A DNA stretch of 64,000 bases from contig NZ_SMCO01000004.1 of the NCBI RefSeq assembly GCF_004346685.1, positions 62,001 to 126,000 on the forward strand, written 5' to 3'. Shown here piece by piece: positions 1-64,000 of the stretch. The DNA is from Sulfurirhabdus autotrophica (GTDB lineage Bacteria; Pseudomonadota; Gammaproteobacteria; Burkholderiales; SMCO01). Made by a program: the position numbers and the translations under genes. The notes under the pieces are model-generated. The model was not told the DNA's origin. It ran no database searches and worked only from the letters and a program-made list of their open reading frames with translations. Numbering within the stretch: the stretch's first letter is position 1; the number at the start of each line of letters is the position of its first letter.

Positions 1-1
1 C

Positions 2-922
2 TTAAGTGGGATGGCAGGTGGCGTTGGTGTGGTGATTAATCATGCGGCTGCAGCAGGTAAGTTCGAGTTCTGGCCAAAGCTGGAAACCAAGGACATGCTT
101 GCCTTCATTGGCGCATGGGTAACCATGATGTTTGGTTCTATTCCTCAGCAGGACGTTTTTCAGCGTGTAATGTCCGCAAAAACTTCCCGTATTGCGGTAA
201 GTGGCGCGGTGCTGGGTGGGGGGCTATATTTTTTATTCGCGTTTATCCCCTTATTTCTCGCCTATTCAGCTTCGCTGATAGATCCCAAAATGGTTGCCGG
301 ACTAATCGAAAAAGACCCTCAGCACATATTGCCGACACTGATTATGGGACACACGCCGATATTTGCTCAGGTCATATTCTTTGGTGCCCTGCTATCAGCG
401 ATCATGAGTACCGCAAGCGGGACATTACTTGCTCCGTCCGTAACGTTTACAGAAAATATATTGAAAGGTATTGTCGGGCCTCAAACGGACAAAAGGTTCC
501 TGTTGACCATGCGTATCGTTGTGGTCTGTTTCGCCACCATTGTGACGCTTTTCGCACTTAATTCTTCGTCCAGCATTTATGAAATGGTGGGAAATGCTTA
601 TAAAGTGACTTTGGTAGTGGCATTCATCCCACTGGTAATGGGTCTGTATTGGAAGCGAGCCAATACTCAGGGTGCATTGTTTGCTGTTATTGCGGGGTTT
701 TCCACCTGGATTCTGCTTGAGATGTTTGCAGCAGATGGACTGTGGCCTCCACAGTTGCTTGGATTGTTAGCAAGTTTCTTGGGGATGTTGGCAGGATCAT
801 TACTGCCGCACTATGTTGGTAAACCAACCCCGCTGAAATTAACCCACAGTCAGTTGCATCATCATGCGGCAGCACAGACTCAGCATGTGGCAGAAATTCC
901 ATCTCAACGCCACAAAGACTAA
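2..922 (+). CDS. Sodium:solute symporter family protein, C-terminal part (5' end outside window)
   Basis: The frame is open to the window edge, so the N-terminal half of this membrane transporter is missing; about 307 residues are visible. The segment around GSIPQQDVFQRVMSAK matches the conserved helix-loop of sodium:solute symporters (SSS family, relatives of PutP and PanF), and is followed by at least six hydrophobic helices. The family couples import of small solutes such as amino acids, sugars or carboxylates to Na+ entry across the inner membrane; the substrate cannot be read from this part. The tail is polar and His-rich (HHHAAA). It is separated by about 500 bp from the next gene and is probably not part of the polysaccharide locus. 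Confidence 0.85.
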   Translation, partial: LSGMAGGVGVVINHAAAAGKFEFWPKLETKDMLAFIGAWVTMMFGSIPQQDVFQRVMSAKTSRIAVSGAVLGGGLYFLFAFIPLFLAYSASLIDPKMVAGLIEKDPQHILPTLIMGHTPIFAQVIFFGALLSAIMSTASGTLLAPSVTFTENILKGIVGPQTDKRFLLTMRIVVVCFATIVTLFALNSSSSIYEMVGNAYKVTLVVAFIPLVMGLYWKRANTQGALFAVIAGFSTWILLEMFAADGLWPPQLLGLLASFLGMLAGSLLPHYVGKPTPLKLTHSQLHHHAAAQTQHVAEIPSQRHKD

Positions 923-1041
923 TTTTTATCGAGGCGGCCACAAGTTAACCCTGTCTATCATCCAGATAAAGCACAACGTATTGCCCATACAATAAAGAGG
1001 TGCGTTCTTTTACGATGATATGCGATAAAAAACTTCAATTT

Positions 1042-1061
1042 TGTCGAAATATTTTACATAT
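1042..1061 (+). promoter_or_regulatory. Putative distal upstream activator site
   Basis: The sequence TGTCGAAATATTTTACATAT closely resembles the elements at 1231-1250 (plus) and 11171-11190 (minus). The shared pattern is YGTCRRAAWWTTTTACA, a rough inverted repeat with TGT and ACA ends. It lies about 250 bp upstream of the putative sigma54 promoter at 1309. A binding site for an enhancer-binding protein is inferred; PrsR is the regulator known for PEP-CTERM genes in related systems. The rest of the 923-1419 spacer is AT-rich and I see no gene in it. Confidence 0.4.
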
Positions 1062-1230
1062 CAATGTGTTGGAATTTTTCCCTTATTAGCAGCAATGTTT
1101 TTATAACTTGCTGTAATTCATGAACTTATTTTAATCTCCCTAGGGCTTCATTAATATTGTGTTTTGATTTCAATAACCTTGAAATCTATTTTTAATGTGC
1201 TATTAGTTCAAGCGTATTTGACATGAATTT

Positions 1231-1250
1231 CGTCAGAATTTTTTACATAT
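1231..1250 (+). promoter_or_regulatory. Putative proximal upstream activator site
   Basis: CGTCAGAATTTTTTACATAT matches the same pattern as 1042-1061 and the minus-strand element at 11171-11190. It ends 58 nt before the -24 element at 1309, close to the 50 and 60 nt gaps seen at the two other PEP-CTERM genes with this arrangement. Activator binding is inferred. Confidence 0.45.
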
Positions 1251-1308
1251 TCTTGGTAAATCCTCAGAAATAAATTTTTTTACTTTAAAATACAGTCACA
1301 TAAGAGTG

Positions 1309-1325
1309 TGGTATGAAAATTGCTA
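1309..1325 (+). promoter_or_regulatory. Putative sigma54 (RpoN) promoter for the 1420 gene
   Basis: TGGTATGAAAATTGCTA has the GG-N10-GC spacing required for sigma54 promoters (GG at 1310-1311, GC at 1322-1323), with the TTGC-type -12 box. It is nearly the same as the minus-strand site at 11104-11120. The predicted transcript would start near 1335, giving a leader of about 85 nt before the ATG at 1420. Confidence 0.5.
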
Positions 1326-1419
1326 ATTACTTATGTGCCTACTTGGCGTAATGCAGATGTAGAGTTGGTAAACAAATGCTTTATCTGCGTGCCCATAATA
1401 CAGTGATAAGGAGATTGTA

Positions 1420-2823
1420 ATGTTGAATACCAAGATAATGAAAAGCACCTTGATGGCGACTACAGCCACTCTCGTGCTAGTGGGGGCGGCTCTGCAGCCA
1501 GTCCAAGCCCAGCCACAGTCTTCGAACGTGGCTTACATTAATTCCCTGACTGTCTCCAATGGTGGCAGCTTCCCCTCAAACACCACCAACGCGGCTTTTA
1601 CAGCCTTTAATTTTTTCAACTTGCCCTATAATACGGCCAGTTACTCTACAGCATTAGGACCGGGTGGAGTCTGTGGCGCATCAGCATGCGACACTGTGTT
1701 TCTGAATGTTGCCAGTCCTTCACCATTTCGATGTAATGTTAATGGCCTGCTAGGTACGCAGCAGAAGACTGATCTTGTCAGCTTCGTCAGCAACGGCGGC
1801 AAGCTGATCATCTACGACAGCGAGTGTTCCACCCAGAACTACTCCTGGTTGCCCTATCCCTTCACCACAAACAATCCTGGCGCACGTGGTGGAAGAGGTA
1901 CAGTGAACATCGTAGAGGATAATGCACTGTCTACCAAGGTGGGAGATCCTAGTTGCACTGGGGGAGATCCGCGCTGTATCAATGCGACTACCTTAGGTGC
2001 CAATACTGATGCAGTGGGGGACATGAACGTGATGACCTCATTAGATAACAATTGGTGCCTGGATATGTCTGGTACCAATTCCATTAATCAAACAGGTCCT
2101 ACCCATACCTACGCCCGGTATGGGAACGGCCTGATCATATACAATGGTTTCGATGTGGATGTCTTGAATGTTAGCACCCAGCCTGTGAATACGGTTGCTG
2201 CGGGAAATTTGTCCAAGATTTGGCTACAGGAACTTCAGGTGCAATTCAACCCGACTCCTCTACAAGTAAATGGTGTGCCCTATATGCCTTGTGGCGTGGC
2301 TGTGGTGGGTATCACACAGGCACCTCTGACTGCTATCAATGATCTAGCCTCGGGCCAGAACAGCCATACAGTGACTGCTACCCTCAAGAATCAGTCGGGT
2401 GCTCCGCAGGCAGGGGTCACAGTGAGTTTCGTAGTGCAAGCGGGACCGAATTCAGGCGTATCGGGCACCTGCTCATTGAATGTCAATTGCACCACCGACA
2501 GCAATGGTCAAGTGAGCTTTACTTATGCCAGTAACGGTAGCTTGGGTATCGACACTATCCATACTTGTTTCACTAATCAACTACAGCAGCAAATTTGTGC
2601 TCAGGATGCAAAGAAAGAATGGATCAGGACACAACTGCGGGTGTGTGATGTGGACAGCGATAACGATATCGACAAAGACGATTTGGCATTGATCAGCAGG
2701 TCACGTGGGCAGTCAGTTCCACCCGGTGATCCTCGCGATGCCAATGGTGACGGCGTGATTACACCCGCGGATGTGAAGGTTTGCATCCCCTTGTGCACCC
2801 GAGCCAACTGCGCTACCCAGTAA
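1420..2823 (+). CDS. Secreted protein with Big-1-like Ig domain and dockerin-like calcium repeats
   Basis: A 467-residue exported protein of unknown specific function. Residues 1-31 form a signal peptide ending in VQAQ. The middle is Asn/Thr/Ser-rich. About residues 295-392 resemble a bacterial Ig-like group 1 (Big-1) domain, with SGQNSHTVTATLKNQSGAP and a TDSNGQVSFTY segment. The C-terminal 60 residues hold two EF-hand-like loops of the type I dockerin kind, DVDSDNDIDKDD and DANGDGVITPAD, so calcium binding is likely. The start is supported by AAGGAG at 1408-1413. It lies 67 bp upstream of a PEP-CTERM gene and has a sigma54-like promoter, suggesting joint expression as extracellular matrix or surface proteins. 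No cohesin partner is visible. The domain calls are from pattern recognition only. Confidence 0.75.
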   Translation: MLNTKIMKSTLMATTATLVLVGAALQPVQAQPQSSNVAYINSLTVSNGGSFPSNTTNAAFTAFNFFNLPYNTASYSTALGPGGVCGASACDTVFLNVASPSPFRCNVNGLLGTQQKTDLVSFVSNGGKLIIYDSECSTQNYSWLPYPFTTNNPGARGGRGTVNIVEDNALSTKVGDPSCTGGDPRCINATTLGANTDAVGDMNVMTSLDNNWCLDMSGTNSINQTGPTHTYARYGNGLIIYNGFDVDVLNVSTQPVNTVAAGNLSKIWLQELQVQFNPTPLQVNGVPYMPCGVAVVGITQAPLTAINDLASGQNSHTVTATLKNQSGAPQAGVTVSFVVQAGPNSGVSGTCSLNVNCTTDSNGQVSFTYASNGSLGIDTIHTCFTNQLQQQICAQDAKKEWIRTQLRVCDVDSDNDIDKDDLALISRSRGQSVPPGDPRDANGDGVITPADVKVCIPLCTRANCATQ

Positions 2824-2830
2824 TCCAGAA

Positions 2831-2855
2831 TGCCCCCCAACTGGTCTGGGGGGCA
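2831..2855 (+). terminator. GC-rich hairpin between two secreted-protein genes
   Basis: A perfect 9-bp stem (TGCCCCCCA / TGGGGGGCA) with a 7-nt loop begins 7 nt after the stop codon of the dockerin-like gene. No T-tract follows and the PEP-CTERM gene starts 36 nt downstream, so it may be a partial terminator or an mRNA-stability element that sets the ratio of the two products. Confidence 0.45.
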
Positions 2856-2890
2856 AACCGTAGTCGTATACACTTTAGAGGAGTCTTACC

Positions 2891-3631
2891 ATGAAACGCA
2901 TCCTGCAAACCCTTAGTGCACTGGCACTGATATTCAGCGCGGTGGGCAATGTCCAGGCAATCCCCTTGACCGATCTGTTCAATGGCCAGTCGATAACGGC
3001 GGGTGACAAAGTGTTTGATCAATTTAAGCTAATCTTTCAGGGTAAATCAGATGGTTCCACCGTTAACACCAACAATATCAACGTTACGGCCTTGAACGAT
3101 GGGGGGCTGGATCCAGGCCCAGGGCTTATGTTCAACATTTCTAATCAGGAATTTAACGTGCAGGGAGATGGGATCTATGCCTACCTGGATTTCCAGTTCG
3201 GTTTTCATGTCTCGGTATTGGACCCTAATCTGCGGATCAATGGCAACTCTCTGGCAATGGCAAATGCCTTTACAACTACATCGGGTCAGCCAATCAATGA
3301 TGATGGGAGCTTCATTCTGGAAAAAATTGGAACTGCAGCGGGTCTGAGCAACCTTGGCAGCAAAAATGTCGAATTTAGTACCTTGGATGATGTCATTACT
3401 AACAAACTAACGGATACGGCAGCCTTTGCATCGCAAAGTGATATTTGGGTGACCAAAAATATCCTGGTATGGGCTACTGATGTGGGTGACCAGGCTGGTT
3501 TTGATAGCTTTTCTCAACGATTTTCTCAAGGCATACGTCCTTCACAAATTCCTGAGCCTGCCACTTTGACTCTGATGGGGCTTGGTTTGGCTGGTTTGAG
3601 TGCAGTTCGACGTCGTAAAGCGATGAAATAA
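2891..3631 (+). CDS. PEP-CTERM sorting domain protein
   Basis: A 246-residue exported protein. An N-terminal signal peptide (about residues 1-23, ending VQA) is followed by a secreted domain with no recognised family, then the C-terminal sorting signal: IPEPATLTLMGLGLAGLSAV followed by RRRKAMK. That tripartite tail (PEP motif, hydrophobic helix, basic end) is what exosortases recognise and cut. A strong Shine-Dalgarno sequence (AGAGGAG, 2877-2883) precedes the ATG. It is probably co-transcribed with the dockerin-like gene upstream and is a likely client of the XrtA encoded at 59.8-61.4 kb. Confidence 0.85.
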   Translation: MKRILQTLSALALIFSAVGNVQAIPLTDLFNGQSITAGDKVFDQFKLIFQGKSDGSTVNTNNINVTALNDGGLDPGPGLMFNISNQEFNVQGDGIYAYLDFQFGFHVSVLDPNLRINGNSLAMANAFTTTSGQPINDDGSFILEKIGTAAGLSNLGSKNVEFSTLDDVITNKLTDTAAFASQSDIWVTKNILVWATDVGDQAGFDSFSQRFSQGIRPSQIPEPATLTLMGLGLAGLSAVRRRKAMK

Positions 3632-3644
3632 AAATAGAACAACA

Positions 3645-3680
3645 GATAACGGTGGCCATTTGCCGCCGTTATCGATTTTT
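3645..3680 (+). terminator. Rho-independent terminator
   Basis: A 12-bp stem (GATAACGGTGGC paired with GCCGCCGTTATC, one G-T pair) with a 5-nt loop is followed by GATTTTT. It starts 13 nt after the stop of the PEP-CTERM gene. The same hairpin lies just beyond the convergent gene ending at 3700 and may terminate both transcripts. Confidence 0.75.
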
Positions 3681-3699
3681 ACGCTTAAATAGTCTTGCC

Positions 3700-5418
3700 T
3701 TATCGTAAATACCCTTCCCGTTCCAGCTTCAGTAAAATCTGCTGCACTGCCTCTTCAACGCTGATATCAGTAGTATCGATCAATAGTTCCGGATTTTCAG
3801 GAATTTCATAAGGATCGCTGATTCCGGTAAATTCTTTAACAATGCCAGCACGAGCTTTGGCATAAAGCCCTTTGCGATCACGGCTTTCGCAAACTTCCAG
3901 TGGAGTGGAAACATGGATCTCAAAAAAACCACCATATGGCTCGATCATGGCCCGAACATCGCGGCGAGTGGCTTGGTAGGGTGCGATGGGTGCACAGATG
4001 GCAATGCCGTGATTTTTTGTAATTTCCGAAGCAACATAACCGATTCTGCGAACATTAATGTCACGGTGCTCACGGGAAAACCCAAGTTCGCTGGAAAGAT
4101 TCTTTCGGACCACGTCTCCATCCAGTAAAGTAATTTGGCGTCCACCCATTTCCAGCAATTTGGTGGTTAATATTTTGGCGATGGTTGATTTTCCAGCGCC
4201 TGAGAGTCCGGTAAAGAAAATCGTAAATCCTTGTTTGCTTCTGTCCGGATAGGTATTGCGCAATTCACGCAACACCTCCGGGTAAGAAAACCAGTCTGGT
4301 ATTTTAAGCCCTTCTACCAGCCTTCGCTTTAATTCGATCCCTGTTAAGGTAGCGGTGCGCATACCCTTAGGTACTTCTTCCTCAGGCAAATGTTGAGCGC
4401 GTTCTTCCACATAAACCATGCGCGGGAAGGGAATCAACTCTACACCGACTATATTGCGTTGTGCTTCGTTTGCCTGTTTGCCATCCGTCTGAAATAGATC
4501 CATGCCACGGCGAGTACCCCCAAGGTTGGTATGCTCACCCCCTACGATAAGGTGGGTACAACCGTAATTCCTTTGAACAATAGCCTTCCACAAAATTTCA
4601 CGCATGCCTGAACAGCGAGGGTGGAGAGGTAACAATGCGAGATCGGTAGTTGCGGAGGGAAAGCGGGGCATAATGGCCTGATAGCAGCGCATTAATGTAA
4701 AGTATTCGGGGTGATCAGGAAGTGCGCTACCAATAACGGGGTGTATCAACAGGTTTGCTTCATAGGCCATAGCCGACCGTAGCGTGAATTCATATTGCGC
4801 GCGGTGCAAGGGTTGATGCGACTGGTAGGCAATTATGCGTCTCCAGCCTCGGCGCGCAAAGGATTTTCGCAATTCTTCCGGACTCTGATGAAGTGACGGA
4901 TAGTCATGACGTAAAGGTAAAGACAATCCTTCCAGTTTTCCTGAAATATAGTGTGTGCCTACTTTTGAATTAAGATACGCTACCCCAGGATTTCTAGGAT
5001 CATCAGTGGCGAACAGTGCCTGTGATTCGAATACTTTATCCGGTTGCCACAGTTCTTCTAAGGAGAGTACCGCCAGCATGAAACCTTCGGCATCACGCAG
5101 CGCAATCTGGTCGCCGACAGAAAGTGTTGCGGCCATGTCAGCAGAAATGTCGAGTGTGATGGGCATGGGCCAGAAAGTACGATCTGCAAGATGCATGTCG
5201 TTCAACACCTGGGAATAGTCAGCCTGGTTCATGAAACCAGTGAGCGGTGAGTAGCCGCCGTTGAGCAGCAATTCAAGATCTGATTGCTGTCTTCTGTTGA
5301 GGTCAAGGGATTTGAAGTTGATGGCTTCATGGCGCAAGGTTTCCGCGCGTGCCTGGTCAACCAGTAAATTAACCAGTTTTTCGCCATAAGGCGTAATCAA
5401 TTTGTCCATTGCTTCCAT
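3700..5418 (-). CDS. Bifunctional sulfate adenylyltransferase/adenylylsulfate kinase (PAPS synthetase-like)
   Basis: A 572-residue fusion: an ATP-sulfurylase fold (about 1-390) followed by an APS kinase (about 395-572). The family makes PAPS, the sulfate donor for sulfotransferases, from sulfate and ATP in the cytoplasm. The kinase half looks intact, with the P-loop GLSGAGKST at 404-412 and DGD at 433-435. The sulfurylase half is odd: the catalytic QxRNPxHxxH motif reads QSHQPLHRAQ (199-208) and the usual GRDHAG region reads GGEHTN (293-298), so adenylyltransferase activity is uncertain. It starts 2 nt after the stop of the DHH phosphoesterase gene. A second possible ATG is three codons in. 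The two sulfotransferases in this window are the obvious users of its product (inference). Confidence 0.85.
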   Translation of the reverse strand: MEAMDKLITPYGEKLVNLLVDQARAETLRHEAINFKSLDLNRRQQSDLELLLNGGYSPLTGFMNQADYSQVLNDMHLADRTFWPMPITLDISADMAATLSVGDQIALRDAEGFMLAVLSLEELWQPDKVFESQALFATDDPRNPGVAYLNSKVGTHYISGKLEGLSLPLRHDYPSLHQSPEELRKSFARRGWRRIIAYQSHQPLHRAQYEFTLRSAMAYEANLLIHPVIGSALPDHPEYFTLMRCYQAIMPRFPSATTDLALLPLHPRCSGMREILWKAIVQRNYGCTHLIVGGEHTNLGGTRRGMDLFQTDGKQANEAQRNIVGVELIPFPRMVYVEERAQHLPEEEVPKGMRTATLTGIELKRRLVEGLKIPDWFSYPEVLRELRNTYPDRSKQGFTIFFTGLSGAGKSTIAKILTTKLLEMGGRQITLLDGDVVRKNLSSELGFSREHRDINVRRIGYVASEITKNHGIAICAPIAPYQATRRDVRAMIEPYGGFFEIHVSTPLEVCESRDRKGLYAKARAGIVKEFTGISDPYEIPENPELLIDTTDISVEEAVQQILLKLEREGYLR

Positions 5419-5420
5419 TT

Positions 5421-6386
5421 CTATGCCTTGAGGCTAAAAGTTTGATTAAATAATTCCGCGAAATGCGCAAGCTGATTTTCGGGAAGGTGGTTAATGCCTG
5501 CAGCACCCTTTCGTCCGCCGCCAGTAGCAAATTGACTGCACAATACATCTGCACCCGCTTTGGTTGCCATAGGTGAGCGCACACTGACCAGATACCCCCC
5601 GGCAGTAAGCCTGGTTAATACGGCATGGGCTATTAACGGGGCGGCTGTTGCCAGAGAGTTTCCAAACACCCCGGAAATTCGTCTGCTCCACGATGCATCG
5701 GGCAGCATGTAAATTTCACCCGCATCTGTTGAAATTTCTGGACGGATGCTATTGGCTAATGCCATATCTTCTGCATAGCCGTTCTGCAGGGTATTGTAAG
5801 CAGGTTCATCGTGTATGAAAGTAAATGGGTCGATATGGCGATGCAGTATTTGGTACAGTTCAGCAGGATGAAAGTATAAATCCTGTATGGATTCCCCGTA
5901 AGCATTATAATTAATGTATTCACCTAGTTGGCGCAACGCGTCCAGCTGCAAAGCACTTAACTTCAGGGCTTCGGATGCCTGTAATGCACTTTCATGCAGA
6001 TTGTCTCCAAATGCAGCAACGACAGCCCAAATTAAATATTGTCCTTTGAGTTCACGGTTAACCAGCAAGCTGGTGCAGACATTTGGGCTGGTGTCGATAC
6101 AGGCACTCAGATTAGGGTGATCAGGGATTTCACCCGGCATATGGTGGTCGAAATAACGCACCTTTGCACCCCGTTCCAGTTGGGCCAATAGCGCATCCCG
6201 GTTTTTGCTTAACGCGATGTCAAGTACTGTGATTTCGTCACCGGTGTTAGCGTTCACTTGCGATAATAAGGCTATATCGCGTTTAATACCGGTGACCAGA
6301 GTGCTTTGAACTGGTTGAGCAAGGCGTAGCTGGTGCAAAGCGCAAATGCCGTCTGCATCGCCATTAAAAACATCATAAAATGCCAC
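5421..6386 (-). CDS. DHH-family phosphoesterase
   Basis: A 321-residue soluble protein with the DHH superfamily signatures: NGDADG at 8-13, the metal-binding DHH at 80-82, and a C-terminal DHHA1-type glycine motif GGGRKGAAG near residue 289 (NrnA-type enzymes usually have GGGH). Family members are Mn-dependent phosphoesterases, including nanoRNase/pAp phosphatases. It is directly upstream of, and 2 nt from, the Sat-CysC gene. Sulfotransferases release 3',5'-ADP (PAP), an inhibitor that must be hydrolysed, so a PAP-phosphatase role beside a PAPS synthetase is attractive; that is inference from context. An exopolyphosphatase-like or oligonucleotide substrate remains possible. Confidence 0.8.
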   Translation of the reverse strand: MAFYDVFNGDADGICALHQLRLAQPVQSTLVTGIKRDIALLSQVNANTGDEITVLDIALSKNRDALLAQLERGAKVRYFDHHMPGEIPDHPNLSACIDTSPNVCTSLLVNRELKGQYLIWAVVAAFGDNLHESALQASEALKLSALQLDALRQLGEYINYNAYGESIQDLYFHPAELYQILHRHIDPFTFIHDEPAYNTLQNGYAEDMALANSIRPEISTDAGEIYMLPDASWSRRISGVFGNSLATAAPLIAHAVLTRLTAGGYLVSVRSPMATKAGADVLCSQFATGGGRKGAAGINHLPENQLAHFAELFNQTFSLKA

Positions 6387-6523
6387 GACCGCCCCCCGGT
6401 TATTTTTGTATTGAGCAAATTGTACATCATCCGGGAAACGGATTGTGGCTGCAAAACGTCACAAGAAATTTACTAAACAGATCGTGTGTGCTAACTTCAG
6501 CTAAAACCCTGCTGTTTAGAAAC

Positions 6524-7654
6524 ATGACATATTTCAAATCGAAGACACATTATCCAAATGAAGGCCTTGCCCGGCCATACAGGTATCAGGCGGTGTTATA
6601 TATCGCCTTGATGGTTTATGTCGCGCTGATTGTGTATGGGAGTTTGTATCCTTTTGCTAACTGGACGCTTCCCTCAGCGCGCGCATTAATCTTTCTGATT
6701 TCGCCATGGCCGCAGTATGTCACGCGCACCGATATCACAACCAATATTCTGGTCTATGTTCCCCTCGGGTTGTTACTGGGTGTGGTGCTGCGGAATTATA
6801 TGGGACTGCGCTTGACCTTGTTTTGGGCAACAACGATGGGGCTGTTTCTCAGTTTTGTGATGGAATTGTTGCAATTGCTCCTGCCAAGCCGAGATTCTTC
6901 CAACGTGGACATTCTGGCCAACACAATGGGGTCATTATTTGGCGCAATGCTTGCCAGGTTATTGGAAAAACAAACCTGGCCCGGCAATATGTTTTTTGCT
7001 TGGCGAAAACGGTTTTTTTTGCCGGGATTGTGGGTAAACACAGGGCTGGTATTGCTGGGGATATGGGCGCTTTCGCAATTGAGTCTTCAGGCACCATCCC
7101 TTGTGGCAGGTAATTTGCACGTTGGGTTTAATCCATTTTGGGAGTCCCGGGGTGTTTTTTCACTGGCCAGGTTTTATCAAGCCATCATTTACATGCTGGA
7201 GATAACCGCTCTGGGGTTATTCGTTGCAGCGATGATTCGAACCCATCACAGGATGACGCCTTTAGTATTAGCGCTATTTACTTCTACAGTATTGCTTAAA
7301 TTTCTGGCTGCCGCGTTATTACTAAAATTTTATGTATTAGCTCGCCTTTTATCTATAGAAGCGCTTTTGGGATTGCTAGCTGGATTGGCGCTGCTATATT
7401 TGCTTTTAAAGAACCGGCGGAGGCCCTTTGGCGCAGCAATGATCATTCTGGTTTGCTTTGTGATTGTGAAAATATTGTACTGGCAGGCCAATCCTCAGAC
7501 TGTTTCACTGATGACTGAATGGCCAGCATTGAAAAATAACATGCTTAATGTGACGGGCCTGGCATCTTTCTTTTCGGACATCTGGCCGTTTTTGGCGATA
7601 GCGCATATGTTCGTTGGTTCCATGATAACAAGGCGAGCGCGCATGCTGGCTTGA
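6524..7654 (+). CDS. VanZ-like membrane protein
   Basis: About 376 residues, polytopic, with roughly ten hydrophobic segments. The N-terminal third shows the VanZ pattern: VYGSLYPF on the first helix, then a segment with TDITTNILVYVPLGLLLG and MELLQLLLPSRDSSNVD before the next helices. VanZ domains are common in EPS and antibiotic-resistance membrane proteins but lack a known reaction. The frame is open back to 6380, but that region overlaps the divergent DHH gene and codes for an unlikely N-terminus, so the ATG at 6524 is preferred; its Shine-Dalgarno sequence is weak. It converges with the large ligase-like gene at 7745. Confidence 0.75.
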   Translation: MTYFKSKTHYPNEGLARPYRYQAVLYIALMVYVALIVYGSLYPFANWTLPSARALIFLISPWPQYVTRTDITTNILVYVPLGLLLGVVLRNYMGLRLTLFWATTMGLFLSFVMELLQLLLPSRDSSNVDILANTMGSLFGAMLARLLEKQTWPGNMFFAWRKRFFLPGLWVNTGLVLLGIWALSQLSLQAPSLVAGNLHVGFNPFWESRGVFSLARFYQAIIYMLEITALGLFVAAMIRTHHRMTPLVLALFTSTVLLKFLAAALLLKFYVLARLLSIEALLGLLAGLALLYLLLKNRRRPFGAAMIILVCFVIVKILYWQANPQTVSLMTEWPALKNNMLNVTGLASFFSDIWPFLAIAHMFVGSMITRRARMLA

Positions 7655-7744
7655 TTTTTGATGGCATTTGCAAGTTGCCGGATCGGGGAGGCTTAATCTC
7701 AGCTGGGAAGTTGCTTGAAGGGTGGTAATTTATTCTGGCGAGAA

Positions 7745-10210
7745 TTAAGTAAGACTTGTTTTGCTACGAGTAGATTGTGAAATACCAACAAGCAACGCTA
7801 AAACAAGCATCATGCCCAATCTTGGGGCATCAAATAAACTATCCACAAATCCGATAGTGAGCAAGCCACTAATGCTAGCCAGCCATGCAGTCGCGTGTGG
7901 GGAACCTGCATACAAACTGCGTAATAAATGCCACACAGCTACGAGAGTTAAGGTGCAAAAAATTATCAGGCCGATTATGCCTTGTTCAAATATCAGGTGA
8001 ACCCACATATTTTTTATATGCCAGGCAAGATGGTTCCCTGATTTAAAGAACCAATAATCTCCCCCTTGAGCGAAATCACCGTTAGAGATGAGATTATCAC
8101 CATTACTATCAGTTAGGTGGATATTATCAATATCTACGACCCCTTTATCTTGTGGATTATAAAGTGAAAGTTGAACGGGACGTCTAGCCCACCACGCCCC
8201 TTGCCCAACTTGGCCACTGGAAAAAACAATATTTTGATGCTGCCACTCTTTACTTTTGGTGACAGGAACATTTAGCCATTGGCAAAGATGGGAATTAAAT
8301 AATTTTTTTTCACAAATGGAAATATCCAGTCGTTTAGTCTGGTCGCTTGCGCGTACATCCAGAGAAAGGGTGTAGGGTGAGTTTGGCATAATTTTGATAC
8401 TTTGTGCCATATACAACGTACCGCCTGAGTTTAAACTGAGGTAACGATTATCTTGTTCCGTCTTGTAGCGATAATTGCCCATAGACGAGTCAAAATTAGC
8501 GTAGAAGTAACGTTCGGGGAACGAGCCTAACCCAGCACCAAAAAGCTGCTCGATCCATGACTTTTGCAGTAAGTTTAATGATTTGGACCAATGCGTAAAT
8601 CGGGTATGCGCATCTTCCCCAGTTTGGGCAAAACGTTGCTGCAAAAAAGTGGCAGTTCCAATCCCCAAGATGACCACTATTAATCCGCTGACAAGCAATG
8701 CGCTCGCAGTATAGTGTAACGTGCGTGAAGTTCCTCTCGCACGCAAGTTGCGGTACATGCCAAAAGCGAGTATGACGAATACTACGGCAAGCGCGACAAT
8801 TCCCCCTCGCGCTACAGTCGTGACCAAGGCGTAAATGGCAATAAGAAACACGCCAATCGCAATTGCTTTAATCCAAATTCTTTTTTCCTGCCACAGTAAG
8901 AGCCAAGTGAAAGACAATGCAAAAATCAGATACGCTTCAATGTGCCCCCCTCCAATATGCATGCTGGAGAAAGTTGCAGTGACACGATAATCGAGAGCAC
9001 TTGTCCCGCTGAACAGCCAATATTCATGTAAAGCAGCTACTGATACGCCAGCCAGGCCTATCATCATGCCAATGCTGAAAAATCGTTGGGCTTGTGATAA
9101 GTCTTCGCTAGAGCGAAGCATGCCATAGAGAACTATTCCCCAAACAAAACCTTTGGCAACCCGCAGGCTATTGTAGTGACTAAAATAGTTGGAGAATGCA
9201 TTCGCGTCTAGGGGTTGTAATGGAAGTAAGCCGTTGGTAAAACTTATCAGTACTGAAATACAGAGAGTTAGAAATAACAGTCTCATGCGTGGTGAGAAAC
9301 TCAGTGCTGGCTCGGGAGTAGTCCGGCAAAGCAAAAGGGCCAGGGTGCTTAATATCAATAAATCAAATTCATCAAAAAAGAAACGTCCTGTCCAGGGCGC
9401 CAAGTCAAGCAGCGGTAACGTAGCAGGGATAACAAGCAACCAGGCTTGCGGATAACGCCAAAGTATAGAGAGGTAAAGTGCTAAACCGACACCCAAGGCG
9501 ATAGGCCAACGAGGGAAGCCGAACAATACTGCGGACACAACCAATAATATGATGAATGCCATCAAGCACTTGAAATATATGGATAAAGCAGACTGATTTA
9601 CGGAAGTGTTGTCTCTGTTGTGTGTTGTTGCCCTACTTTTACTCAAAGGCATTGTCTTTTCATTGACTGCATTATTATCAGCCGAGGCAAGAGCGGTTGC
9701 TTTTGGTTCAATATTGCCTGCATAAGTTTCTTTGTTACTTGAGCGGGTAGTAGCTGGGATGCTTTGGGTGCGAAGTAGTGTGTCTTTCCGCTCAGATAAA
9801 AACGAACGCTCTCCCAGCCAAAGCCCGGTGGCCAAGCCAGGTGCCACCGCCAGAATTTCTTGCACGGTCACCATATTGAAAACGTCAAGTGAAAATCCGA
9901 AGTAAAGAAAAGTGCCAGTTACCAACAATCCAACCCAGATGCGAGGAATATTGCCCAAGCCAGCAATGCCGAACATAAGGCCAATGGGCACCCATAGCAT
10001 GGAGGATTTAATAAATCGATAAAATTGCTCAGCCAGTTCAGGTTTTATAAGGCTTGGTGATGTGAGCACAGAACCTGGATCGAATGGAACCAGAGCTGAA
10101 ATAAATCCAACCAGTATCAGTATTATCCAGAGCGGATGGGAAAATCGACTATTCTGCTGCTTGATGCCATTTCTAGATTGCATCCCCATTTGTTTTAGAT
10201 TCTTAGCCAT
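7745..10210 (-). CDS. Large O-antigen-ligase-like membrane protein with VanZ-like N-terminus and periplasmic insertion
   Basis: An 821-residue polytopic protein. Residues about 25-135 are a short VanZ-like hydrophobic unit. A polar linker (about 136-200) leads into a ligase/polymerase-type membrane domain with the Wzy_C pattern: TTVARGGIVALAVV, then FGAGLGSFPERYFY, and FEQGIIGLIIF near the C-terminus. Such proteins join or polymerise lipid-linked glycans on the periplasmic face. Inside the large periplasmic loop, between the GAGLGSFPE segment and the FEQGIIG helix, about 140 extra residues (roughly 585-725) look like a beta-sandwich carbohydrate-binding module, ending in NLISNGDFAQGGDYWFF. 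Start is the ATG at 10210. Its substrate is unknown; the context suggests the EPS of this locus. Confidence 0.7.
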   Translation of the reverse strand: MAKNLKQMGMQSRNGIKQQNSRFSHPLWIILILVGFISALVPFDPGSVLTSPSLIKPELAEQFYRFIKSSMLWVPIGLMFGIAGLGNIPRIWVGLLVTGTFLYFGFSLDVFNMVTVQEILAVAPGLATGLWLGERSFLSERKDTLLRTQSIPATTRSSNKETYAGNIEPKATALASADNNAVNEKTMPLSKSRATTHNRDNTSVNQSALSIYFKCLMAFIILLVVSAVLFGFPRWPIALGVGLALYLSILWRYPQAWLLVIPATLPLLDLAPWTGRFFFDEFDLLILSTLALLLCRTTPEPALSFSPRMRLLFLTLCISVLISFTNGLLPLQPLDANAFSNYFSHYNSLRVAKGFVWGIVLYGMLRSSEDLSQAQRFFSIGMMIGLAGVSVAALHEYWLFSGTSALDYRVTATFSSMHIGGGHIEAYLIFALSFTWLLLWQEKRIWIKAIAIGVFLIAIYALVTTVARGGIVALAVVFVILAFGMYRNLRARGTSRTLHYTASALLVSGLIVVILGIGTATFLQQRFAQTGEDAHTRFTHWSKSLNLLQKSWIEQLFGAGLGSFPERYFYANFDSSMGNYRYKTEQDNRYLSLNSGGTLYMAQSIKIMPNSPYTLSLDVRASDQTKRLDISICEKKLFNSHLCQWLNVPVTKSKEWQHQNIVFSSGQVGQGAWWARRPVQLSLYNPQDKGVVDIDNIHLTDSNGDNLISNGDFAQGGDYWFFKSGNHLAWHIKNMWVHLIFEQGIIGLIIFCTLTLVAVWHLLRSLYAGSPHATAWLASISGLLTIGFVDSLFDAPRLGMMLVLALLVGISQSTRSKTSLT

Positions 10211-10382
10211 TAAATCGATCTGTGGCGATATTTGCGTGCATTATGAGCAACTTCTCCAGCCTCCCAAACCATGGTATGCAAAGGGGTATGAATGGAAAGG
10301 ATTGAACATTGTCTGGTAGCGACAAATCTATTTTATGATTATGCAGGGCGTATTTGAGAGAAAAGATTTTGATAGCTGTAAG

Positions 10383-10430
10383 TAGCACCTAAAGCGGAAC
10401 AACTGTGAAGTGTGCCGCCGGAAGGTGCTA
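10383..10430 (-). terminator. Interrupted inverted repeat after the PEP-CTERM gene
   Basis: TAGCACCT (10383-10390) pairs with AGGTGCTA (10423-10430), with an inner GCGG/CCGC pair. It lies 5 nt beyond the stop codon at 10436 of the minus-strand PEP-CTERM gene and may act as its terminator. No clear T-tract follows on the minus strand. Confidence 0.35.
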
Positions 10431-10435
10431 TTTGA

Positions 10436-11041
10436 TTAGTACTGAGGGGGTGACATGCGCCCACTACGTTTGAGCCAACTCATTCCAGCCAAACCCAATA
10501 GTCCTGCTAATAGCAGCATAATGGTGCTGGGTTCAGGAACCGTGTTGGTATTGTATACATAGTAAGTACCATTGAAAACGGTCGATCCGTCAGTCAACGT
10601 TGCAGTTCTGGTAAATACTGGCAGAGGTGCGGGGCAGCCATTTGTGTAAGAGAAGGCAAAAGTCAGGGTAAAACCGCTAGTAGTCGCCGACCCATTTACA
10701 CCAGATAAGTTACTCCCTTGATTCAAACACTCTGGATTGTTGTTAGTTCCTGGTTTTATCATGCTGATTGGCACAGTGTTCTGCGCAAACCCACTGAAAG
10801 TGATAGGGCTGGTAGTGGTTGGGATGCCGGTGCAGTTGGTTGTTCCGGTACCAGGATTGTCAATTGTTACACTACCGGAGGCAGCGTCACCCAATCCGAC
10901 GAGTTGACCTGAGTTGCTGCTAGCGGAGTTTGTGCATACCACCCCATTTGTATCTTTCAGCCAAATCGCATTCGTGGCAGTCGCAATTTGCGAATATGCA
11001 AGCGATAGCATGAATATTAAAATTAAGTGTGTTGTTTTCAT
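10436..11041 (-). CDS. PEP-CTERM sorting domain protein
   Basis: A 201-residue exported protein when started at the ATG at 11041, which gives a clean signal peptide (MKTTHLILIFMLSLAYSQIA) and has GGAG 10 nt upstream. The frame continues open to 11116, but that would add 25 residues before the signal peptide. The mature part is Gly/Ser/Thr/Asn-rich with a few cysteines and no known family. It ends with the sorting signal VPEPSTIMLLLAGLLGLAG plus WLKRSGR, the exosortase A recognition pattern. A sigma54-like promoter and an upstream element precede it. Confidence 0.85.
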   Translation of the reverse strand: MKTTHLILIFMLSLAYSQIATATNAIWLKDTNGVVCTNSASSNSGQLVGLGDAASGSVTIDNPGTGTTNCTGIPTTTSPITFSGFAQNTVPISMIKPGTNNNPECLNQGSNLSGVNGSATTSGFTLTFAFSYTNGCPAPLPVFTRTATLTDGSTVFNGTYYVYNTNTVPEPSTIMLLLAGLLGLAGMSWLKRSGRMSPPQY

Positions 11042-11103
11042 CTTTAGGATTCTCCAAACTATTGCAGGGATTTGTTTTCCTGCTTCTTTATATTTAAATA
11101 TAT

Positions 11104-11120
11104 AAGCAAGTTTCATTCCA
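11104..11120 (-). promoter_or_regulatory. Putative sigma54 (RpoN) promoter of the PEP-CTERM gene
   Basis: Read on the minus strand, TGGAATGAAACTTGCTT has GG-N10-GC spacing and a consensus TTGCTT -12 box. It is about 65 nt upstream of the ATG at 11041. It closely resembles the sites at 1309-1325 (plus) and 35064-35080 (minus), both before genes for exported proteins. Confidence 0.55.
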
Positions 11121-11170
11121 TGATATAAAAATCATGGGGTTATTAATTTTTGTGGATCCACGGCTAGGTA

Positions 11171-11190
11171 AAGTGTAAAATTTTTCGACA
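11171..11190 (-). promoter_or_regulatory. Putative upstream activator site
   Basis: On the minus strand TGTCGAAAAATTTTACACTT matches the elements at 1042-1061 and 1231-1250 and resembles 35141-35160. It ends 50 nt upstream of the sigma54-like box. An enhancer-binding-protein site is inferred. Confidence 0.45.
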
Positions 11191-11203
11191 CGCGAAAACT
11201 CGC

Positions 11204-12490
11204 CTAACCAGACTTACTGCTATTTTGATCAATTCCTGTTTCATTTTTGTCGAAAATACCCTTTGTGACAATCTCCCCTAACACGATAGCAATCATAATT
11301 AGATGATAAGGTAACTCCCAGTATGCAATACCAAGGGTGAGCCCACCGACCATGTAAGCCATGAGCGAAGCTCGTATCATGGCTGCATAGTCTGCTGCCC
11401 ATGTGAGTCCTTTACGTGCGGCGGTCACTCCAAGTCGTGTGAGGCTAGCGAGAGTGCCGAAAAGTAATAGACTCCAAATAGCCAGGCCGACCAGTCCATG
11501 CTCGGTAGCCATCTCAACATAGGCGCTATGCCAGTCCAGTGGCCCGCCCGTTGACAGGGTCAACGCCGGCCAGGCATCAAAGCCACCTCCTGTCACTGGG
11601 TGATGCAGTACAAATTCTCGGCCAATTCGCCAGACGGCCAGGCGACTTTGAGCTGAAGCATCCTGTTCCACTGCCGAGAGGGTTTCCATGCGTTCAAACC
11701 AGTTTCCGGGCAATTGCACAAAGAACCCGGCAAGTACTATCACCAGGAAGGGTACGGCTAATAATTTCTTTTTACTGTGCCATAACAACATCAGTGTTAC
11801 GACAAACAATGCTAACATCCCTCCACGAGACCATGAAGAGATAACTGATCCGTAGCATAGTAAAATACCCCCCATAATAACCATGCGAAGCAGTTTATCC
11901 TTGCTTTCGCGTAGCCATAAAAATAGTAGCGGGATAACCATCGATACTACGACAGCAAACTCGTTGTTGTCAGCATACGGGCTTCCTGGGGGGCCATAAA
12001 CGCGATCATGAAAACCATTTATCACCGCCCAATAGCCACCTTTTACTGCAACTATCAAGATTGCTACAACAATGGTAATCATCAGATATCGAAGCTTTTC
12101 CCTGCCGTCAATTAGCAAAAGTGTCAACAAGAGCGGAGGCAAAATTTTGAGAACATCTATGTATTTTTCAAGGGCACCGGAGGGGAAAATGGCAAAGTAA
12201 CTACTTACCCCGAACCATAACCATAATGCGATTAAGAAAACCAAACGCCAGTCGAATGGCAAGGTATAGGATGGCCTTGTCCGAACATAATGCGTAACAG
12301 TACTGAGACTTACAACGCCGAATAAAATCAGGAACACCGGTATGTGTTTCGCGAATCCCAGTGCATAGCCCTGCGGATGCATATAACTGAGTATAGCCAA
12401 TCCAAGTACGCCGAGCCATGGCCGGTACATGGCCAGCATGGCAAAACTCAGCAACATGGTGAAAATGGCAAAATCGCGCATTTCAGTCAT
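11204..12490 (-). CDS. O-antigen ligase-like protein of the exosortase A-associated type (PEP_O_lig_1-like)
   Basis: A 428-residue polytopic protein that resembles the gene at 51466-52782 along its length: both start MRD-F/I, share YMHP/YMNP near residue 35-40, a conserved ADNNEFAVVVSM / GGDNEIGLALIM segment, SSWSRGGMLAL / GSQSRGALLGA, WFERMETL / WFDRMNTI, VTGGGFDAW / LVGGGFETF and EHGLVG / EHGFVG. This is the pattern of the putative O-glycosylation ligase found with exosortase A. It would transfer lipid-linked glycan in the periplasm. The start overlaps the stop of the upstream VanZ gene by 4 nt (ATGA); an ATG three codons in is an alternative. Likely the last gene of a minus-strand operon from 16283. 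Confidence 0.8.
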   Translation of the reverse strand: MTEMRDFAIFTMLLSFAMLAMYRPWLGVLGLAILSYMHPQGYALGFAKHIPVFLILFGVVSLSTVTHYVRTRPSYTLPFDWRLVFLIALWLWFGVSSYFAIFPSGALEKYIDVLKILPPLLLTLLLIDGREKLRYLMITIVVAILIVAVKGGYWAVINGFHDRVYGPPGSPYADNNEFAVVVSMVIPLLFLWLRESKDKLLRMVIMGGILLCYGSVISSWSRGGMLALFVVTLMLLWHSKKKLLAVPFLVIVLAGFFVQLPGNWFERMETLSAVEQDASAQSRLAVWRIGREFVLHHPVTGGGFDAWPALTLSTGGPLDWHSAYVEMATEHGLVGLAIWSLLLFGTLASLTRLGVTAARKGLTWAADYAAMIRASLMAYMVGGLTLGIAYWELPYHLIMIAIVLGEIVTKGIFDKNETGIDQNSSKSG

Positions 12491-13956
12491 TCTTGAAAAC
12501 GAGTAGGTTGAGCGTTGCGTTGATGCTTGCGATGGGTTGGGTATCCATGACCGGATCTGCTCAGAATTATTTTAAATAGAGAGTAGCCCAGTATGCCGCC
12601 AAGCGTTTCTAGCATCCAATCAGTAATATCCGCAAATTTACCCGGCAGGAATGCTTGGCCGAGTTCGATCCCTAATGCAAATAGACTGATGCTAAGAATA
12701 GCGAACCAGCCTGCAAATTGTCTCCAGGAATAATGGTGAATTTGAGTCACTCCCAACCCTAATAGCGCTCCCAGTGGCAAAAAAAACCCCATTTTATGCA
12801 AAACTTCCGTGATAGCACGATACTCCGTACCGTAATAATATGTTAAAAAAGGGACTCTCAGCATGCCGGGCAAATTTTTGGCGGCGAACTCCCGGCTGAA
12901 GTGGAAATCAAAAGGGTACCAGAAAACGGTAATTATAATAGCCGTCCAGAATAATGTTGCCGCTAGCCATAATATCAGGTGGAGGGCGCCATTACTTTTG
13001 CGTGAATGAGCGGTGGCCGCGCCCAGTTTTTCATTTTTGAAGAGGTTTACAAGCTGTAAACCAATTACAGCGCCTAAGGCGGCAGTCAATATTTGGGTAA
13101 CATTGCTGACACGTGTGTAAACAAACAATTGTAAAAACTCTAAAAGAGCAGAAGCGCTAATGACATAAAGCCATATGGAAAATGCCGGTCGTGTGCTGGC
13201 TAGTTGCCATAAAAAAGCGACAGGGGCCCAGATCGCCACATCACTGATCACACCATATAACGCTTGTTGTGGATTTTCGAATATATAGCTAAAAGGAATC
13301 AGGATTACCCGTCCCTCTTTCCATTTATGATAAATTTCTATGGGACTCAGAGTCAGATCCAGTGGTAACAGATTGTAACCAAACAGCCCAAACAGGTAGA
13401 GGAAGAGCAAGCGTTCTGCTAATCCGGTGTTTCCCTTAGCCAAAGACCAGCGAGTCAGCCACGACAATAGCTTTTCACCGTATATCCACCAAAGGAAAAT
13501 GCCGATGCAAGCGCCTATACTTTCGGCAATAATGTCATTCAGGGATACTGTTCGAGGTGGGAAAAACAGTTGGGTGAATTCAATGCCAATACTTAAGGCA
13601 AATGCACAGAACAGAATGGTGAGGGTAGACAAAACTCTCAGGCCAAAATTTGAGCGATGCCACAAAATGCCAAGCCAGATAAAAGCCAGTGGGATGAATA
13701 ACAAAATGTTGGCTACCCAGTCGGCACGGGAGCCGATGCCAAGATTGAGGTAGGGAATAGCCATGAAGGCCTGCCACGCGTTATCCCAACTTCGATTGTG
13801 AAAATCAAGCGGCACCAGACTGCCATATATAACAAAAGTCAGATACGCTAAACCCGTATAGAAAAGAGAGTTGCGTACGCTTTGGATTGACTGTACATCG
13901 GACTTTCTACCCGAAATGAAACGGTCTTTTGTGTTTCCTGGCATGATTCGCGACAT
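12487..13956 (-). CDS. VanZ family protein with two VanZ-like halves
   Basis: A 489-residue polytopic protein. The N-terminal half has VIYGSLVPLDF, DWVANILLFIPLAFIW and GIEFTQLFFPPRTVSLNDI; the C-terminal half repeats the pattern with FWYPFDF, LHKMGFFLPLGALLG and GIELGQAFLPGKFADITDW. That indicates two tandem VanZ domains, about 40-180 and 345-475. The function of the family is unknown; it recurs in EPS loci. It lies 15 nt after the beta-helix gene and overlaps the ligase-like gene by 4 nt, so the three are probably translated from one transcript. Confidence 0.8.
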   Translation of the reverse strand: MSRIMPGNTKDRFISGRKSDVQSIQSVRNSLFYTGLAYLTFVIYGSLVPLDFHNRSWDNAWQAFMAIPYLNLGIGSRADWVANILLFIPLAFIWLGILWHRSNFGLRVLSTLTILFCAFALSIGIEFTQLFFPPRTVSLNDIIAESIGACIGIFLWWIYGEKLLSWLTRWSLAKGNTGLAERLLFLYLFGLFGYNLLPLDLTLSPIEIYHKWKEGRVILIPFSYIFENPQQALYGVISDVAIWAPVAFLWQLASTRPAFSIWLYVISASALLEFLQLFVYTRVSNVTQILTAALGAVIGLQLVNLFKNEKLGAATAHSRKSNGALHLILWLAATLFWTAIIITVFWYPFDFHFSREFAAKNLPGMLRVPFLTYYYGTEYRAITEVLHKMGFFLPLGALLGLGVTQIHHYSWRQFAGWFAILSISLFALGIELGQAFLPGKFADITDWMLETLGGILGYSLFKIILSRSGHGYPTHRKHQRNAQPTRFQE

Positions 13957-13971
13957 CCTGTTGCCTGTCCA

Positions 13972-15315
13972 TTAAAATGGGATTTTGTCACTTAGTTTTG
14001 GTATCCAACCCGGATTTCTACCGTCACCGCTATAAGCTCCGCAATATAGACCTTCCCGTTTTCGACCATTAAAATCTTTATCCCCGTCCGTAAAAGCATT
14101 AAAAATGCTGGAATCCAGCTTTTGCAATTTTAATTGCCCTTTTTTGGGGTAAAGATTTATTTCGGTATATTTTACAAATGGTCTGACAAGATAATTCGCA
14201 GCGATCAGGCGTGCGTCAGTGATATTGCTTTTCTGCCATTTTGCGACAATAGGCTGCTTGGCAAATACGGCATTAGCAGTTACTTTTTGGGTAAAGCCTT
14301 CACTTTCAGGCCCAATAGTAATCGATATCCCAGTGCCAGAAGCGATCACTGTATTGTAGAAAATAGCTATGGCGCGTGGAATATCATTATGTGGCCGTAT
14401 CCGGATAGCATTGCCATCATCATTGATGAACAGGTTATTGTAAAGTGCAATATTTCCCTCTCCCTGAAACAGTGCCTCAGTAGGGTTCTGGTAAAAAAAA
14501 TTACCATATATTTCATAACGATCTGTAGTTCCGTGGCCGCTCAGTGGCCAATGGCCCACCAACACGTTTGGTCTTGCCAAGGGGCCGGTAGCACCATTGT
14601 TTGTTTTGCTGAATAAATTGTGACGGATAATCGTGGTAGAAGATTCAGTTGGCATGCCGGCAATATCGGGTCGAGGATTCTGGTGTTTGATTTGCAAGTT
14701 ATAACCAATAGTATCTGCAACTCGGTTAAATTCGATCAAGCCTGCCACAAATGGTGCGCTGCCATCTGAATTTCCAAGGTAAATTCCCGTGCCTGCTCCA
14801 AGAATGGTGTTCCCTCGGATCACCCAGTTCCATGCAGGACACTTGGTCGAGATGCCAACCGATTGCTGATTATTGCCATGGTTTTTGATGACCAAATTTT
14901 CCAAGGTAACGTGATGAGCCCACTCGGCGTTGCCTTCACATTTTACGCCATCGACAGGGAAACCTTGTCCATCCAGTTCCAGATTACGAATCACAATATA
15001 ACTGGTATTGTTGATGCTGATGGTGTTGTGCCCTTGTCTAGCGATAAATACAGGCTGAGGTCCATTTGTGGGGCCAGTAATGGTGATAAGCTGATTTGCT
15101 TCCCCATTTATTCGGTGGATGGGGAGACCTTTCAGATAATTGCCAGGCTGCAACAATAGCGTATCACCAGGCTCCAAATACTTTAAGGAAGTAAAATAAT
15201 TTTTCGGGGTAACTGAAAAAATGCGCGCAATTGATAGTGTTTGCGAGAACGCAAGTAAAATGAATGCAATACTTTGAATCATAATTTTCTGTCGATTTTT
15301 TGACTTATGATTCAT
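13972..15315 (-). CDS. Exported right-handed parallel beta-helix protein
   Basis: A 447-residue protein with a signal peptide (about 1-30). From about residue 38 it shows the start of pectate-lyase/chondroitinase-B-like folds (LEPGDTLLLQPGNY), then Asn-rich strands such as NTSYIVIRNLELDG and GNTILGAGTGIYLGNS, and ends with DKDFNGRKREGLYCGAYSGD, the C-terminal signature common in these proteins. Family members are polysaccharide lyases, epimerases or hydrolases acting on acidic glycans outside the cytoplasm. The catalytic residues cannot be assigned, so lyase activity is only a possibility. Genes on either side suggest it trims or remodels the EPS made here. Confidence 0.75.
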   Translation of the reverse strand: MNHKSKNRQKIMIQSIAFILLAFSQTLSIARIFSVTPKNYFTSLKYLEPGDTLLLQPGNYLKGLPIHRINGEANQLITITGPTNGPQPVFIARQGHNTISINNTSYIVIRNLELDGQGFPVDGVKCEGNAEWAHHVTLENLVIKNHGNNQQSVGISTKCPAWNWVIRGNTILGAGTGIYLGNSDGSAPFVAGLIEFNRVADTIGYNLQIKHQNPRPDIAGMPTESSTTIIRHNLFSKTNNGATGPLARPNVLVGHWPLSGHGTTDRYEIYGNFFYQNPTEALFQGEGNIALYNNLFINDDGNAIRIRPHNDIPRAIAIFYNTVIASGTGISITIGPESEGFTQKVTANAVFAKQPIVAKWQKSNITDARLIAANYLVRPFVKYTEINLYPKKGQLKLQKLDSSIFNAFTDGDKDFNGRKREGLYCGAYSGDGRNPGWIPKLSDKIPF

Positions 15316-15380
15316 CTTGTTAAGGACCTTTAAAGCGTGAGATGAGCTATCAATAAATTCCAGGGCCGTTATGCCGCACC

Positions 15381-16283
15381 TTAATTCAGTTGTTTTATGA
15401 TGTTTATCCCAAGGTTTGCATAGACCCCCGTGTTAAATCGGCAACTACCAATAAAATGGATAAACACCGTTTGGGGCAGTTTCATTTTTTTGCAATCACT
15501 GTATTTTGGGTGTGGGAGTACGGAAGCATTGGCAATATTGGCGACTACAATGTTCGACATCACTTGTTCGCTACCCCATTCGCTCCATTTGGAACCGATG
15601 GCAGCGTGCATTTCATTTGAAATGCCCTCAACGAAATCTTTGGTGAAGGAGTTTTGAGGAAATCCTGCAAAACCGGCACATCCTCTGACGTAGTGTAGCG
15701 TTTTATATGATTTCAGTTTATCTAAACTGGCTTCTGCCATCAGTTGTACATGTGATGAGGCATCAGGTGTTCTGGTCTTGGCGGTGGTACATCTTTCTTC
15801 CATGGTTTCAATTGTCTGGTTATCCCATGTGCCAATGGTGAAGGCAATGCCTTGTTTCACACATTCGACCAGTTCCGGCATTGCACCGATAGTCAAAGTG
15901 TCACTGTCCAGTTGAATGACATAATATTTTTTGACCAGTTCAGCAATGGCAAGCAATCTTTCCCAGCAACCTCTTCGGGGACAGGATGTTCCTTGAAAAT
16001 CCTTCAATTCAAAAAAAGAAAGCTCTGGTATATGCGCTTGTAATAAGTTTATATCGCTTTCTGTGAGGCTGCCATCATTGAGCAGATAAACGTGGCCAAT
16101 GGGCACTTCCCGGGCAAAAGATTTAAGTGCAAGCAAAAACATGAGCACATCCTTGTGCTGCAGTTGGCTCAATACTGCTAAATTACAGTTACGTTCAAGA
16201 GTAACCGGGGGTGTTTTAAGTATGCCTTTGCATTGAGATGCAAACCATTTTCTACGGAGTTTATCTTTCAGGCTATAAAACAT
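15381..16283 (-). CDS. Glycosyltransferase-like protein (nucleotide-diphospho-sugar transferase fold)
   Basis: A 300-residue protein of no firmly recognised family. The N-terminal half has the layout of a GT-A enzyme: NLAVLSQLQHKDVLMFLLAL, then HVYLLNDGSLTESDINLL and a DxD motif in YVIQLDSDTLTIG near residue 125. A cysteine-rich stretch (SCPRRGC) precedes the DxD. The late SEWGSEQVMSNI and FIHFIG segments also resemble sugar transferases that bind donor and metal. It is the first gene of a minus-strand group (beta-helix, VanZ, ligase) and is 65 nt from the next gene. Donor and acceptor are unknown. Confidence 0.6.
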   Translation of the reverse strand: MFYSLKDKLRRKWFASQCKGILKTPPVTLERNCNLAVLSQLQHKDVLMFLLALKSFAREVPIGHVYLLNDGSLTESDINLLQAHIPELSFFELKDFQGTSCPRRGCWERLLAIAELVKKYYVIQLDSDTLTIGAMPELVECVKQGIAFTIGTWDNQTIETMEERCTTAKTRTPDASSHVQLMAEASLDKLKSYKTLHYVRGCAGFAGFPQNSFTKDFVEGISNEMHAAIGSKWSEWGSEQVMSNIVVANIANASVLPHPKYSDCKKMKLPQTVFIHFIGSCRFNTGVYANLGINIIKQLN

Positions 16284-16945
16284 TTAGGCCGTTTTCCATT
16301 TTGCTTTTACCGCGTTTATAGAGTTGAGTTGTTAGTATTTTTACAAGTGTTGCCGGATATTGATGAATCAGCGTAAAGTATTTTTTGAGTGTTAAATATT
16401 GCATATTAAGGAATTCATTGCAATCATGTCTTTGCTGAAACAAGCTGTGAGATATTATTGATATGCGATATTTTCAGCTATTAAGACCAAAATATGCTTT
16501 CGGCATGATGCATTTTGATGACGAAGCGTTCTTCCCTATGCCATGAAAAATTTATTCAGATCTTGGCGTATATTGAATTGAGGGATATGCAATGTTGAAT
16601 TGTGAGCACGTTAACCGAAGATAATGCATAAACAGGTTGCAAGTGGAAACCGCGCAAATAAATCAGGGTAAATTTAAATCTGGCCAATTTGTTTCAGGGG
16701 TGAGATAAAAAGTAGCAATATGGCTTTCATTCATAACATTGGTAAGCTATTCTGATAGAATAAAATCCAATATTTAAATAATAATGATGTTGGTCTACGA
16801 GTTTGTTTTGATTTAATTAGTAACTTCGGGTGAAATCAACGATTTTGTAGTGATAATGTAACCGGTCTTAATTTGGCCGGATGATGCAATTCTGTTGCCC
16901 ATTTGATGAAGTATTGAATACTCAGCGCTAGGAAGCAGTATATAA
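16284..16945. other. Divergent intergenic region, no gene seen
   Basis: About 660 bp of AT-rich sequence between the minus-strand glycosyltransferase-like gene and the plus-strand ABC exporter operon. I see no convincing coding frame. It must contain the divergent promoters. TGTTAGTATTTTTACAAGTG at 16330-16349 partly resembles the activator-site pattern seen upstream of the PEP-CTERM genes but is one base short and has no GG-N10-GC box at the expected distance. Confidence 0.5.
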
Positions 16946-17764
16946 ATGATTTCAGTCTTAAAAAATTTATACGAATACCGGGAGTTGATGGCGGTACTCA
17001 CTTGGAAAAATGTCACATTACGCTATAAGCAGGCCTATTTGGGCATTGCATGGGCAGTGGTGAAGCCTTTCACCCTCATGCTGATTTTTACGGTGGTCAA
17101 GAGTTTTGTCGGTATCGACAGCGGCACTATTCCGTATCCCCTGCTGACCTTTGCAGCACTAATGCCATGGGTGTTTTTTCAAGAGGCAGCGTCGGAAGGC
17201 GTAGTCAGCGTTGTCGGCAATTCAAATCTGATCAAAAAAATCTATTTTCCACGAGAGATTTTCCCTCTTACGGCCGTTATTACTAAACTGGTAGAGCTTG
17301 GTATCAGCTTTTTCATTCTCGCCGGAATGATGATTTGGTATCACTTTGTCCCGAGTATTTATATTTTATGGGTTCCTTTCATCATTTTTTATACTATTCT
17401 GGCTGCACTTAGCATCGCTTTTGTCGGCGCGGCCGTGAATGTTTACTACCGAGATGTGGGCACGGCTTTACCGGTTTTACTATCTTTGTTGATGTATGCT
17501 TCACCGGTGATTTACCCATTGCAACTTGTAAAAGATAAATTGCTGGTGCAACAATCAGCTGGTGAGTGGTCGAATCTGGCTTATACAATTTATACCCTTA
17601 ACCCTATGGCAGGAGTTATCGATGCATTCCAAAGTGTTGTTCTGAGAAATCAGCCGCCTGATTTAATGGCCATGTTACCTGGCATGATCCTGATCGCGAT
17701 TCTTCTTCCCTTGAGCTTTCTTTTCTTCAAGCGTGCTGAGTCTTATTTTGCGGATGTAATCTGA
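16946..17764 (+). CDS. wzm: ABC-2 type polysaccharide exporter permease (Wzm-like)
   Basis: A 272-residue inner-membrane protein with about six helices. LTWKNVTLRYKQAYLGIAWAVVKPF near the N-terminus is the amphipathic entry typical of Wzm/KpsM/TagG permeases, and VYYRDVGTALPVLLSLLMYASPVIYP is their conserved signature. With the ATPase encoded 2 nt downstream it should move a complete lipid-linked glycan to the periplasm. AGGAAG at 16930-16935 supports the ATG at 16946. An ABC exporter next to an XrtA locus is notable because Wzx/Wzy-type assembly is also common there. Confidence 0.9.
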   Translation: MISVLKNLYEYRELMAVLTWKNVTLRYKQAYLGIAWAVVKPFTLMLIFTVVKSFVGIDSGTIPYPLLTFAALMPWVFFQEAASEGVVSVVGNSNLIKKIYFPREIFPLTAVITKLVELGISFFILAGMMIWYHFVPSIYILWVPFIIFYTILAALSIAFVGAAVNVYYRDVGTALPVLLSLLMYASPVIYPLQLVKDKLLVQQSAGEWSNLAYTIYTLNPMAGVIDAFQSVVLRNQPPDLMAMLPGMILIAILLPLSFLFFKRAESYFADVI

Positions 17765-17766
17765 CC

Positions 17767-19032
17767 ATGTCTATTATTCAAGTTGACCACGTTACCAAAG
17801 AATATCAATTAGGGCAGATACACAGCATAAAGACAGCGGCGCTAAACCAATGGCGAAGAGTTACTGGCCAGGAAGTTGAAAAGCGCCTGCCATTCAAGGC
17901 ACTGGATAATGTCAACTTCAGTATAGAGAAGGGTGAAGTGGTTGGGATTATCGGCCACAATGGAGCGGGTAAGAGTACGATGCTCAAGCTGTTGGCAAAC
18001 ATTTCAAAGCCTTCAAGTGGCAGCATTACCGTCAAAGGCAAAGTGGCACCGCTGATCGAAGTCGGTGCAGGTTTGGTGGGGGAGCTCACCGGGCGTGAAA
18101 ATGTTTACCTTAATGGCGCTATTCTGGGTATTTCCAAGCGTGAGATAGATCGCAAGTTTGATGATATCGTCGCTTTTGCAGAGCTTGAAGAATTTATTGA
18201 TACACCCATCAAGCGCTATTCATCAGGCATGTCCGTGCGGCTTGGGTTTGCTATCGCCACCAGTGTGGACTCAGATATTCTGATTGTGGATGAAGTGCTG
18301 GCCGTAGGAGATTTGGCGTTCCAACGAAAATGCTTCGACCGGATGGAGGATGTTATCAGGCGGCAGGGAAGAACCGTTTTACTCGTCAGCCATAACATCC
18401 GCCAAGTAGAAAGGATGTGCACTCGCGTAATGATGTTGAACCACGGCTCGATCATTCATGATGGCGATCCCCATAAAACTTGCGATCAGTTTTATCAATT
18501 AAGTAACCAGACAATCCGTGATCAAAAAGCGAAAGACAGCTCAAAGCGTATTATTTCGTCTGGTGAGATAGATAATGTTGAAGTTAACGTGCTTGATCCT
18601 CAAGGGGAGGTAACTGATTCTTTTGCGGAAGGGAGCGCTTTATGGATACGCATACGCTTTACGTTAAAGCAGCCTTTATCTAATCCTGAATTTCACGTTG
18701 GAACGCACACCACAGACTTTGTTTATCTTACTGGCGAATCAACTGCGGTTCTGGGAGAGTCCCATGAATTTCCCGCAGGAAACCACGAAATTGAACAGTT
18801 TATACCGGTTTATCCTTTGGTGCCTGGTACGTACGGGATTCGTTTTGCAGTGATTGATCAGCGTGGGCGCGTCGTGTTTCATGGAGAAAGTCTCGTATTC
18901 TTTAATGTGAAAGCAAAGACAATGAACGCACCGCTGCAAGATGAACTTCGACTTGTTGCTGTGCCAGTGGAATGGACATTGCAAGGTGCGCATTTCTCTA
19001 TGTCTGATCGTCTTCGCTTTCCTGCAAGATGA
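17767..19032 (+). CDS. wzt: ABC polysaccharide exporter ATPase (Wzt-like) with C-terminal carbohydrate-binding domain
   Basis: A 421-residue protein. Residues 1-245 form the nucleotide-binding domain: Walker A GHNGAGKST at 63-71, signature YSSGMSVRLGFAIA and Walker B ILIVDEVLAVGD. From about 260 to 405 is a beta-rich Wzt C-terminal domain (LWIRIRFTLKQPL, FHVGTHTTDF, YPLVPGTYGIRF), which in characterised O-antigen systems binds the terminal modification of the glycan before export. Its presence suggests the exported polymer carries a specific end-cap. It pairs with the permease 2 nt upstream. Confidence 0.9.
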   Translation: MSIIQVDHVTKEYQLGQIHSIKTAALNQWRRVTGQEVEKRLPFKALDNVNFSIEKGEVVGIIGHNGAGKSTMLKLLANISKPSSGSITVKGKVAPLIEVGAGLVGELTGRENVYLNGAILGISKREIDRKFDDIVAFAELEEFIDTPIKRYSSGMSVRLGFAIATSVDSDILIVDEVLAVGDLAFQRKCFDRMEDVIRRQGRTVLLVSHNIRQVERMCTRVMMLNHGSIIHDGDPHKTCDQFYQLSNQTIRDQKAKDSSKRIISSGEIDNVEVNVLDPQGEVTDSFAEGSALWIRIRFTLKQPLSNPEFHVGTHTTDFVYLTGESTAVLGESHEFPAGNHEIEQFIPVYPLVPGTYGIRFAVIDQRGRVVFHGESLVFFNVKAKTMNAPLQDELRLVAVPVEWTLQGAHFSMSDRLRFPAR

Positions 19033-19223
19033 GCTATACTTTTATTTCTAATGTCATATTAACCGCAACTTCTATAGCTCTAAGGGCGCGCTCGCCTACC
19101 TGAAGTTGCTGTATTGCTTGAAATTCCAATTTTAAACTTGATCGTGTCGAGTGAATTGCCAATAGCACATCATAAGCCCCGGCTGTGACTCACTAACTTA
19201 CTTGTTAATTTAGGAAGCTTTAA

Positions 19224-20003
19224 ATGCAAAATCAAATTTATACCCAGCAGCGCATAGTTACTAATATTGATGATTGCTATTTCTACCATACTATGGAGAT
19301 ACCCGAATATGGGGTTGTAGAGGGGGAATGGGACCTTCGCAGCTACGTGCAGCAATATCTGGGTGGAGTCGAATTTAAAAGTAAGCGAGTCCTAGAGATG
19401 GGTACGGCGAGTGGCTTCTTGTGTTTTGAGATGGAGAAAGCTGGAGCTGAAGTAGTTTGCTACGACCTTTCGGAGCACCAATCTTGGGATATTGTGCCAT
19501 TCGCCAAGTTTGGCGAAGAAAAGTTACAGTTGCATATTGCAGAGCGCAAGGCTCATATTAGAAAGCTCAATAATGGGTTTTGGTTCGCCCACAACGCCCA
19601 CAACTCAAAGGCAAAAGTTGTCTACGGGTCAATATATGCAATACCACGAGATATTGGCAATGTTGATATAACAACTTTTACATCCATCCTTCTGCATGTA
19701 CGTGACCCATTCTTAGCGCTATACAACGCACTAAGCTTGACTCAAGAAACTGTGATAATCACGGAAGTTGTCCGAGAAAAAAGCCTCGCATTTGAAATAA
19801 TGAGGAGGCTGGGGTTGCCGTATATGTCTTTCTTGCCAAACCACCAGACTTGCGAACCAATGGAGACTTGGTGGAGTCTCTCTCCAGATATCTTAAGGAA
19901 ATTCATTCGAACTCTCGGGTTTGAGAAAACGGAGACGAAGTTTTTCTCGATGCGAACTCAATGGGGCAAGCGATTAATGTTCACTATCGTGGGGCATCGG
20001 TAA
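19224..20003 (+). CDS. SAM-dependent methyltransferase
   Basis: A 259-residue soluble protein with a class I methyltransferase motif I, VLEMGTASGFLCFEME, near residues 56-71, followed by an acidic strand end VVCYDLSEH. A later VDITTFTSILLHV segment fits motif IV. It may methylate a sugar of the polymer; in Wzm/Wzt systems terminal methylation often stops chain growth, but whether this enzyme does so is inference. AGGAAG at 19212-19217 supports the ATG. It is separated from wzt by 190 bp and from the next gene by 309 bp that hold gene debris, so it may have been inserted into the operon. Confidence 0.75.
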   Translation: MQNQIYTQQRIVTNIDDCYFYHTMEIPEYGVVEGEWDLRSYVQQYLGGVEFKSKRVLEMGTASGFLCFEMEKAGAEVVCYDLSEHQSWDIVPFAKFGEEKLQLHIAERKAHIRKLNNGFWFAHNAHNSKAKVVYGSIYAIPRDIGNVDITTFTSILLHVRDPFLALYNALSLTQETVIITEVVREKSLAFEIMRRLGLPYMSFLPNHQTCEPMETWWSLSPDILRKFIRTLGFEKTETKFFSMRTQWGKRLMFTIVGHR

Positions 20004-20134
20004 GTTTGATTGCTATTTCCATTTATCTCGTGGGGGGTGAGGAAAAGTCAGCTGCTGTGGTTCAACTGGCAAGTGTCACTTTCTGCGCATTAGCAGTTGC
20101 GGTAGTGGGGAGATTTGCGACGTCTTATACTTAA
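20003..20134 (+). pseudogene. Possible C-terminal remnant of a membrane protein
   Basis: Just after the methyltransferase stop codon, 43 codons stay open in one frame up to TAA at 20132. They have a coding-like codon pattern and include a hydrophobic stretch (ASVTFCALAVAVVG). No start codon or ribosome site fits. It reads like the tail of a lost gene, but I cannot name the family. Confidence 0.35.
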
Positions 20135-20139
20135 ATCAC

Positions 20140-20235
20140 ATGAGCTCTGAACTTGGGATCACCTATATCAAACTTCTACTACGGGCCTTACAGGATTATG
20201 GTCAAGATTATTAGGGCGTGGTTTTTGTTTGAAGT
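20140..20235 (+). pseudogene. Degraded C-terminal fragment of a GT2 glycosyltransferase
   Basis: The frame reads GITYIKLLLRALQDYGQ and then, after an apparent one-base deletion near 20206, LLGRG. This matches SISFIKRFVWALQDYGQALLGQG of the intact GT2 gene at 22295-23350, and the DNA at 20181-20206 differs from 23164-23189 by 3 of 26 bases. It is therefore a remnant of a second copy or of a homologous gene. Confidence 0.55.
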
Positions 20236-20312
20236 GCCTGACCATATATTTGCAATAATGAATATCATATTTTTAATCCCCACATATTTTTTCCTGCGGT
20301 GCGAGCACTGAC

Positions 20313-22298
20313 ATGATTAAATCTCGTGAATCTCAGTACACATCTGAAGATGATTTGCTGCGATTTACCTTATGGGGTTTGTTTGTCTTGTTTGCCGAAG
20401 TTCTCTTGCGTACTGCCTGGATTTGCGATGACGCTTATATTTCGTTTCGCACCATCGATAATGTTGTAAACGGCTATGGCCTGACCTGGAACGTGACCGA
20501 GCGTGTGCAGACATACACCAATGTGCTGTGGACGCTGCTTCTGGCGATTCCGTATTATTTTATTCGAGACATTTACCTTATCAGCATCACGAGCTCGATC
20601 CTTCTGTCACTTTGGAGTGTGTGGATCGTTGCAAGATCCCTTCCCGTCTCACCTGCCGCTGGGCTCATCGCATTGGCGCTGGTGATTTCGTCCAAGGCAT
20701 TCATGGATTACTCAACTTCCGGCCTTGAAAATCCCCTCAGCCATGTACTGCTCGCCTTGTTTTACTGGATTTTCCTAACCAGAAATCTGGCATCATCCCG
20801 ATGGTTGTTTTTACTCTCCCTGATTGCCGGATTCGCAGTGCTTAACCGGATGGACAGTAGTCTGCTCTATGCCCCGGCGCTGATATTCGTACTCTTTCGC
20901 CACTTATCCTGGCGGACACTGGCTTTATTGTTTGCGGGGTTCGTTCCCTTTTTACTGTGGGAAATATTCTCACTTATCTATTATGGCTCCCTCGTTCCAA
21001 ATACTGCCTTCGCGAAGCTAGGCACCGGCGTATGGGCCTTGAAACTTCTGGAGCAAGGATTGGGTTACCTGATGGGTTCCCTGAGCGCCGACCCAGTCAC
21101 GCTTATCACCATTTTGCTGGCGACCCTTGGGATTGCCGTGTTTCGCGCATGGCACCTGCTACCATTGCTGGCCGGTATTCTGTTATATATGGTTTACGCT
21201 CTCAAAGTAGGGGGTGATTTCATGGGTGGGCGCTTCCTGAGTGTGCCTTTTCTCGCTTCGGTCATTATTTTGATTCGGCTGCCGGTGATGAAATCGCTTA
21301 CGCTGGCCGAAGCTACCGCACCCAGCCTTGTTTTGATGGCAATCGGTTTGCTCTCGGCGACACCAAATTTACTGAGTGATGAAGACTACGGGCGCGGCCC
21401 AAGCCAGCGGGCATGGTACGGCTACGATGTTTCCGATACGCGAGCCGATTATTACTGGCGCACCGGACTTTTGCGCCAAAATAGGAACCGATTGGATGAA
21501 GGAAAACCTGCTACAGGGTTTTTTCCGAAGGATTATAAGAATCTCGCATTGAACGCAGATGGGGAACGTACGCCAATTGTTCATGGCGGAATCGGTCTTC
21601 TCGGGTTTCATGCCGGGCCAAAAGCCTACATTGTTGACGCTGTTGCGCTGTCTGATCCTTTCCTTGCACGGTTACCTGCAATTCGCGAGGACTGGCGTAT
21701 GGGGCATTTTCGCCGACCGCTGCCGCTGGGTTATATAGAAAGTCTGAAAAGCGGCAAAAATCAGATTGAAAATCCGGATCTCGCCAAATTGTATGACCTC
21801 GTTAGTCTGCAAACACGAGCTCCACTTTTCGACTCTTCCCGCTGGCACGCAATATTCGAACTGAATCTGGGCGGGTGGCAACACTTAGCTGCTGCAGGTT
21901 ACCCTGCAGCGTTAGAAAACAAGATGGTAATTAGCTTGGATCGTGTAACAAAAGCAAACCCAGAGGGAACGCTTTATTATCATGCTAATTTTAATTACAC
22001 TACGCGCTCGGTGGATGTATTGCTGGGTGAGATCAAGCATGCGCAGCATGTGGAAATTACCCTTGGCCATGCGCATGAATATACCTTTGCCTTTATGCGT
22101 GAAGGCAAAATACTTACACAGGTTCGTATTCCCCTATACCCTGCACCCCTAGGCGCATTGAAATCTCATCTTATTGACGTTCCGCAGAATGTAATCAAGT
22201 TCGGTTATGATTCAATCCGTATCACGGCAGAGGATAATAAAACCCAGTGGGAGCGCTTTTACAGTCTGGGGCACGTCAAATTAATAGGTAGTTTATGA
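20313..22298 (+). CDS. GT-C fold-like polytopic membrane glycosyltransferase (AftB/ZomB-like)
   Basis: A 661-residue protein. The first loop carries DDAYISFRTIDN (Asp pair at 39-40), then NGYGLTWNVTERVQTYTNVLW, the pattern of a group of GT-C type proteins that includes mycobacterial AftB relatives. These enzymes use polyprenyl-phosphate sugars in the periplasm; an Asp in the first loop is usually catalytic. About ten helices follow up to residue 345, then a soluble C-terminal domain of about 300 residues. It starts the run of overlapping genes that ends at 34008. The substrate is unknown, and the family assignment is from the motif only. Confidence 0.65.
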   Translation: MIKSRESQYTSEDDLLRFTLWGLFVLFAEVLLRTAWICDDAYISFRTIDNVVNGYGLTWNVTERVQTYTNVLWTLLLAIPYYFIRDIYLISITSSILLSLWSVWIVARSLPVSPAAGLIALALVISSKAFMDYSTSGLENPLSHVLLALFYWIFLTRNLASSRWLFLLSLIAGFAVLNRMDSSLLYAPALIFVLFRHLSWRTLALLFAGFVPFLLWEIFSLIYYGSLVPNTAFAKLGTGVWALKLLEQGLGYLMGSLSADPVTLITILLATLGIAVFRAWHLLPLLAGILLYMVYALKVGGDFMGGRFLSVPFLASVIILIRLPVMKSLTLAEATAPSLVLMAIGLLSATPNLLSDEDYGRGPSQRAWYGYDVSDTRADYYWRTGLLRQNRNRLDEGKPATGFFPKDYKNLALNADGERTPIVHGGIGLLGFHAGPKAYIVDAVALSDPFLARLPAIREDWRMGHFRRPLPLGYIESLKSGKNQIENPDLAKLYDLVSLQTRAPLFDSSRWHAIFELNLGGWQHLAAAGYPAALENKMVISLDRVTKANPEGTLYYHANFNYTTRSVDVLLGEIKHAQHVEITLGHAHEYTFAFMREGKILTQVRIPLYPAPLGALKSHLIDVPQNVIKFGYDSIRITAEDNKTQWERFYSLGHVKLIGSL

Positions 22299-23350
22299 CT
22301 TCACCTGAATCTTCACCCCTTACGCATATTGTCATTCTTAACTGGAATGGTGCCAATGATACGCTTGCCTGCCTGCGCTCGTTAGAATCGCTTATTTATC
22401 CTAATTTCCAGGTTGTTGTCGTAGATAATGGCTCGACAGACGATTCTTTGGTTAAGTTGCGCGCTTACGCAAGTCCTTACCCATTTGTCTTGCTGGAAAC
22501 CGGAAGTAACTTGGGATATGCAGGGGGTAATAACGTAGGTACTCGCTATGCGCTAGAAAAAAAAGCTGATTTTGTGCTGGTTTTGAATAACGATACTACC
22601 GTTGCTTCCGACTTGATTGAGCAATTGATAGACTCCGCCAGGCGCAACCCAGACGCAGGCGTGTTCAGCGCGAGAGTGATGTATTTCGATAACCCAGAGG
22701 TGGTGTGGTTTGATGGTGCCCGCTGGAACGAATCGGCATTGCAGTTGGAGTGGCCGGGGCAAGGTGCAATTGAATCTGAGCTGGGTACAAACGAACACGA
22801 TACTGACTATGCTTGCGGCGCAGCTTTGTTTTTTCGTACAGAAGTTGCGCGAAAAATCGGGTTGCTTGATGAGCAATTTTTTCTGGTATGGGAAGAAGTG
22901 GATTGGTGCTTTCACGCCCGCAAAGCAGGTTGGCGTAATCTAGTCGTGCCTGCTGCGAAAATATGGCACAAAATTGGCGTCTCATTTGGAAGTGAGTCCT
23001 CGCCGTTACGCACTTATTTTAGTATTCGGAATGAGTTACTTTGGTTCAGCAGGCATGCGTCGTTTTCTGCTCGGTCGCGACTATGGGTAAAGAATTTAAG
23101 ACGTCTTTTGCCAAAATTTCATGTCGGTGCCAACCCTTCTATCTCATTTATCAAACGTTTTGTATGGGCTTTACAGGATTATGGCCAAGCATTGCTGGGA
23201 CAGGGTTCTCGACTGGAATATCTGTCTGCACGCCAGGCGATTATGGATTACATGCATGGTCGATTAGGCGATTGCCCTGATACAGTTCGTGTTTGGAGCA
23301 ATGCATGGGCGGCGCAACGCGTACAGTCAAAGCAAAATAATAAACAATGA
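22295..23350 (+). CDS. GT2 family glycosyltransferase (rhamnosyltransferase-like)
   Basis: A 351-residue cytoplasmic enzyme. IVILNWNGANDTLACLRSL at the N-terminus, VVVDNGSTDDS, NLGYAGGNN and the metal-binding LVLNNDT (Asp at 100) are typical of rhamnosyltransferase/WbbL-like GT2 proteins. EEVDWCFHARKAGW holds the second acidic motif. It adds a sugar from a nucleotide donor to the growing lipid-linked glycan; the sugar is not certain. Its start overlaps the previous stop by 4 nt (ATGA), as does the next gene's start with its own stop. Confidence 0.85.
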   Translation: MTSPESSPLTHIVILNWNGANDTLACLRSLESLIYPNFQVVVVDNGSTDDSLVKLRAYASPYPFVLLETGSNLGYAGGNNVGTRYALEKKADFVLVLNNDTTVASDLIEQLIDSARRNPDAGVFSARVMYFDNPEVVWFDGARWNESALQLEWPGQGAIESELGTNEHDTDYACGAALFFRTEVARKIGLLDEQFFLVWEEVDWCFHARKAGWRNLVVPAAKIWHKIGVSFGSESSPLRTYFSIRNELLWFSRHASFSARSRLWVKNLRRLLPKFHVGANPSISFIKRFVWALQDYGQALLGQGSRLEYLSARQAIMDYMHGRLGDCPDTVRVWSNAWAAQRVQSKQNNKQ

Positions 23351-25194
23351 TTGAATTAAATCTCAACCAGCTTTTGTCTCAGAAAGATCCGCATTTGCGC
23401 TTGATGCATGGGCAGCGGGGCACTACTCAATCCGGTGGCTTGCAACAGACAGGGGATATATTTGACGGTGCAGCATGTTTTTTTCTGCGCGCAGATGATG
23501 CGATCCATTTAAAGCTGGAAGGCAGCTTTGCGCTGCAACGCTGTCAGTCCGGTGGCTGGATGCTGAAAAGCCGGGACATCACTGAGCCGAGTTACTGGAT
23601 GCCTGCCACGGCAAAAATGCGGCGTATTAATCCACAAGGCCATATTCTGGACGAAGCTGCTGCTGAGTGGGTTGATTTTGATCTGGATTCAGCTGGTGTG
23701 ACAATTACCTTTACGGCCCCCCAGGGTTGGGTGGTCGATGCGGTTTTGTGGAAGCTGGATACCCTTGCTTTGATCGATGAATTGCAGTCATTAGCATTGG
23801 TTGAGACGCAAGGTTATTTTCTGCTTGGATCTCACACGCGATATGACTACCCTGCTGATCTTTATCGTCATCTGGTAAATGGATGGGTGTATGAAGATCG
23901 CTATGCCTGGCCGCATAGGCGGCGTATTTGTTCAGAGAACGATGCGCACGCCATGCACCTGATTTTCGAAGGCTTGGAACGTACGACGGGTAAGCGCATC
24001 TATGGATTACTGAAAACCCAATTGCTGCTTTCAGTTCTGTCGCGGCAAAGTGAAGACGGTGGTTTCCGCCATGGTGAATGGACTGATGGCATGGAGTCCC
24101 ACTATCGTCTGCATTGTTCGGCCATGCACCTGATGATGGATAGTTTGTGTGAAGATGATGACCCCGTGGTGAAAACGGCGCTTGCACGAGGCATGCATTT
24201 TATTTCCGACAAGTTTGACCGTACAGCTATCGGAGATTGGTTTTATCACGATGAACTTGAAACGAGTGAAGCGGGAATGCGCAACGCGCCATTTAAATGG
24301 TGGCCAAGGCGTTCGTTAGGTAAGTCTCCTCAAAATATGCTGGTTCTTAACACTCAGCTCGATACTTTAGTTGCATTGAGCCGCTACAGCATTCTCACTG
24401 GTGATACCCAATATGCGACAGTGGTTGATTCAGGTTATGAGGCTGCCCAGACAGTGTTGTCACTTCGCCCAATGGAATGGCTTTACAGGCTGGTATTCTC
24501 CGCAGTCACGCTGACGTTGCTGCCCACCGAGCAAGTGGAGAAGTTGCCGCTATGGAAACGTTTGTGGAAACGTATCGGATGGCAAGTGTTTGTACCGCGT
24601 TTGCCTCGTTTGAAAACACGGTTTCCCCGGCTTGTGATGCCGGGTGGATATATCGACCGCGAGTTAAGTTTGCAGACATGGGCCTATGATTATCTTGCGG
24701 TGAACCTGATGGATCTTGTACGTGCGGAACACGGCACGCAGCGGGCAGCGTTTATGCCTTACATCAAGGGCATCCTTCATTTTTGTGCTAAAACGGGTAT
24801 TGCTCGGCGTTGGCTGGAACATAAAGGGCGCTCTTATGCCTTGGGATTCTATGCTGAAGCACTGTATTTGCTCAGTTTGCACGGTCCAGACCAAGAAATT
24901 GACGCCATGTTTTCAGAAGCACTGATTTTGTGTGTCCAGCAAAACATCGGGTTGCCGCCGTCATTGCTGGGGGGTAATGCTGAAGCGCAGGCAGGGAAAG
25001 ATAGGGTTCCCCAAGCTGTGCTGAAAAGTGTCGTCGTGGCTAATGTTTCCCGTTCAGGTCGTGCATCCTGTCTTGTGGTGAATACGGGCAAATATCCTGT
25101 CAAGCTGGGAAAAGTGCTGTGTGCCATACCTGAAGGCTGGTCAGTCTCAGCTACAGAAATACCCGCTTTGGGTTGGCTGCGGATTGAAGCATGA
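23347..25194 (+). CDS. Uncharacterised 615-residue protein, probably alpha-helical toroid
   Basis: I do not recognise the family. No signal peptide or membrane segment is evident. About residues 1-150 look beta-rich (FFLRADDAIHLKLEG, VDFDLDSAGVTITF), and the middle, about 165-510, has long helices with repeated pattern, LLSVLSRQSEDGGFRHGEW, LVALSRYSILTGD and YALGFYAEALYLLSLHG, resembling (alpha/alpha)6 toroids of glycan-active enzymes or prenyl-cyclase-like folds. The last 90 residues are again beta-like. It sits between two glycosyltransferases with 4-nt overlaps on both sides, so it is likely a polymer-modifying or epimerising enzyme; that role is inference. Confidence 0.55.
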   Translation: MIELNLNQLLSQKDPHLRLMHGQRGTTQSGGLQQTGDIFDGAACFFLRADDAIHLKLEGSFALQRCQSGGWMLKSRDITEPSYWMPATAKMRRINPQGHILDEAAAEWVDFDLDSAGVTITFTAPQGWVVDAVLWKLDTLALIDELQSLALVETQGYFLLGSHTRYDYPADLYRHLVNGWVYEDRYAWPHRRRICSENDAHAMHLIFEGLERTTGKRIYGLLKTQLLLSVLSRQSEDGGFRHGEWTDGMESHYRLHCSAMHLMMDSLCEDDDPVVKTALARGMHFISDKFDRTAIGDWFYHDELETSEAGMRNAPFKWWPRRSLGKSPQNMLVLNTQLDTLVALSRYSILTGDTQYATVVDSGYEAAQTVLSLRPMEWLYRLVFSAVTLTLLPTEQVEKLPLWKRLWKRIGWQVFVPRLPRLKTRFPRLVMPGGYIDRELSLQTWAYDYLAVNLMDLVRAEHGTQRAAFMPYIKGILHFCAKTGIARRWLEHKGRSYALGFYAEALYLLSLHGPDQEIDAMFSEALILCVQQNIGLPPSLLGGNAEAQAGKDRVPQAVLKSVVVANVSRSGRASCLVVNTGKYPVKLGKVLCAIPEGWSVSATEIPALGWLRIEA

Positions 25195-26348
25195 AGTTGC
25201 GCGTTGGTCTAATTACATCGGAGTTCCCGCCTGATCACGGAGGTGTGGAAACTTATGCATGGCAATTAGCCAGAGAATTGGGTAGCAGGCAGAATTTGCA
25301 GATCACTGTTTATGCACCACCCAGATCGGCAGACATCAAGCCACCTCCAGGCGTCACAATCAAGCCTATTTTGCAAAGTTGTATGGGGCTGGATTGGCCT
25401 AAATTAAAAAACGAGCCAATTGATGTATGGCACGCACTTTCTGCGGGCCACGCCTGGATAGCAGAGAAAAACCGGACTGTAATAGTATCCGTGCATGGAA
25501 ATGATTTTCTTGCGCCCTACCCTCTCACAGCGCGACCGGCTTTTGCTTCAGCTGGATTTTGGTGGTTTCGGTCATGGGCTTGGCGCAATTTGTCCTCTTT
25601 ATGGCGGATCAAGACAAGACGCATGCTGGCAAAGGCTTTGCCAAAAGCCAATGCATTAGTCGCTAATAGTCGTTATACCGCAGAAGTGCTTCTTGCCAAA
25701 TATCCAGCTTGTACTAACAAAACACACGTTGCCTGGGTAGGAGTTGATCCGGCTTTTTTTGAAGTCCCTCATGAATCAAAGGGCAAGGTGCCACAGTTTC
25801 TCACTGTTTGCAGGTTATCTGAAGAACGTAAAAATGTGGATCTGGTGTTGCGTGCGTTAGCTACTTTGAAAGATCAGTTTGAATTTGAATACATCATTGC
25901 TGGCGAAGGTTCGCTAAGGCAAGAACTGGAAAGGCTGGCAAATACTCTGGAACTTGGCGAACGTGTGCGTTTTGTAGGCCGCGTCAGTGATTCGGAATTA
26001 CACACCCTTTATGCTAAAGCTGATTTGTTCATATTGTTGGCTTCCATCATCCCGGGCAGCCATGAAGGGTTCGGTATCGTCTATCTTGAAGCTGCGGCAA
26101 GTGGTATTCCCAGCTTGGCTGCAAAGCTGGCAGGCGCCGCTGAGGCAGTAGAGGAAGGCCGTTCCGGGTTTTTTGTTGAGCAGCCTGATTTGATATCTAT
26201 CAGCACAGCCCTAAACCAATTTCTGTCAGGCACAATCAATCTGAACGCTGAAGGGTGCAGAGAGTTTGCGCGTGAATTCAGCTGGGTGCGTGTAGCGGAC
26301 ATTGTGGAAACAATCTACCAACAAAATTCTGTTAAACTCACGAAATGA
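25191..26348 (+). CDS. GT4 family glycosyltransferase
   Basis: A 385-residue GT-B enzyme. The N-terminal domain begins RVGLITSEFPPDHGGVETY, the usual glycine-rich acceptor-side loop; the C-terminal donor domain has RLSEERKNVDLVLRAL, AGEGSLRQELERLA and the HEGFGIVYLEAA motif with its two conserved glutamates. It transfers a sugar from a nucleotide donor with retention. It overlaps neighbours on both sides by 4 nt. Confidence 0.85.
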   Translation: MKLRVGLITSEFPPDHGGVETYAWQLARELGSRQNLQITVYAPPRSADIKPPPGVTIKPILQSCMGLDWPKLKNEPIDVWHALSAGHAWIAEKNRTVIVSVHGNDFLAPYPLTARPAFASAGFWWFRSWAWRNLSSLWRIKTRRMLAKALPKANALVANSRYTAEVLLAKYPACTNKTHVAWVGVDPAFFEVPHESKGKVPQFLTVCRLSEERKNVDLVLRALATLKDQFEFEYIIAGEGSLRQELERLANTLELGERVRFVGRVSDSELHTLYAKADLFILLASIIPGSHEGFGIVYLEAAASGIPSLAAKLAGAAEAVEEGRSGFFVEQPDLISISTALNQFLSGTINLNAEGCREFAREFSWVRVADIVETIYQQNSVKLTK

Positions 26349-27310
26349 GCGAGACCTTCTCCCCCGCCCGCATTAGCGTTGTCATGCCGTGCTATAACGC
26401 CGCCTCTTTTGTTGAGGAGGCCGTTAATTGCGTCATGAATCAGACCTATGGCAACGTGGAACTTATTGTCGTAGATGATGGATCGACCGATGGCAGTGTA
26501 GAAATTCTGCAACGGCTGGCTGACCTGCATTCACCGCGAATAACGTTGCTTTATCAGAATCGTATGGGACCTTACCCTGCGCGCAATCTTGGTTTGCAGC
26601 ATGCCAGCGGTGGTCTTATTGCTTTTCTTGATGCCGATGATTATTGGACGCTGGATGCACTGGAAAAATTGTTATCGGCTTTAAACAGCAGTCATGCCGA
26701 TCTTGTATATTGTGGCTGGCAAAATGTAGGTAAAGGTGCGCCCGGAACAAAACCCCATGTTCCTCCTGACTATAGTCAGATGGATACAGCGGCAGAGTTT
26801 TTGCGTTCATGCCCCTGGCCTATCCACGCAGCTTTAGTAAAACGTGAAGTCATTGATGCGATCAATGGGTTTTCCCAAAGGCGCTTTTCTGCCATGGACT
26901 ATGATTTATGGCTTCGGATTTATGCGTATACACAGAATATTGCGCTGGTACCTGAAGTGATGGCTTTTTATCGCTGGCATGATAAAGGGCAAATTTCCAA
27001 AACAAAATGGAAGCAGGTGCTGGATGCCTTGCAGGTAAGGCGTGATTTTGTGCAACAAAATCCTCAAAGAGTCGCCCATTTGCCTGCAAATAAAGTGTAT
27101 GAGCTATCTGATGGTTTTCTTTTGCGTGAAGCGTATAAGGCCTATTGGCAGCGTGATCTTATTGATGCGCAAAAACTATTTCGCCGAGCTTTGGTGCAGG
27201 GCATATGGAAAATGGGCGATCTGAAATATCTTATCCCTGCGCTTCTGCCGGGTGCGCTTTTTCAGTGGCTAGTCAGAACTGCTGATCATTTGAAAGAGAA
27301 GTTCACATGA
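26345..27310 (+). CDS. GT2 family glycosyltransferase
   Basis: A 321-residue inverting GT-A enzyme. ISVVMPCYNAASFVEEAVNC, VVDDGSTDGSVEIL and the metal-binding IAFLDADDYW near residue 96 are all present. A second acidic motif is in SAMDYDLWLRI. No membrane anchor is seen. Donor and acceptor are unknown. Translation is coupled to the GT4 gene upstream and to the deacetylase gene downstream by 4-nt ATGA overlaps. Confidence 0.85.
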   Translation: MSETFSPARISVVMPCYNAASFVEEAVNCVMNQTYGNVELIVVDDGSTDGSVEILQRLADLHSPRITLLYQNRMGPYPARNLGLQHASGGLIAFLDADDYWTLDALEKLLSALNSSHADLVYCGWQNVGKGAPGTKPHVPPDYSQMDTAAEFLRSCPWPIHAALVKREVIDAINGFSQRRFSAMDYDLWLRIYAYTQNIALVPEVMAFYRWHDKGQISKTKWKQVLDALQVRRDFVQQNPQRVAHLPANKVYELSDGFLLREAYKAYWQRDLIDAQKLFRRALVQGIWKMGDLKYLIPALLPGALFQWLVRTADHLKEKFT

Positions 27311-28101
27311 GTGCCGAGCGAGTGCCAGTGCTTATGTACCACCGAGTGGGTGATGCGCATAACGAGTGGGAACACAAATATTGCGTGAGCCCTCAGCGTT
27401 TTTCCGAGCACATACAGACCTTGGCAAGGGCTGGCTGGCAGGCAGTATCGATCAATGATTTTTTCGCTTGGCTGGATGGAACGGTGGAATTGCCTGACCA
27501 GTCTTTCCTGCTCACTTTTGATGATGGTTTCTTAGGCGTATATGAACACGCGGCACCCGTTTTGGCTGAACTTGGATGGCCTGCCACCGTATTTCTGGTC
27601 AGCCAGTTGATTGGTCAGCAAGATGCCTGGTGTGAATCGCATAACCCAAGCGGGGATACGTACCCCTTAATGGACGCATCGCATATTCAAGCGTTGCGTA
27701 TGCAAAAATTCAGCTTTCATTCACATACGCGCAACCATGCAGATTTACCTACTCTGGATGACACAGCACTGCATGATCAACTGGCCGGTGCACGCGAAGA
27801 TTTGCAAGCTTTGCTAAACGAGCCAGTAGATTATCTGGCTTATCCTTATGGGCGTTATGATGACCGCGTACTGCAAACGGTACGGAAAGCAGGTTATGGT
27901 GCGGCTTTTTCTGTACAACCAGGCTTCAATCGAAGGGATATTGATCGTTTTAGGTTGCGCAGGCTAGATGTGTTTGGCACGGATAGCGCTGCTGCATTGC
28001 GGCGAAAAATTACGCTGGGTAGCAATGATGGCAGCTTGAGCCATGCAGTTAAATATGCAGCGAACCGATTGTTAGCAAAAATTGGCAGACAACACCCCTG
28101 A
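27307..28101 (+). CDS. Polysaccharide deacetylase (NodB-like)
   Basis: A 264-residue protein. It has VPVLMYHRVGD at the N-terminus, the TFDDG metal/catalytic motif at 70-74, the HSHTRNHADL metal site and LAYPYGRYDDRV, all features of carbohydrate esterase family 4. The family removes N- or O-acetyl groups from sugars using a divalent metal. No signal peptide is visible, so it may act on a cytoplasmic lipid-linked intermediate, but an unrecognised export route cannot be excluded. It may create free amines that a sulfotransferase could use (inference). Confidence 0.85.
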   Translation: MSAERVPVLMYHRVGDAHNEWEHKYCVSPQRFSEHIQTLARAGWQAVSINDFFAWLDGTVELPDQSFLLTFDDGFLGVYEHAAPVLAELGWPATVFLVSQLIGQQDAWCESHNPSGDTYPLMDASHIQALRMQKFSFHSHTRNHADLPTLDDTALHDQLAGAREDLQALLNEPVDYLAYPYGRYDDRVLQTVRKAGYGAAFSVQPGFNRRDIDRFRLRRLDVFGTDSAAALRRKITLGSNDGSLSHAVKYAANRLLAKIGRQHP

Positions 28102-28125
28102 TACTTCATCATTATAACGATAACA

Positions 28126-29040
28126 ATGCCACCTTTTATAACCGTTGCCTTGTGCACTCATAATCACGTTGATCGAATAAAGCGAACGCTTGCTGATCTG
28201 GCTCAACTACAACCACCCGTAAAACCGTGGGAATTTCTTGTTATAGATAATGGTTGTGCCGATGGTACGTCGGAATTACTTGCTGAGATGGCGTGGCGGC
28301 CAGCAGGGGTGGCAGTGCGAGTTGTACGGGAAGAAAACCTGGGCCTCTCAAATGCCCGGAACCGTGCATTGCAGGAAGCGCATGGTGAATACTTGCTGTT
28401 CATGGATGATGATGAAACCCCTGACCCCGCCTGGTTGGTGGTCTATGAGCAGGCTATGCTTGAACACCAGCCAGATGCCCTGGGTGGCCGCATTGAAGTA
28501 TTGTTCGAAGACGGGGAGCGTCCTGACTGGCTCCAGGACGAACTGCTGGGCTTTCTGGGAAAACTGGATCATGGTGAAGCGAGATGGTTGACTGAACGAA
28601 CCACGCCAATCTTTGGGGGTAATTTTGCTTTTCGCCTTAGCGTGTTTGATCGTATTGGTAACTTTGACGCGCGACTGGGCCGCCAGGGGAGTGCCAACAA
28701 CGGTGGGGAAGATACGGAAATTTACCGCCGTCTTTTAGAACACGGTTGTCGCGTACGCTGGGTGCCTGGCGCAATTATTCAACATCGTATTCAGACGCCC
28801 AAATTGCGGCGGGACTACTTTCTTGATCTGCATTTCCGTCAAGGACGAATGGAAGGGGCTCGCAAACGGGGAAATCTTTCGCGTGTGCCGCCCAGGTATC
28901 TTGTTCCACAAATATTGCGGGCTTATGGTCAAGCAATTGCTTTGCGATTAAAAAAAGGATCTGCTCACTCCTTAAGACAGGAAATGAATGCAGCCTATTT
29001 TACAGGTTATGTAGTGGGCTGGATGAAGGACCCTATATGA
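28126..29040 (+). CDS. GT2 family glycosyltransferase
   Basis: A 304-residue enzyme. ITVALCTHNHVDRIKRTL, VIDNGCADGTSELL, NLGLSNARNRAL and the metal site LLFMDDDETPDP near residue 94 define a GT2 protein. The second acidic motif NGGEDTEIYRRLLEHG is intact. The first half is similar in style to the GT2 part of the fusion at 30835. The ATG at 28126 is 24 nt after the deacetylase stop and lacks a strong Shine-Dalgarno sequence. It overlaps the next gene by 4 nt. Confidence 0.8.
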   Translation: MPPFITVALCTHNHVDRIKRTLADLAQLQPPVKPWEFLVIDNGCADGTSELLAEMAWRPAGVAVRVVREENLGLSNARNRALQEAHGEYLLFMDDDETPDPAWLVVYEQAMLEHQPDALGGRIEVLFEDGERPDWLQDELLGFLGKLDHGEARWLTERTTPIFGGNFAFRLSVFDRIGNFDARLGRQGSANNGGEDTEIYRRLLEHGCRVRWVPGAIIQHRIQTPKLRRDYFLDLHFRQGRMEGARKRGNLSRVPPRYLVPQILRAYGQAIALRLKKGSAHSLRQEMNAAYFTGYVVGWMKDPI

Positions 29041-29882
29041 TTAGACTGGCAATACGTTTTGACGATCCTTCAGCCACTTCAAATCGCGCGTTGGAGCAAG
29101 GTATTTTCGCTGCGGCAAAAGCAGCAGGTATGCCAATAACTGTTGGGGTTATCCCTTTTCGTCGAAGGGCAGAAGAGTTGATTTCCCTGACCCGAGATCG
29201 CGCTACCCACCTGATTGACGCGCAGAATGCAGGGACAATTGAAGTGGCCCTGCATGGATATTGTCATGAAACAGTACGGGGTGAACAGCAGCCGCCCAGT
29301 GAATTCATGGGGTTGGATGTTGCTACTCAAATTGAACGGATAGGCGAAGGCCGTGATCTGCTGGAGGCGACTTTCGGCTGCCTTGTCAAAGGTTTTGTAC
29401 CGCCATGGAATACGTTTGATCAGGCCACTGTTCAAGCACTAGCCAAGCTTGAATTCCGTTATATCTCTGCAGGAATGGACTTGCCCGTTGGTTGTGATTC
29501 CGGTTTGGCTTATTTACCCCGTACCTGCCAAATCGCGTCACTTGCCAAAACGATTAACGAGTTAGAAAAATTTGCGGAGTTTGATCCGGTGGTCATAGCG
29601 GTCATGCATCATTATGACTTTGTGGAAAGCGGCATTGCTAATGCACCAACTGACCTGGAACGTTTCGGGCATATTCTTCAAACGTTGACGCAGGATAAGC
29701 GTATACAAGTTACGACCATTTCAGCACTTTGTAATGACCCAGTGGCATCTTACGCGAACAGGCAGAAGCAAACCGCCTGGGCCAGGTTGCCCGGTAAAAT
29801 TCAGTGCCACCTCCCTGAAGATGCTTTGTTGAGTCAGGGCTGGCCTCTTATGTTTTTAAAATCTATTTTTCGTCTCATATGA
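29037..29882 (+). CDS. DUF2334-like deacetylase-fold protein
   Basis: A 281-residue protein with the layout of the DUF2334 branch of the polysaccharide deacetylase superfamily: IRFDDPSA at 6-13 in place of TFDDG, EVALHGYCHE as the histidine metal site, KGFVPPWNTFD and IAVMHHYDF. The superfamily hydrolyses N-acetyl or other acyl groups from glycans. There is no obvious signal peptide. Its neighbours are a GT2 gene (4-nt overlap) and a sulfotransferase (4-nt overlap), so deacetylation followed by sulfation is a reasonable but unproven sequence of events. Confidence 0.75.
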   Translation: MIRLAIRFDDPSATSNRALEQGIFAAAKAAGMPITVGVIPFRRRAEELISLTRDRATHLIDAQNAGTIEVALHGYCHETVRGEQQPPSEFMGLDVATQIERIGEGRDLLEATFGCLVKGFVPPWNTFDQATVQALAKLEFRYISAGMDLPVGCDSGLAYLPRTCQIASLAKTINELEKFAEFDPVVIAVMHHYDFVESGIANAPTDLERFGHILQTLTQDKRIQVTTISALCNDPVASYANRQKQTAWARLPGKIQCHLPEDALLSQGWPLMFLKSIFRLI

Positions 29883-30859
29883 ACATGCAACGCGCCCCCA
29901 AAGGACCTGTATTTATTGTTGGCGCCCCCCGCTCCGGCACTACCCTTCTGCAGTATATGTTGCGCTCACACCCGGCACTATCCCTGCCCACGGGAGAGTC
30001 ACACTTTTTTATCCCGCTGTACCGGCATGCTTCACAATTCGGTGATTTGTCCCTACCTGAAAATGTAGAACAGGTTTTAAATGTGATGGAAGCTCAAAGT
30101 GCGGAGTTTCTACATACTGACATGCATGGCCTCAAGTTTAATGTGGAAAACCTGGCACGAGATTTCGTAGCAGAAGGTCGCCAGAGTGTGCGTGATATTA
30201 TTTCTGGGCTATTTGAGAAAAATGCAGCGGGTGAAGGTAAACCGCGATGGTGCGACAAGACACCGTATTACGTTATGCATATTCCCAAGTTGCTGGAGTG
30301 GTGGCCGGATGCGCAGATTATTCATATTGTGCGCGATGGCCGTGATGTGGCCCTTTCCATGTTTGCCCGGCGGCATGACTTCCGTGTTTACAACACTTAT
30401 CTTGCAGCAAAGCAGTGGGAACAGTATGTCGATAACGGCCATATGTCCGGCCAGCAAGTACCCGAGGGGCAATATATGGAATTGCGCTATGAGGATATGA
30501 TCAGTGATCAGAAAGCAGCGCTCCAGAAAATTTGTGGTTTTCTCGGAGAGGCTTATTCTGATGATTTGCTGGAATACAAAAAATCAGGGACTGCCGGTAA
30601 AACGCCCTTATTGCAAAAGCCCATTCAGAAAGATAATCAGGATAAGTGGAAATGTGAAATGACACCCTGGCAGATTCGCGTGTTCGAATCTGCCGCAGCG
30701 GCCACTCTGAAAAATTTCGGCTATACCCTGACGACATCAGCCCACCGCTTGCCATTAGTCTTGCGGGTATATTATCGCTGGCAAAATGCATTAAGCACGG
30801 CTTGGTATCGTAAGTTTGGCCCAAAGAAAAAACCATGGTCTCCACACTCACCGTCCTGA
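29879..30859 (+). CDS. PAPS-dependent sulfotransferase
   Basis: A 326-residue protein with both PAPS-binding signatures: the 5'-phosphosulfate loop VGAPRSGTT at 14-22 and the 3'-phosphate motif IVRDGRDVALS at 150-160. KPRWCDKTPYYV, between them, is also typical of the bacterial sulfotransferase family. It transfers sulfate from PAPS to a hydroxyl or amine; the acceptor is probably a sugar in this locus, though other acceptors are possible. It overlaps the genes before (4 nt) and after (25 nt). PAPS could come from the Sat-CysC protein encoded at 3700-5418. Confidence 0.85.
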   Translation: MNMQRAPKGPVFIVGAPRSGTTLLQYMLRSHPALSLPTGESHFFIPLYRHASQFGDLSLPENVEQVLNVMEAQSAEFLHTDMHGLKFNVENLARDFVAEGRQSVRDIISGLFEKNAAGEGKPRWCDKTPYYVMHIPKLLEWWPDAQIIHIVRDGRDVALSMFARRHDFRVYNTYLAAKQWEQYVDNGHMSGQQVPEGQYMELRYEDMISDQKAALQKICGFLGEAYSDDLLEYKKSGTAGKTPLLQKPIQKDNQDKWKCEMTPWQIRVFESAAAATLKNFGYTLTTSAHRLPLVLRVYYRWQNALSTAWYRKFGPKKKPWSPHSPS

Positions 30860-33800
30860 TTTGTACCCACAATCGAGCGCTGCTGCTGAGACGTGTGCTG
30901 CAATCGATCAACCTGGCAATGCGCCCGGAGAAATGGCAAATACGCATTCTGGTGGGTGTAAACAATTGTAGCGATGAGACAGTCGAAAGCCTTCAACAAT
31001 ATCAGCAAGATGCCGAGCAGCAGGGCTGGTTACCGCTGACCTGGTTTGAGGAACCTGTTCCCGGTAAATCCCACGCGCTCAACCATGCAATTCGCCTGTT
31101 GAGCGATGATGCAGTCGCGTTGGTGGATGACGATCATCGCGTAGATCACGAATTTCTGGTGGAAATATGCAAGGCTCTGGAAACTTATCCAGAAGCCACG
31201 ATGTTTTGCGGACGCATTTTGCCAGATTGGGATGGCACCGAACCCGCCTGGGTCTATGACACAGGCCCCTACCGGATCTATCCACTCCCGGTGCCGCGTT
31301 ATGATCAGGGAATGGTGCATAGGTTGGTCACCGTAGAACATGGGCCGTTACCGGGTGGTGGAAACTTGTTTTTGCGATCAGGGGTATTTGAACGTGTAGG
31401 TGGTTTTTCTACAGAACTAGGTCCGCGGGGACACGACCTCGGGGGTGGTGAGGATAGCGAGTTTGTACTCACTGCGTTGCAGAAAGGCGAACAACTTCAA
31501 TATGTACCAGAAGTGTTGCAGCATCACTACGTAGATGCCGAGCGACTTAAGTTCAGTTATTTGATACGCAAGAGTTACCAGCGGTCTCGTTCAGTAGCCC
31601 GTGTCCATCATCAGGAAAAACAAGTGCCACGCTATATCTGGCGTAAACTGGCAGAGTATGTAGCACATGCCGTATTCTCATTTTCCTGGCCCAAAGCCCG
31701 CTTTTATCTTATGCGTACTGCCGCAACGCTCGGCGAATTGCAGGGAATGCGTGAAAAAGTGCAGGAGCTTTCCCCCCTTCGCAACAAGCATTTAACGGAC
31801 CGAATTGGGGCTGGATTTTGGGCACTACTCACAATAGCGGGAGTGATTAGCGCCGGTATTTCAGTGCGTTTCTTTCCGACGATATTATTTCAGCAAGTGA
31901 TTGAAGGCGCACTGGCTACATTGAGTAATGCACTAGCCATAACGCTCCTGATCAGCGCAAAAGCACTCCGCGATTTTTCTCAAACCGGCCCGCAAATTCA
32001 AGCCGAAATCCGTCATCATTATCGATGGTATACCTTGGCCGCCTTTGCAAGGCTGGTGGGCTGGACACTCTTGCTGCTTATCCTTATGGGAGCAGTAGGA
32101 ACAGTTATATATGCGGCGATGGCAGCAGTTTCAGGCCTCAATTATACGTTTACAGGTGCATTTGTAGCCGCGTTTATGGGTGTTGCGTTGATTACAAGCT
32201 GGCAGTTTTGTCGCCAGCTTTTTTACATTCCTGCCAGTCTGGTTTCATCCATGCATTACCGTATGAGCCGGCTTTATCCTTTATGGGGAATGCTTAATGC
32301 TTCACGGTTACACCTGTTTGGCGGATCCATCGCTTTCTTGGTTTTTTTACTGTTTGGATTTGCCAGTTTACGGCTTGCCCAGATGGGAGCGCTCGCACCA
32401 CTAACCGCACTATGGGGAGGCTTTGCCGCTTTGGTTGGACTGGCTGGGTGGGCAAATGCTGCAACTACACCCACACCAGTCAAATCGAAGCGCAGTGATA
32501 CGCGACCCAATATCCTGATGTTGGGTTCGGATACGCTTCGGGCTGATCGCCTGGGGGTTGCTGGATATCGTCGCCAATTGACACCCAAGTTAGATCAAAT
32601 GGCCAAAAGTGCGACGCAATTCACGCAATGCTACGTTCCTTGCGCACGTACCGCACCCAGTTTAATATCCCTGTTTTCGGGCACCTGGCCCCACCGGCAT
32701 GGTATCAGAGACAATTTTGTAGCAGACGCTGAAACCCGTTTGTCAGTGCCTTGTCTTCCACAAATTCTAGCAGATGCAGGCTATGCCACCGTTGCCGTCA
32801 GTGATTGGTGTGGTGCTGATCTGGGTAAGTTTTCGTTAGGATTTCAGAAAGTTGATGCGCCAGAAGACCAATGGAACATCAAATATCTGATACGTCAGGG
32901 TCCAAAGGATTTAAGACTGTTTTTGTCACTTTTCACCCACAATCGTTTTGGTAAATATTTTTTACCGGAACAGTATTATTTAGCGGGTGTGCCACTAACC
33001 ACACAAGCAGGTCGTGATGCTCGTGCCCGGTTGTCTAGTCTGGCCGGGACAGATCAGCCGTTCTTGCTCAATGTGTTTTTGTCAGCCACACATCCCCCCT
33101 TCGGCTCTGAATTCCCTTACTATGCACGCTTCTCAGACCCTAAATATTCCGGCGAATCAAAATTCGTCATGGCGCGGCTAACGGACCCGCAGGAAATTAT
33201 TCGTCGCCAGGGCGATGGCAGAAAAGAGTTTGACCTCGACCAAATAATTGATCTTTATGATGGTTGTGTTCAAAGTTTTGATGATGAAGCGGGGCGAATT
33301 CTTGACCACCTGGAAGCGTGCGGGCTCGCTGAAAATACGATTGTGGTGGTATACAGCGACCATGGTATGGAATTCTTTGAGCATGAAACCTGGGGTCAAG
33401 GCAATAGCGCGGTAGGTGATTTTTCGGCCCGTATACCACTGATTATTCGTGACCCGCGAACCCAGGGTAGCGGCGTACAGCAACAAACTGTGCGTAGTGT
33501 GGATATCGCACCAACGCTGCTGGAGCTGGCTGGCCTTAAAAGTCCCATTGTTATGGATGGCATTTCTCTGGCAAGTCTGGTTAGAGGAGAAAATCTGGAT
33601 CTGGATTTGGCAGCCTTCAATGAAACCGGCATCTGGCTAACTGATTTGCCGGGCATGCCGGAAGATCATTTGCGTTATCCCAATTTATTGGAGCTACTGG
33701 AAGTACCAGATAAAAGCAGCGGCACCTTGGCAATCAAACCCGAATACCATGACATAGTGTTTGAAGCTAAAGACAGGATGGTTCGACTAGGACCCTGGAA

Positions 33801-34008
33801 ATTAGTCTATCAGCCACTTGAGTCCAGGGTTTTGTTGCGCTTATTTGATTTGGAAAATGATCCGGGATGCTTGCGAGACGTGTCAAAACAGTTTCCAGAA
33901 ATATGTGAGTCTCTCATGCTTCGGTTGTCAGAATGGATGAAAGGGGAAAATGAGGGGCAAGTATCTCGGAGCCAGAGGCAGAAGGTTAGCTTATTAAGCG
34001 CTAGATAA
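30835..34008 (+). CDS. GT2 glycosyltransferase-membrane-sulfatase-like fusion protein
   Basis: A 1057-residue fusion. Residues 1-310 are a GT2 domain (VLICTHNRALLLRRVLQS; VALVDDDHR near 95-101; GGGEDSEFVLT). About 325-545 contains six or so membrane helices. From 558 it is an alkaline-phosphatase/sulfatase superfamily domain: PNILMLGSDTLRADR with metal-binding Asp566, and VVVYSDHGMEFFEH. In classical sulfatases the nucleophile is a Cys or Ser turned into formylglycine (C/S-x-P-x-R). Here the aligned segment is RTAPSLISLFSG, putting Thr606 at that place, as in phosphotransferases such as LtaS and EptA. So it may transfer a phospho-group or hydrolyse a different ester rather than act as a formylglycine sulfatase. 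The start overlaps the sulfotransferase by 25 nt. Confidence 0.8.
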   Translation: MVSTLTVLICTHNRALLLRRVLQSINLAMRPEKWQIRILVGVNNCSDETVESLQQYQQDAEQQGWLPLTWFEEPVPGKSHALNHAIRLLSDDAVALVDDDHRVDHEFLVEICKALETYPEATMFCGRILPDWDGTEPAWVYDTGPYRIYPLPVPRYDQGMVHRLVTVEHGPLPGGGNLFLRSGVFERVGGFSTELGPRGHDLGGGEDSEFVLTALQKGEQLQYVPEVLQHHYVDAERLKFSYLIRKSYQRSRSVARVHHQEKQVPRYIWRKLAEYVAHAVFSFSWPKARFYLMRTAATLGELQGMREKVQELSPLRNKHLTDRIGAGFWALLTIAGVISAGISVRFFPTILFQQVIEGALATLSNALAITLLISAKALRDFSQTGPQIQAEIRHHYRWYTLAAFARLVGWTLLLLILMGAVGTVIYAAMAAVSGLNYTFTGAFVAAFMGVALITSWQFCRQLFYIPASLVSSMHYRMSRLYPLWGMLNASRLHLFGGSIAFLVFLLFGFASLRLAQMGALAPLTALWGGFAALVGLAGWANAATTPTPVKSKRSDTRPNILMLGSDTLRADRLGVAGYRRQLTPKLDQMAKSATQFTQCYVPCARTAPSLISLFSGTWPHRHGIRDNFVADAETRLSVPCLPQILADAGYATVAVSDWCGADLGKFSLGFQKVDAPEDQWNIKYLIRQGPKDLRLFLSLFTHNRFGKYFLPEQYYLAGVPLTTQAGRDARARLSSLAGTDQPFLLNVFLSATHPPFGSEFPYYARFSDPKYSGESKFVMARLTDPQEIIRRQGDGRKEFDLDQIIDLYDGCVQSFDDEAGRILDHLEACGLAENTIVVVYSDHGMEFFEHETWGQGNSAVGDFSARIPLIIRDPRTQGSGVQQQTVRSVDIAPTLLELAGLKSPIVMDGISLASLVRGENLDLDLAAFNETGIWLTDLPGMPEDHLRYPNLLELLEVPDKSSGTLAIKPEYHDIVFEAKDRMVRLGPWKLVYQPLESRVLLRLFDLENDPGCLRDVSKQFPEICESLMLRLSEWMKGENEGQVSRSQRQKVSLLSAR

Positions 34009-34055
34009 AAGTTTGGTTATTGTGAAAATGTCCCTGCAACCTTATTTTAGAAAAT

Positions 34056-34083
34056 TCAACCAATCAATATTCTGATTGGTTGA
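34056..34083. terminator. AT-rich hairpin between the fusion gene and the PEP-CTERM gene
   Basis: An 11-bp perfect stem (TCAACCAATCA paired with TGATTGGTTGA) and a 6-nt loop lie between two convergent genes ending at 34008 and 34131. No T-run follows on either strand, so termination is likely but not certain. Confidence 0.45.
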
Positions 34084-34130
34084 TATCAAGCACAGCTATG
34101 AATAGGATTTAACATGCATCGATTGTGTAA

Positions 34131-34979
34131 CTATTTAATCTGTTTCCAGCGTGATATTTGACCAAACAAGCTTATCAAGCCTACGAGCAGGAGGATACTA
34201 CTACTGGGCTCGAGTATAGGGGTGATTTGAACTACTTTACTATAGGTTCCTCCGTTAAATGTTATGAAGCCGCCTCCAGCAGCAACGGGGCCAACTTTGA
34301 TCCCTCCGCCCCCCACTGTTGTTCCCCCTTTTGTTACCGTATATGTATCGTTAGCGATCTTCCCATCCGTCGTGATTTCCACGTCTAAACCGTCAACGGT
34401 CCACCACGAAAAGGGATTGTACCAGTGACTGCTCGAAATTTCCTTATATGTTATCTTGGAAGTTGGGTCTGTGAAGGTTCCTGAATCCCAAGATGGGTTG
34501 CCCACAGTGTCGGAGGTATAAGTTATTAGTGTTCCCCCAATTGATAAGCTGTCACTAACTTGAAAATCGGTGGATGAAATCCACTGGGAAATACCTTCCA
34601 TCGTCCATGATTGCCCGTCATAGCTCCCAGTTCCCACCCAACTCGTTGAATGGTTGGTCGAATCGTATGCTCCTGATGCGGACAAAAATAAGCTTAATCC
34701 ATTGTAATTTGATCCGGAAACCGTCCAAACGAAACCACTTTCATCGATGTTACCCACTGCAGTTAGTGACGGATACGATGGATCTACACCATACTTGTAT
34801 CCTAACACCCCAATTGCGGTGTCAAAGGATAAAAATGCTGGAAGCGTGTTTTCTAAGACAGGAGTTATCGGACCTGCTATTGAGATGCTAACGTGGGCCA
34901 CAAAAATGACAACACTAAGGGTTAATTGCATGGCCCAACGAAATAAAAAATCATTTAGAAGTGTAAATATTGAACTCAT
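34131..34979 (-). CDS. PEP-CTERM-like exported protein with LEP variant motif
   Basis: A 282-residue protein with an N-terminal signal/hydrophobic segment (about 15-36, ending SIAG), a Gly/Ser/Thr-rich secreted region and a C-terminal sorting tail LEPSSSILLLVGLISLFGQ followed by RWKQIK. The first Pro of the usual PEP motif is Leu, which exosortase clients tolerate at this position to some degree. The mature region is of no known family. It is unusually AT-rich and lies between the large fusion gene and a partial copy of its sulfatase domain. A sigma54-like box and upstream element precede it on the minus strand. Confidence 0.75.
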   Translation of the reverse strand: MSSIFTLLNDFLFRWAMQLTLSVVIFVAHVSISIAGPITPVLENTLPAFLSFDTAIGVLGYKYGVDPSYPSLTAVGNIDESGFVWTVSGSNYNGLSLFLSASGAYDSTNHSTSWVGTGSYDGQSWTMEGISQWISSTDFQVSDSLSIGGTLITYTSDTVGNPSWDSGTFTDPTSKITYKEISSSHWYNPFSWWTVDGLDVEITTDGKIANDTYTVTKGGTTVGGGGIKVGPVAAGGGFITFNGGTYSKVVQITPILEPSSSILLLVGLISLFGQISRWKQIK

Positions 34980-35063
34980 GATATTGACCCCTATTAATAA
35001 TTGAGAAAATTAAATAATGGTTGTTGGGTAATCAACCATATGTAAGTTAAGACTAGAATGTAT

Positions 35064-35080
35064 AAACAAATTTTGTTCCA
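35064..35080 (-). promoter_or_regulatory. Putative sigma54-type promoter, weak -12 box
   Basis: On the minus strand TGGAACAAAATTTGTTT has the GG-N10 layout but GT instead of GC at the -12 position. It differs from the site at 11104-11120 only by transitions over the 23 bases TGGAA..TATAYAT. It lies about 85 nt upstream of the start at 34979. Confidence 0.4.
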
Positions 35081-35140
35081 TATAGTATAGCTAGATAATT
35101 TATAGGGATATTTTTCTGTTAAACATTTCCAAAGATGGTT

Positions 35141-35160
35141 AAGTGTAAATTTTAGCGGTT
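35141..35160 (-). promoter_or_regulatory. Putative upstream activator site
   Basis: On the minus strand AACCGCTAAAATTTACACTT shares 14 of 20 positions with the element at 11171-11190, including the identical TTTACACTT end. It is 60 nt from the sigma54-like box, against 50 nt at the other gene: a difference of one helical turn. Confidence 0.35.
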
Positions 35161-35228
35161 TTGAGGTAGCGAGAAGCTATGGTAAGCCACATGTGATCTT
35201 GCCGAATTCTTATTATCCTAAGGATAGC

Positions 35229-35663
35229 TCGCCAGGGCGATGGCAGAAAAGAGTTTGATCTCGACCAAATAATCGATCTTTATGACGGTTGTGTGCAAAG
35301 TTTTGATGATGAAGCGGGGCGAATTCTCGACCACCTGGAAGTGTGCGGGCTCGCTGAAAATACGATTGTGGTGGTATACAGTGATCATGGCATGGAATTC
35401 TTCGAACATGAAACCTGGGGGCAAGGTAATAGCGCTGTAGGTGATTTTTCGGCCCGTATACCACTGATTATTCGTGACCCGCGAACCCAGGGTAGCGGCG
35501 TACAGCAACAAACTGTGCGTAGTGTGGATATCGCACCAACGCTGCTGGAGCTGGCTGGCCTTAAAAGTCCCATTGTTATGGATGGCGTTTCTCTGGCAAG
35601 TCTGGTTAGAGGAGAAAATCTGGATCTGGATTTGGCAGCCTTCAATGAAACCGGCATCTAGCT
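35229..35663 (+). pseudogene. Partial copy of the sulfatase-like domain of the 30835-34008 gene
   Basis: 435 bp align without gaps to 33204-33638 at an offset of 2025 bp. The copy covers roughly residues 790-935 of the fusion protein and has neither the start nor the catalytic N-terminal part of the domain. It ends in an in-frame TAG at 35659 where the original has TGG. Within the alignment 14 of 15 internal differences fall in the first half, and 13 of 15 are synonymous, while the rest is almost identical. The copy is nonfunctional as it stands. Confidence 0.85.
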
Positions 35664-36024
35664 GTAAATAAAAGCATTATTATAATATTTAGTTTATGTG
35701 ACCTTACGTCGTTACATTAAAGCTGATGGAATCATCTCTGATTTTTTGATAATCAGGTGTGAGTGACGCGATTAAACATCAGAAAAAGTTGAACTAAAAA
35801 TCCTGTAAAAATTATATGTAAATGGGCCTGTTAAAACTTTGAACGTGGACTATATTGAAATGCATTCATGAGATTTATCCGGTATGACTAGAATGTAAAA
35901 ATGCGATCTGGTTACAGTTTGCTTTGAGGGAACCTTCCGTGATGGACTTTAACCATATGAATTTTAGTATTACTTTGAGCGTGTTTAGGTTCTGTATTTA
36001 CATAGCCAATCAATTTTAATAGTC
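35664..36024. other. AT-rich spacer, no gene seen
   Basis: About 360 bp with stop codons in all frames and no coding pattern. The 12-mer GACTAGAATGTA occurs at 35886-35897 and also at 35051-35062, upstream of the PEP-CTERM gene. It probably holds the promoter of the GT2-GtrA pair; no strong consensus was identified. Confidence 0.5.
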
Positions 36025-37071
36025 ATGAATACACCCGAAATGTTCCTCGCAAGGGCCGAAGCACAAATCGATCCTAGTTGCTCTGATATTGTTAGGTTGG
36101 CTCCTAGCTCTGCATCAGAAATGAACATTTTCATTTCCAAAGTACAAATTGCCATACTGATTCCTTGTTACAACGAAGCTCTTACGATTGAACGCGTTAT
36201 AGGCAGATTTCGTCAGGAGTTGCCCGCTGCGCAAATTTTTGTCTACGATAATTGTTCGACTGATGATACAAGTGTCCGAGCAATGGCGGCTGGTGCTTTT
36301 ATCCGTCGAGAGCCTTGGCCTGGAAAGGGAAATGTAGTGCGACGTATGTTTGCCGAAATCGAAGCTGATGTGTACATTATGGTCGATGGTGACTCCACCT
36401 ACGACCCAAGCGTAGCACCAGAAATGGTGCGTCTGCTAATCGCCGATCGACTTGACATGGTGGTAGGTACGCGCCGCAATGTATATTCCAATGCCCACCG
36501 AATTGGCCACGGATTTGGCAACAGTCTCTTCAACGGCATATATCGCAGATTGTTCGGTCCTATGTTTTCAGATATTTTTTCGGGATATCGTGTTTTTTCC
36601 AGACGTTTCGTGAAAAGCTTTCCCGCAATTTCAAGTGGATTTGAGATTGAAACGGAATTATCAGCACATGCGAGCCAGATTCGCATGCCAATTGCTGAAC
36701 TTCAGACCGAATATGGTGCGCGGGAAGATGGTTCGGTAAGCAAGCTTAGAACTTTCAGGGATGCCTTCCGGATACTTTGGACTATGTTTCTATTCTTTAA
36801 GGAAATCCAACCCACCCAATTTTTCGGAACGATTGCCGTTACGCTAGCGTTCATCTCCATAATGCTGGGTTACCCGCTTTTGGAGGTTTATATGAACACC
36901 GGCTTAGTTCCACGTTTCCCAACAGCGATTCTTGCCACCGGCTTGATGCTAATGGCCGCTATTGCGCTAGTATCAGGCTTGATCTTGGACAGTGTGGCAA
37001 GGGGACGACTTGAAAACAAGCGACTGCACTACCTTAATTTGGCTCAGCTCCGACCAAGAGAAAAGCATTGA
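36025..37071 (+). CDS. Polyprenyl-phosphate GT2 glycosyltransferase (DPM1/GtrB-like)
   Basis: A 348-residue protein. After about 40 polar residues comes the GT2 domain: IAILIPCYNEALTIERVIGR, VYDNCSTDDT, PGKGNVVRRMF and the metal site YIMVDGDSTYDP. Two or so membrane helices follow at about 275-335. GtrB/DPM1-type enzymes charge polyprenyl phosphate with a sugar on the cytoplasmic face. The stop overlaps the GtrA start (TGATG), and the GT39-like gene downstream would use such lipid-linked sugars in the periplasm. The three genes thus look like a sugar-transfer cassette. Confidence 0.85.
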   Translation: MNTPEMFLARAEAQIDPSCSDIVRLAPSSASEMNIFISKVQIAILIPCYNEALTIERVIGRFRQELPAAQIFVYDNCSTDDTSVRAMAAGAFIRREPWPGKGNVVRRMFAEIEADVYIMVDGDSTYDPSVAPEMVRLLIADRLDMVVGTRRNVYSNAHRIGHGFGNSLFNGIYRRLFGPMFSDIFSGYRVFSRRFVKSFPAISSGFEIETELSAHASQIRMPIAELQTEYGAREDGSVSKLRTFRDAFRILWTMFLFFKEIQPTQFFGTIAVTLAFISIMLGYPLLEVYMNTGLVPRFPTAILATGLMLMAAIALVSGLILDSVARGRLENKRLHYLNLAQLRPREKH

Positions 37072-37442
37072 TGCAACAGTTTTTTAGGTTTATTGCCGTG
37101 GGCAGCATTGGCTTTGCAGTGGATGCAGGGATCGTGTTCTTACTTGTATATTATGGGATTTCCCCTATTTTGGCACGTTTTCCGGCCATCGCTTCTGCAG
37201 TCGCTGTCACGTGGTTGTTAAATCGGCAGCTGACATTTCGCGTTAATGCCCCTAAAAGTCACGCTGAGGCTATGCGCTATGTGGCTGTAGCGTTCTTATC
37301 CGCAGGCCTCAATTTTGCACTGTATTCTGTACTGGTGCTTTCCAGCATGAGGCCTGTTCTTGCGGTTGGGCTTTCTACTTTTGTTTTGATGTTTTTTAGC
37401 TTTGTATCTTATAAACGGTTTGTTTTCGCGCAAACCACCTGA
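37071..37442 (+). CDS. GtrA family membrane protein
   Basis: A 123-residue protein with four hydrophobic helices. QQFFRFIAVGSIGFAVDAGIVFLL, TWLLNRQLTFR and the final SYKRFVF are characteristic of GtrA, a family thought to flip polyprenyl-phosphate sugars across the inner membrane. The ATG at 37071 overlaps the GT2 stop by one base. It probably works with the GT2 (GtrB-like) enzyme upstream and the GT39-like enzyme downstream. Confidence 0.85.
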   Translation: MQQFFRFIAVGSIGFAVDAGIVFLLVYYGISPILARFPAIASAVAVTWLLNRQLTFRVNAPKSHAEAMRYVAVAFLSAGLNFALYSVLVLSSMRPVLAVGLSTFVLMFFSFVSYKRFVFAQTT

Positions 37443-37667
37443 GGTTCAACTGCAGGCCCCACAGAAATTGCGCACCAAGTGGCTGACTGAGTTGATGGCT
37501 CGTGTTGCATCCACCTTCAAGCTGAATTCTTCCGCCGGAACACTTGGGTTTTTAGAACCCTTCAGTTGCGCGCGCGGAGCGACGACTCATTTTAGTAGGG
37601 TAGGACTCTTTTTGAAAGAAGAAATCATTGCGTGCACACACTATTTTGATTAACGAAAGTTCAACAA

Positions 37668-39311
37668 ATGAAACAGAATAGCTCCGCTTTAAAACAAACT
37701 CAGAAAGTATGGAAAAGACTTGCTGATATGCTTCCCATTGTTGGTATAACAATGGGCTTTTTTCTTTTTTTTCAAGGTATCGCTCAGCCATGGATTGGTC
37801 TTGATGGTTCTGATGGTGCTTTATTTAGTTCAATCGCGCACAATTATCTGCAATTTGGTGTATTCGATTTAAATTTTGGCCAGTTGATCACTTTCGAGGA
37901 GATTTCTCATCCTGGTGGAACCTATTATCTTCACCACCCCCCACTCTTCCCGCTTCTAGTAATGACAAGTTTCTCTCTCTTTGGTGAGGCAGAGATTTTT
38001 GCTCGCTTAGTATCTGTGCTTGCCACTCTGGCAACCGCCATTGTGTTATTTGCCCTTGTCAAAAAAGCAGCAAATACCCGTGTGGGTATCATGAGTGTGT
38101 TCTTTTTCATGACTTACCCATCAACTATATTATTTGGACGCAAGCCTGGATATGAAGCCTTAACTTTATTTTTTGTCATACTAGCTGTATGGCTTTACCT
38201 AAAATATAGGGATAGACCTAGCCTGGGAACAATGTTTTTGCTATTTTGTGCGGTCGCAGCTGGTGCCGCGAGCGATTGGGCGGCCTATTTTTTACCCCCT
38301 GCGATTCTTACCCATTATTTACTGATGCGAAAAGATCAACGGATGGACTGGACGTTACTCTCAGGGTTGATTTTTGTGCCAACAGTGACCCTTATTTTAT
38401 TTTTAATCAGCATTTATTATGTCGACAAGGAGTCATTATTGGGTTTGTTACATCAAGGGTTGGCTTATACGGGATTTATTTCCGCAAACAGTGAAATTGC
38501 TAAGACGATTATTGAGGCCAAAATTACTTTTTCTCCAAAAGAATATTTTTTTAGGATTGTTCAAAATTTCAACACCGATTTCGGTATTATTTCCGCATTG
38601 CTCGCGCTCATTGGCATAGTGTTTATTCGGAGAAACAAGGAAATGAGCGGAATAGTGATTATTTTATCGGTTGTTGCATTTGGTATCTTAGTGATCTTCT
38701 GGCGCAGCCTTTATTTTCATCAGTGGTGGATGCATCTGATGACAGTTCCGTTGGCAATTCTTAGCGCTGAAGCTATTAATAGTATTCTCAGTTTGGCAGA
38801 TAACGATAGACCTTCACATGAGCAGGCAACAAAAGCAGGAATAACTGTTGCAGTCATTCTCCCAGTATTGATTTCTATGCTCTTTAATGTTTGGCAACTC
38901 GGTAACATACAAACTCGCATTCAGCGAGAGGATCGTCTTGAGAAGCCCGACTTCATTCCGGAACTAGGCCATTACATTCGGAGATCAACTGCTATCGGCG
39001 ATCAGATACTAACTAACTTGGCGCCCATTAGTAAATATCTAACAAATCCTTATAGTAAGATACTCCCATATTACTCACGTCGTACTATCCACCCTAGCAT
39101 CACGACCCCCGATCAAATCTTTCGGCTTATCAGTCAAGAAAATAACAGGCCTAAAGGTGCTATCTATTTTCTTCTAGAGTTGGATGTAGCTAAGGATTTG
39201 GCTTCTAGCGGTTTGTACACATGGCTGAAAAATAATGGGGATATGACCGCTCTAAATATCCAAGGCCATAGCTTTCAGCTTTTTAGATTAAAGACAATAA
39301 ATCATATTTAA
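37668..39311 (+). CDS. GT39/ArnT-like membrane glycosyltransferase
   Basis: A 547-residue polytopic protein with about ten helices followed by a periplasmic tail. The first loop has GLDGSDGALFSSIAHNYL, and the next segment YYLHHPPLFPLLVMT, the pattern of ArnT/PMT-like GT-C enzymes that transfer sugars from polyprenyl phosphate in the periplasm. The acidic residue pair of the first loop fits the catalytic site. The gene begins 225 bp after gtrA; that spacer has no clear gene. Acceptor unknown: EPS, lipid A, or a protein are all possible. Confidence 0.8.
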   Translation: MKQNSSALKQTQKVWKRLADMLPIVGITMGFFLFFQGIAQPWIGLDGSDGALFSSIAHNYLQFGVFDLNFGQLITFEEISHPGGTYYLHHPPLFPLLVMTSFSLFGEAEIFARLVSVLATLATAIVLFALVKKAANTRVGIMSVFFFMTYPSTILFGRKPGYEALTLFFVILAVWLYLKYRDRPSLGTMFLLFCAVAAGAASDWAAYFLPPAILTHYLLMRKDQRMDWTLLSGLIFVPTVTLILFLISIYYVDKESLLGLLHQGLAYTGFISANSEIAKTIIEAKITFSPKEYFFRIVQNFNTDFGIISALLALIGIVFIRRNKEMSGIVIILSVVAFGILVIFWRSLYFHQWWMHLMTVPLAILSAEAINSILSLADNDRPSHEQATKAGITVAVILPVLISMLFNVWQLGNIQTRIQREDRLEKPDFIPELGHYIRRSTAIGDQILTNLAPISKYLTNPYSKILPYYSRRTIHPSITTPDQIFRLISQENNRPKGAIYFLLELDVAKDLASSGLYTWLKNNGDMTALNIQGHSFQLFRLKTINHI

Positions 39312-39344
39312 TTGTTATTGCTTGCGGTTAAGCAATAACAATTA
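39309..39344. terminator. Bidirectional terminator hairpin
   Basis: A 15-bp perfect stem with a 6-nt loop begins within the stop codon of the GT39-like gene and lies just before the end of the convergent TPR gene at 39351. Its A/T-rich outer stem supplies the U-tract on both strands. Confidence 0.65.
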
Positions 39345-39350
39345 GTGAGT

Positions 39351-40373
39351 TTAAGGGCAAAATCTGCAGGCAGGTTTATTTGTTTCCGCATTCACACTGT
39401 CAACCGGGCTGGTAGTTGTATCCGTATTTTGGTCACTACCAAGATCGGGGCAAAACCGGCAATATGGGGATGATTGCGAGTTGTCCTGGGGATTTTTGCT
39501 TTCTGCGCCCTGAACTCCAGTGCCACTCGTTGAAGCATCTTTGGATACACTGAGGGGTTCGCTGGGTTTAGCAGGCGTATCTTGTGTCTTTGCAGGTTCT
39601 TCTGTCGTATCCGGTTTTCCCGGTTTTTCCGTATTCACAGTTTCGGGTGGTATATCGGATTTTTTTTCAGGGATGGGGCGTTGGCCGCCAACTGCTTTAT
39701 ATCGTCTTAATAAGGCTTTTGAATCCGGGTTGATTTCAAGGCCATTGTAAAGGATTTCTTGAGCCTCTTTACGTTTGTTCAGTGCGGTATAAACATCGCC
39801 CAATACTTGGTACGCTCTGAAGTCTTCGGGTGTTAGCTGAATTGCTTGAAGTAAGGGGCTGATGGCTTCTGCGTAATAATTAGAAGATTTGGTGAGTCTG
39901 GCGTATCGCTCAAGTGCTTTTCCATATGTGTATCTGATATCCGCGCGCAGGTATTTTGAGCAACTGCCTTCGCCATCATGAAATTCTATTTGGCCTTTGA
40001 GTGTATTCAGGGCTCTATTTAATTTTTCTTTTGCTAAACCTGGGTTGGTATAAGCATTTTTTTCAGCACGAACCAGGTCAGTATGTGCGTCGCAGTAATA
40101 GTGATAACGCGTACATCCCGTTGTGTCCATGGTGTGGCTTTGTGGAACGGCTGAAGGATCCAGACCTGCTCGTGCGCCATACATCCATTGGCAAAGTTGG
40201 GGCATCATTAAAATTTCCCGTTTATCCGGGAGAAAACCTTCGGCAGTTGCCGAAATAGTATAGCCAATTGCGATTACCATCAAAGTCAATAATATGAAGC
40301 GCTGGAGAGTAATTGCAGAGAGCTTAACAATCTGCTGCAATTTCAAATGACAATATTTAGATATCAGTTTCAT
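39351..40373 (-). CDS. Exported TPR protein with duplicated C-terminal CRFCP motif
   Basis: A 340-residue protein when started at ATG 40373, preceded by AAAGG; the frame continues to 40400. Residues 1-46 include a long signal/hydrophobic segment (RFILLTLMVIAIGYTISA). Cys-containing segments (CQWMYGARAG, TGCTRYHYYCDAH) follow, then TPR repeats at about 170-235 (AISPLLQAIQLTPEDFRAYQVLGDVY). A Pro/Thr/Glu/Ser-rich linker separates two copies of CRFCP, the last at the very C-terminus. I do not recognise the full architecture. It may scaffold a periplasmic complex of the EPS machinery; the C-x-x-C motifs could bind metal or form disulfides. Confidence 0.65.
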   Translation of the reverse strand: MKLISKYCHLKLQQIVKLSAITLQRFILLTLMVIAIGYTISATAEGFLPDKREILMMPQLCQWMYGARAGLDPSAVPQSHTMDTTGCTRYHYYCDAHTDLVRAEKNAYTNPGLAKEKLNRALNTLKGQIEFHDGEGSCSKYLRADIRYTYGKALERYARLTKSSNYYAEAISPLLQAIQLTPEDFRAYQVLGDVYTALNKRKEAQEILYNGLEINPDSKALLRRYKAVGGQRPIPEKKSDIPPETVNTEKPGKPDTTEEPAKTQDTPAKPSEPLSVSKDASTSGTGVQGAESKNPQDNSQSSPYCRFCPDLGSDQNTDTTTSPVDSVNAETNKPACRFCP

Positions 40374-40477
40374 ATGGGACTTGCCTTTCTTCTGAAGCAT
40401 GAGCGCTGCAATTTCTCAAAAAGTCGAAATCGCATTGAGATAATCATTTATTTTACGCAACAATAATAGTATATGTA

Positions 40478-41353
40478 TTAAGGTTTCAAAGCCCAATTTC
40501 CTAAGCTCTTAGCATTAGTTGTGAAAAATCCATTGAACTGCCTGGGCAATTTTTTACCGAGAGGAATAAGGCCATTGTCTGTGATTTCATATTTTTTCAC
40601 ATAACCCAAGTCCTCAAGAAATGAAATTAATTCAGCGGGTGTGTGCCTAAACTGGGACAAGAAAGATTCGGTGATTTCTACTATAATATGGGGTTTGTAG
40701 GATTCAAGAAATTTACGCATGCCGTATAGTACTTTTAATTCTACTCCTTCTACATCAAGCTTGATCATTCGAACATTGGGCATGTTGATGTTGAGGTTGT
40801 CAAATTTTCGTAGCATTACTTTAGCTTTATTGATCCCACTCCCTTGAAACCGCAAGGACGCCATTCCTGAGTTATCTTCGGGCCCAAGGAAAAATTCAGC
40901 CTCACCTTCGTCATCTGAAAGAGCAAAATCAAATATCTCTACATTTTCAGCAGAAGCAAGCTGTATGTTGGCTTTTAGCCTTTCTCTAGTCACTGTTGCG
41001 GGCTCAAACGCTATTACTTTTCCTGACGGACCGACGTATTTACTCGCCATGACTGTGTAATATCCAATATTGGCGCCAATATCCACGAAACCATCCCCTT
41101 CGGCGAGAATTCTGCGAAGCGTTCTGGAGACGCCCGTCTCATATTCCCCCCAAATATATAGTTCCCTGCCAACATAATCATTGATATTCACGTGCATCGG
41201 AAATCCGGCCCTCGTTGTGATTGATACTTCTGGGTTAGACAAGCGAGTATCTTTAACAAGCTTCTTCGAAATTACCATTAGAGACCATCGCCCTTTCTCA
41301 AAAGGGGTATGGCGCAGATATGCGCTAATAATACGGAAGACCAAGGTTTTCAT
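40478..41353 (-). CDS. FkbM family methyltransferase
   Basis: A 291-residue protein from the ATG at 41353, which has GGAAGAGAG just upstream; the frame is also open six codons earlier. The SAM-binding motif I DIGANIGYYTVMAS and the later MIKLDVEGVELKVLYG match FkbM methyltransferases, which often O-methylate sugars in antibiotic and EPS gene clusters. Methylation of the polymer is likely but inferred. It starts a minus-strand stretch separate from the GT genes upstream by 110 bp. Confidence 0.8.
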   Translation of the reverse strand: MKTLVFRIISAYLRHTPFEKGRWSLMVISKKLVKDTRLSNPEVSITTRAGFPMHVNINDYVGRELYIWGEYETGVSRTLRRILAEGDGFVDIGANIGYYTVMASKYVGPSGKVIAFEPATVTRERLKANIQLASAENVEIFDFALSDDEGEAEFFLGPEDNSGMASLRFQGSGINKAKVMLRKFDNLNINMPNVRMIKLDVEGVELKVLYGMRKFLESYKPHIIVEITESFLSQFRHTPAELISFLEDLGYVKKYEITDNGLIPLGKKLPRQFNGFFTTNAKSLGNWALKP

Positions 41354-41445
41354 TGGACTCTCTTCCCACATCTATAAAATAACTCCATATATTTTCTCCA
41401 TGATTTTTTTAATAATATATGTCCAGTCATCACCAGACCATACTG

Positions 41446-41468
41446 GTTTTAATTTAAAAAATTAAAAC
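41446..41468 (-). terminator. AT-rich hairpin after GT4 gene
   Basis: A 10-bp stem (GTTTTAATTT with AAATTAAAAC) lies 14 nt beyond the stop of the minus-strand GT4 gene. Its low GC makes it a weak terminator candidate. Confidence 0.3.
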
Positions 41469-41481
41469 ATGAATTTTTCTA

Positions 41482-42663
41482 TTAAGATTTTGCCTCTTTT
41501 TCTCTTAAGAAATTTGCTGCTACAGGTGCATCCAGAGCTTCTAAGAAAGCAGCTAGCTTGACTGCAGGGCGAAATATAACGGCTGTCCGTAGTGCATTTT
41601 TTTGCAGCAGCTCACGCTCCTCGGGCTGCAGTTTGCTGATTGTAGTCCACCAAGCAGCAAACTGTTCAGGTGTGTTTAGATTAGCGAGGTAGCCATTCTT
41701 TCCATGTTCGACATATTCCAGCAATCCACCCACCGGCTGAGCTAGCAGAATTGCCCCACTTGCCATGGCTTCCAAGCCCACTAGTGCGAATGCCTCGGAG
41801 TTGCTGGCCAGAATGAGAGTATCGACAGCGCTCATCCAAGGTGCGGTATCGTTAACCATGCCGACGAAGTGTACCTTGTCAGCCACACCCAATTTTGTGG
41901 CAAGGGCGCGCAATACTTTTAACATGCCGTCGCCAACTAGGACCAAGTGAGCTTTCCTAGGTGATGTGGAAACGAATGCAGCAAAACCCTGTAGGATTGC
42001 ATCTACTCGTTTCTCAATCACTAATCGCCCTACAAAACCAATCAGGAAGTCATGCTCTTCAACGCCAATACCTGATCGTAGTTGGGTGCGAGCCGCTAGG
42101 GCGGGCTGGAAACGCTTAACATCTACCCAGTTATGACGTGTCACGATTCTATTAGCGGGAAAATCATAGTGTTGTATTACAGATTGTCTGGTGCACTCTG
42201 AAACGGCGATGGAGCGGCTCACCAGTCGAGAAGCTACGACATTTCTGATAGTGCGAACCGGGGTATGTCGAGGTTCTGGCTTGCCCCAGGCAATCTGGGG
42301 CAGGTTAGCCATGGCATGTTCGATAGTGTAAAGCCGTGGGTAGCGAAAGCGTAGTGCAGCCAAGATGGAAAGCGAAGAAGAACCTCCAACACCACGTGGG
42401 TATACTGCACGCTGCGCCGGATAGGGTTTTAATGCCTTGGACCAGAAACGGAATGTTTTGTAAAATGGCATATTTTCAGGCAGAGGTAATTGAATGATAC
42501 GAACTGGAGTGTCATTTAAGTAGGGAGTAAAGTAGTCTTTTGCACAAACTATTAATGTAACGGGGTGTCCTGCCTCTGCCAATGCACGTACCCAATCTAT
42601 AGTGTGAACGCTAAGGCCACAGCGGCCTGATGTACTTGCAAACACAATATAGGAGGGGAGCAT
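41482..42663 (-). CDS. GT4 family glycosyltransferase
   Basis: A 393-residue GT-B enzyme. The N-terminal half starts YIVFASTSGRCGLSVHTIDW; the C-terminal half has FVGRLVIEKRVDAILQGF, LVLVGDGMLKVLRAL, the EAFALVGLEAM motif with its two glutamates, and QPVGGLLEYVEHGKNGYL. It transfers a sugar onto the EPS intermediate, identity unknown. It lies 22 nt after a second GT4 gene on the same strand. Confidence 0.8.
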   Translation of the reverse strand: MLPSYIVFASTSGRCGLSVHTIDWVRALAEAGHPVTLIVCAKDYFTPYLNDTPVRIIQLPLPENMPFYKTFRFWSKALKPYPAQRAVYPRGVGGSSSLSILAALRFRYPRLYTIEHAMANLPQIAWGKPEPRHTPVRTIRNVVASRLVSRSIAVSECTRQSVIQHYDFPANRIVTRHNWVDVKRFQPALAARTQLRSGIGVEEHDFLIGFVGRLVIEKRVDAILQGFAAFVSTSPRKAHLVLVGDGMLKVLRALATKLGVADKVHFVGMVNDTAPWMSAVDTLILASNSEAFALVGLEAMASGAILLAQPVGGLLEYVEHGKNGYLANLNTPEQFAAWWTTISKLQPEERELLQKNALRTAVIFRPAVKLAAFLEALDAPVAANFLREKEAKS

Positions 42664-42685
42664 AGTAATGTCTCTGATCAGTACT

Positions 42686-43831
42686 TCAATTTATAATTGA
42701 CAACAAACGTGTTTGCTCCGCCACCCTGTCCCAGGAAAAATCATTTACAGCTCTTTCATAGCCCGCACTACCCATTTTTGCGGCAACATTTGCATCACTT
42801 AATAATTGCGAAAGCGCATCAATGACTGCAGTGCATGATTGTCCGTCCACGACTATTCCGGTTACGCCATCTTGTACGGCTTGTTTGGCTCCCCCGGCAT
42901 CTCCCGCGACTGATGGTTTTCCACATGCAGCTGCCTCAATGAACACCATGCCAAAACCTTCTGTGTCACCATTGATTTCCCGGTTCGGCATGGCAAATGC
43001 ATTGCAGGCATTATACCAACGAGGTAAGTCGATGGCATTGACATGACCCAGCAAGTGTACGCGATCTGCCACACCGTGTACACGCGCGAGATCAAGCAAA
43101 TACTCCTGATCTTCGCCTATACCAATCAGCGCATACTGAACATTGATGCCGGCTTTGATGAGTTCGGGGAGTGCTTTGATCACCTGGTCGAAGCCCTTTC
43201 GCCGTGATAGCCGCCCTACCGACAAAACCAATTTCCCCTCTGGCGCTACGCCGACAGACTGGCGCAAGTCATCACAGGGCAAGCCAGGGCGAAAGCGTTC
43301 AATATCAACGCCCGGAGAAATCAGCGTGATATGCATGGGATCAACATCCATCTTGATGAGTTCATCACGAGTGAATTGGCTGTTGGCTATCACATGATCG
43401 GCGTGTCGCAGGGCAAAACGCATGGCTTTATATTTGCCGCCGTGGCCCCAGGTGGTGAGTTCTTCTCCATGGGCGTAAATCACCACCGGATGGAAGGTCA
43501 GGCGTGCCACAGCCCATGCGCATAAGCCTTCCGGCAGTGCGCGCCCGGCATGAACCGCATCAAAACGTCGGGTTGCTGCCAAATACAAGGATTTAAAAAA
43601 CAGATTTACGTACATGCTTAGGGATTCCGGGCGCAACCAGGCCACACGTCGCATATTGATACGGTGGATGCTATTGGGATGGTTGGTATCCACTTCGGAA
43701 GCGCCAGGTACGTCGGCCGTGACAATATGGGTTTCTTTGCCTGAAAGACGGCGGTACACTTCTGCAAACCAGACGGCTGTACCCCCTTTGGTGGGCAGGA
43801 ATAATTCGGTAAGTACCAGGTAACGAGGCAT
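42686..43831 (-). CDS. GT4 family glycosyltransferase
   Basis: A 381-residue GT-B enzyme with LTELFLPTKGGTAVWFAEV near the N-terminus and the donor domain LSVGRLSRRKGFDQVIKAL, LIGIGEDQEYLLDLA and TEGFGMVFIEAA. Members close to this pattern often use GDP-mannose or UDP-sugars, but the donor cannot be fixed here. It lies 2 nt after a GT2 gene and shares a strand with the other GT4 gene at 41482, consistent with one operon. Confidence 0.85.
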   Translation of the reverse strand: MPRYLVLTELFLPTKGGTAVWFAEVYRRLSGKETHIVTADVPGASEVDTNHPNSIHRINMRRVAWLRPESLSMYVNLFFKSLYLAATRRFDAVHAGRALPEGLCAWAVARLTFHPVVIYAHGEELTTWGHGGKYKAMRFALRHADHVIANSQFTRDELIKMDVDPMHITLISPGVDIERFRPGLPCDDLRQSVGVAPEGKLVLSVGRLSRRKGFDQVIKALPELIKAGINVQYALIGIGEDQEYLLDLARVHGVADRVHLLGHVNAIDLPRWYNACNAFAMPNREINGDTEGFGMVFIEAAACGKPSVAGDAGGAKQAVQDGVTGIVVDGQSCTAVIDALSQLLSDANVAAKMGSAGYERAVNDFSWDRVAEQTRLLSIIN

Positions 43832-43833
43832 GT

Positions 43834-44763
43834 TCAGTTCTTTATCAAGGATAAAATATTGCGGAAGCTGGCAACGCCTGGCGATTCAATCAGTGAAGGC
43901 AATACTGCGCGCATGGCCTCCATTCTTCGACCTGATTTTGTGAGCGAATAAGCAAGATTGAGTCTGGCTTGACGCAGTCGGGTTGCGTAACCGCGCCGAA
44001 CCGCAGGCGGTAGCTGCTCTGCACTTTTGCCGAGTGCAATCAGTGTGCGTACATTCTCGAATTGCGCGCGCACCGGGTCGGCCCGTGTGGCACTGGTACC
44101 GTGAATGCTGTATACCGCCATCGGCTCGCAGATCACCCCCGCATGATGGCTTCGCGCGACCAGACGAGTCAGCAGATGGACGTCTTCACATACTTTGAAG
44201 CCCAGAGGGTAGCCTCCCAGTTCCAGAAATGTAGCGCGCGGAAGGCTTAAAGTATGGGTGTCACCAAAATGGTCAGCTACAAACTCTTCGAACTCTGATT
44301 CTTCCATAATTACTTCGCGCTTGCCTGCAGCTTTTTTAAGCATCATTCTGCCGGAAGCTTTGCCCTCCATAGAGCGCCCCAGTAAGTTTTCATTTTCGTC
44401 ACGATATTCGTAATCGCCTGTAAGGAAATCCAACGTTGGATCGCGAGAAATCCATTCACTATGATGCTTTAAACGGTCAGGTAAATACCAGTCGTCGGCA
44501 TCCAGAAATGCAAGCCATTGGCTAGTGGCTGCCTTGGCACCCGCGTTGCGCGCTGCAGACACACCCTGATTGGTCTGGCGAATATACTTTATCTGGCCGG
44601 TAAACTCAGTGATTGCTTCTTGCAAAGCATCGGTGGAGCCATCATCTACGATGATAATTTCACTGGCGGGGTAGGATTGGTTTAATACCGATTTGATCGC
44701 GCGCTTAATCGTTTTTGCGGCATTATATGCTGGGATGATCACGGAAAATGTCGGGTTACTCAT
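43834..44763 (-). CDS. GT2 family glycosyltransferase
   Basis: A 309-residue inverting glycosyltransferase. FSVIIPAYNAAKTIKRAIKS, IIIVDDGSTDALQ, GVSAARNAGAKAA and the metal site LAFLDADDWYLP near residue 90 are typical; the second acidic motif is GFKVCEDVHLLTRL. No anchor is visible. The start overlaps the stop of the deacetylase-like gene by 4 nt. Confidence 0.85.
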   Translation of the reverse strand: MSNPTFSVIIPAYNAAKTIKRAIKSVLNQSYPASEIIIVDDGSTDALQEAITEFTGQIKYIRQTNQGVSAARNAGAKAATSQWLAFLDADDWYLPDRLKHHSEWISRDPTLDFLTGDYEYRDENENLLGRSMEGKASGRMMLKKAAGKREVIMEESEFEEFVADHFGDTHTLSLPRATFLELGGYPLGFKVCEDVHLLTRLVARSHHAGVICEPMAVYSIHGTSATRADPVRAQFENVRTLIALGKSAEQLPPAVRRGYATRLRQARLNLAYSLTKSGRRMEAMRAVLPSLIESPGVASFRNILSLIKN

Positions 44764-46010
44764 GGTGTGTTCATTGCTGAGTGTGAGGCATTATGTTTGC
44801 TTTGACTTACTGCCAGGGAAATCAACCATAATGGAAGCGCAAACCCACTAATTCGCGCCAGTTTCCAGAACCCGGAAATCTCCTTGATCCTCAGCAGCCA
44901 GGCATTTAACTGATGCAAGAATGAAGTATTAATCAAGCTGCCTTGATGTGCGGCTATCTGAGCGCTTAAGGTGGCTGTGGAAATAAAGCGCACATCAGGA
45001 AAACGCTGCAGGACTGCTTTAAGTAATATTTCTAATTCTTTCAGTGCATTGTTGCAGGTGTTCTTGTCATTGATAAAGTTGAAACGATGGGTTTCAAGTA
45101 AAGTGGGTCGTCCAAGGGCGGACTTTTTAACCATTTTCATCAAGGTGTCAGCAGCGCGGTGGCCGCGTGCCGGTTCGAAATATTCGTCACGAACCAGGTA
45201 GAGGGTTTTGGCGCTGCGCTCTCCGTTCAGAATTTTTATCCCGGTTGGGCTCAGTTTACCTTGCGCATCTCGGAATTCATAACGCGTGCCAGGTGTAATG
45301 ACGGTTTGCACCCCTAATTTTGACCAGATTCGTTCAACAGTGTCATTCCATACAAATGTGGGCGGGACGGCTACCACCGGTGCAACCCCCAGAATGTCTT
45401 GGAACACCTTTACTTCTTCGGTGATGGCTCGTTCAATCGCAGCGTCATCGATAGGTTGAGTTGGCAGCACAGATCCGTCCGTCCAGCGGCTTTGCAAATG
45501 ATCGGGTAACGTTTCTGTGGAAGCATATTCTTGATGGCTCAACCAGTTTCGAATTTCAACGTTGTGTTCGGCAGACGCGATTAATGCTGGTGGCCAATAA
45601 TGGGCCATGCCATGGAGTTGAGCCGAAAATGTGCCGGACTCCATGCCTTGTTTGATCGCATTCAAAATGGGGATGAATACGGGTTCGCTCAGTACCAATT
45701 CATGGTAGGCCAGAGGTACGGACTTGTTTATACGCTGGGTATCTGGGATAGATAACACCAGACCTAAGGTCATAACGGGATGGTGCCCCCGGCAGTCTTT
45801 AAAGCGTGAAAGGACGGCGTGTAGCGCATTTAATGCATCGGCCTGCTGGAGAGGTCCGGCACCCCAGTCGTCACTTTCAAAAATAAGCACGGGATGGCGC
45901 AAAACAGGCTCTCGCCACAGTGCGATAAGCCCCTTTCGGTAAATTATTCCGAGCAGCAATCCGATACCGGTAAACCATGCAACAATGATTAGAATGGTTA
46001 TAGTCCCCAT
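44760..46010 (-). CDS. Membrane-anchored polysaccharide-deacetylase-like protein
   Basis: A 416-residue protein with an N-terminal helix (about 5-25) and a second one near the C-terminus (about 380-400). Between them it shows the deacetylase-like pattern: LIFESDDWGAG (with the FDD-like acidic pair), LHGMAHYWP, VPPTFVWNDT and LLETHRFNF. It resembles NodB/DUF2334-type enzymes that hydrolyse acyl groups on sugars and would act at the membrane. The exact family is uncertain. It is 153 bp from the MBOAT gene and overlaps the GT2 gene. Confidence 0.65.
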   Translation of the reverse strand: MGTITILIIVAWFTGIGLLLGIIYRKGLIALWREPVLRHPVLIFESDDWGAGPLQQADALNALHAVLSRFKDCRGHHPVMTLGLVLSIPDTQRINKSVPLAYHELVLSEPVFIPILNAIKQGMESGTFSAQLHGMAHYWPPALIASAEHNVEIRNWLSHQEYASTETLPDHLQSRWTDGSVLPTQPIDDAAIERAITEEVKVFQDILGVAPVVAVPPTFVWNDTVERIWSKLGVQTVITPGTRYEFRDAQGKLSPTGIKILNGERSAKTLYLVRDEYFEPARGHRAADTLMKMVKKSALGRPTLLETHRFNFINDKNTCNNALKELEILLKAVLQRFPDVRFISTATLSAQIAAHQGSLINTSFLHQLNAWLLRIKEISGFWKLARISGFALPLWLISLAVSQSKHNASHSAMNTP

Positions 46011-46163
46011 TTTTTATTGCCGGGTTGATAACGCTCTTACCCGGCCTGCTATCCTTTTGAAATGAACTTCCGATTATCAAAGAGCTGTTTAATACTAGCA
46101 TAAACTGGGCCAGCTTAAGGGGTGTGACCCGAAAACCCATTGCAGCAATAACCAAGATAATCA

Positions 46164-47600
46164 TTAAAAATCGAAATAAATGAATTTCTGGGTAGAGCCC
46201 CCAAACATAATCAACAACATGGCAATCCCAAAATAGGCCAGGCTTCTAATCGGCCAAGGCGTGCTCCACCAACGGGTGTAGCTTCGTTCAAGAAGTTGAA
46301 CCAGAAATGGCTCTATGAGTGCAGCCAAGGTGGCTAAGCCAAGCCCGATCCATACGAAAGTACGCAGCACGGGTTCCGCCACTGAAGTGACGCCTATGCC
46401 CAGCATTGCCGCACTGATTGTCCATGCCTCTGTAAATCCGGGCGCGCGGAAAAAGACCCAGGTGAAACTGACAAGTGCCATGGTAACTGGCCAGCCTGCA
46501 AGGGAAAGCGCTTTCGACCATATTGGACTGTTCGGTAAATGAAGGTATTCATAAAACTTGATTAGCAAGCGATGTCCAACAAGATACATTCCGTGCAGAA
46601 ATCCCCAGAAAACAAAAGTCCAGTTTGCGCCGTGCCACAACCCGCCAAGCAGCATGGTAATCAGAATGTTTGCATGGGTTCTTATCGGACTGCAACGTGA
46701 CCCCCCCAGGGATATATAAAGGTAGTCACGAAGCCAGCGGGACAGTGTCATGTGCCATCGACGCCAGAATTCCTGCGGGTTGCGGCTGATGTAGGGGTAT
46801 AAGAAATTGCGCGGCAATATAATTCCCATTGCACAGGCCATACCAATAGCCATTTCACTGTAGCCTGAAAAATCGAAATAAATTTGTAGCCCAAAGGCAA
46901 TGGATGCTGCCCAAGCGGTTACAAATCCTAACTGATCAGGGTGTGCGAAAAGAAAATCCGTAAGATCCGCCAGATTATCTGCGAAGAGTACTTTTTTAAT
47001 GAGGCCACCCAGAAATATCAGCGCGCCGAGTCGGACATCTTCTGCCCTGAGAGGCTTTAAACTTTCCAGCTGGTCGACCAGCTCGGATGCTCTAAGAATG
47101 GGCCCTGCAATCATGTGCGGGAAAAAAGTAACATAGAGAACCCAGATTCGGAAACGTATGTGGCGCGTCCAGTCACCCCGGTATACATCGATCATGACAG
47201 ACAGCATATGAAACGTATAAAAACTGATGCCTAAAGGGAGTGCCCAATGAATCCAGTCCGGCGCATGTTGAGGTGTAGTGCCATTTAAAAATGCTAATCC
47301 TGCAAACCATGTTTCTACCATAAGCACGAGGTATTTCATGGCGCCCAATAATGTCAGGTTGAGTGCCAGACCTAATACTAATGTGCTTAACTTGCGCGAT
47401 CGGAAAAGTGCTGAATAAATGAGATAGTTAATCCCCAGGGACGTAAACAGAAGAACCAGGTAAGCCGGTTTCCATGATGCGTAAAATATAATACTCGCCA
47501 GAAGCAGTATGGCAGCACGTTGCCGATAGCTTGTTGCAGCTGCATATAGTGCAAAAAAAGCTGCGAAAAAGATAAAGAAGTTGAAACTGCTGAAAATCAC
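46164..47600 (-). CDS. MBOAT family O-acyltransferase (AlgI-like)
   Basis: A 478-residue polytopic protein. The RRWHMTLSRWLRDYLYISLGG segment and GLWHGANWTFVFWG, with the catalytic histidine, are signatures of membrane-bound O-acyltransferases. AlgI-type members carry acetyl groups across the inner membrane for EPS acetylation, handing them to an SGNH partner. The best start is GTG at 47600: it gives MIFSSFNFFIFF, overlaps the previous stop (GTGA) and has GAGGGA upstream; the ATG at 47633 would lie inside the upstream gene. The neighbour at 47597 is the likely partner. Confidence 0.85.
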   Translation of the reverse strand: MIFSSFNFFIFFAAFFALYAAATSYRQRAAILLLASIIFYASWKPAYLVLLFTSLGINYLIYSALFRSRKLSTLVLGLALNLTLLGAMKYLVLMVETWFAGLAFLNGTTPQHAPDWIHWALPLGISFYTFHMLSVMIDVYRGDWTRHIRFRIWVLYVTFFPHMIAGPILRASELVDQLESLKPLRAEDVRLGALIFLGGLIKKVLFADNLADLTDFLFAHPDQLGFVTAWAASIAFGLQIYFDFSGYSEMAIGMACAMGIILPRNFLYPYISRNPQEFWRRWHMTLSRWLRDYLYISLGGSRCSPIRTHANILITMLLGGLWHGANWTFVFWGFLHGMYLVGHRLLIKFYEYLHLPNSPIWSKALSLAGWPVTMALVSFTWVFFRAPGFTEAWTISAAMLGIGVTSVAEPVLRTFVWIGLGLATLAALIEPFLVQLLERSYTRWWSTPWPIRSLAYFGIAMLLIMFGGSTQKFIYFDF

Positions 47601-48607
47601 TTGGGCTGTCCCTCGACACTCAACCAGTTCCATTTTGCTTCAAGTTCCTTTGCAAGCCAGCGACTGTAAATCTGTGCTCCTTTGTCACTCAGATGCCCGG
47701 CATTAAAGAAATACGCGCGTTGGCGTGGAACTGGGTCGGGTTGGCTGATGACATACACACCGTTTTCTTTCAGGCGCGCTGACAAGGGAAAATAGGCGCC
47801 ATTTGCACGAGCAGGGTCTGCATAAGCACTGCTTCGATTCAGCAAAGGGGGAAACGAAACAGCAACGGAAATGTTGTGCTGCTGCAGTATTTTGGTTATT
47901 TTGAATAAATAGTCCTGAACGACAGGTGTTGGAGGGATGTCGGCCCCCTCTTCTTGTTGCTGGGCTTGAGCTTCATTCTGGTTTGTTGCGCCAAACCCTG
48001 CTCGATACCCAAGATGACGCCATGCTGCACCACCCACTGGCTCAAGCGGCTTGATGGTGGCTTCTACAAAGCGTAAAGCTTTATCAGGTTCGCGCAGTTG
48101 TCGAAGGTTGTCCGTGTATGCCCATAATTTTAACCAGGTGCCTAGCCAGGTTTTTATTGCGCCTTCATCCAGCAACGCTTCGCTGTCCGCGAAAAATGTC
48201 GCATAGCCGAGAGAGTCATCATTTTGCAAATAACTTTCGTCCAGGCCAATGACGACTAATTGAAGTTTTCCTTTTGCGAGGCATCCTGCCTGCTCTAGAC
48301 GCGTCAGCATGCCATAACCTATCCGGGCGTTGGTTCCGGGAATTCCCAGATTAAAGGTTTCGCGGGTTGTTCCCCATTCACTTTGCATGGCGCGTGGGTC
48401 TACACCATTGTCTACTCGACTATTCCCCATGATCAGGATCTGGGGGCAGGTTTTTTCTGTAAACAACTGCTTGTCCATTGCCCGGCCAACGGCAAACACT
48501 GCGCCATATCGTTGAATAATCCAGTCATTGAATAAAGCGGCGTTGACGAGGCCGAGCAAAATGAGCCCGACACCCACGCCTGCGCCAAAACCTGGCCAGA
48601 TTCTCAT
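47597..48607 (-). CDS. SGNH-like hydrolase/acyltransferase, probable MBOAT partner
   Basis: A 336-residue protein from the ATG at 48607, after 10 nt of spacing from the sulfotransferase stop. One N-terminal helix (about 5-27) anchors it. ILIMGNSRVDNGVDP carries an SGNH-type first block, and FFNAGHLSDKGAQIYSRWL near the end looks like the catalytic His block. AlgX/AlgJ-like and similar proteins transfer acetyl from the MBOAT protein to glycans. It overlaps the MBOAT gene by 4 nt. The frame extends upstream to a TTG at 48658, but it would overlap the sulfotransferase gene. Confidence 0.7.
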   Translation of the reverse strand: MRIWPGFGAGVGVGLILLGLVNAALFNDWIIQRYGAVFAVGRAMDKQLFTEKTCPQILIMGNSRVDNGVDPRAMQSEWGTTRETFNLGIPGTNARIGYGMLTRLEQAGCLAKGKLQLVVIGLDESYLQNDDSLGYATFFADSEALLDEGAIKTWLGTWLKLWAYTDNLRQLREPDKALRFVEATIKPLEPVGGAAWRHLGYRAGFGATNQNEAQAQQQEEGADIPPTPVVQDYLFKITKILQQHNISVAVSFPPLLNRSSAYADPARANGAYFPLSARLKENGVYVISQPDPVPRQRAYFFNAGHLSDKGAQIYSRWLAKELEAKWNWLSVEGQPK

Positions 48608-48617
48608 ACTGCAGGTA

Positions 48618-49544
48618 TCATTCGGCTGGGTATCCCATGGATTGCGCTGTAGGAGCAACAGAGTGCATTATTCGTTCGATTTTTTCTCGGTTGCGTCCGT
48701 CTTTCCATTTATCCAGCCGTATTTCGGAAAAAGCGTTATACGGAGTGGATAATACATGGGCGCAATGTTGTTCGATATCCTGCGTAAACGCCAGGCCACA
48801 TTGTTCGAAGGCTTGTCGAAACCCTGATACGGGGTTGCGTACCAGATCCTCGTAAAATACCTCGCTCCACAGATGGGAAGGAATCTGTTTTTTTGCCGCA
48901 AGAATTTCATTGTTAATGGCGCAGTATTGGAAAGCACAGACTTCTTCAATGGATTTGTTGAGATAGTTGCGCCAGCCATCGGAAAGAAAAAAACACCATT
49001 GGGTATAACGACCATTTTCTACGGTAACTTTTTCTTTTAATTCCCGAGACCAAGTTGCGAATTCTTCAGGCTTTCCCCAACCTTCAATGAGCGAATTAAT
49101 ATTGTCACCGGGACTGCGTTTGACAAAAATGAAATGGGCCTTGGGAAACAAAGCATGCAAAAACGGTATGCACAATCCATTTTGGTTGTTTTTGTCTATA
49201 AACCGTGTTTTCCCGGTGAAAGTGTAAAAGTAGCGGCTTACCTCGTCACGGTCTTTTGTGTTGGCATCTTGCGAGTTTAACCCATGGGTATCCCAGTTTT
49301 TATCCGCTAAGGGATGCAAGTCCACCCAGAAGTCATGGGTTTCTCTTTGCAACGTGCCCAGCTCTTTTGATTCAGATAAGGTTTTATAAACAAGTGTGGT
49401 ACCGGCACGGCTGCAGCCTATTACAAAAACGGGGTTAACTGATTGTTTTTGATGAACGTTCCACCAGGCATTACGCGTTGCACGAAGAATCTGCCTTCCA
49501 TGATATCGCAGTGTTTTATCAACTTTTAACCAGAATTCACTCAA
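48618..49544 (-). CDS. PAPS-dependent sulfotransferase
   Basis: A 308-residue cytoplasmic protein with the 5'-phosphosulfate loop VIGCSRAGTT at 41-50 and the 3'-phosphate motif FVKRSPGDNINS at 140-151. It has the same general layout as the sulfotransferase encoded at 29879-30859 but low visible identity, so the two probably act on different sites. It heads the minus-strand acylation and glycosyltransferase group and faces the divergent asparagine-synthase gene, separated by 81 nt. Confidence 0.8.
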   Translation of the reverse strand: MSEFWLKVDKTLRYHGRQILRATRNAWWNVHQKQSVNPVFVIGCSRAGTTLVYKTLSESKELGTLQRETHDFWVDLHPLADKNWDTHGLNSQDANTKDRDEVSRYFYTFTGKTRFIDKNNQNGLCIPFLHALFPKAHFIFVKRSPGDNINSLIEGWGKPEEFATWSRELKEKVTVENGRYTQWCFFLSDGWRNYLNKSIEEVCAFQYCAINNEILAAKKQIPSHLWSEVFYEDLVRNPVSGFRQAFEQCGLAFTQDIEQHCAHVLSTPYNAFSEIRLDKWKDGRNREKIERIMHSVAPTAQSMGYPAE

Positions 49545-49625
49545 TGGATGCCTTTGGAGGAAATAATCATATTGTTACATTATAAGGTAATATGATGACA
49601 AAAGTATAAGCAGCTGGGAGTTTGC

Positions 49626-51479
49626 ATGAAGGGAATGTGTGGTTGGATCGGGACTAAGGAAGCGATTCCTGATACAAGGAAAATCACCAATTCATTGGTT
49701 GTTTCCATGTCGGGTGAGCTAAAAGATTCTGTACAGGCGCTTTATGGTGCACGGGATGGCATGGCAGGCTGGTCTGAAATGGGGCAGGCCAGTTGCTATG
49801 AAATTGATTCACTAAAAGTGGTGGTGGTAGGCAATGTTCATTGGAAAAGTGAGGCGTTAAATAGGCTTTCCCTTGAGACTTCGCCAGCCGCCGCTGTTGC
49901 TAATGCATTTTCGACCTCAAGTAAGGCTTTTCTGGAAGAGATGCATGGTGCTTTTTGTGTTGCCATCATGGACGAGCAAGCTGATCGGGTACTGATAGCC
50001 ATCGATCGGCTTGGTATTTATCCCCTGTGTTATTCATTGCAACGTGAAAATTTTGTTTTTGCAACAAGCACAGATGGTGTTGTGGCACATCCTGAGATCA
50101 GTAACGAAATTGACCCTCAGGCGGTGTTTAACTATCTGTTTTTTCATATGGTTCCTTCCCCAGGCAGTATTTATAAACAGGTATTTAAGTTGCTCCCTGG
50201 TCAATATGCTTTTTTCCAGAATGGAAAGATTGAGACGGATTTTTACTGGCATCTTAAATATGCTGATTCGGGTCGTAGCCTCATTTCTGAACGTAAAGAG
50301 AGACTGAAATCATTGCTTAATAAGGCTGTAAAAAAAGCAGTCATTGACGAAAAAGCAGGCGCTTTTTTAAGTGGTGGTACTGACAGCTCGACAGTTGCCG
50401 GTGTATTAACAGAAACACTCCACAAGCCAGCAGAAACATTTTCTATTGGGTTTGAGGCGGATGGTTACGACGAAATGGAATTTGCGCGCATTACAAGCCG
50501 CCATTTTGGCACCCATCCCCATGAATATTATGTGACCGCCCAGGATGTGGTGGATGCGATTCCGATGATTGCCCGTGCCTATGATGAGCCTTTCGGGAAT
50601 GCATCAGCAGTCCCTACTTATTTTTGCGCCAAAAGAGCCAAAGAGCAGGGTATTCGGGTCATGCTGGCCGGAGACGGCGGGGACGAAATATTTGGAGGAA
50701 ATGCTCGCTATGCAAAGCAAAAGATTTTTGAAGCTTATTTCATGTTGCCCGCATTGCTGAGAGACTCCGTGCTTGAACCAATCATGTTCGGGTTGCCAGG
50801 TATTGAACATATTCCCCCGTTAAGAAAATTGAAAAGTTACATTTCCCAGGCGCGTGTTCCTTTACCAGATCGACTGGAGTCTTATAATTTTTTGCACCGT
50901 GCATCTCTTGATGAAATTTTCACCAGTGAGTTTCTTGAACAGGTGAACAGCCAGGTTCCAGACGAGTTATTGCGAACAGAATATGGCCGTACAGATGCCA
51001 CTGCGTCTACTAACCGGATGTTGCATCTGGATTTAAAATTCACGCTGGCCGACAATGACTTGCGTAAAGTGAACCGGATGTGCCAGCTTGCTGGCGTAGA
51101 GGTACAGTATCCGCTACTGGATGAAGAGATCGTTATGTTTGCCGCTCAGCTTCCTCCCGCTCTTAAAGTAAAAGGGTTGAAGCTAAGATATTTTTTCAAA
51201 GAAGCGCTTAAAGGCTTTCTTCCGAAAGAGACGCTGACTAAAAGCAAACAGGGGTTCGGTTTGCCTTTTGGTGTCTGGATGCAAACTTATCCGCCATTGC
51301 AAAAGCTGGCGTACGATAGCCTGAAGTCTTTGCGCGAACGAGGCTACATCCGGCCAGAATATATTGATGGGCTAATAGAGCAGCATCGATCCGGTCATGC
51401 GGCTTATTTTGGCGTCATGATCTGGGTGTTGATGATGTTGGAGCAATGGCTTCAGCATCATCAGACTAAAGCTGTTTAG
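49626..51479 (+). CDS. Asparagine synthase-like protein with degenerate glutaminase half
   Basis: A 617-residue protein. The C-terminal synthase domain has the ATP-pyrophosphatase loop AFLSGGTDSS at 246-255 and AGDGGDEIFGG. The N-terminal class II glutaminase half starts MKGMCGWIG, so the usual Cys2 would be residue 5 unless translation begins at the ATG at 49635. The Shine-Dalgarno GGGAG fits the ATG at 49626. The HRGPD and NGEIYN motifs found in the 56653 paralogue are absent, suggesting loss of glutamine use. Such proteins in EPS loci may amidate sugars or form other amides. It ends 14 bp inside the convergent ligase gene. Confidence 0.7.
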   Translation: MKGMCGWIGTKEAIPDTRKITNSLVVSMSGELKDSVQALYGARDGMAGWSEMGQASCYEIDSLKVVVVGNVHWKSEALNRLSLETSPAAAVANAFSTSSKAFLEEMHGAFCVAIMDEQADRVLIAIDRLGIYPLCYSLQRENFVFATSTDGVVAHPEISNEIDPQAVFNYLFFHMVPSPGSIYKQVFKLLPGQYAFFQNGKIETDFYWHLKYADSGRSLISERKERLKSLLNKAVKKAVIDEKAGAFLSGGTDSSTVAGVLTETLHKPAETFSIGFEADGYDEMEFARITSRHFGTHPHEYYVTAQDVVDAIPMIARAYDEPFGNASAVPTYFCAKRAKEQGIRVMLAGDGGDEIFGGNARYAKQKIFEAYFMLPALLRDSVLEPIMFGLPGIEHIPPLRKLKSYISQARVPLPDRLESYNFLHRASLDEIFTSEFLEQVNSQVPDELLRTEYGRTDATASTNRMLHLDLKFTLADNDLRKVNRMCQLAGVEVQYPLLDEEIVMFAAQLPPALKVKGLKLRYFFKEALKGFLPKETLTKSKQGFGLPFGVWMQTYPPLQKLAYDSLKSLRERGYIRPEYIDGLIEQHRSGHAAYFGVMIWVLMMLEQWLQHHQTKAV

Positions 51480-52782
51480 GTTTACGCCATGCAGCACTTG
51501 CATAGAGAATTTTATTAACAGGTTTTGAACGCTCCTGTACCGGCTGTGAGGGCTCTTTTTCGATAATAAATTTGCTGAGAATGATCAAACAGAGAATGTG
51601 ATAATATAGATCAAAGTTTGCCAAGCCCAGAAATGTGCCAGCTGAAGCAAATCCGACCATGCTAACCTGCGTCATGGCGGCCAGGTCAGACGCCCATTTC
51701 TTGCTCTCATCATGTTTGACCGTTTTGATTATCCATCCGCCCGTTTTCCAGGTGGCAATACCCAACGCCAGAAATAAGGCAAGTCCAACAAAGCCATGTT
51801 CACCCAATACTTCAAAATATATACTGTGTGAATCGTGAACATTACTTGGATCTGGTGCATACATTCTGAATGTATCGGGTTTGAAAGTTTCAAAGCCGCC
51901 ACCAACCAACGGACGATCTTTGGCCAGGTTAAACGCCATGTGCCAGGCATTGATACGTCCTAGCGCAGACTGGTCCTGTTCGTATGTTTTAATGGTGTTC
52001 ATCCTGTCAAACCATTGCTGAGGCATGATGGCGAGCACCATTACAGCAGAAATAGCGATGACCAGCCCTGTAAAGAATTTGTTACGACTTTTTAGCCACA
52101 GGAATCCACCCATGGCAACGGCACCAAGCAAAGCACCTCGAGATTGACTTCCGATAACAGCAAGCGCACATAACATCATTGAAATGGATAATCCAATGTT
52201 TACCCATTTATTTTTAGTGGTGAGCTGCAAATAACGCAGAAGAGGAATGGTCATAATCAGCGCCAGACCAATTTCATTGTCGCCCCCAATAAAAGTCTGC
52301 AGCGGCCCTCGGACGTGATAAACCCCGCCGTGGATGATAGTAAAAATACCCCCTTTGATTCCGTAAAATGCTAATGAAAGGGCTATTACCCATACTAAAG
52401 TTTGAAGCCGTTCACGCGTTGTTATTAGCATGAGCGTGGCAAAAACCATCAGCTGAATTTTGGCAACCTTTTCCATTTGTATCCAGGCAAGCTCCTGGTG
52501 TAATGAGAAAATGGTCGTGACTACCATCCATAATATGAGTGTAATCAGTAATTTAGTTTCTCTGGTCCATGGTATGACTTTTGGTTCTTTTGACATCAAC
52601 ATACCCGAAAAGGTAGTCAGTGCGATGATGTAGGCAAATGGAAAGTAGAACGCAAATCCCCATGCAAGCCGATGCGGATTCATGTAGCTCATCCATGACC
52701 AAAGATAAATACCGATGTAGGGGTTTTTCAGTACAAAAGGTAATATAAAAAATACGACGGCAGTAACAAAAATATCTCTCAT
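51466..52782 (-). CDS. Putative O-glycosylation ligase, exosortase A system-associated type
   Basis: A 438-residue polytopic protein of the O-antigen ligase class (Wzy_C-like), similar throughout to the product of 11204-12490. Diagnostic stretches include WSWMSYMNPHRLAWGFA, FIGGDNEIGLALIM, GSQSRGALLGA and EVLGEHGFVGLAL with the conserved H in SHSIYFEV. This family (PEP_O_lig_1) is defined by linkage to the XrtA system and may attach glycan to lipid or protein. It closes the XrtA operon and overlaps the ligase-like AMP-binding gene start by one base (TAATG). Confidence 0.85.
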   Translation of the reverse strand: MRDIFVTAVVFFILPFVLKNPYIGIYLWSWMSYMNPHRLAWGFAFYFPFAYIIALTTFSGMLMSKEPKVIPWTRETKLLITLILWMVVTTIFSLHQELAWIQMEKVAKIQLMVFATLMLITTRERLQTLVWVIALSLAFYGIKGGIFTIIHGGVYHVRGPLQTFIGGDNEIGLALIMTIPLLRYLQLTTKNKWVNIGLSISMMLCALAVIGSQSRGALLGAVAMGGFLWLKSRNKFFTGLVIAISAVMVLAIMPQQWFDRMNTIKTYEQDQSALGRINAWHMAFNLAKDRPLVGGGFETFKPDTFRMYAPDPSNVHDSHSIYFEVLGEHGFVGLALFLALGIATWKTGGWIIKTVKHDESKKWASDLAAMTQVSMVGFASAGTFLGLANFDLYYHILCLIILSKFIIEKEPSQPVQERSKPVNKILYASAAWRKPKQL

Positions 52783-54179
52783 TATTGGGTCAAAACCTTA
52801 TCGGTATCATTTGGTGAGAATAAAGCTGCCTTTACGTTACTGACAACATAGCGGTATTTACCAGATGACTCTTTAGGAATGTCGGTTACCCGTTCAATGT
52901 CAATTTGCACAGCTTCTCCCAGACGTTGTTTAAAGCCTGCAACGATAAGAGGGATAGCTGTTTCATCAAATTGCGAATCCGTTTCCAGCTGAATTCGGGT
53001 CAGGAGTAAATTTTCCTGAATGATCTTGAATTTAGACACGCCTGGCAAATCGCGAAGAATATAAACCAGGGCCAGACCATGCATCACTGTCCCATTCTGG
53101 GCGACGATGAAATCGGTTGTTCTACCCTGAATTTCCTTAAGCAAGGGCAGGCCTCGACCACAACTGCAGGGTTTGTCATCCAGGATTCCTACATCCCCTG
53201 TGCGATAGCGGATAAACGGGAAGTCATTTGTGGCCAGGTGGGTGGTGACAATTTCACCGGCTTGACCATGGGGAAGCAGGTTGCCAGCATCATCCACGAT
53301 TTCTACAATAATGTCTTCTGCTGTAATGTGCATTCCACCAGAAGGGCAAGCATGGGCGATAAAGCCGGCATCTCGCCCCCCATAGCCGTTAGCCACCCGG
53401 CAACCGAAGACGCGGGAAATGTGTTCCCGTTGATGGTCATACAGTTTCTCCGAGGTTACAAATGCAACACGGATACCCAGGTCATTCATGCGCAGGCCTC
53501 GGGATTCTGCGTGTTGGGCGATATGCGCTAACGCAGAGGGATAGCCGAAAAGCATTTTAGGACGCATGGAGCGTATTTCATCAACAAAACTATCCAGTTT
53601 GGCTTCGGTCATTTCAAAAGCGGGTAATAATTTTGTGCGGAGCAGGCTATCCCGAATCTGGCGCACTTTATCTTGTGTTCCCAACTCAATGGGAGAACCC
53701 CATACAACGATTTCAGGGTCGCCTATATCCACTCCCCACCATCTGGTGGCGCGCCATTTGGCTGCCACATCGTGGCTGATACGTTCATTGCCCAGAAAGA
53801 AGATGAGCGGTTCACCACTGGAGCCACCTGTATTAAAGCGGGAAAGGTTCTGCGCAATTTCTGATTTTAGCTGATCCGTATTTGCACGAATGATTTCTTT
53901 GGTCAGAAAGGGTAATTGAGCCAGGTCTTCCAGGTTCTTAACGATAGCGGGGTTAAATTGATGGGTTTGAAACACATTTCGATAGTACGGCACATGCTCA
54001 CCAACGTTGGATAAAAATGCCCGCAAACGGTCAATGCGTAACTTTTCCATCCTCTCGGGTGATAACCATTGTGTACGTTCCATTTCCTTGCGAATAGGCA
54101 CCGTACCATGATGCTTTAGCTTTTCGTGTAACGGAAACAGGCAGGAAGACACGACACGTGTGTAGAAATTTAGCGACAC
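52782..54179 (-). CDS. CapK/phenylacetate-CoA ligase-like AMP-binding protein
   Basis: A 465-residue adenylate-forming protein. The adenylate loop RFNTGGSSGEP, the GYGGRDAGFIAHA segment and FIRYRTGDVGIL are the marks of the PaaK/CapK group. CapK-like proteins recur in polysaccharide loci and may activate a carboxylate for sugar modification; no substrate is known. It overlaps the upstream GT4 gene by 10 nt and is followed by the O-glycosylation ligase. Confidence 0.8.
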   Translation of the reverse strand: MSLNFYTRVVSSCLFPLHEKLKHHGTVPIRKEMERTQWLSPERMEKLRIDRLRAFLSNVGEHVPYYRNVFQTHQFNPAIVKNLEDLAQLPFLTKEIIRANTDQLKSEIAQNLSRFNTGGSSGEPLIFFLGNERISHDVAAKWRATRWWGVDIGDPEIVVWGSPIELGTQDKVRQIRDSLLRTKLLPAFEMTEAKLDSFVDEIRSMRPKMLFGYPSALAHIAQHAESRGLRMNDLGIRVAFVTSEKLYDHQREHISRVFGCRVANGYGGRDAGFIAHACPSGGMHITAEDIIVEIVDDAGNLLPHGQAGEIVTTHLATNDFPFIRYRTGDVGILDDKPCSCGRGLPLLKEIQGRTTDFIVAQNGTVMHGLALVYILRDLPGVSKFKIIQENLLLTRIQLETDSQFDETAIPLIVAGFKQRLGEAVQIDIERVTDIPKESSGKYRYVVSNVKAALFSPNDTDKVLTQ

Positions 54180-55435
54180 GTTTCTGATTCCTTGTGTTGT
54201 GCGCGTGGAGGCAAAGTTGGCTTTCCGGAATTGATGTGCCGATTAATGGACTGGAAAGCGTCTATCAATTGCGCAACGCGCGTATCCCATGCATTGTTAT
54301 GTGCGTATTCGATAATTTTCGTTCTATCCCATCGGGTCTCAAGAGCTAAAGTAAGTGCTTGCTCCAAAGGGGCCTGTTCACCGAAAGGAACTATTGTACC
54401 TAATTCAGGGTTGCAAACGACTTCGGCGTTGCCGCCGACATCGGTGGTAATAACAGGCAGACCACAGGCCATTGCTTCAAGAAAAACATTTGCCCAGCCT
54501 TCATTTCGTGTTGAAAGCACAAAGATATCCGCAGCGGATAAAGGGGTTTTCAAATCCTCTGATTTCATTGGGCCCGTGAAAATGACCTGTTTTTCAAGAC
54601 CAAGCTTAGAAACCTGGGCACGTAATTGCGTCTCCATGTCGCCTTCAGGGCTTGGACCGCCAACAATCAAATAATGCAGTTCCGGGGAAGTTTTAAGTAG
54701 CTTTGGGAGGCAATCAATCACGCGGTGGAATCCTTTCCTTTCAACCAGGCCACCTACTGAAATCAGGATAGGCGCGTCATGTGGCAATCCCAGTTTGCTC
54801 CGGGCTGTAGTTTTATCAATAGCATGGAATTTTGCGGTATCCACACCATTTCCTATTACCTGGGCCTTGGATTCAGAAATGCCTAATGAAAGGGCGATTT
54901 GGCGTAAAGAATCGGATACGGAAAACACCTGGGCAGCAGATTGCAGAGCCGCGGCCATGCGAATCCGGAAAACTGTTTTTTTAACAAGACGCGATTCAGT
55001 GCCTCGTAACGTAACGGTAAATGGTAGCGTCAGCCATTTACCCAATAAACTCGCGGCATAACCATCAGGATAAGCAAAGTGGCTGTCAATGATGTCACAT
55101 TGATGTTCACGCTGGAGACGGCGCATTAAAGTAAAGGTACTCAGTGCGAGAAAAAAGCCATCCAGCCTTTTGAAGATTCCCGGTATAGAGAAAAACCGAG
55201 GGTGTAGTACTTCGATACCTTCCTGCATTTCCCTGTAAGGTGGATAAGGGCGAAAGTGGGGGCGAAAAAGACGTATTAACCCTTGAAACGGAAACCATGC
55301 TACTGGCGCTACAACCATTAGCGGTAGCGTCTTGGCTACACGGAACATACGTTCGCGTATAAAAACGCCGGCACCAGGCTGCACAGCATTGGGAAACAAA
55401 GTAGTAAAAACCACAATGTGAGGGTTTTCAGACAT
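54170..55435 (-). CDS. GT4 family glycosyltransferase
   Basis: A 421-residue GT-B enzyme from the ATG at 55435 (MSENPHIVVFTTLFP), where the usual N-terminal strand begins; the frame also continues to 55534 inside the next gene. It has PGAGVFIRERM, the donor-domain segment LISVGGLVERKGFHRVIDCL, LIVGGPSPEGDMETQL and EGWANVFLEAM. It overlaps the 55428 gene stop by 8 nt. This gene is part of the XrtA operon but is not clearly one of the XrtA-specific GT4 families. Confidence 0.85.
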   Translation of the reverse strand: MSENPHIVVFTTLFPNAVQPGAGVFIRERMFRVAKTLPLMVVAPVAWFPFQGLIRLFRPHFRPYPPYREMQEGIEVLHPRFFSIPGIFKRLDGFFLALSTFTLMRRLQREHQCDIIDSHFAYPDGYAASLLGKWLTLPFTVTLRGTESRLVKKTVFRIRMAAALQSAAQVFSVSDSLRQIALSLGISESKAQVIGNGVDTAKFHAIDKTTARSKLGLPHDAPILISVGGLVERKGFHRVIDCLPKLLKTSPELHYLIVGGPSPEGDMETQLRAQVSKLGLEKQVIFTGPMKSEDLKTPLSAADIFVLSTRNEGWANVFLEAMACGLPVITTDVGGNAEVVCNPELGTIVPFGEQAPLEQALTLALETRWDRTKIIEYAHNNAWDTRVAQLIDAFQSINRHINSGKPTLPPRAQHKESETCR

Positions 55436-56648
55436 TGTGCACGCTTTTCCCCGTAAGCCGGTTGTAAATGTCCACATAGTTGGACACGGATTTTGTCCAG
55501 TTTCGTTCATTCTCAACAAACTGTCGTGCTGCAATGCGCAGATCCGGCCATTTTGATTCTTGATCCAGCAGTTGTAACACCTCTCTGGCTAATGCCGCAG
55601 GGTCTTCTGCGTTGAACAAAATACCGGTTTTGCCATCCTGAATGAGTTCCTTGTGGCCGCCCACATCAGAAGCGACCAGTAATCTTCCTTGCGCCATGGC
55701 TTCAAGAGGTTTTAAGGGGGTAACCAATTCGGTTAGACGCATGGAATGGCGTGGGTAGGCCAGGATATCCACCAGATCGTAATATCGCTGTACTTGGTCA
55801 TGAGGCACACGCCCAGTGAAAATAACCTGATCTTGAATGCCAAGCCTGGATGCAAGCTGCTTCAGATTGCTATCCTGCGGCCCTCCCCCAACCAGCAACA
55901 AACGTACATCAGGTGCAGATTTGAGAATGCTGGGGAATGCCTCTAATAAGAGATCCAGTCCTTCATAGGCGTAGAAAGAGCCGATGAAACCAATAATTCG
56001 GTGGTTTGCCAAACCTAATTGCTGTTTAAGGGCTGTTTCTCCAGTGCCCCCAACAGTAAATTTCTCAATATCCACTGCGTTCGGGATGACAGTGACTTTT
56101 TGTGCAGGTATGCCTCGAGCAACAATGTCCTGCCGTAGGCCTTCACAAATGGTAGTGATGGCATTTGCGCGCTTGAAAGCGCTTGTTTCTAATCCTCGAG
56201 TCAAGCGGTAGCGTATTCCCCATTCTTTGCTGGTGCCGTGATCCACCGCGGCATCTTCCCAAAATGCACGGACTTCGTAAACAACAGGAATTTTATGCTT
56301 GCGTCCGACGCGCAATGCAGCAATGGCATTTAAAGCGGGTGAGTGGGCATGCAGAATATCAGGGCGAATAAGCGGTATGATTTCATCAAGTCTTTTGGCA
56401 AGGCTGTTGATGATTCTAATCTGGTTGAAAATCGGCAGCCTGGCAAGGCTGCCTGTTGCAGGCGGTGTTCGGTAGAAGTGCAAGCCATCCACATCTTCTT
56501 CAGGCACCTTGCAATTTTCCTGTTTGGCACTGGTGATGTGATAGGTGTCCCACCCAAGTTTACGTTGTTCTCGCAGTATTGCCAGGGTTCGGAAGGTATA
56601 GCCGCTATGCAGTGGAATAGAATGGTCAAGGATGTGAAGAATGCGCAT
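55428..56648 (-). CDS. Exosortase A system-associated GT4 glycosyltransferase (TIGR04063-like)
   Basis: A 406-residue enzyme from the ATG at 56648 (MRILHILDHSIPLHSGYTFR), which lies 4 nt after the amidotransferase stop; a longer frame exists to 56684 but is inside that gene. The N-terminal pattern HILDHSIPLHSGYTFRT is typical of the exosortase A-associated GT4 family. Donor-side motifs are IGSFYAYEGLDLLLEAF, LLLVGGGPQDSNL and PLKPLEAMAQG. It should transfer one of the core sugars of the XrtA-linked EPS. Confidence 0.85.
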   Translation of the reverse strand: MRILHILDHSIPLHSGYTFRTLAILREQRKLGWDTYHITSAKQENCKVPEEDVDGLHFYRTPPATGSLARLPIFNQIRIINSLAKRLDEIIPLIRPDILHAHSPALNAIAALRVGRKHKIPVVYEVRAFWEDAAVDHGTSKEWGIRYRLTRGLETSAFKRANAITTICEGLRQDIVARGIPAQKVTVIPNAVDIEKFTVGGTGETALKQQLGLANHRIIGFIGSFYAYEGLDLLLEAFPSILKSAPDVRLLLVGGGPQDSNLKQLASRLGIQDQVIFTGRVPHDQVQRYYDLVDILAYPRHSMRLTELVTPLKPLEAMAQGRLLVASDVGGHKELIQDGKTGILFNAEDPAALAREVLQLLDQESKWPDLRIAARQFVENERNWTKSVSNYVDIYNRLTGKSVHNV

Positions 56649-56652
56649 CTGT

Positions 56653-58575
56653 TCAGACCCCGGTTGCTTTAGACGCGGATTCATTCTGCATCACGTTTCG
56701 CATGAACGCTTCAAACATCAGGATTGTCCAAAGGGATGCACTGTAGTCTCGCATACCGGATTGATGCTGATCCACCATCTCACGCAGGAAGGCCATATCA
56801 AATATTCCCGTGGAGGCAAGTGTTTCTCCTAACACGGCATCTCGCACCCGTTGCTTGAGAGGTCCGCGAAACCAGTTTGCCAGGGGCACGGAAAATCCCA
56901 TTTTGGTCCGGTAAAGGATATCGTCAGGCAGATAAGATTCGAGACTTTTTTTGAAAATGTATTTGCCTTCTTGCCCGCGTAATTTGTAAGTCGAAGGTAA
57001 GCCAGACATCCACTCTACCAACTGGTGATCAAGTATAGGCACTCTTACTTCCAGAGCGTGAGCCATGCTGGCCCGGTCTACTTTGGTAAGAATATCACCT
57101 GGGAGATAAGTCTTCATGTCGAGATATTGCACGCGTGAAAGCGGGTCGTCAGTGGGCGCGCGGTCTGCATGGTAGCGCATCACATCAACAGCATGGTGGC
57201 CTTGCAGTTTTAATTTGAACGGGTTACTGAAAAGTTTGTCTCTTAATGTGTCACCCATGACAGAGACACTGTGAAAGTAGCCCTCAACCGGGTCGCGGGC
57301 CAATGCTTCAAAAGTGGATTTGGCACGGAATACTTTCGGCGCCCAGTCTGCTTTGGGGTAAACATTTCCGAGCAAACCAAATAACGGCTTGCGGATGCTC
57401 AGGGGCAACATGGCGCGCATGCGCTCTTCATACAGATGATAACGATAGCGACGGTAACCAGCGAGATTTTCGTCCCCACCATCTCCTGAAAGAGCGACTG
57501 TGACACGTTTTTTCGCCAGTTCGCATACCCGGTAGGTTGGAATAGCGGAGCTATCAGCAAAAGGTTCGTCGTATAGTGCGGCTAATTTGTCGATCAGGTC
57601 GTAGTCGTCGGATTCAACTTGCTCTACATAATGTTGCGTATGGAATTGATCGGCAACTTTTTGAGCGAAGGCTGACTCATTAAACGCAGGGTCACCAAAT
57701 GAAATGGAACAGGTGTTAACCGGCTCATTCATCAACCCGGCCATCATGGCCACAACAGCGCTGGAGTCTACGCCTCCGGAAAGAAAGGCACCCAGCGGCA
57801 CTTCAGAGACCAGCCGGATGCGAATGGCTTCTCGTAAACGGACAATGAGTTCTTCCTGCGCTTCTTGTTCAGAGATGGGACCATGGGAGGTAAATGGCAC
57901 ATCCCAGTATTCCTTTGGTTGAGGCAAGGCAACACCGCGTTTGAGCGTGAGGGTATGCGCGGGAGGGAGTTTTTTTGCGCCTTCGAAAATCGTCCGTGGC
58001 TCAGGCACATATCCATAGGCGAAATATTCTTCCACTGCGCAATCGTCTATCACGCGAGGAAAACCGGGATAAGCCAGTAAGGCTTTGAGTTCTGAGCCAA
58101 ACAGGAATGTGCCGTCGGGTAGGCTGCCGTAATAAAGTGGCTTGATGCCCAGACGATCGCGTGCAAGAAATAAGGTTTCTTTCTTGCTATCCCAAAGCGC
58201 AAAGGAAAACATGCCACGAAAGCGTTCTACACAGGCTTCACCCCACTCCTCCCATGCATGGACAATGACTTCCGTATCGCAATGGGTGCGGAAGGTATGC
58301 CCAAGTTGCTGTAATTCAGGCATAAGGTCTACATAATTGTAGATCTCGCCATTAAAAACGACTACTACACTGCCATCTTCGTTGAACAAGGGTTGATGCC
58401 CACTCGATAAATCAATAATGGAAAGCCTTCGGTGTCCTAATCCAACGCCAGGTTCAGTATGCAGTCCGCCTTCATCCGGCCCGCGGTGAAACTGGGTCTG
58501 GTTCATACGTGCCAGTACCTGCTGATCAACTTCGCGCTTATCTTTTAAATCAAAAATACCAACAATGCCACACAT
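56653..58575 (-). CDS. Exosortase A system-associated amidotransferase 1 (asparagine synthase family)
   Basis: A 640-residue protein with an intact class II glutaminase domain (MCGIVGIF with Cys2; HRGPD at 30-34; NGEIYNY at 75-81) and a synthase domain with the ATP loop FLSGGVDSS at 264-272 and SGDGGDEN. It uses glutamine-derived ammonia to make an amide; the acceptor is not known, but the gene is a standard member of XrtA EPS loci. It is 46 nt downstream of the GT TIGR03088-like gene, in the same operon. Confidence 0.9.
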   Translation of the reverse strand: MCGIVGIFDLKDKREVDQQVLARMNQTQFHRGPDEGGLHTEPGVGLGHRRLSIIDLSSGHQPLFNEDGSVVVVFNGEIYNYVDLMPELQQLGHTFRTHCDTEVIVHAWEEWGEACVERFRGMFSFALWDSKKETLFLARDRLGIKPLYYGSLPDGTFLFGSELKALLAYPGFPRVIDDCAVEEYFAYGYVPEPRTIFEGAKKLPPAHTLTLKRGVALPQPKEYWDVPFTSHGPISEQEAQEELIVRLREAIRIRLVSEVPLGAFLSGGVDSSAVVAMMAGLMNEPVNTCSISFGDPAFNESAFAQKVADQFHTQHYVEQVESDDYDLIDKLAALYDEPFADSSAIPTYRVCELAKKRVTVALSGDGGDENLAGYRRYRYHLYEERMRAMLPLSIRKPLFGLLGNVYPKADWAPKVFRAKSTFEALARDPVEGYFHSVSVMGDTLRDKLFSNPFKLKLQGHHAVDVMRYHADRAPTDDPLSRVQYLDMKTYLPGDILTKVDRASMAHALEVRVPILDHQLVEWMSGLPSTYKLRGQEGKYIFKKSLESYLPDDILYRTKMGFSVPLANWFRGPLKQRVRDAVLGETLASTGIFDMAFLREMVDQHQSGMRDYSASLWTILMFEAFMRNVMQNESASKATGV

Positions 58576-58621
58576 GACTTAACCTTGATTATATTCAATT
58601 ATTTTAATGGGTTGATACATT

Positions 58622-59770
58622 TTAAACTGTTGCTGGTTTGTAAATTTGCTCATAGACAGCAAGATAACCCTGAACCATGGCCGGGATACTGAACTGGGAT
58701 TCAATGCGCTTCCGGCTAGCCTGTCCGTGTGTTTTCAACATACTGTCATTGTAATAATACGTAAGCAAGGTTTGTGCCAAACTCTCCGGGTCTGATACCG
58801 GAATGAAAGCGCCGGTCTGCCCTTCTTCCACCAGTTCTGGATTTCCCCCGACCCGTGTTGCAATAATGGGCAACCCGCTGGACATCGCTTCCAGTATGGT
58901 ATTTGAAATGCCTTCACCCAATGAAGGCAGCACAAATAAATCCATATTGCGTAAAATGGGTGCCACATCGCTACTTTCACCAGGAAGCCAGGCGAGATCT
59001 TCTGCGCAGGCTTGTTTCAGTAAGCGCATACAGATTTCCCGCGAGACGCCCTCCCCTATGATCACTAATCTTGCCCGTTGGCGTGCTGTCGGTTCAATTT
59101 CCAGCATTCTGATGAATGCACGCACCAGATTGGGGTAATCTTTTACTTCCGCCATTCTGCCGACACTGCCTATGACGAGTGCGTTTTCAGGCGCGAAATC
59201 AGCAGGGCCGATAGCTTGTTTCTCATCACGCGGGCGGAAGAACGTGCTATCAACACCATTATATATTTGGCTCACGCGCTGCGGTTTGACGCCCACAGTC
59301 TGGATCAACCATTGCTCAAGATCCCGGCTAACGGCAATATAGTGGCCTACAAAGGGGCGTGCCAGTTTGCGCAGTAAGTTATATTTTCGATTTTCACCGT
59401 GCAAATCGAAAACATCCCGTCCATGTTCCCCATGAATTCGCGCGCGGATACCCGCAGCAAAAGCAACAAACTGCCCTTCAATGGCTGACAGGTTTCGCGT
59501 ATGAACTATGGCCGGAGAAAGTTTTCGCAATAAACGCCACAAACGGAAATACCATGTTACATCTCTGCCCGCTGGCTTTGCCAGCGCATAAAATTCCACG
59601 TCTTTTCGCAGGATGCGTTCCCTGAAATCAGTATAGTCATCGAGACAGATAACCACATGGCGGAAACGATCCTTGGGCATGTGATTGATCAGGTTGATCA
59701 TGCCGTTTTCCATGCCGCCAACACGGAAGTGATGGACAACATGGGCGATAAGTGGCGGATTTTTCCCCAT
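58622..59770 (-). CDS. Exosortase A system-associated sugar transferase (TIGR03088-like GT4)
   Basis: A 382-residue GT-B enzyme. It starts LIAHVVHHFRVGGMENGMINLINH, a hallmark of the XrtA-associated stp2 group, and has IYNGVDSTFFRPRDE, IGSVGRMAEVKDYPNLVRAF, VIIGEGVSREICMRLL and EGISNTILEAM. The enzyme transfers a sugar from a nucleotide donor. It lies 41 nt downstream of xrtA. Confidence 0.9.
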   Translation of the reverse strand: MGKNPPLIAHVVHHFRVGGMENGMINLINHMPKDRFRHVVICLDDYTDFRERILRKDVEFYALAKPAGRDVTWYFRLWRLLRKLSPAIVHTRNLSAIEGQFVAFAAGIRARIHGEHGRDVFDLHGENRKYNLLRKLARPFVGHYIAVSRDLEQWLIQTVGVKPQRVSQIYNGVDSTFFRPRDEKQAIGPADFAPENALVIGSVGRMAEVKDYPNLVRAFIRMLEIEPTARQRARLVIIGEGVSREICMRLLKQACAEDLAWLPGESSDVAPILRNMDLFVLPSLGEGISNTILEAMSSGLPIIATRVGGNPELVEEGQTGAFIPVSDPESLAQTLLTYYYNDSMLKTHGQASRKRIESQFSIPAMVQGYLAVYEQIYKPATV

Positions 59771-59811
59771 AAGCTATTTAATCAGCCACATGTTGATTGA
59801 TGGCACCCGTA

Positions 59812-61392
59812 TTATTGTTCCGAAACATTGTGGATGCTCTGCTGGATAGCGGGTAACGTGTCCAGGATGAAATGCTGCAGTGCTTTAGCAGCATCTTCTT
59901 TGTCGTCGCTATATTGCGATGCCACGATAATCGCGGCACCGTCATCATGTTGTCCAAACAGTCGGGCTTTAGCAAGCAGCAATTTTGCGAGATAAGGGTC
60001 GATAGTGTAGGTGCTGGCCAAGTTGTTCCAGCTCCACACAATCAAGCGGGTAGATGGCGAACGAAGCAAGGATTCCTGGACAACCGTTTTTTTGCCGTCA
60101 AGCGTTACTTCTCGGGGTTCTTCACCGACATTGTTCCAAACGGGATGCTTTTGCTGGACCATGTAATTCTGGGAATTGATTAGTTCAGCATCTTGCCGTT
60201 GGGTACGATAATAGAAGAGGTGAAGTTCAATCGTGTTCTCTCCTTTTTTGTATGTCTGCAAAATTTGCGAATCAGCACCAACGAAGTGAGGCTGCCAGTT
60301 TGATATGGGTACATTTTGTTTTTGCCAGCCATTGATGGAATCTGGCAATGACATGACCAGTCCTTTGGTTTTAATTGGCCGGTTATCAAGATAAGTTGCA
60401 TAGGCTGGCCATATGGCTGCGATAATGAAGAGAACGGCACCGGTAATGATAAAGTTTCGGCCCGTGGTTGAAGGCGCAGAGGGTGTTTCAGTTGTGATGT
60501 TTTTTTCTGGTTCTGCAATCAGGTCTTCACGCCAGAAACTGCCAATCCAGAAGAGCAGCATCATGACTATTCCAAAAAATACCCACCCATAAATATAATG
60601 ATCAACGCCTAGTGCCAGAGTCATATCACTTAAGTGGGCAATCATCACAATCAGGTATGCGCGCATTCCATTCGCAAATACAGGCACGATTATAGAGAGT
60701 ATAGAAAAAATAATCCTGCGCTTTGTGCTCCGGAAAGTGAGATAAGCATACAAAGTACCAAGGGTAAAAGAGGCAATGAGGTAACGTAGACCGCTACACC
60801 CTTCCACCACTGACCATTGGCCGCTGGGGATGGTAAAAAATGTCCCTTCGCGGAATACCGGAATGCCGGTGATTTGCAACGCACCCACCACAAAATCCGC
60901 CGTAAAATTCATCATGGAAGGAATCAGAAACTCGCCTGCTGGCACCGCAAAAAGCAGGAAGCCTAGGGGAAAAGCAATGGCGCGTGCAACTTGTGGGCCA
61001 AGAATTGTCCAGACAGTTGCAGCAATCATGGCAACCAGGCCATATTGGGTGAGAACGAGTACGCTGCCAGCATCTGCAATCAGCCAACCGAGTCCCAGAG
61101 CAGCTATAACGAATAGCCCCCTGTAGTCCGGATGCGGCGTTAATTGGGCAAGTAAATTGCGGCGCGTCCAAACGAGATAAGCGCTGATGGGGAAAATAAG
61201 GAAGCCATGTGCAAAGGTTTCGGACCTTTCCCAGATGGCAACTGTAGACAATCCTGTTTCTTTGTAGAGATAGAGAATAGCGGCAATGGTGAGCAGTGTC
61301 AGGAAAACTGCAAGTTGCCATTGCTTTCCAGACTCACCTGCAGGGTTGCCGGTAGCAGAAGCTGATAAAACTGGTTGGTCAGTTGCGGCCAT
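59812..61392 (-). CDS. xrtA: Exosortase A fused to EpsI-like domain
   Basis: A 526-residue protein from the ATG at 61392; the open frame extends to 61494 inside the next gene. The membrane domain (about 25-290) has eight or so helices and the exosortase catalytic residues: Cys199 in VVEGCSGLRYL, Arg244 in NGMRAY and His265 in VDHYIYG. A C-terminal part (about 315-526) is an EpsI/DUF3485 domain (SINGWQ, LFYYRTQRQDAELINSQNYM). Exosortase A cleaves PEP-CTERM proteins at the sorting signal in the inner membrane and is thought to join them to the EPS. Likely clients here are the products of 2891, 10436 and 34131. It overlaps the upstream glycosyltransferase gene by 14 nt. Confidence 0.95.
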   Translation of the reverse strand: MAATDQPVLSASATGNPAGESGKQWQLAVFLTLLTIAAILYLYKETGLSTVAIWERSETFAHGFLIFPISAYLVWTRRNLLAQLTPHPDYRGLFVIAALGLGWLIADAGSVLVLTQYGLVAMIAATVWTILGPQVARAIAFPLGFLLFAVPAGEFLIPSMMNFTADFVVGALQITGIPVFREGTFFTIPSGQWSVVEGCSGLRYLIASFTLGTLYAYLTFRSTKRRIIFSILSIIVPVFANGMRAYLIVMIAHLSDMTLALGVDHYIYGWVFFGIVMMLLFWIGSFWREDLIAEPEKNITTETPSAPSTTGRNFIITGAVLFIIAAIWPAYATYLDNRPIKTKGLVMSLPDSINGWQKQNVPISNWQPHFVGADSQILQTYKKGENTIELHLFYYRTQRQDAELINSQNYMVQQKHPVWNNVGEEPREVTLDGKKTVVQESLLRSPSTRLIVWSWNNLASTYTIDPYLAKLLLAKARLFGQHDDGAAIIVASQYSDDKEDAAKALQHFILDTLPAIQQSIHNVSEQ

Positions 61393-62668
61393 GTTTATTT
61401 TCTCTAAGGGGGTTCGCGAAGCTCGGGTTATGCGACATTTTAATATTTGCAGCGGGCTCATTTGACGAGGGTTCTTTAGTAAGTAAAGCTTCAACCTGCG
61501 CGAGACTGCTATCCCAAATATAGTTAGTCAATATTCTGCTTCGGGCAGCTGTACCGATTTTATTCATTAAATTTTCTTTTAATATTTTCACAATAGTTTG
61601 GTTAAATTCACTGGTGTTGCCCGCAATGAGCAATTCACATTCCGGTTGGGCATCAATTCCTTCTGCCGCTTGCGGAGAAGCGACAACCGTTTTCGCCATG
61701 GCCATGGCCTCAAGCACTTTGTTTTGTAATCCTCTTGCAATTCGCAATGGCGCAACCGCGAGTTTTGCATGTGCAAGATAGGGCCTTATATCCTCAACTG
61801 TGCCGGTTACTGTGACCCCGGGTAATCCGGATAATTCACAAACAGCGGGTGTTGGACGAGAGCCGACAATATAAAAACGGGCTTGGGGGAATTCAGCTAG
61901 AACGGCAGGGAAAACTTCCTGGGAAAACCAGACTACGGCATCTACATTGGGCCAGTAATCCATTGCACCAGTAAAAACCAGTACTTGTTCATCTTCAGAA
62001 TAAGGGTTGGGGTATTCACGATCCGGTGAAAAATAGTCAGCGTCGACGCCATTACTGAAATAGCCTGTCTTTTCCGCACTTTCTGGCGCCAGCTGCTTGA
62101 ATAAAGTGGCTTCTTCCGATGAAACAAACAAAGACGCATCAAATTGCTTCGCTATTTCTCGCTCATAGCGGAGTAAATATTGCCCTTCTCTCCGGTAGAG
62201 CCAGGAGAGTGGCCAGTGCTTGCTTTTGGCGTACTGTATCCATTTATCTGAATCAATATCCACAAAATCAATCACGCGGCGCATATCATTGGCGTGACTG
62301 ACATATTGGGCCATGGCAGATGAAAAAACCAGAATACGCATGATCGGCTGACTGGTCAGACGCTCATTTACCCAGTGTTGTAGCTCGGCATTTCTATAAT
62401 AGGGAAGCGTCAGAGGCTGTCCTGTCAACAGACCAGACAGACTATGCAATTTAGCGCTGGTTGGGTTGAGTCTGACAAAGCAACTATCGCTGCAAAATGA
62501 TTTTGTGATATCCACATGCTGCCAGTCATCCTCGTCATCCACAAAAGTACCAAGATGAACCTTGTAGTGCTGACTTAAATATTTGAGCAAATGGAAAGAA
62601 CGGATTTTATCGCCCTTGTTGGGCGGGTACGGTATGCGGTGTGTAAGGTATAACAAGTCTTCCGCCAT
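61379..62668 (-). CDS. Exosortase A system-associated sugar transferase (TIGR03087-like)
   Basis: A 429-residue GT-B enzyme with LLYLTHRIPYPPNKGDKIRSF at its N-terminus, the defining start of the stp1 group. Other features are RRVIDFVDIDSDKWIQYA, FTGAMDYWPNVDAVVWF and IARGLQNKVLEAMAM. It transfers a sugar in EPS assembly; its donor is unknown. The stop overlaps the start of xrtA and the FemAB gene lies 3 nt upstream. Confidence 0.92.
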   Translation of the reverse strand: MAEDLLYLTHRIPYPPNKGDKIRSFHLLKYLSQHYKVHLGTFVDDEDDWQHVDITKSFCSDSCFVRLNPTSAKLHSLSGLLTGQPLTLPYYRNAELQHWVNERLTSQPIMRILVFSSAMAQYVSHANDMRRVIDFVDIDSDKWIQYAKSKHWPLSWLYRREGQYLLRYEREIAKQFDASLFVSSEEATLFKQLAPESAEKTGYFSNGVDADYFSPDREYPNPYSEDEQVLVFTGAMDYWPNVDAVVWFSQEVFPAVLAEFPQARFYIVGSRPTPAVCELSGLPGVTVTGTVEDIRPYLAHAKLAVAPLRIARGLQNKVLEAMAMAKTVVASPQAAEGIDAQPECELLIAGNTSEFNQTIVKILKENLMNKIGTAARSRILTNYIWDSSLAQVEALLTKEPSSNEPAANIKMSHNPSFANPLRENKHGRN

Positions 62669-62671
62669 TAC

Positions 62672-63754
62672 CTACCCTAAATTTTTCACAATATGCGGGC
62701 CGATCAGATTTGCAACGGCAAGCGGCAGATGCTGCCAGGCTTTTATAAATAGCTGATATTTAGGGTTGAGCGGGTTATGTTCTGGTACGCTCTTGGCTCG
62801 ATGGAGCTGATATTCATAATGTAACGGTTGCGGCTCAAATCCCCAGTTTCTCTTGAAATCAAAAGGGCCCGTTCCGCGTTTGCTGCGGCCATAATCAAAA
62901 ATTTTGTAGCCACGCTCACACGACCGCCGCATTAACTCCCAATATTTAAAATCATTGGCTGCAAGATCTCTAGCCGCTAATGTATCACCTGCGTAGTAAG
63001 GCAATACTTCATCGCGGAAGTAGAATGTCAGAACGCTGCTGACAACCTGCCCGTTTTTGGTGATCGAAAGCACTTCACAATCCTGACCAAAAACAGACTT
63101 TAACAATATAAAATATCGTTTGGGTAATGCCGGTGTTCCGTGGCGGTGGACATTCTCAGCGAATACCGAAAAAAAACGATCTGTATTTTCGTCAATTACA
63201 CTTACTAATTCGTTCTTGATACCTTTTCGGACCATAGCCCTTTGCTTGCGGGGAATGTTGAGCATGTTCTGCTCCACATCCGGATCAATGGCTTTACGAA
63301 ATGTGACATATAAATCCTTGCCAGCCCAATCTGCGTGGAATGTGTTGATATTTCGATATTCCAAAAAATCCACATTGGTTTTTGCCGCGAGTTGTTGTGC
63401 GGCCTGATCTAGTGCTATCCGAGCAGATTCATTCGTTGCAGCAATCCCGCCGTAAACGCAAAACGGTAGTGATGAAAGTGAGTGGCCAAACAAAAAGCTT
63501 TTGACTTCCGCGAGCGGTAACACGCCAAGAATTATTCCCTCGGACTCAGCAAGCAAAAAATGTGTTTTGTGCCCGAATGCTTTTTCAATTACCGTTTTCC
63601 ATCCTGAGCGGTGAAAAAAAGTGGCTTCAGGACAAGACATCACGAAGGCATCCCAATTTTCAGCATCTTCCTGTTGCATCAATCGTACGACAGGAATGGC
63701 TTGTAGGCTGGATTTGTGAGGTGAATTGGTCTGATCATGGGTCATACCATTCAT
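62672..63754 (-). CDS. FemAB family XrtA/PEP-CTERM system-associated protein
   Basis: A 360-residue GNAT-fold protein with VVRLMQQEDAENWDAFV and FFHRSGWKTVIEKAFGHKTHF at the start and YKIFDYGRSKRGTGPFDFKRNWGFE near the end, both diagnostic for this FemAB group. FemAB enzymes transfer aminoacyl groups from tRNA; the group is invariably found in XrtA loci, but its reaction is not proven. The start overlaps the deacetylase stop by 4 nt; an ATG three codons downstream is possible. Confidence 0.92.
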   Translation of the reverse strand: MNGMTHDQTNSPHKSSLQAIPVVRLMQQEDAENWDAFVMSCPEATFFHRSGWKTVIEKAFGHKTHFLLAESEGIILGVLPLAEVKSFLFGHSLSSLPFCVYGGIAATNESARIALDQAAQQLAAKTNVDFLEYRNINTFHADWAGKDLYVTFRKAIDPDVEQNMLNIPRKQRAMVRKGIKNELVSVIDENTDRFFSVFAENVHRHGTPALPKRYFILLKSVFGQDCEVLSITKNGQVVSSVLTFYFRDEVLPYYAGDTLAARDLAANDFKYWELMRRSCERGYKIFDYGRSKRGTGPFDFKRNWGFEPQPLHYEYQLHRAKSVPEHNPLNPKYQLFIKAWQHLPLAVANLIGPHIVKNLG

Positions 63755-64000
63755 TCACGGGACTCCAGATAAATTCTGTCAATGCGATCCCATTCGAAGT
63801 CTTTTAGCAACGCGGCAATCCTTGATTCCATACGGTCAAGGTTAACGTAATGGCGAAAACGGGTTTTCATACTGATACCCTGCTGCCGGGGTTGCGCCGG
63901 GTCTATCTCCCACGGGTGAAAGTAGAACATGCAGGGTTGCTGGTCTTCTGTATTCACATGATTGATACACCAGCGGGATAGCGCATAGGGTAACAAACGA
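63751..64000 (-). CDS. XrtA system polysaccharide deacetylase, C-terminal end
   Basis: Only the last 82 or so residues are inside the window; the 5' end lies beyond 64000 on the minus strand. CMFYFHPWEIDPAQPR, TRFRHYVNLDRMESRIAALL and a final FEW-like stretch match the DUF3473 tail of the XrtA-linked polysaccharide deacetylase family (TIGR03006). The full protein would carry a NodB domain that deacetylates sugar residues. It is the most upstream visible gene of the XrtA operon. Confidence 0.85.
   Translation of the reverse strand, partial: RLLPYALSRWCINHVNTEDQQPCMFYFHPWEIDPAQPRQQGISMKTRFRHYVNLDRMESRIAALLKDFEWDRIDRIYLESRE

Follow-up and report, generated by a model that had tools for sequence, protein, structure and literature searches.

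What does a protein do that family searches label as a sulfatase (PF00884), although its sequence is without the sulfatase signature and it is joined to a glycosyltransferase in a polysaccharide cluster? Such a protein is encoded in the 64,000-nt stretch of Sulfurirhabdus autotrophica DNA analysed here (contig NZ_SMCO01000004.1, positions 62,001 to 126,000; hereafter the window). Judging from sequence comparisons, it is a member of a genuine family shared between genomes. The family probably decorates a slime sugar with a phosphate-linked group, and an unrecognised substituent is predicted on the polymers of these polysaccharide clusters.

Architecture, locus and distribution of the fusion

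The fusion gene was an intact ORF with an ATG start and no internal stops, beginning within the last 25 nt of the sulfotransferase gene located 5' of it (Table 1). Pfam profiles placed Glycos_transf_2 at residues 6–143 (4.2e-13) and Sulfatase PF00884 at residues 558–900 (3.9e-43); the phosphodiesterase profile PF01663 matched the protein too. The AlphaFold2 model, calculated from a 63-row alignment (pLDDT 88.7, pTM 0.78), comprised a GT domain, six long helices (314–346, 350–384, 390–433, 439–464, 489–516, and 520–541), and an S1-sulfatase fold at residues 556–1046. The 1057-residue GT2-membrane-sulfatase fusion proposed in the preliminary description was thus confirmed. By model and alignment, the fused N-terminal domain is a GT2 with a predicted GT-A fold and acidic DXD-type and ED motifs: D98-D99-D100, E206-D207, Q229, and H231 showed no variation across the 42 selected regions of this GT2 type, and its predicted structure resembled the solved folds of TarS/TarP/K4CP (Z about 23).

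Table 1. Features of the fusion gene and its cluster (positions in the window)
Feature	Position	Strand	Basis or remark
ATP sulfurylase-APS kinase fusion (PAPS synthesis)	3700..5418	-	profile match
Sulfotransferase (Sulfotransfer_3)	29879..30859	+	Pfam; 3' end overlaps fusion-gene start by 25 nt
Fusion protein ORF	30835..34008	+	1057 aa; GT2, six predicted membrane helices, Thr-type sulfatase-like domain
GT2 domain, residues 1-257	30835..31605	+	Pfam, invariant residues, TarS/TarP/K4CP-like predicted fold
Membrane region, residues 314-541	31774..32457	+	helices from AlphaFold2; hydropathy, charge counts
Sulfatase-like (alkaline phosphatase superfamily) domain, residues 556-1046	32500..33972	+	Pfam, fold comparison
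D566 codon, predicted metal ligand	32530..32532	+	84/84 and 20/20
Thr606 codon (ACC), nucleophile position	32650..32652	+	alignment; 84/84 and 20/20
D842 and H843 codons, predicted metal ligands	33358..33363	+	84/84 and 20/20
Truncated second copy of sulfatase-like part	35229..35663	+	96% identical to 33204-33638
Second sulfotransferase of the cluster	48618..49544	-	profile match

A search for the same architecture in other genomes, proposed earlier, recovered the fusion in dozens of named assemblies, which rules out a chance ORF or an assembly artefact. The ORF is not accidental, because relatives in named genomes align over nearly the full length of the protein (identity up to 61%) and Thr606 is invariant among them. 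The membrane-sulfatase part was present in 21 of the 369 genomes of an even class sample (own genome counted), and the single positive among 299 genomes of the phylum draw was the own genome. Among the genera with family members in polysaccharide clusters were Thiobacillus, Nitrotoga, Thauera, Aromatoleum, and Marichromatium; the relatives set represented 80 of 120 confirmed loci. Our literature search, covering titles and abstract openings, yielded no description of a GT2-membrane-sulfatase fusion, and neither the term sulfatase nor sulfotransferase occurred in the available parts of PMC9850573 and PMC1569441.

Fused, split, and GT2-swapped forms recurred within the same kind of locus, which supports the coupling of GT2 and sulfatase-like parts. 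On starred branches alone, the tree contained at least two changes of the split label and at least two of the GT2b label, which points to parts that were repeatedly joined or parted; this was a quick tree with flagged long branches, some uncertain N-terminal starts of split members, and five truncated rows omitted (L069, L079, L082, L086, and L137). The label 'split' means not fused, and in L128, L129, L133, and L134 a separate GT2 of that type was not recognised. The second GT2 type was confirmed by Pfam in L065 and L068 only.

The polysaccharide of the cluster is probably sulfated, because the genes for PAPS synthesis and two sulfotransferases are encoded there. In relatives, the 3' end of a sulfotransferase gene lay within 100 nt of the gene start in at least 13 of the 68 loci for which 3 kb or more of upstream sequence was available; a sulfotransferase was found near at least 49 of the 54 relatives whose loci had both flanks and in at least 8 of 20 class-sample loci, all lower bounds covering only sulfotransferases that resemble the two of the window. 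PF00884 matches in the own genome were confined to the fusion gene and its truncated copy, and a profile search of this genome with NF028537 (pEtN transferase) gave no match.

A predicted Thr-type active site in a sulfatase fold

Among the 50 fold matches listed, the best for residues 556–1046 was 6hr5 (Z 36.4, rmsd 2.6, 359 aligned), S1 sulfatases had Z 30 to 36, and the YejM periplasmic domain 6vc7 had Z 29.9; within this list, S1 sulfatases come nearest to the predicted fold. For the whole PbgA chain 6xlp, the alignment spanned residues 349–1046 only at an rmsd of 21.8. LtaS and EptA were absent among the 50 matches listed, an absence that carries no weight. Their close kinship was not supported by profile scores, which were far below the NCBIfam cut-offs (28.2 of 970 bits for the LtaS model, 18.8 of 500 bits for the pEtN-transferase model), the best profiles being those of S1 sulfatases. 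The relatives search also returned one ordinary Cys-type sulfatase (G025). The preliminary description had compared the use of Thr with that of LtaS and phosphoethanolamine transferases; by sequence and model, this likeness consists in the Thr and the ligand set rather than in closest kinship.

Thr606, correctly numbered, aligned with the Cys at the formylglycine position of solved S1 sulfatases, so the earlier reading that Thr replaces Cys/Ser holds. T606, D566, D842, H843, and H753 were invariant in 84/84 aligned rows and in 20/20 of a class-wide sample, five genes of which repeat main-set genes and are identical in the columns of the tree (L118=L070, L120=L005, L123=L046, L124=L043, and L125=L071). 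K665, Q688, E849, W853, Q855, and N857 were likewise invariant (84/84 and 20/20), which argues for an active enzyme. The sulfate-handling positions were altered in all rows: L, I, or M stood at the Arg following the nucleophile, D657 occupied the Lys position of the GK..WH motif, and the residue after D566, here T567, was T or S in place of the second acid.

Signature patterns were taken from the accessible part of PMC5066984. The updated PS00523, a catalytic signature that requires Cys/Ser and Arg, and the updated PS00149, a second signature with a conserved Lys, each matched 0/84 and 0/20 rows vs. 3/3 of the E. coli controls AslA, YidJ, and YdeN, and a classical sulfatase was therefore ruled out. 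The Ca-binding 1 pattern (paired acids) matched 0/84 and 0/20 rows, a weak test with 1/3 controls matching; the full form of the Ca-binding 2 pattern (Asp-[NHQ]-Gly) matched 0/84 and 3/20 rows and 2/3 controls, with Asp842-His843-Gly844 present here. C603 was rejected as an alternative nucleophile, being conserved in 83/84 rows of the main set and in only 10/20 of the class sample. A disulfide beside the nucleophile was also rejected, as the cysteines showed no clear paired loss. The enzymes that mature formylglycine use Cys or Ser as substrate residue, and Thr is not convertible. Two proteins of the own genome match PF03781, the broad formylglycine-generating-enzyme family, given which formylglycine maturation may be possible in the S. 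autotrophica cell.

With Thr606 invariant and the sulfatase signature lost, phospho-group chemistry on Thr606 would be the best reading and fits better than sulfate hydrolysis. The D-T-DH set parallels that of EptA (E240, T280, D452, and H453, according to the available part of PMC10525099): the first acid precedes Thr by 40 residues in both, and the spacing from Thr to Asp-His is 236 here vs. 172 in EptA.

Thr at this position also occurred in proteins from a plasmid search. The search matched 14 records, of which the first five were taken (one from Leptospira and four from haloarchaea, with the unannotated L145 left out). The nine sulfatase-like proteins of the four remaining stretches had Thr in three cases (one Leptospira, two Haladaptatus), Cys in five, and neither in one. 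The two Haladaptatus proteins (Hada_7998 and Hada_11210, annotated as sulfatase-like; PF00884 checked in one) belonged to a glycan cluster and had no hydrophobic window over 1.6.

Predicted membrane side and proposed reaction

Topology was assessed by hydropathy, charge counts, and AlphaFold2 helices. GT2 domains use nucleotide sugars and hence face the cytoplasm. The fusion protein carried a K+R charge of 18 on the GT2/sulfatase side vs. 2 on the opposite side, and K+R on the C-terminal side exceeded that on the other side in 81/83 rows (median 20 vs. 3; L086, without a membrane part, was left out). The two exceptions, L076 and L080, had only four helices counted. Six helices were found in 62/65 GT2a and 5/5 GT2b fusions (67/70 fused rows). 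When read from the C-terminal side, the charge rule was right for 9 of 12 E. coli control proteins, whose true membrane sides we take from general knowledge; it was wrong for BcsG and RhtA and gave a near tie for YidK, and helices were miscounted in several. Since six helices follow a cytoplasmic GT2 and the positive charge lies on the sulfatase side, the sulfatase-like domain is predicted to be cytoplasmic, opposite to LtaS and EptA. The earlier suggestion that sugar transfer is coupled with a periplasmic modification therefore stands for the coupling, and the prediction speaks against the periplasmic side.

We propose, with a rough probability of 0.42, that the protein is a membrane enzyme that takes part in assembling the exopolysaccharide and has its two soluble domains on the cytoplasmic face, acting as a Thr-type phosphotransferase on a lipid-linked glycan. 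The GT2 domain would put a sugar onto a lipid-linked repeat unit. The sulfatase-fold domain, rebuilt as a phosphotransferase with a metal held by D566, D842, and H843, would take a phospho-group onto Thr606 and then move it to a hydroxyl on the same glycan; the donor would most likely be an inner-leaflet phospholipid head group, less likely a nucleotide-activated compound. The cytoplasmic sulfotransferase of the operon would sulfate the glycan prior to export. Of these elements, we infer the metal binding, the Thr phospho-intermediate, donor, acceptor, and lipid-linked substrate. If the domain is cytoplasmic, phospho-decoration would precede glycan flipping; we know of no enzyme of this type that has been characterised at the inner leaflet, and of no characterised enzyme of the sulfatase fold that decorates a glycan before flipping.

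The strongest alternative, which we still consider unlikely, is a periplasmic Thr-type domain behind five spanning helices that transfers phosphoglycerol or phosphoethanolamine to an exported or exporting glycan, as BcsG does beside BcsA. The parity flips if helix 314–346 is not spanning, and the charge bias is missing in 4/20 class-sample members, all divergent (L129, L131, L134, and L135). Moreover, the characterised membrane-anchored relatives LtaS, EptA and its like, YejM, and BcsG have their catalytic domains outside the cytoplasm, and a complex of a GT2 and a pEtN transferase is known in BcsA-BcsG (available parts of PMC4192460, PMC10525099, PMC7576196, and PMC11470070). Such an arrangement would, however, place the positive charges outside and disagrees with the six helices of the fusions; among the non-fused members, five helices were counted in 7/10, and the same bias was retained by 8/10. 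A weaker point against it is the cysteine content. Typical periplasmic domains are disulfide-bonded, whereas here the domain cysteines numbered 4 to 12, odd in 38/84 rows, without clear paired loss.

A cytoplasm-facing hydrolase, in which Thr606 cleaves a phosphodiester or phosphomonoester of the lipid-linked glycan or donor for editing or recycling, is in our judgement about as unlikely: repeated fusion with GT2 and the biosynthetic operon fit synthesis better, although hydrolases are known among the Thr-type proteins of this superfamily, the PF01663 match points the same way, and YejM has a Mg-dependent phosphatase activity that is down about 70% in T302A (PMC7576196, in the part available). 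Less probable still is a domain without turnover, structural or regulatory in function, that would serve to organise the GT2 and the sulfotransferase. Loss of the catalytic signature in every row agrees with it, and the same could have been supposed of YejM, whose activity was unreported before 2020 according to the same part of that paper, but invariance of the nucleophile, the ligands, D657, and the six further residues in 84 + 20 rows would be unexpected in a pseudoenzyme. A Thr-dependent sulfatase or sulfuryl-transfer enzyme acting on sulfate from the neighbouring sulfotransferases is very improbable, despite the S1 fold, PAPS synthesis in the cluster, two PF03781 proteins, and a sulfotransferase near most relatives (at least 49/54), since Thr cannot become formylglycine, the Arg, Lys, and second acid are all replaced in all rows, a sulfatase working in the same compartment as the sulfotransferase would reverse sulfation, and just 8/20 class-sample loci (a lower bound) have a recognisable sulfotransferase.

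Comparison with known systems

The cytoplasmic phosphotransferase reading would, in its fullest form, make the family a new kind of membrane transferase, in which a cytoplasmic-side sulfatase fold with a Thr nucleophile puts a phospho-group onto the lipid-linked sugar just placed by the fused GT2, in clusters that sulfate their glycans. This arrangement, in effect LtaS, EptA, and BcsG turned inside out and with soluble relatives in archaeal glycan clusters, we regard as a doubtful, tentative extension. With the formylglycine S1 sulfatases of SulfAtlas (PF00884), the domain shares the predicted fold, the Pfam family, the invariant His of the PFF..PH motif, and Asp-His-Gly; it differs in having Thr instead of Cys/Ser, L/I/M where the essential Arg stands, Asp at the PS00149 Lys, and Thr/Ser in place of the second acid, and it is anchored in the membrane and often joined to a GT2. 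EptA/MCR-type pEtN transferases and LtaS have in common with it Thr at the nucleophile position, one acid plus Asp-His as ligands, and N-terminal membrane helices. In contrast, their first ligand is Glu instead of Asp, and they possess five helices and an extracytoplasmic catalytic domain, whereas here six helices in fused and mostly five in non-fused members go with the opposite predicted orientation, a GT2 fusion, and scores far below the NCBIfam cut-offs. YejM/PbgA/LapC also has a Thr-type domain after membrane helices, but with five helices, a periplasmic domain, a link to outer-membrane control, and no GT2. The closest analogy in the way of working would be BcsG with the cellulose synthase BcsA, where a GT2 is coupled to an alkaline-phosphatase-superfamily domain modifying an exopolysaccharide; these are separate proteins, and BcsG, as far as the available source describes it, uses a Ser nucleophile and modifies cellulose outside the cytoplasm.

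The fusion protein and its relatives

The fusion ORF was intact, both its GT2 and its sulfatase-like (PF00884) domain were recognized by Pfam, and the formylglycine Cys of solved sulfatases aligned with Thr606. These data confirm the preliminary description, which had proposed a GT2-membrane-sulfatase-like fusion with Thr at the nucleophile position and had numbered this residue correctly. The AlphaFold2 model of the protein (63-row alignment; pLDDT 88.7, pTM 0.78) contained six long helices between the two domains, nearly identical in a second model of residues 1-556 only. In the predicted structure, D566 is a strand end, a helix begins at T606 right behind a strand, and D842-H843 directly follow a strand, which is the arrangement expected for the sulfatase fold.

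The proposed search for this architecture in other genomes yielded related loci. A scan of genome contigs gave 80 of 120 confirmed loci, with titles mainly of Beta- and Gammaproteobacteria. Together with three loci from a further search for relatives and the window's protein, they formed an 84-row alignment, in which T606, D566, D842, H843, and H753 were each present in 84/84 rows. When the class was sampled evenly, 21 of 369 genomes, own genome counted, matched the membrane-sulfatase profile at 1e-60; in the phylum draw, the own genome was the only match among 299. All five residues were kept in the 20 non-own class members (five of these genes were identical to genes of the first set).

Coordinates of features in the window and in related loci
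Feature	Locus	Position	Strand	Remark
ATP sulfurylase-APS kinase (PAPS synthesis)	window	3700-5418		
DHH phosphoesterase-like gene	window	5421-6386		beside the PAPS synthesis gene; by eye, no Pfam match
Sulfotransferase	window	29879-30859		
Sulfotransferase	window	48618-49544		
Fusion ORF	window	30835-34008	+	1057 aa
GT2 domain	fusion protein	residues 6-143		Pfam
PF00884 domain	fusion protein	residues 558-900		Pfam
ORF with PEP-CTERM-like tail	window	34131-34979	-	by eye; between fusion gene and truncated copy
Truncated copy	window	35229-35663		counterpart of 33204-33638
GT2b fusion	L065	10845-14132		Pfam
GT2b fusion	L068	8774-12073		Pfam
Sulfatase-like protein	L142	4794-5975		
Sulfatase-like protein	L142	7998-9428		Thr-type; PF00884 checked
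Sulfatase-like protein	L142	11210-12526		Thr-type

Fused and split forms

In several relatives (L071, L072, L075-L078, L080, and L083) the GT2 had its own gene within the locus, separated from the membrane-sulfatase gene by a sulfotransferase and a further GT2; in L057 the GT2 and membrane-sulfatase genes adjoined. In L065-L068 and L070, the alignment revealed a different N-terminal part, a second GT2 type (GT2b), before the same membrane-sulfatase part; GT2b was confirmed by Pfam in L065 and L068 and assigned by alignment in L066, L067, and L070. On a quick 99-row tree, the split label required six changes and the GT2b label four, two changes of each being forced by starred branches. This recurrent joining and splitting is the Rosetta-stone pattern of a working pair. 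Fusions of GT2b to the membrane-sulfatase module fall into no fewer than two distinct regions of the tree.

Behind the PEP-CTERM-like gene, for which Pfam and NCBIfam searches gave no match, lies a truncated duplicate of the sulfatase-like portion. It differed from its counterpart at 16 of 435 nt (13 at third codon positions, 14 in the first 208 nt) and seems to be what is left of a tandem or imported copy that was formerly functional and underwent partial homogenisation.

Membrane side and sulfation setting

GT2 domains use nucleotide sugars and hence face the cytoplasm; six helices then bring the sulfatase-like domain back to the same side. K+R residues of the fusion protein numbered 18 on the GT2/sulfatase side vs 2 on the other. 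Six helices were found in 62/65 fusions with the window's GT2 type (GT2a) and 5/5 GT2b fusions, and among ten non-fused members seven had five helices, two had four, and one had six. Positive charge was greater on the sulfatase side in 81/83 rows (exceptions L076 and L080), so helix parity shifts with fusion and the predicted side of the domain stays constant. Of the split proteins, the shortest four (L057, L076, L077, and L080) started directly at helix 2; others had a hydrophilic N-terminal extension, maybe a start-site artefact. In the class sample the charge bias agreed in 16/20 (not in L129, L131, L134, and L135). Twelve E. coli membrane proteins served as controls. When the side was called from the C-terminal end, nine agreed with their true sides, BcsG and RhtA were wrong, and YidK was a near tie; helix number was miscounted in several. 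Domain cysteines were variable in number, odd in 38/84 rows, and without clear paired loss, a pattern weakly consistent with a reducing compartment. The sulfatase-like domain is thus predicted to be cytoplasmic, and the periplasmic placement proposed earlier was not borne out by these predictions.

Sulfotransferases that, like these, depend on PAPS work in the cytoplasm, which points to a cytoplasmic lipid-linked substrate. Counting only those resembling the window's two, at least 49 of the 54 relatives with both flanks had a sulfotransferase either in the 3 kb upstream or somewhere in the flank downstream; upstream alone, the counts were at least 34/68 within 3 kb and 13/68 within 100 nt, and 8/20 class-sample loci showed one. 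A sulfated polysaccharide is predicted from the occurrence of a PAPS synthesis gene together with two sulfotransferases in a single EPS-type cluster. A Vibrio study (PMC11641403) describes PAPS genes with sulfotransferases as the hallmark of clusters for sulfated polysaccharides; the authors of PMC8205485 state that they knew of no sulfotransferase genes in other bacterial EPS clusters.

Chemistry and comparison with known enzymes

The updated formylglycine catalytic signature, as given in an excerpt of PMC5066984, was matched in 0/84 rows and 0/20 class members vs 3/3 E. coli sulfatases, and PS00149 gave the same counts. The calcium patterns were weaker tests: Ca1 (controls 1/3) matched 0/84 and 0/20, and Ca2 (controls 2/3) 0/84 rows and 3/20 class members. 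L, I, or M takes the place of the essential sulfatase Arg, and T or S that of the second acid of the metal site; at the Lys position of the GK..WH motif, all rows have D657. The absent catalytic signature and these replacements rule out a classical sulfatase. An alternative set (K665, Q688, E849, W853, Q855, and N857) was fixed in 84/84 and 20/20. The own genome encodes two PF03781 proteins, and its search with PF00884 returned only the fusion gene and its fragment.

Thr-based phospho-chemistry is the best reading for the fusion protein. A phospho-intermediate would form on Thr606; its phospho-group could come from the head group of a phospholipid or from an activated donor, and the sugar placed by GT2 could be the acceptor. 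A glycan cluster of the haloarchaeon Haladaptatus (L142) has three apparently soluble proteins recorded as sulfatase-like, and in two of them the nucleophile position is occupied by Thr (PF00884 was checked in one of these two). These two suggest that Thr-type enzymes with this fold may occur in the cytoplasm.

The nearest folds among the matches listed were S1 sulfatases (6hr5, Z 36.4; choline sulfatase, Z 32.5), above the periplasmic domain of YejM (Z 29.9). The family's D-T-DH set resembles E240, T280, D452, and H453 of EptA, as named in an excerpt of PMC10525099, with 40 residues from the first acid to Thr in both; however, the stretch from Thr to Asp-His is longer in the fusion protein. 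The protein scored far under the cut-offs of the NCBIfam LtaS and phosphoethanolamine transferase models. It belongs with neither LtaS nor EptA but represents a novel version of a known fold. The nearest working analogy to the GT2 and sulfatase-like pairing is BcsA with three BcsG copies, as described in PMC11470070, although that transferase acts on the membrane face opposite to the one predicted for the second domain of the fusion.
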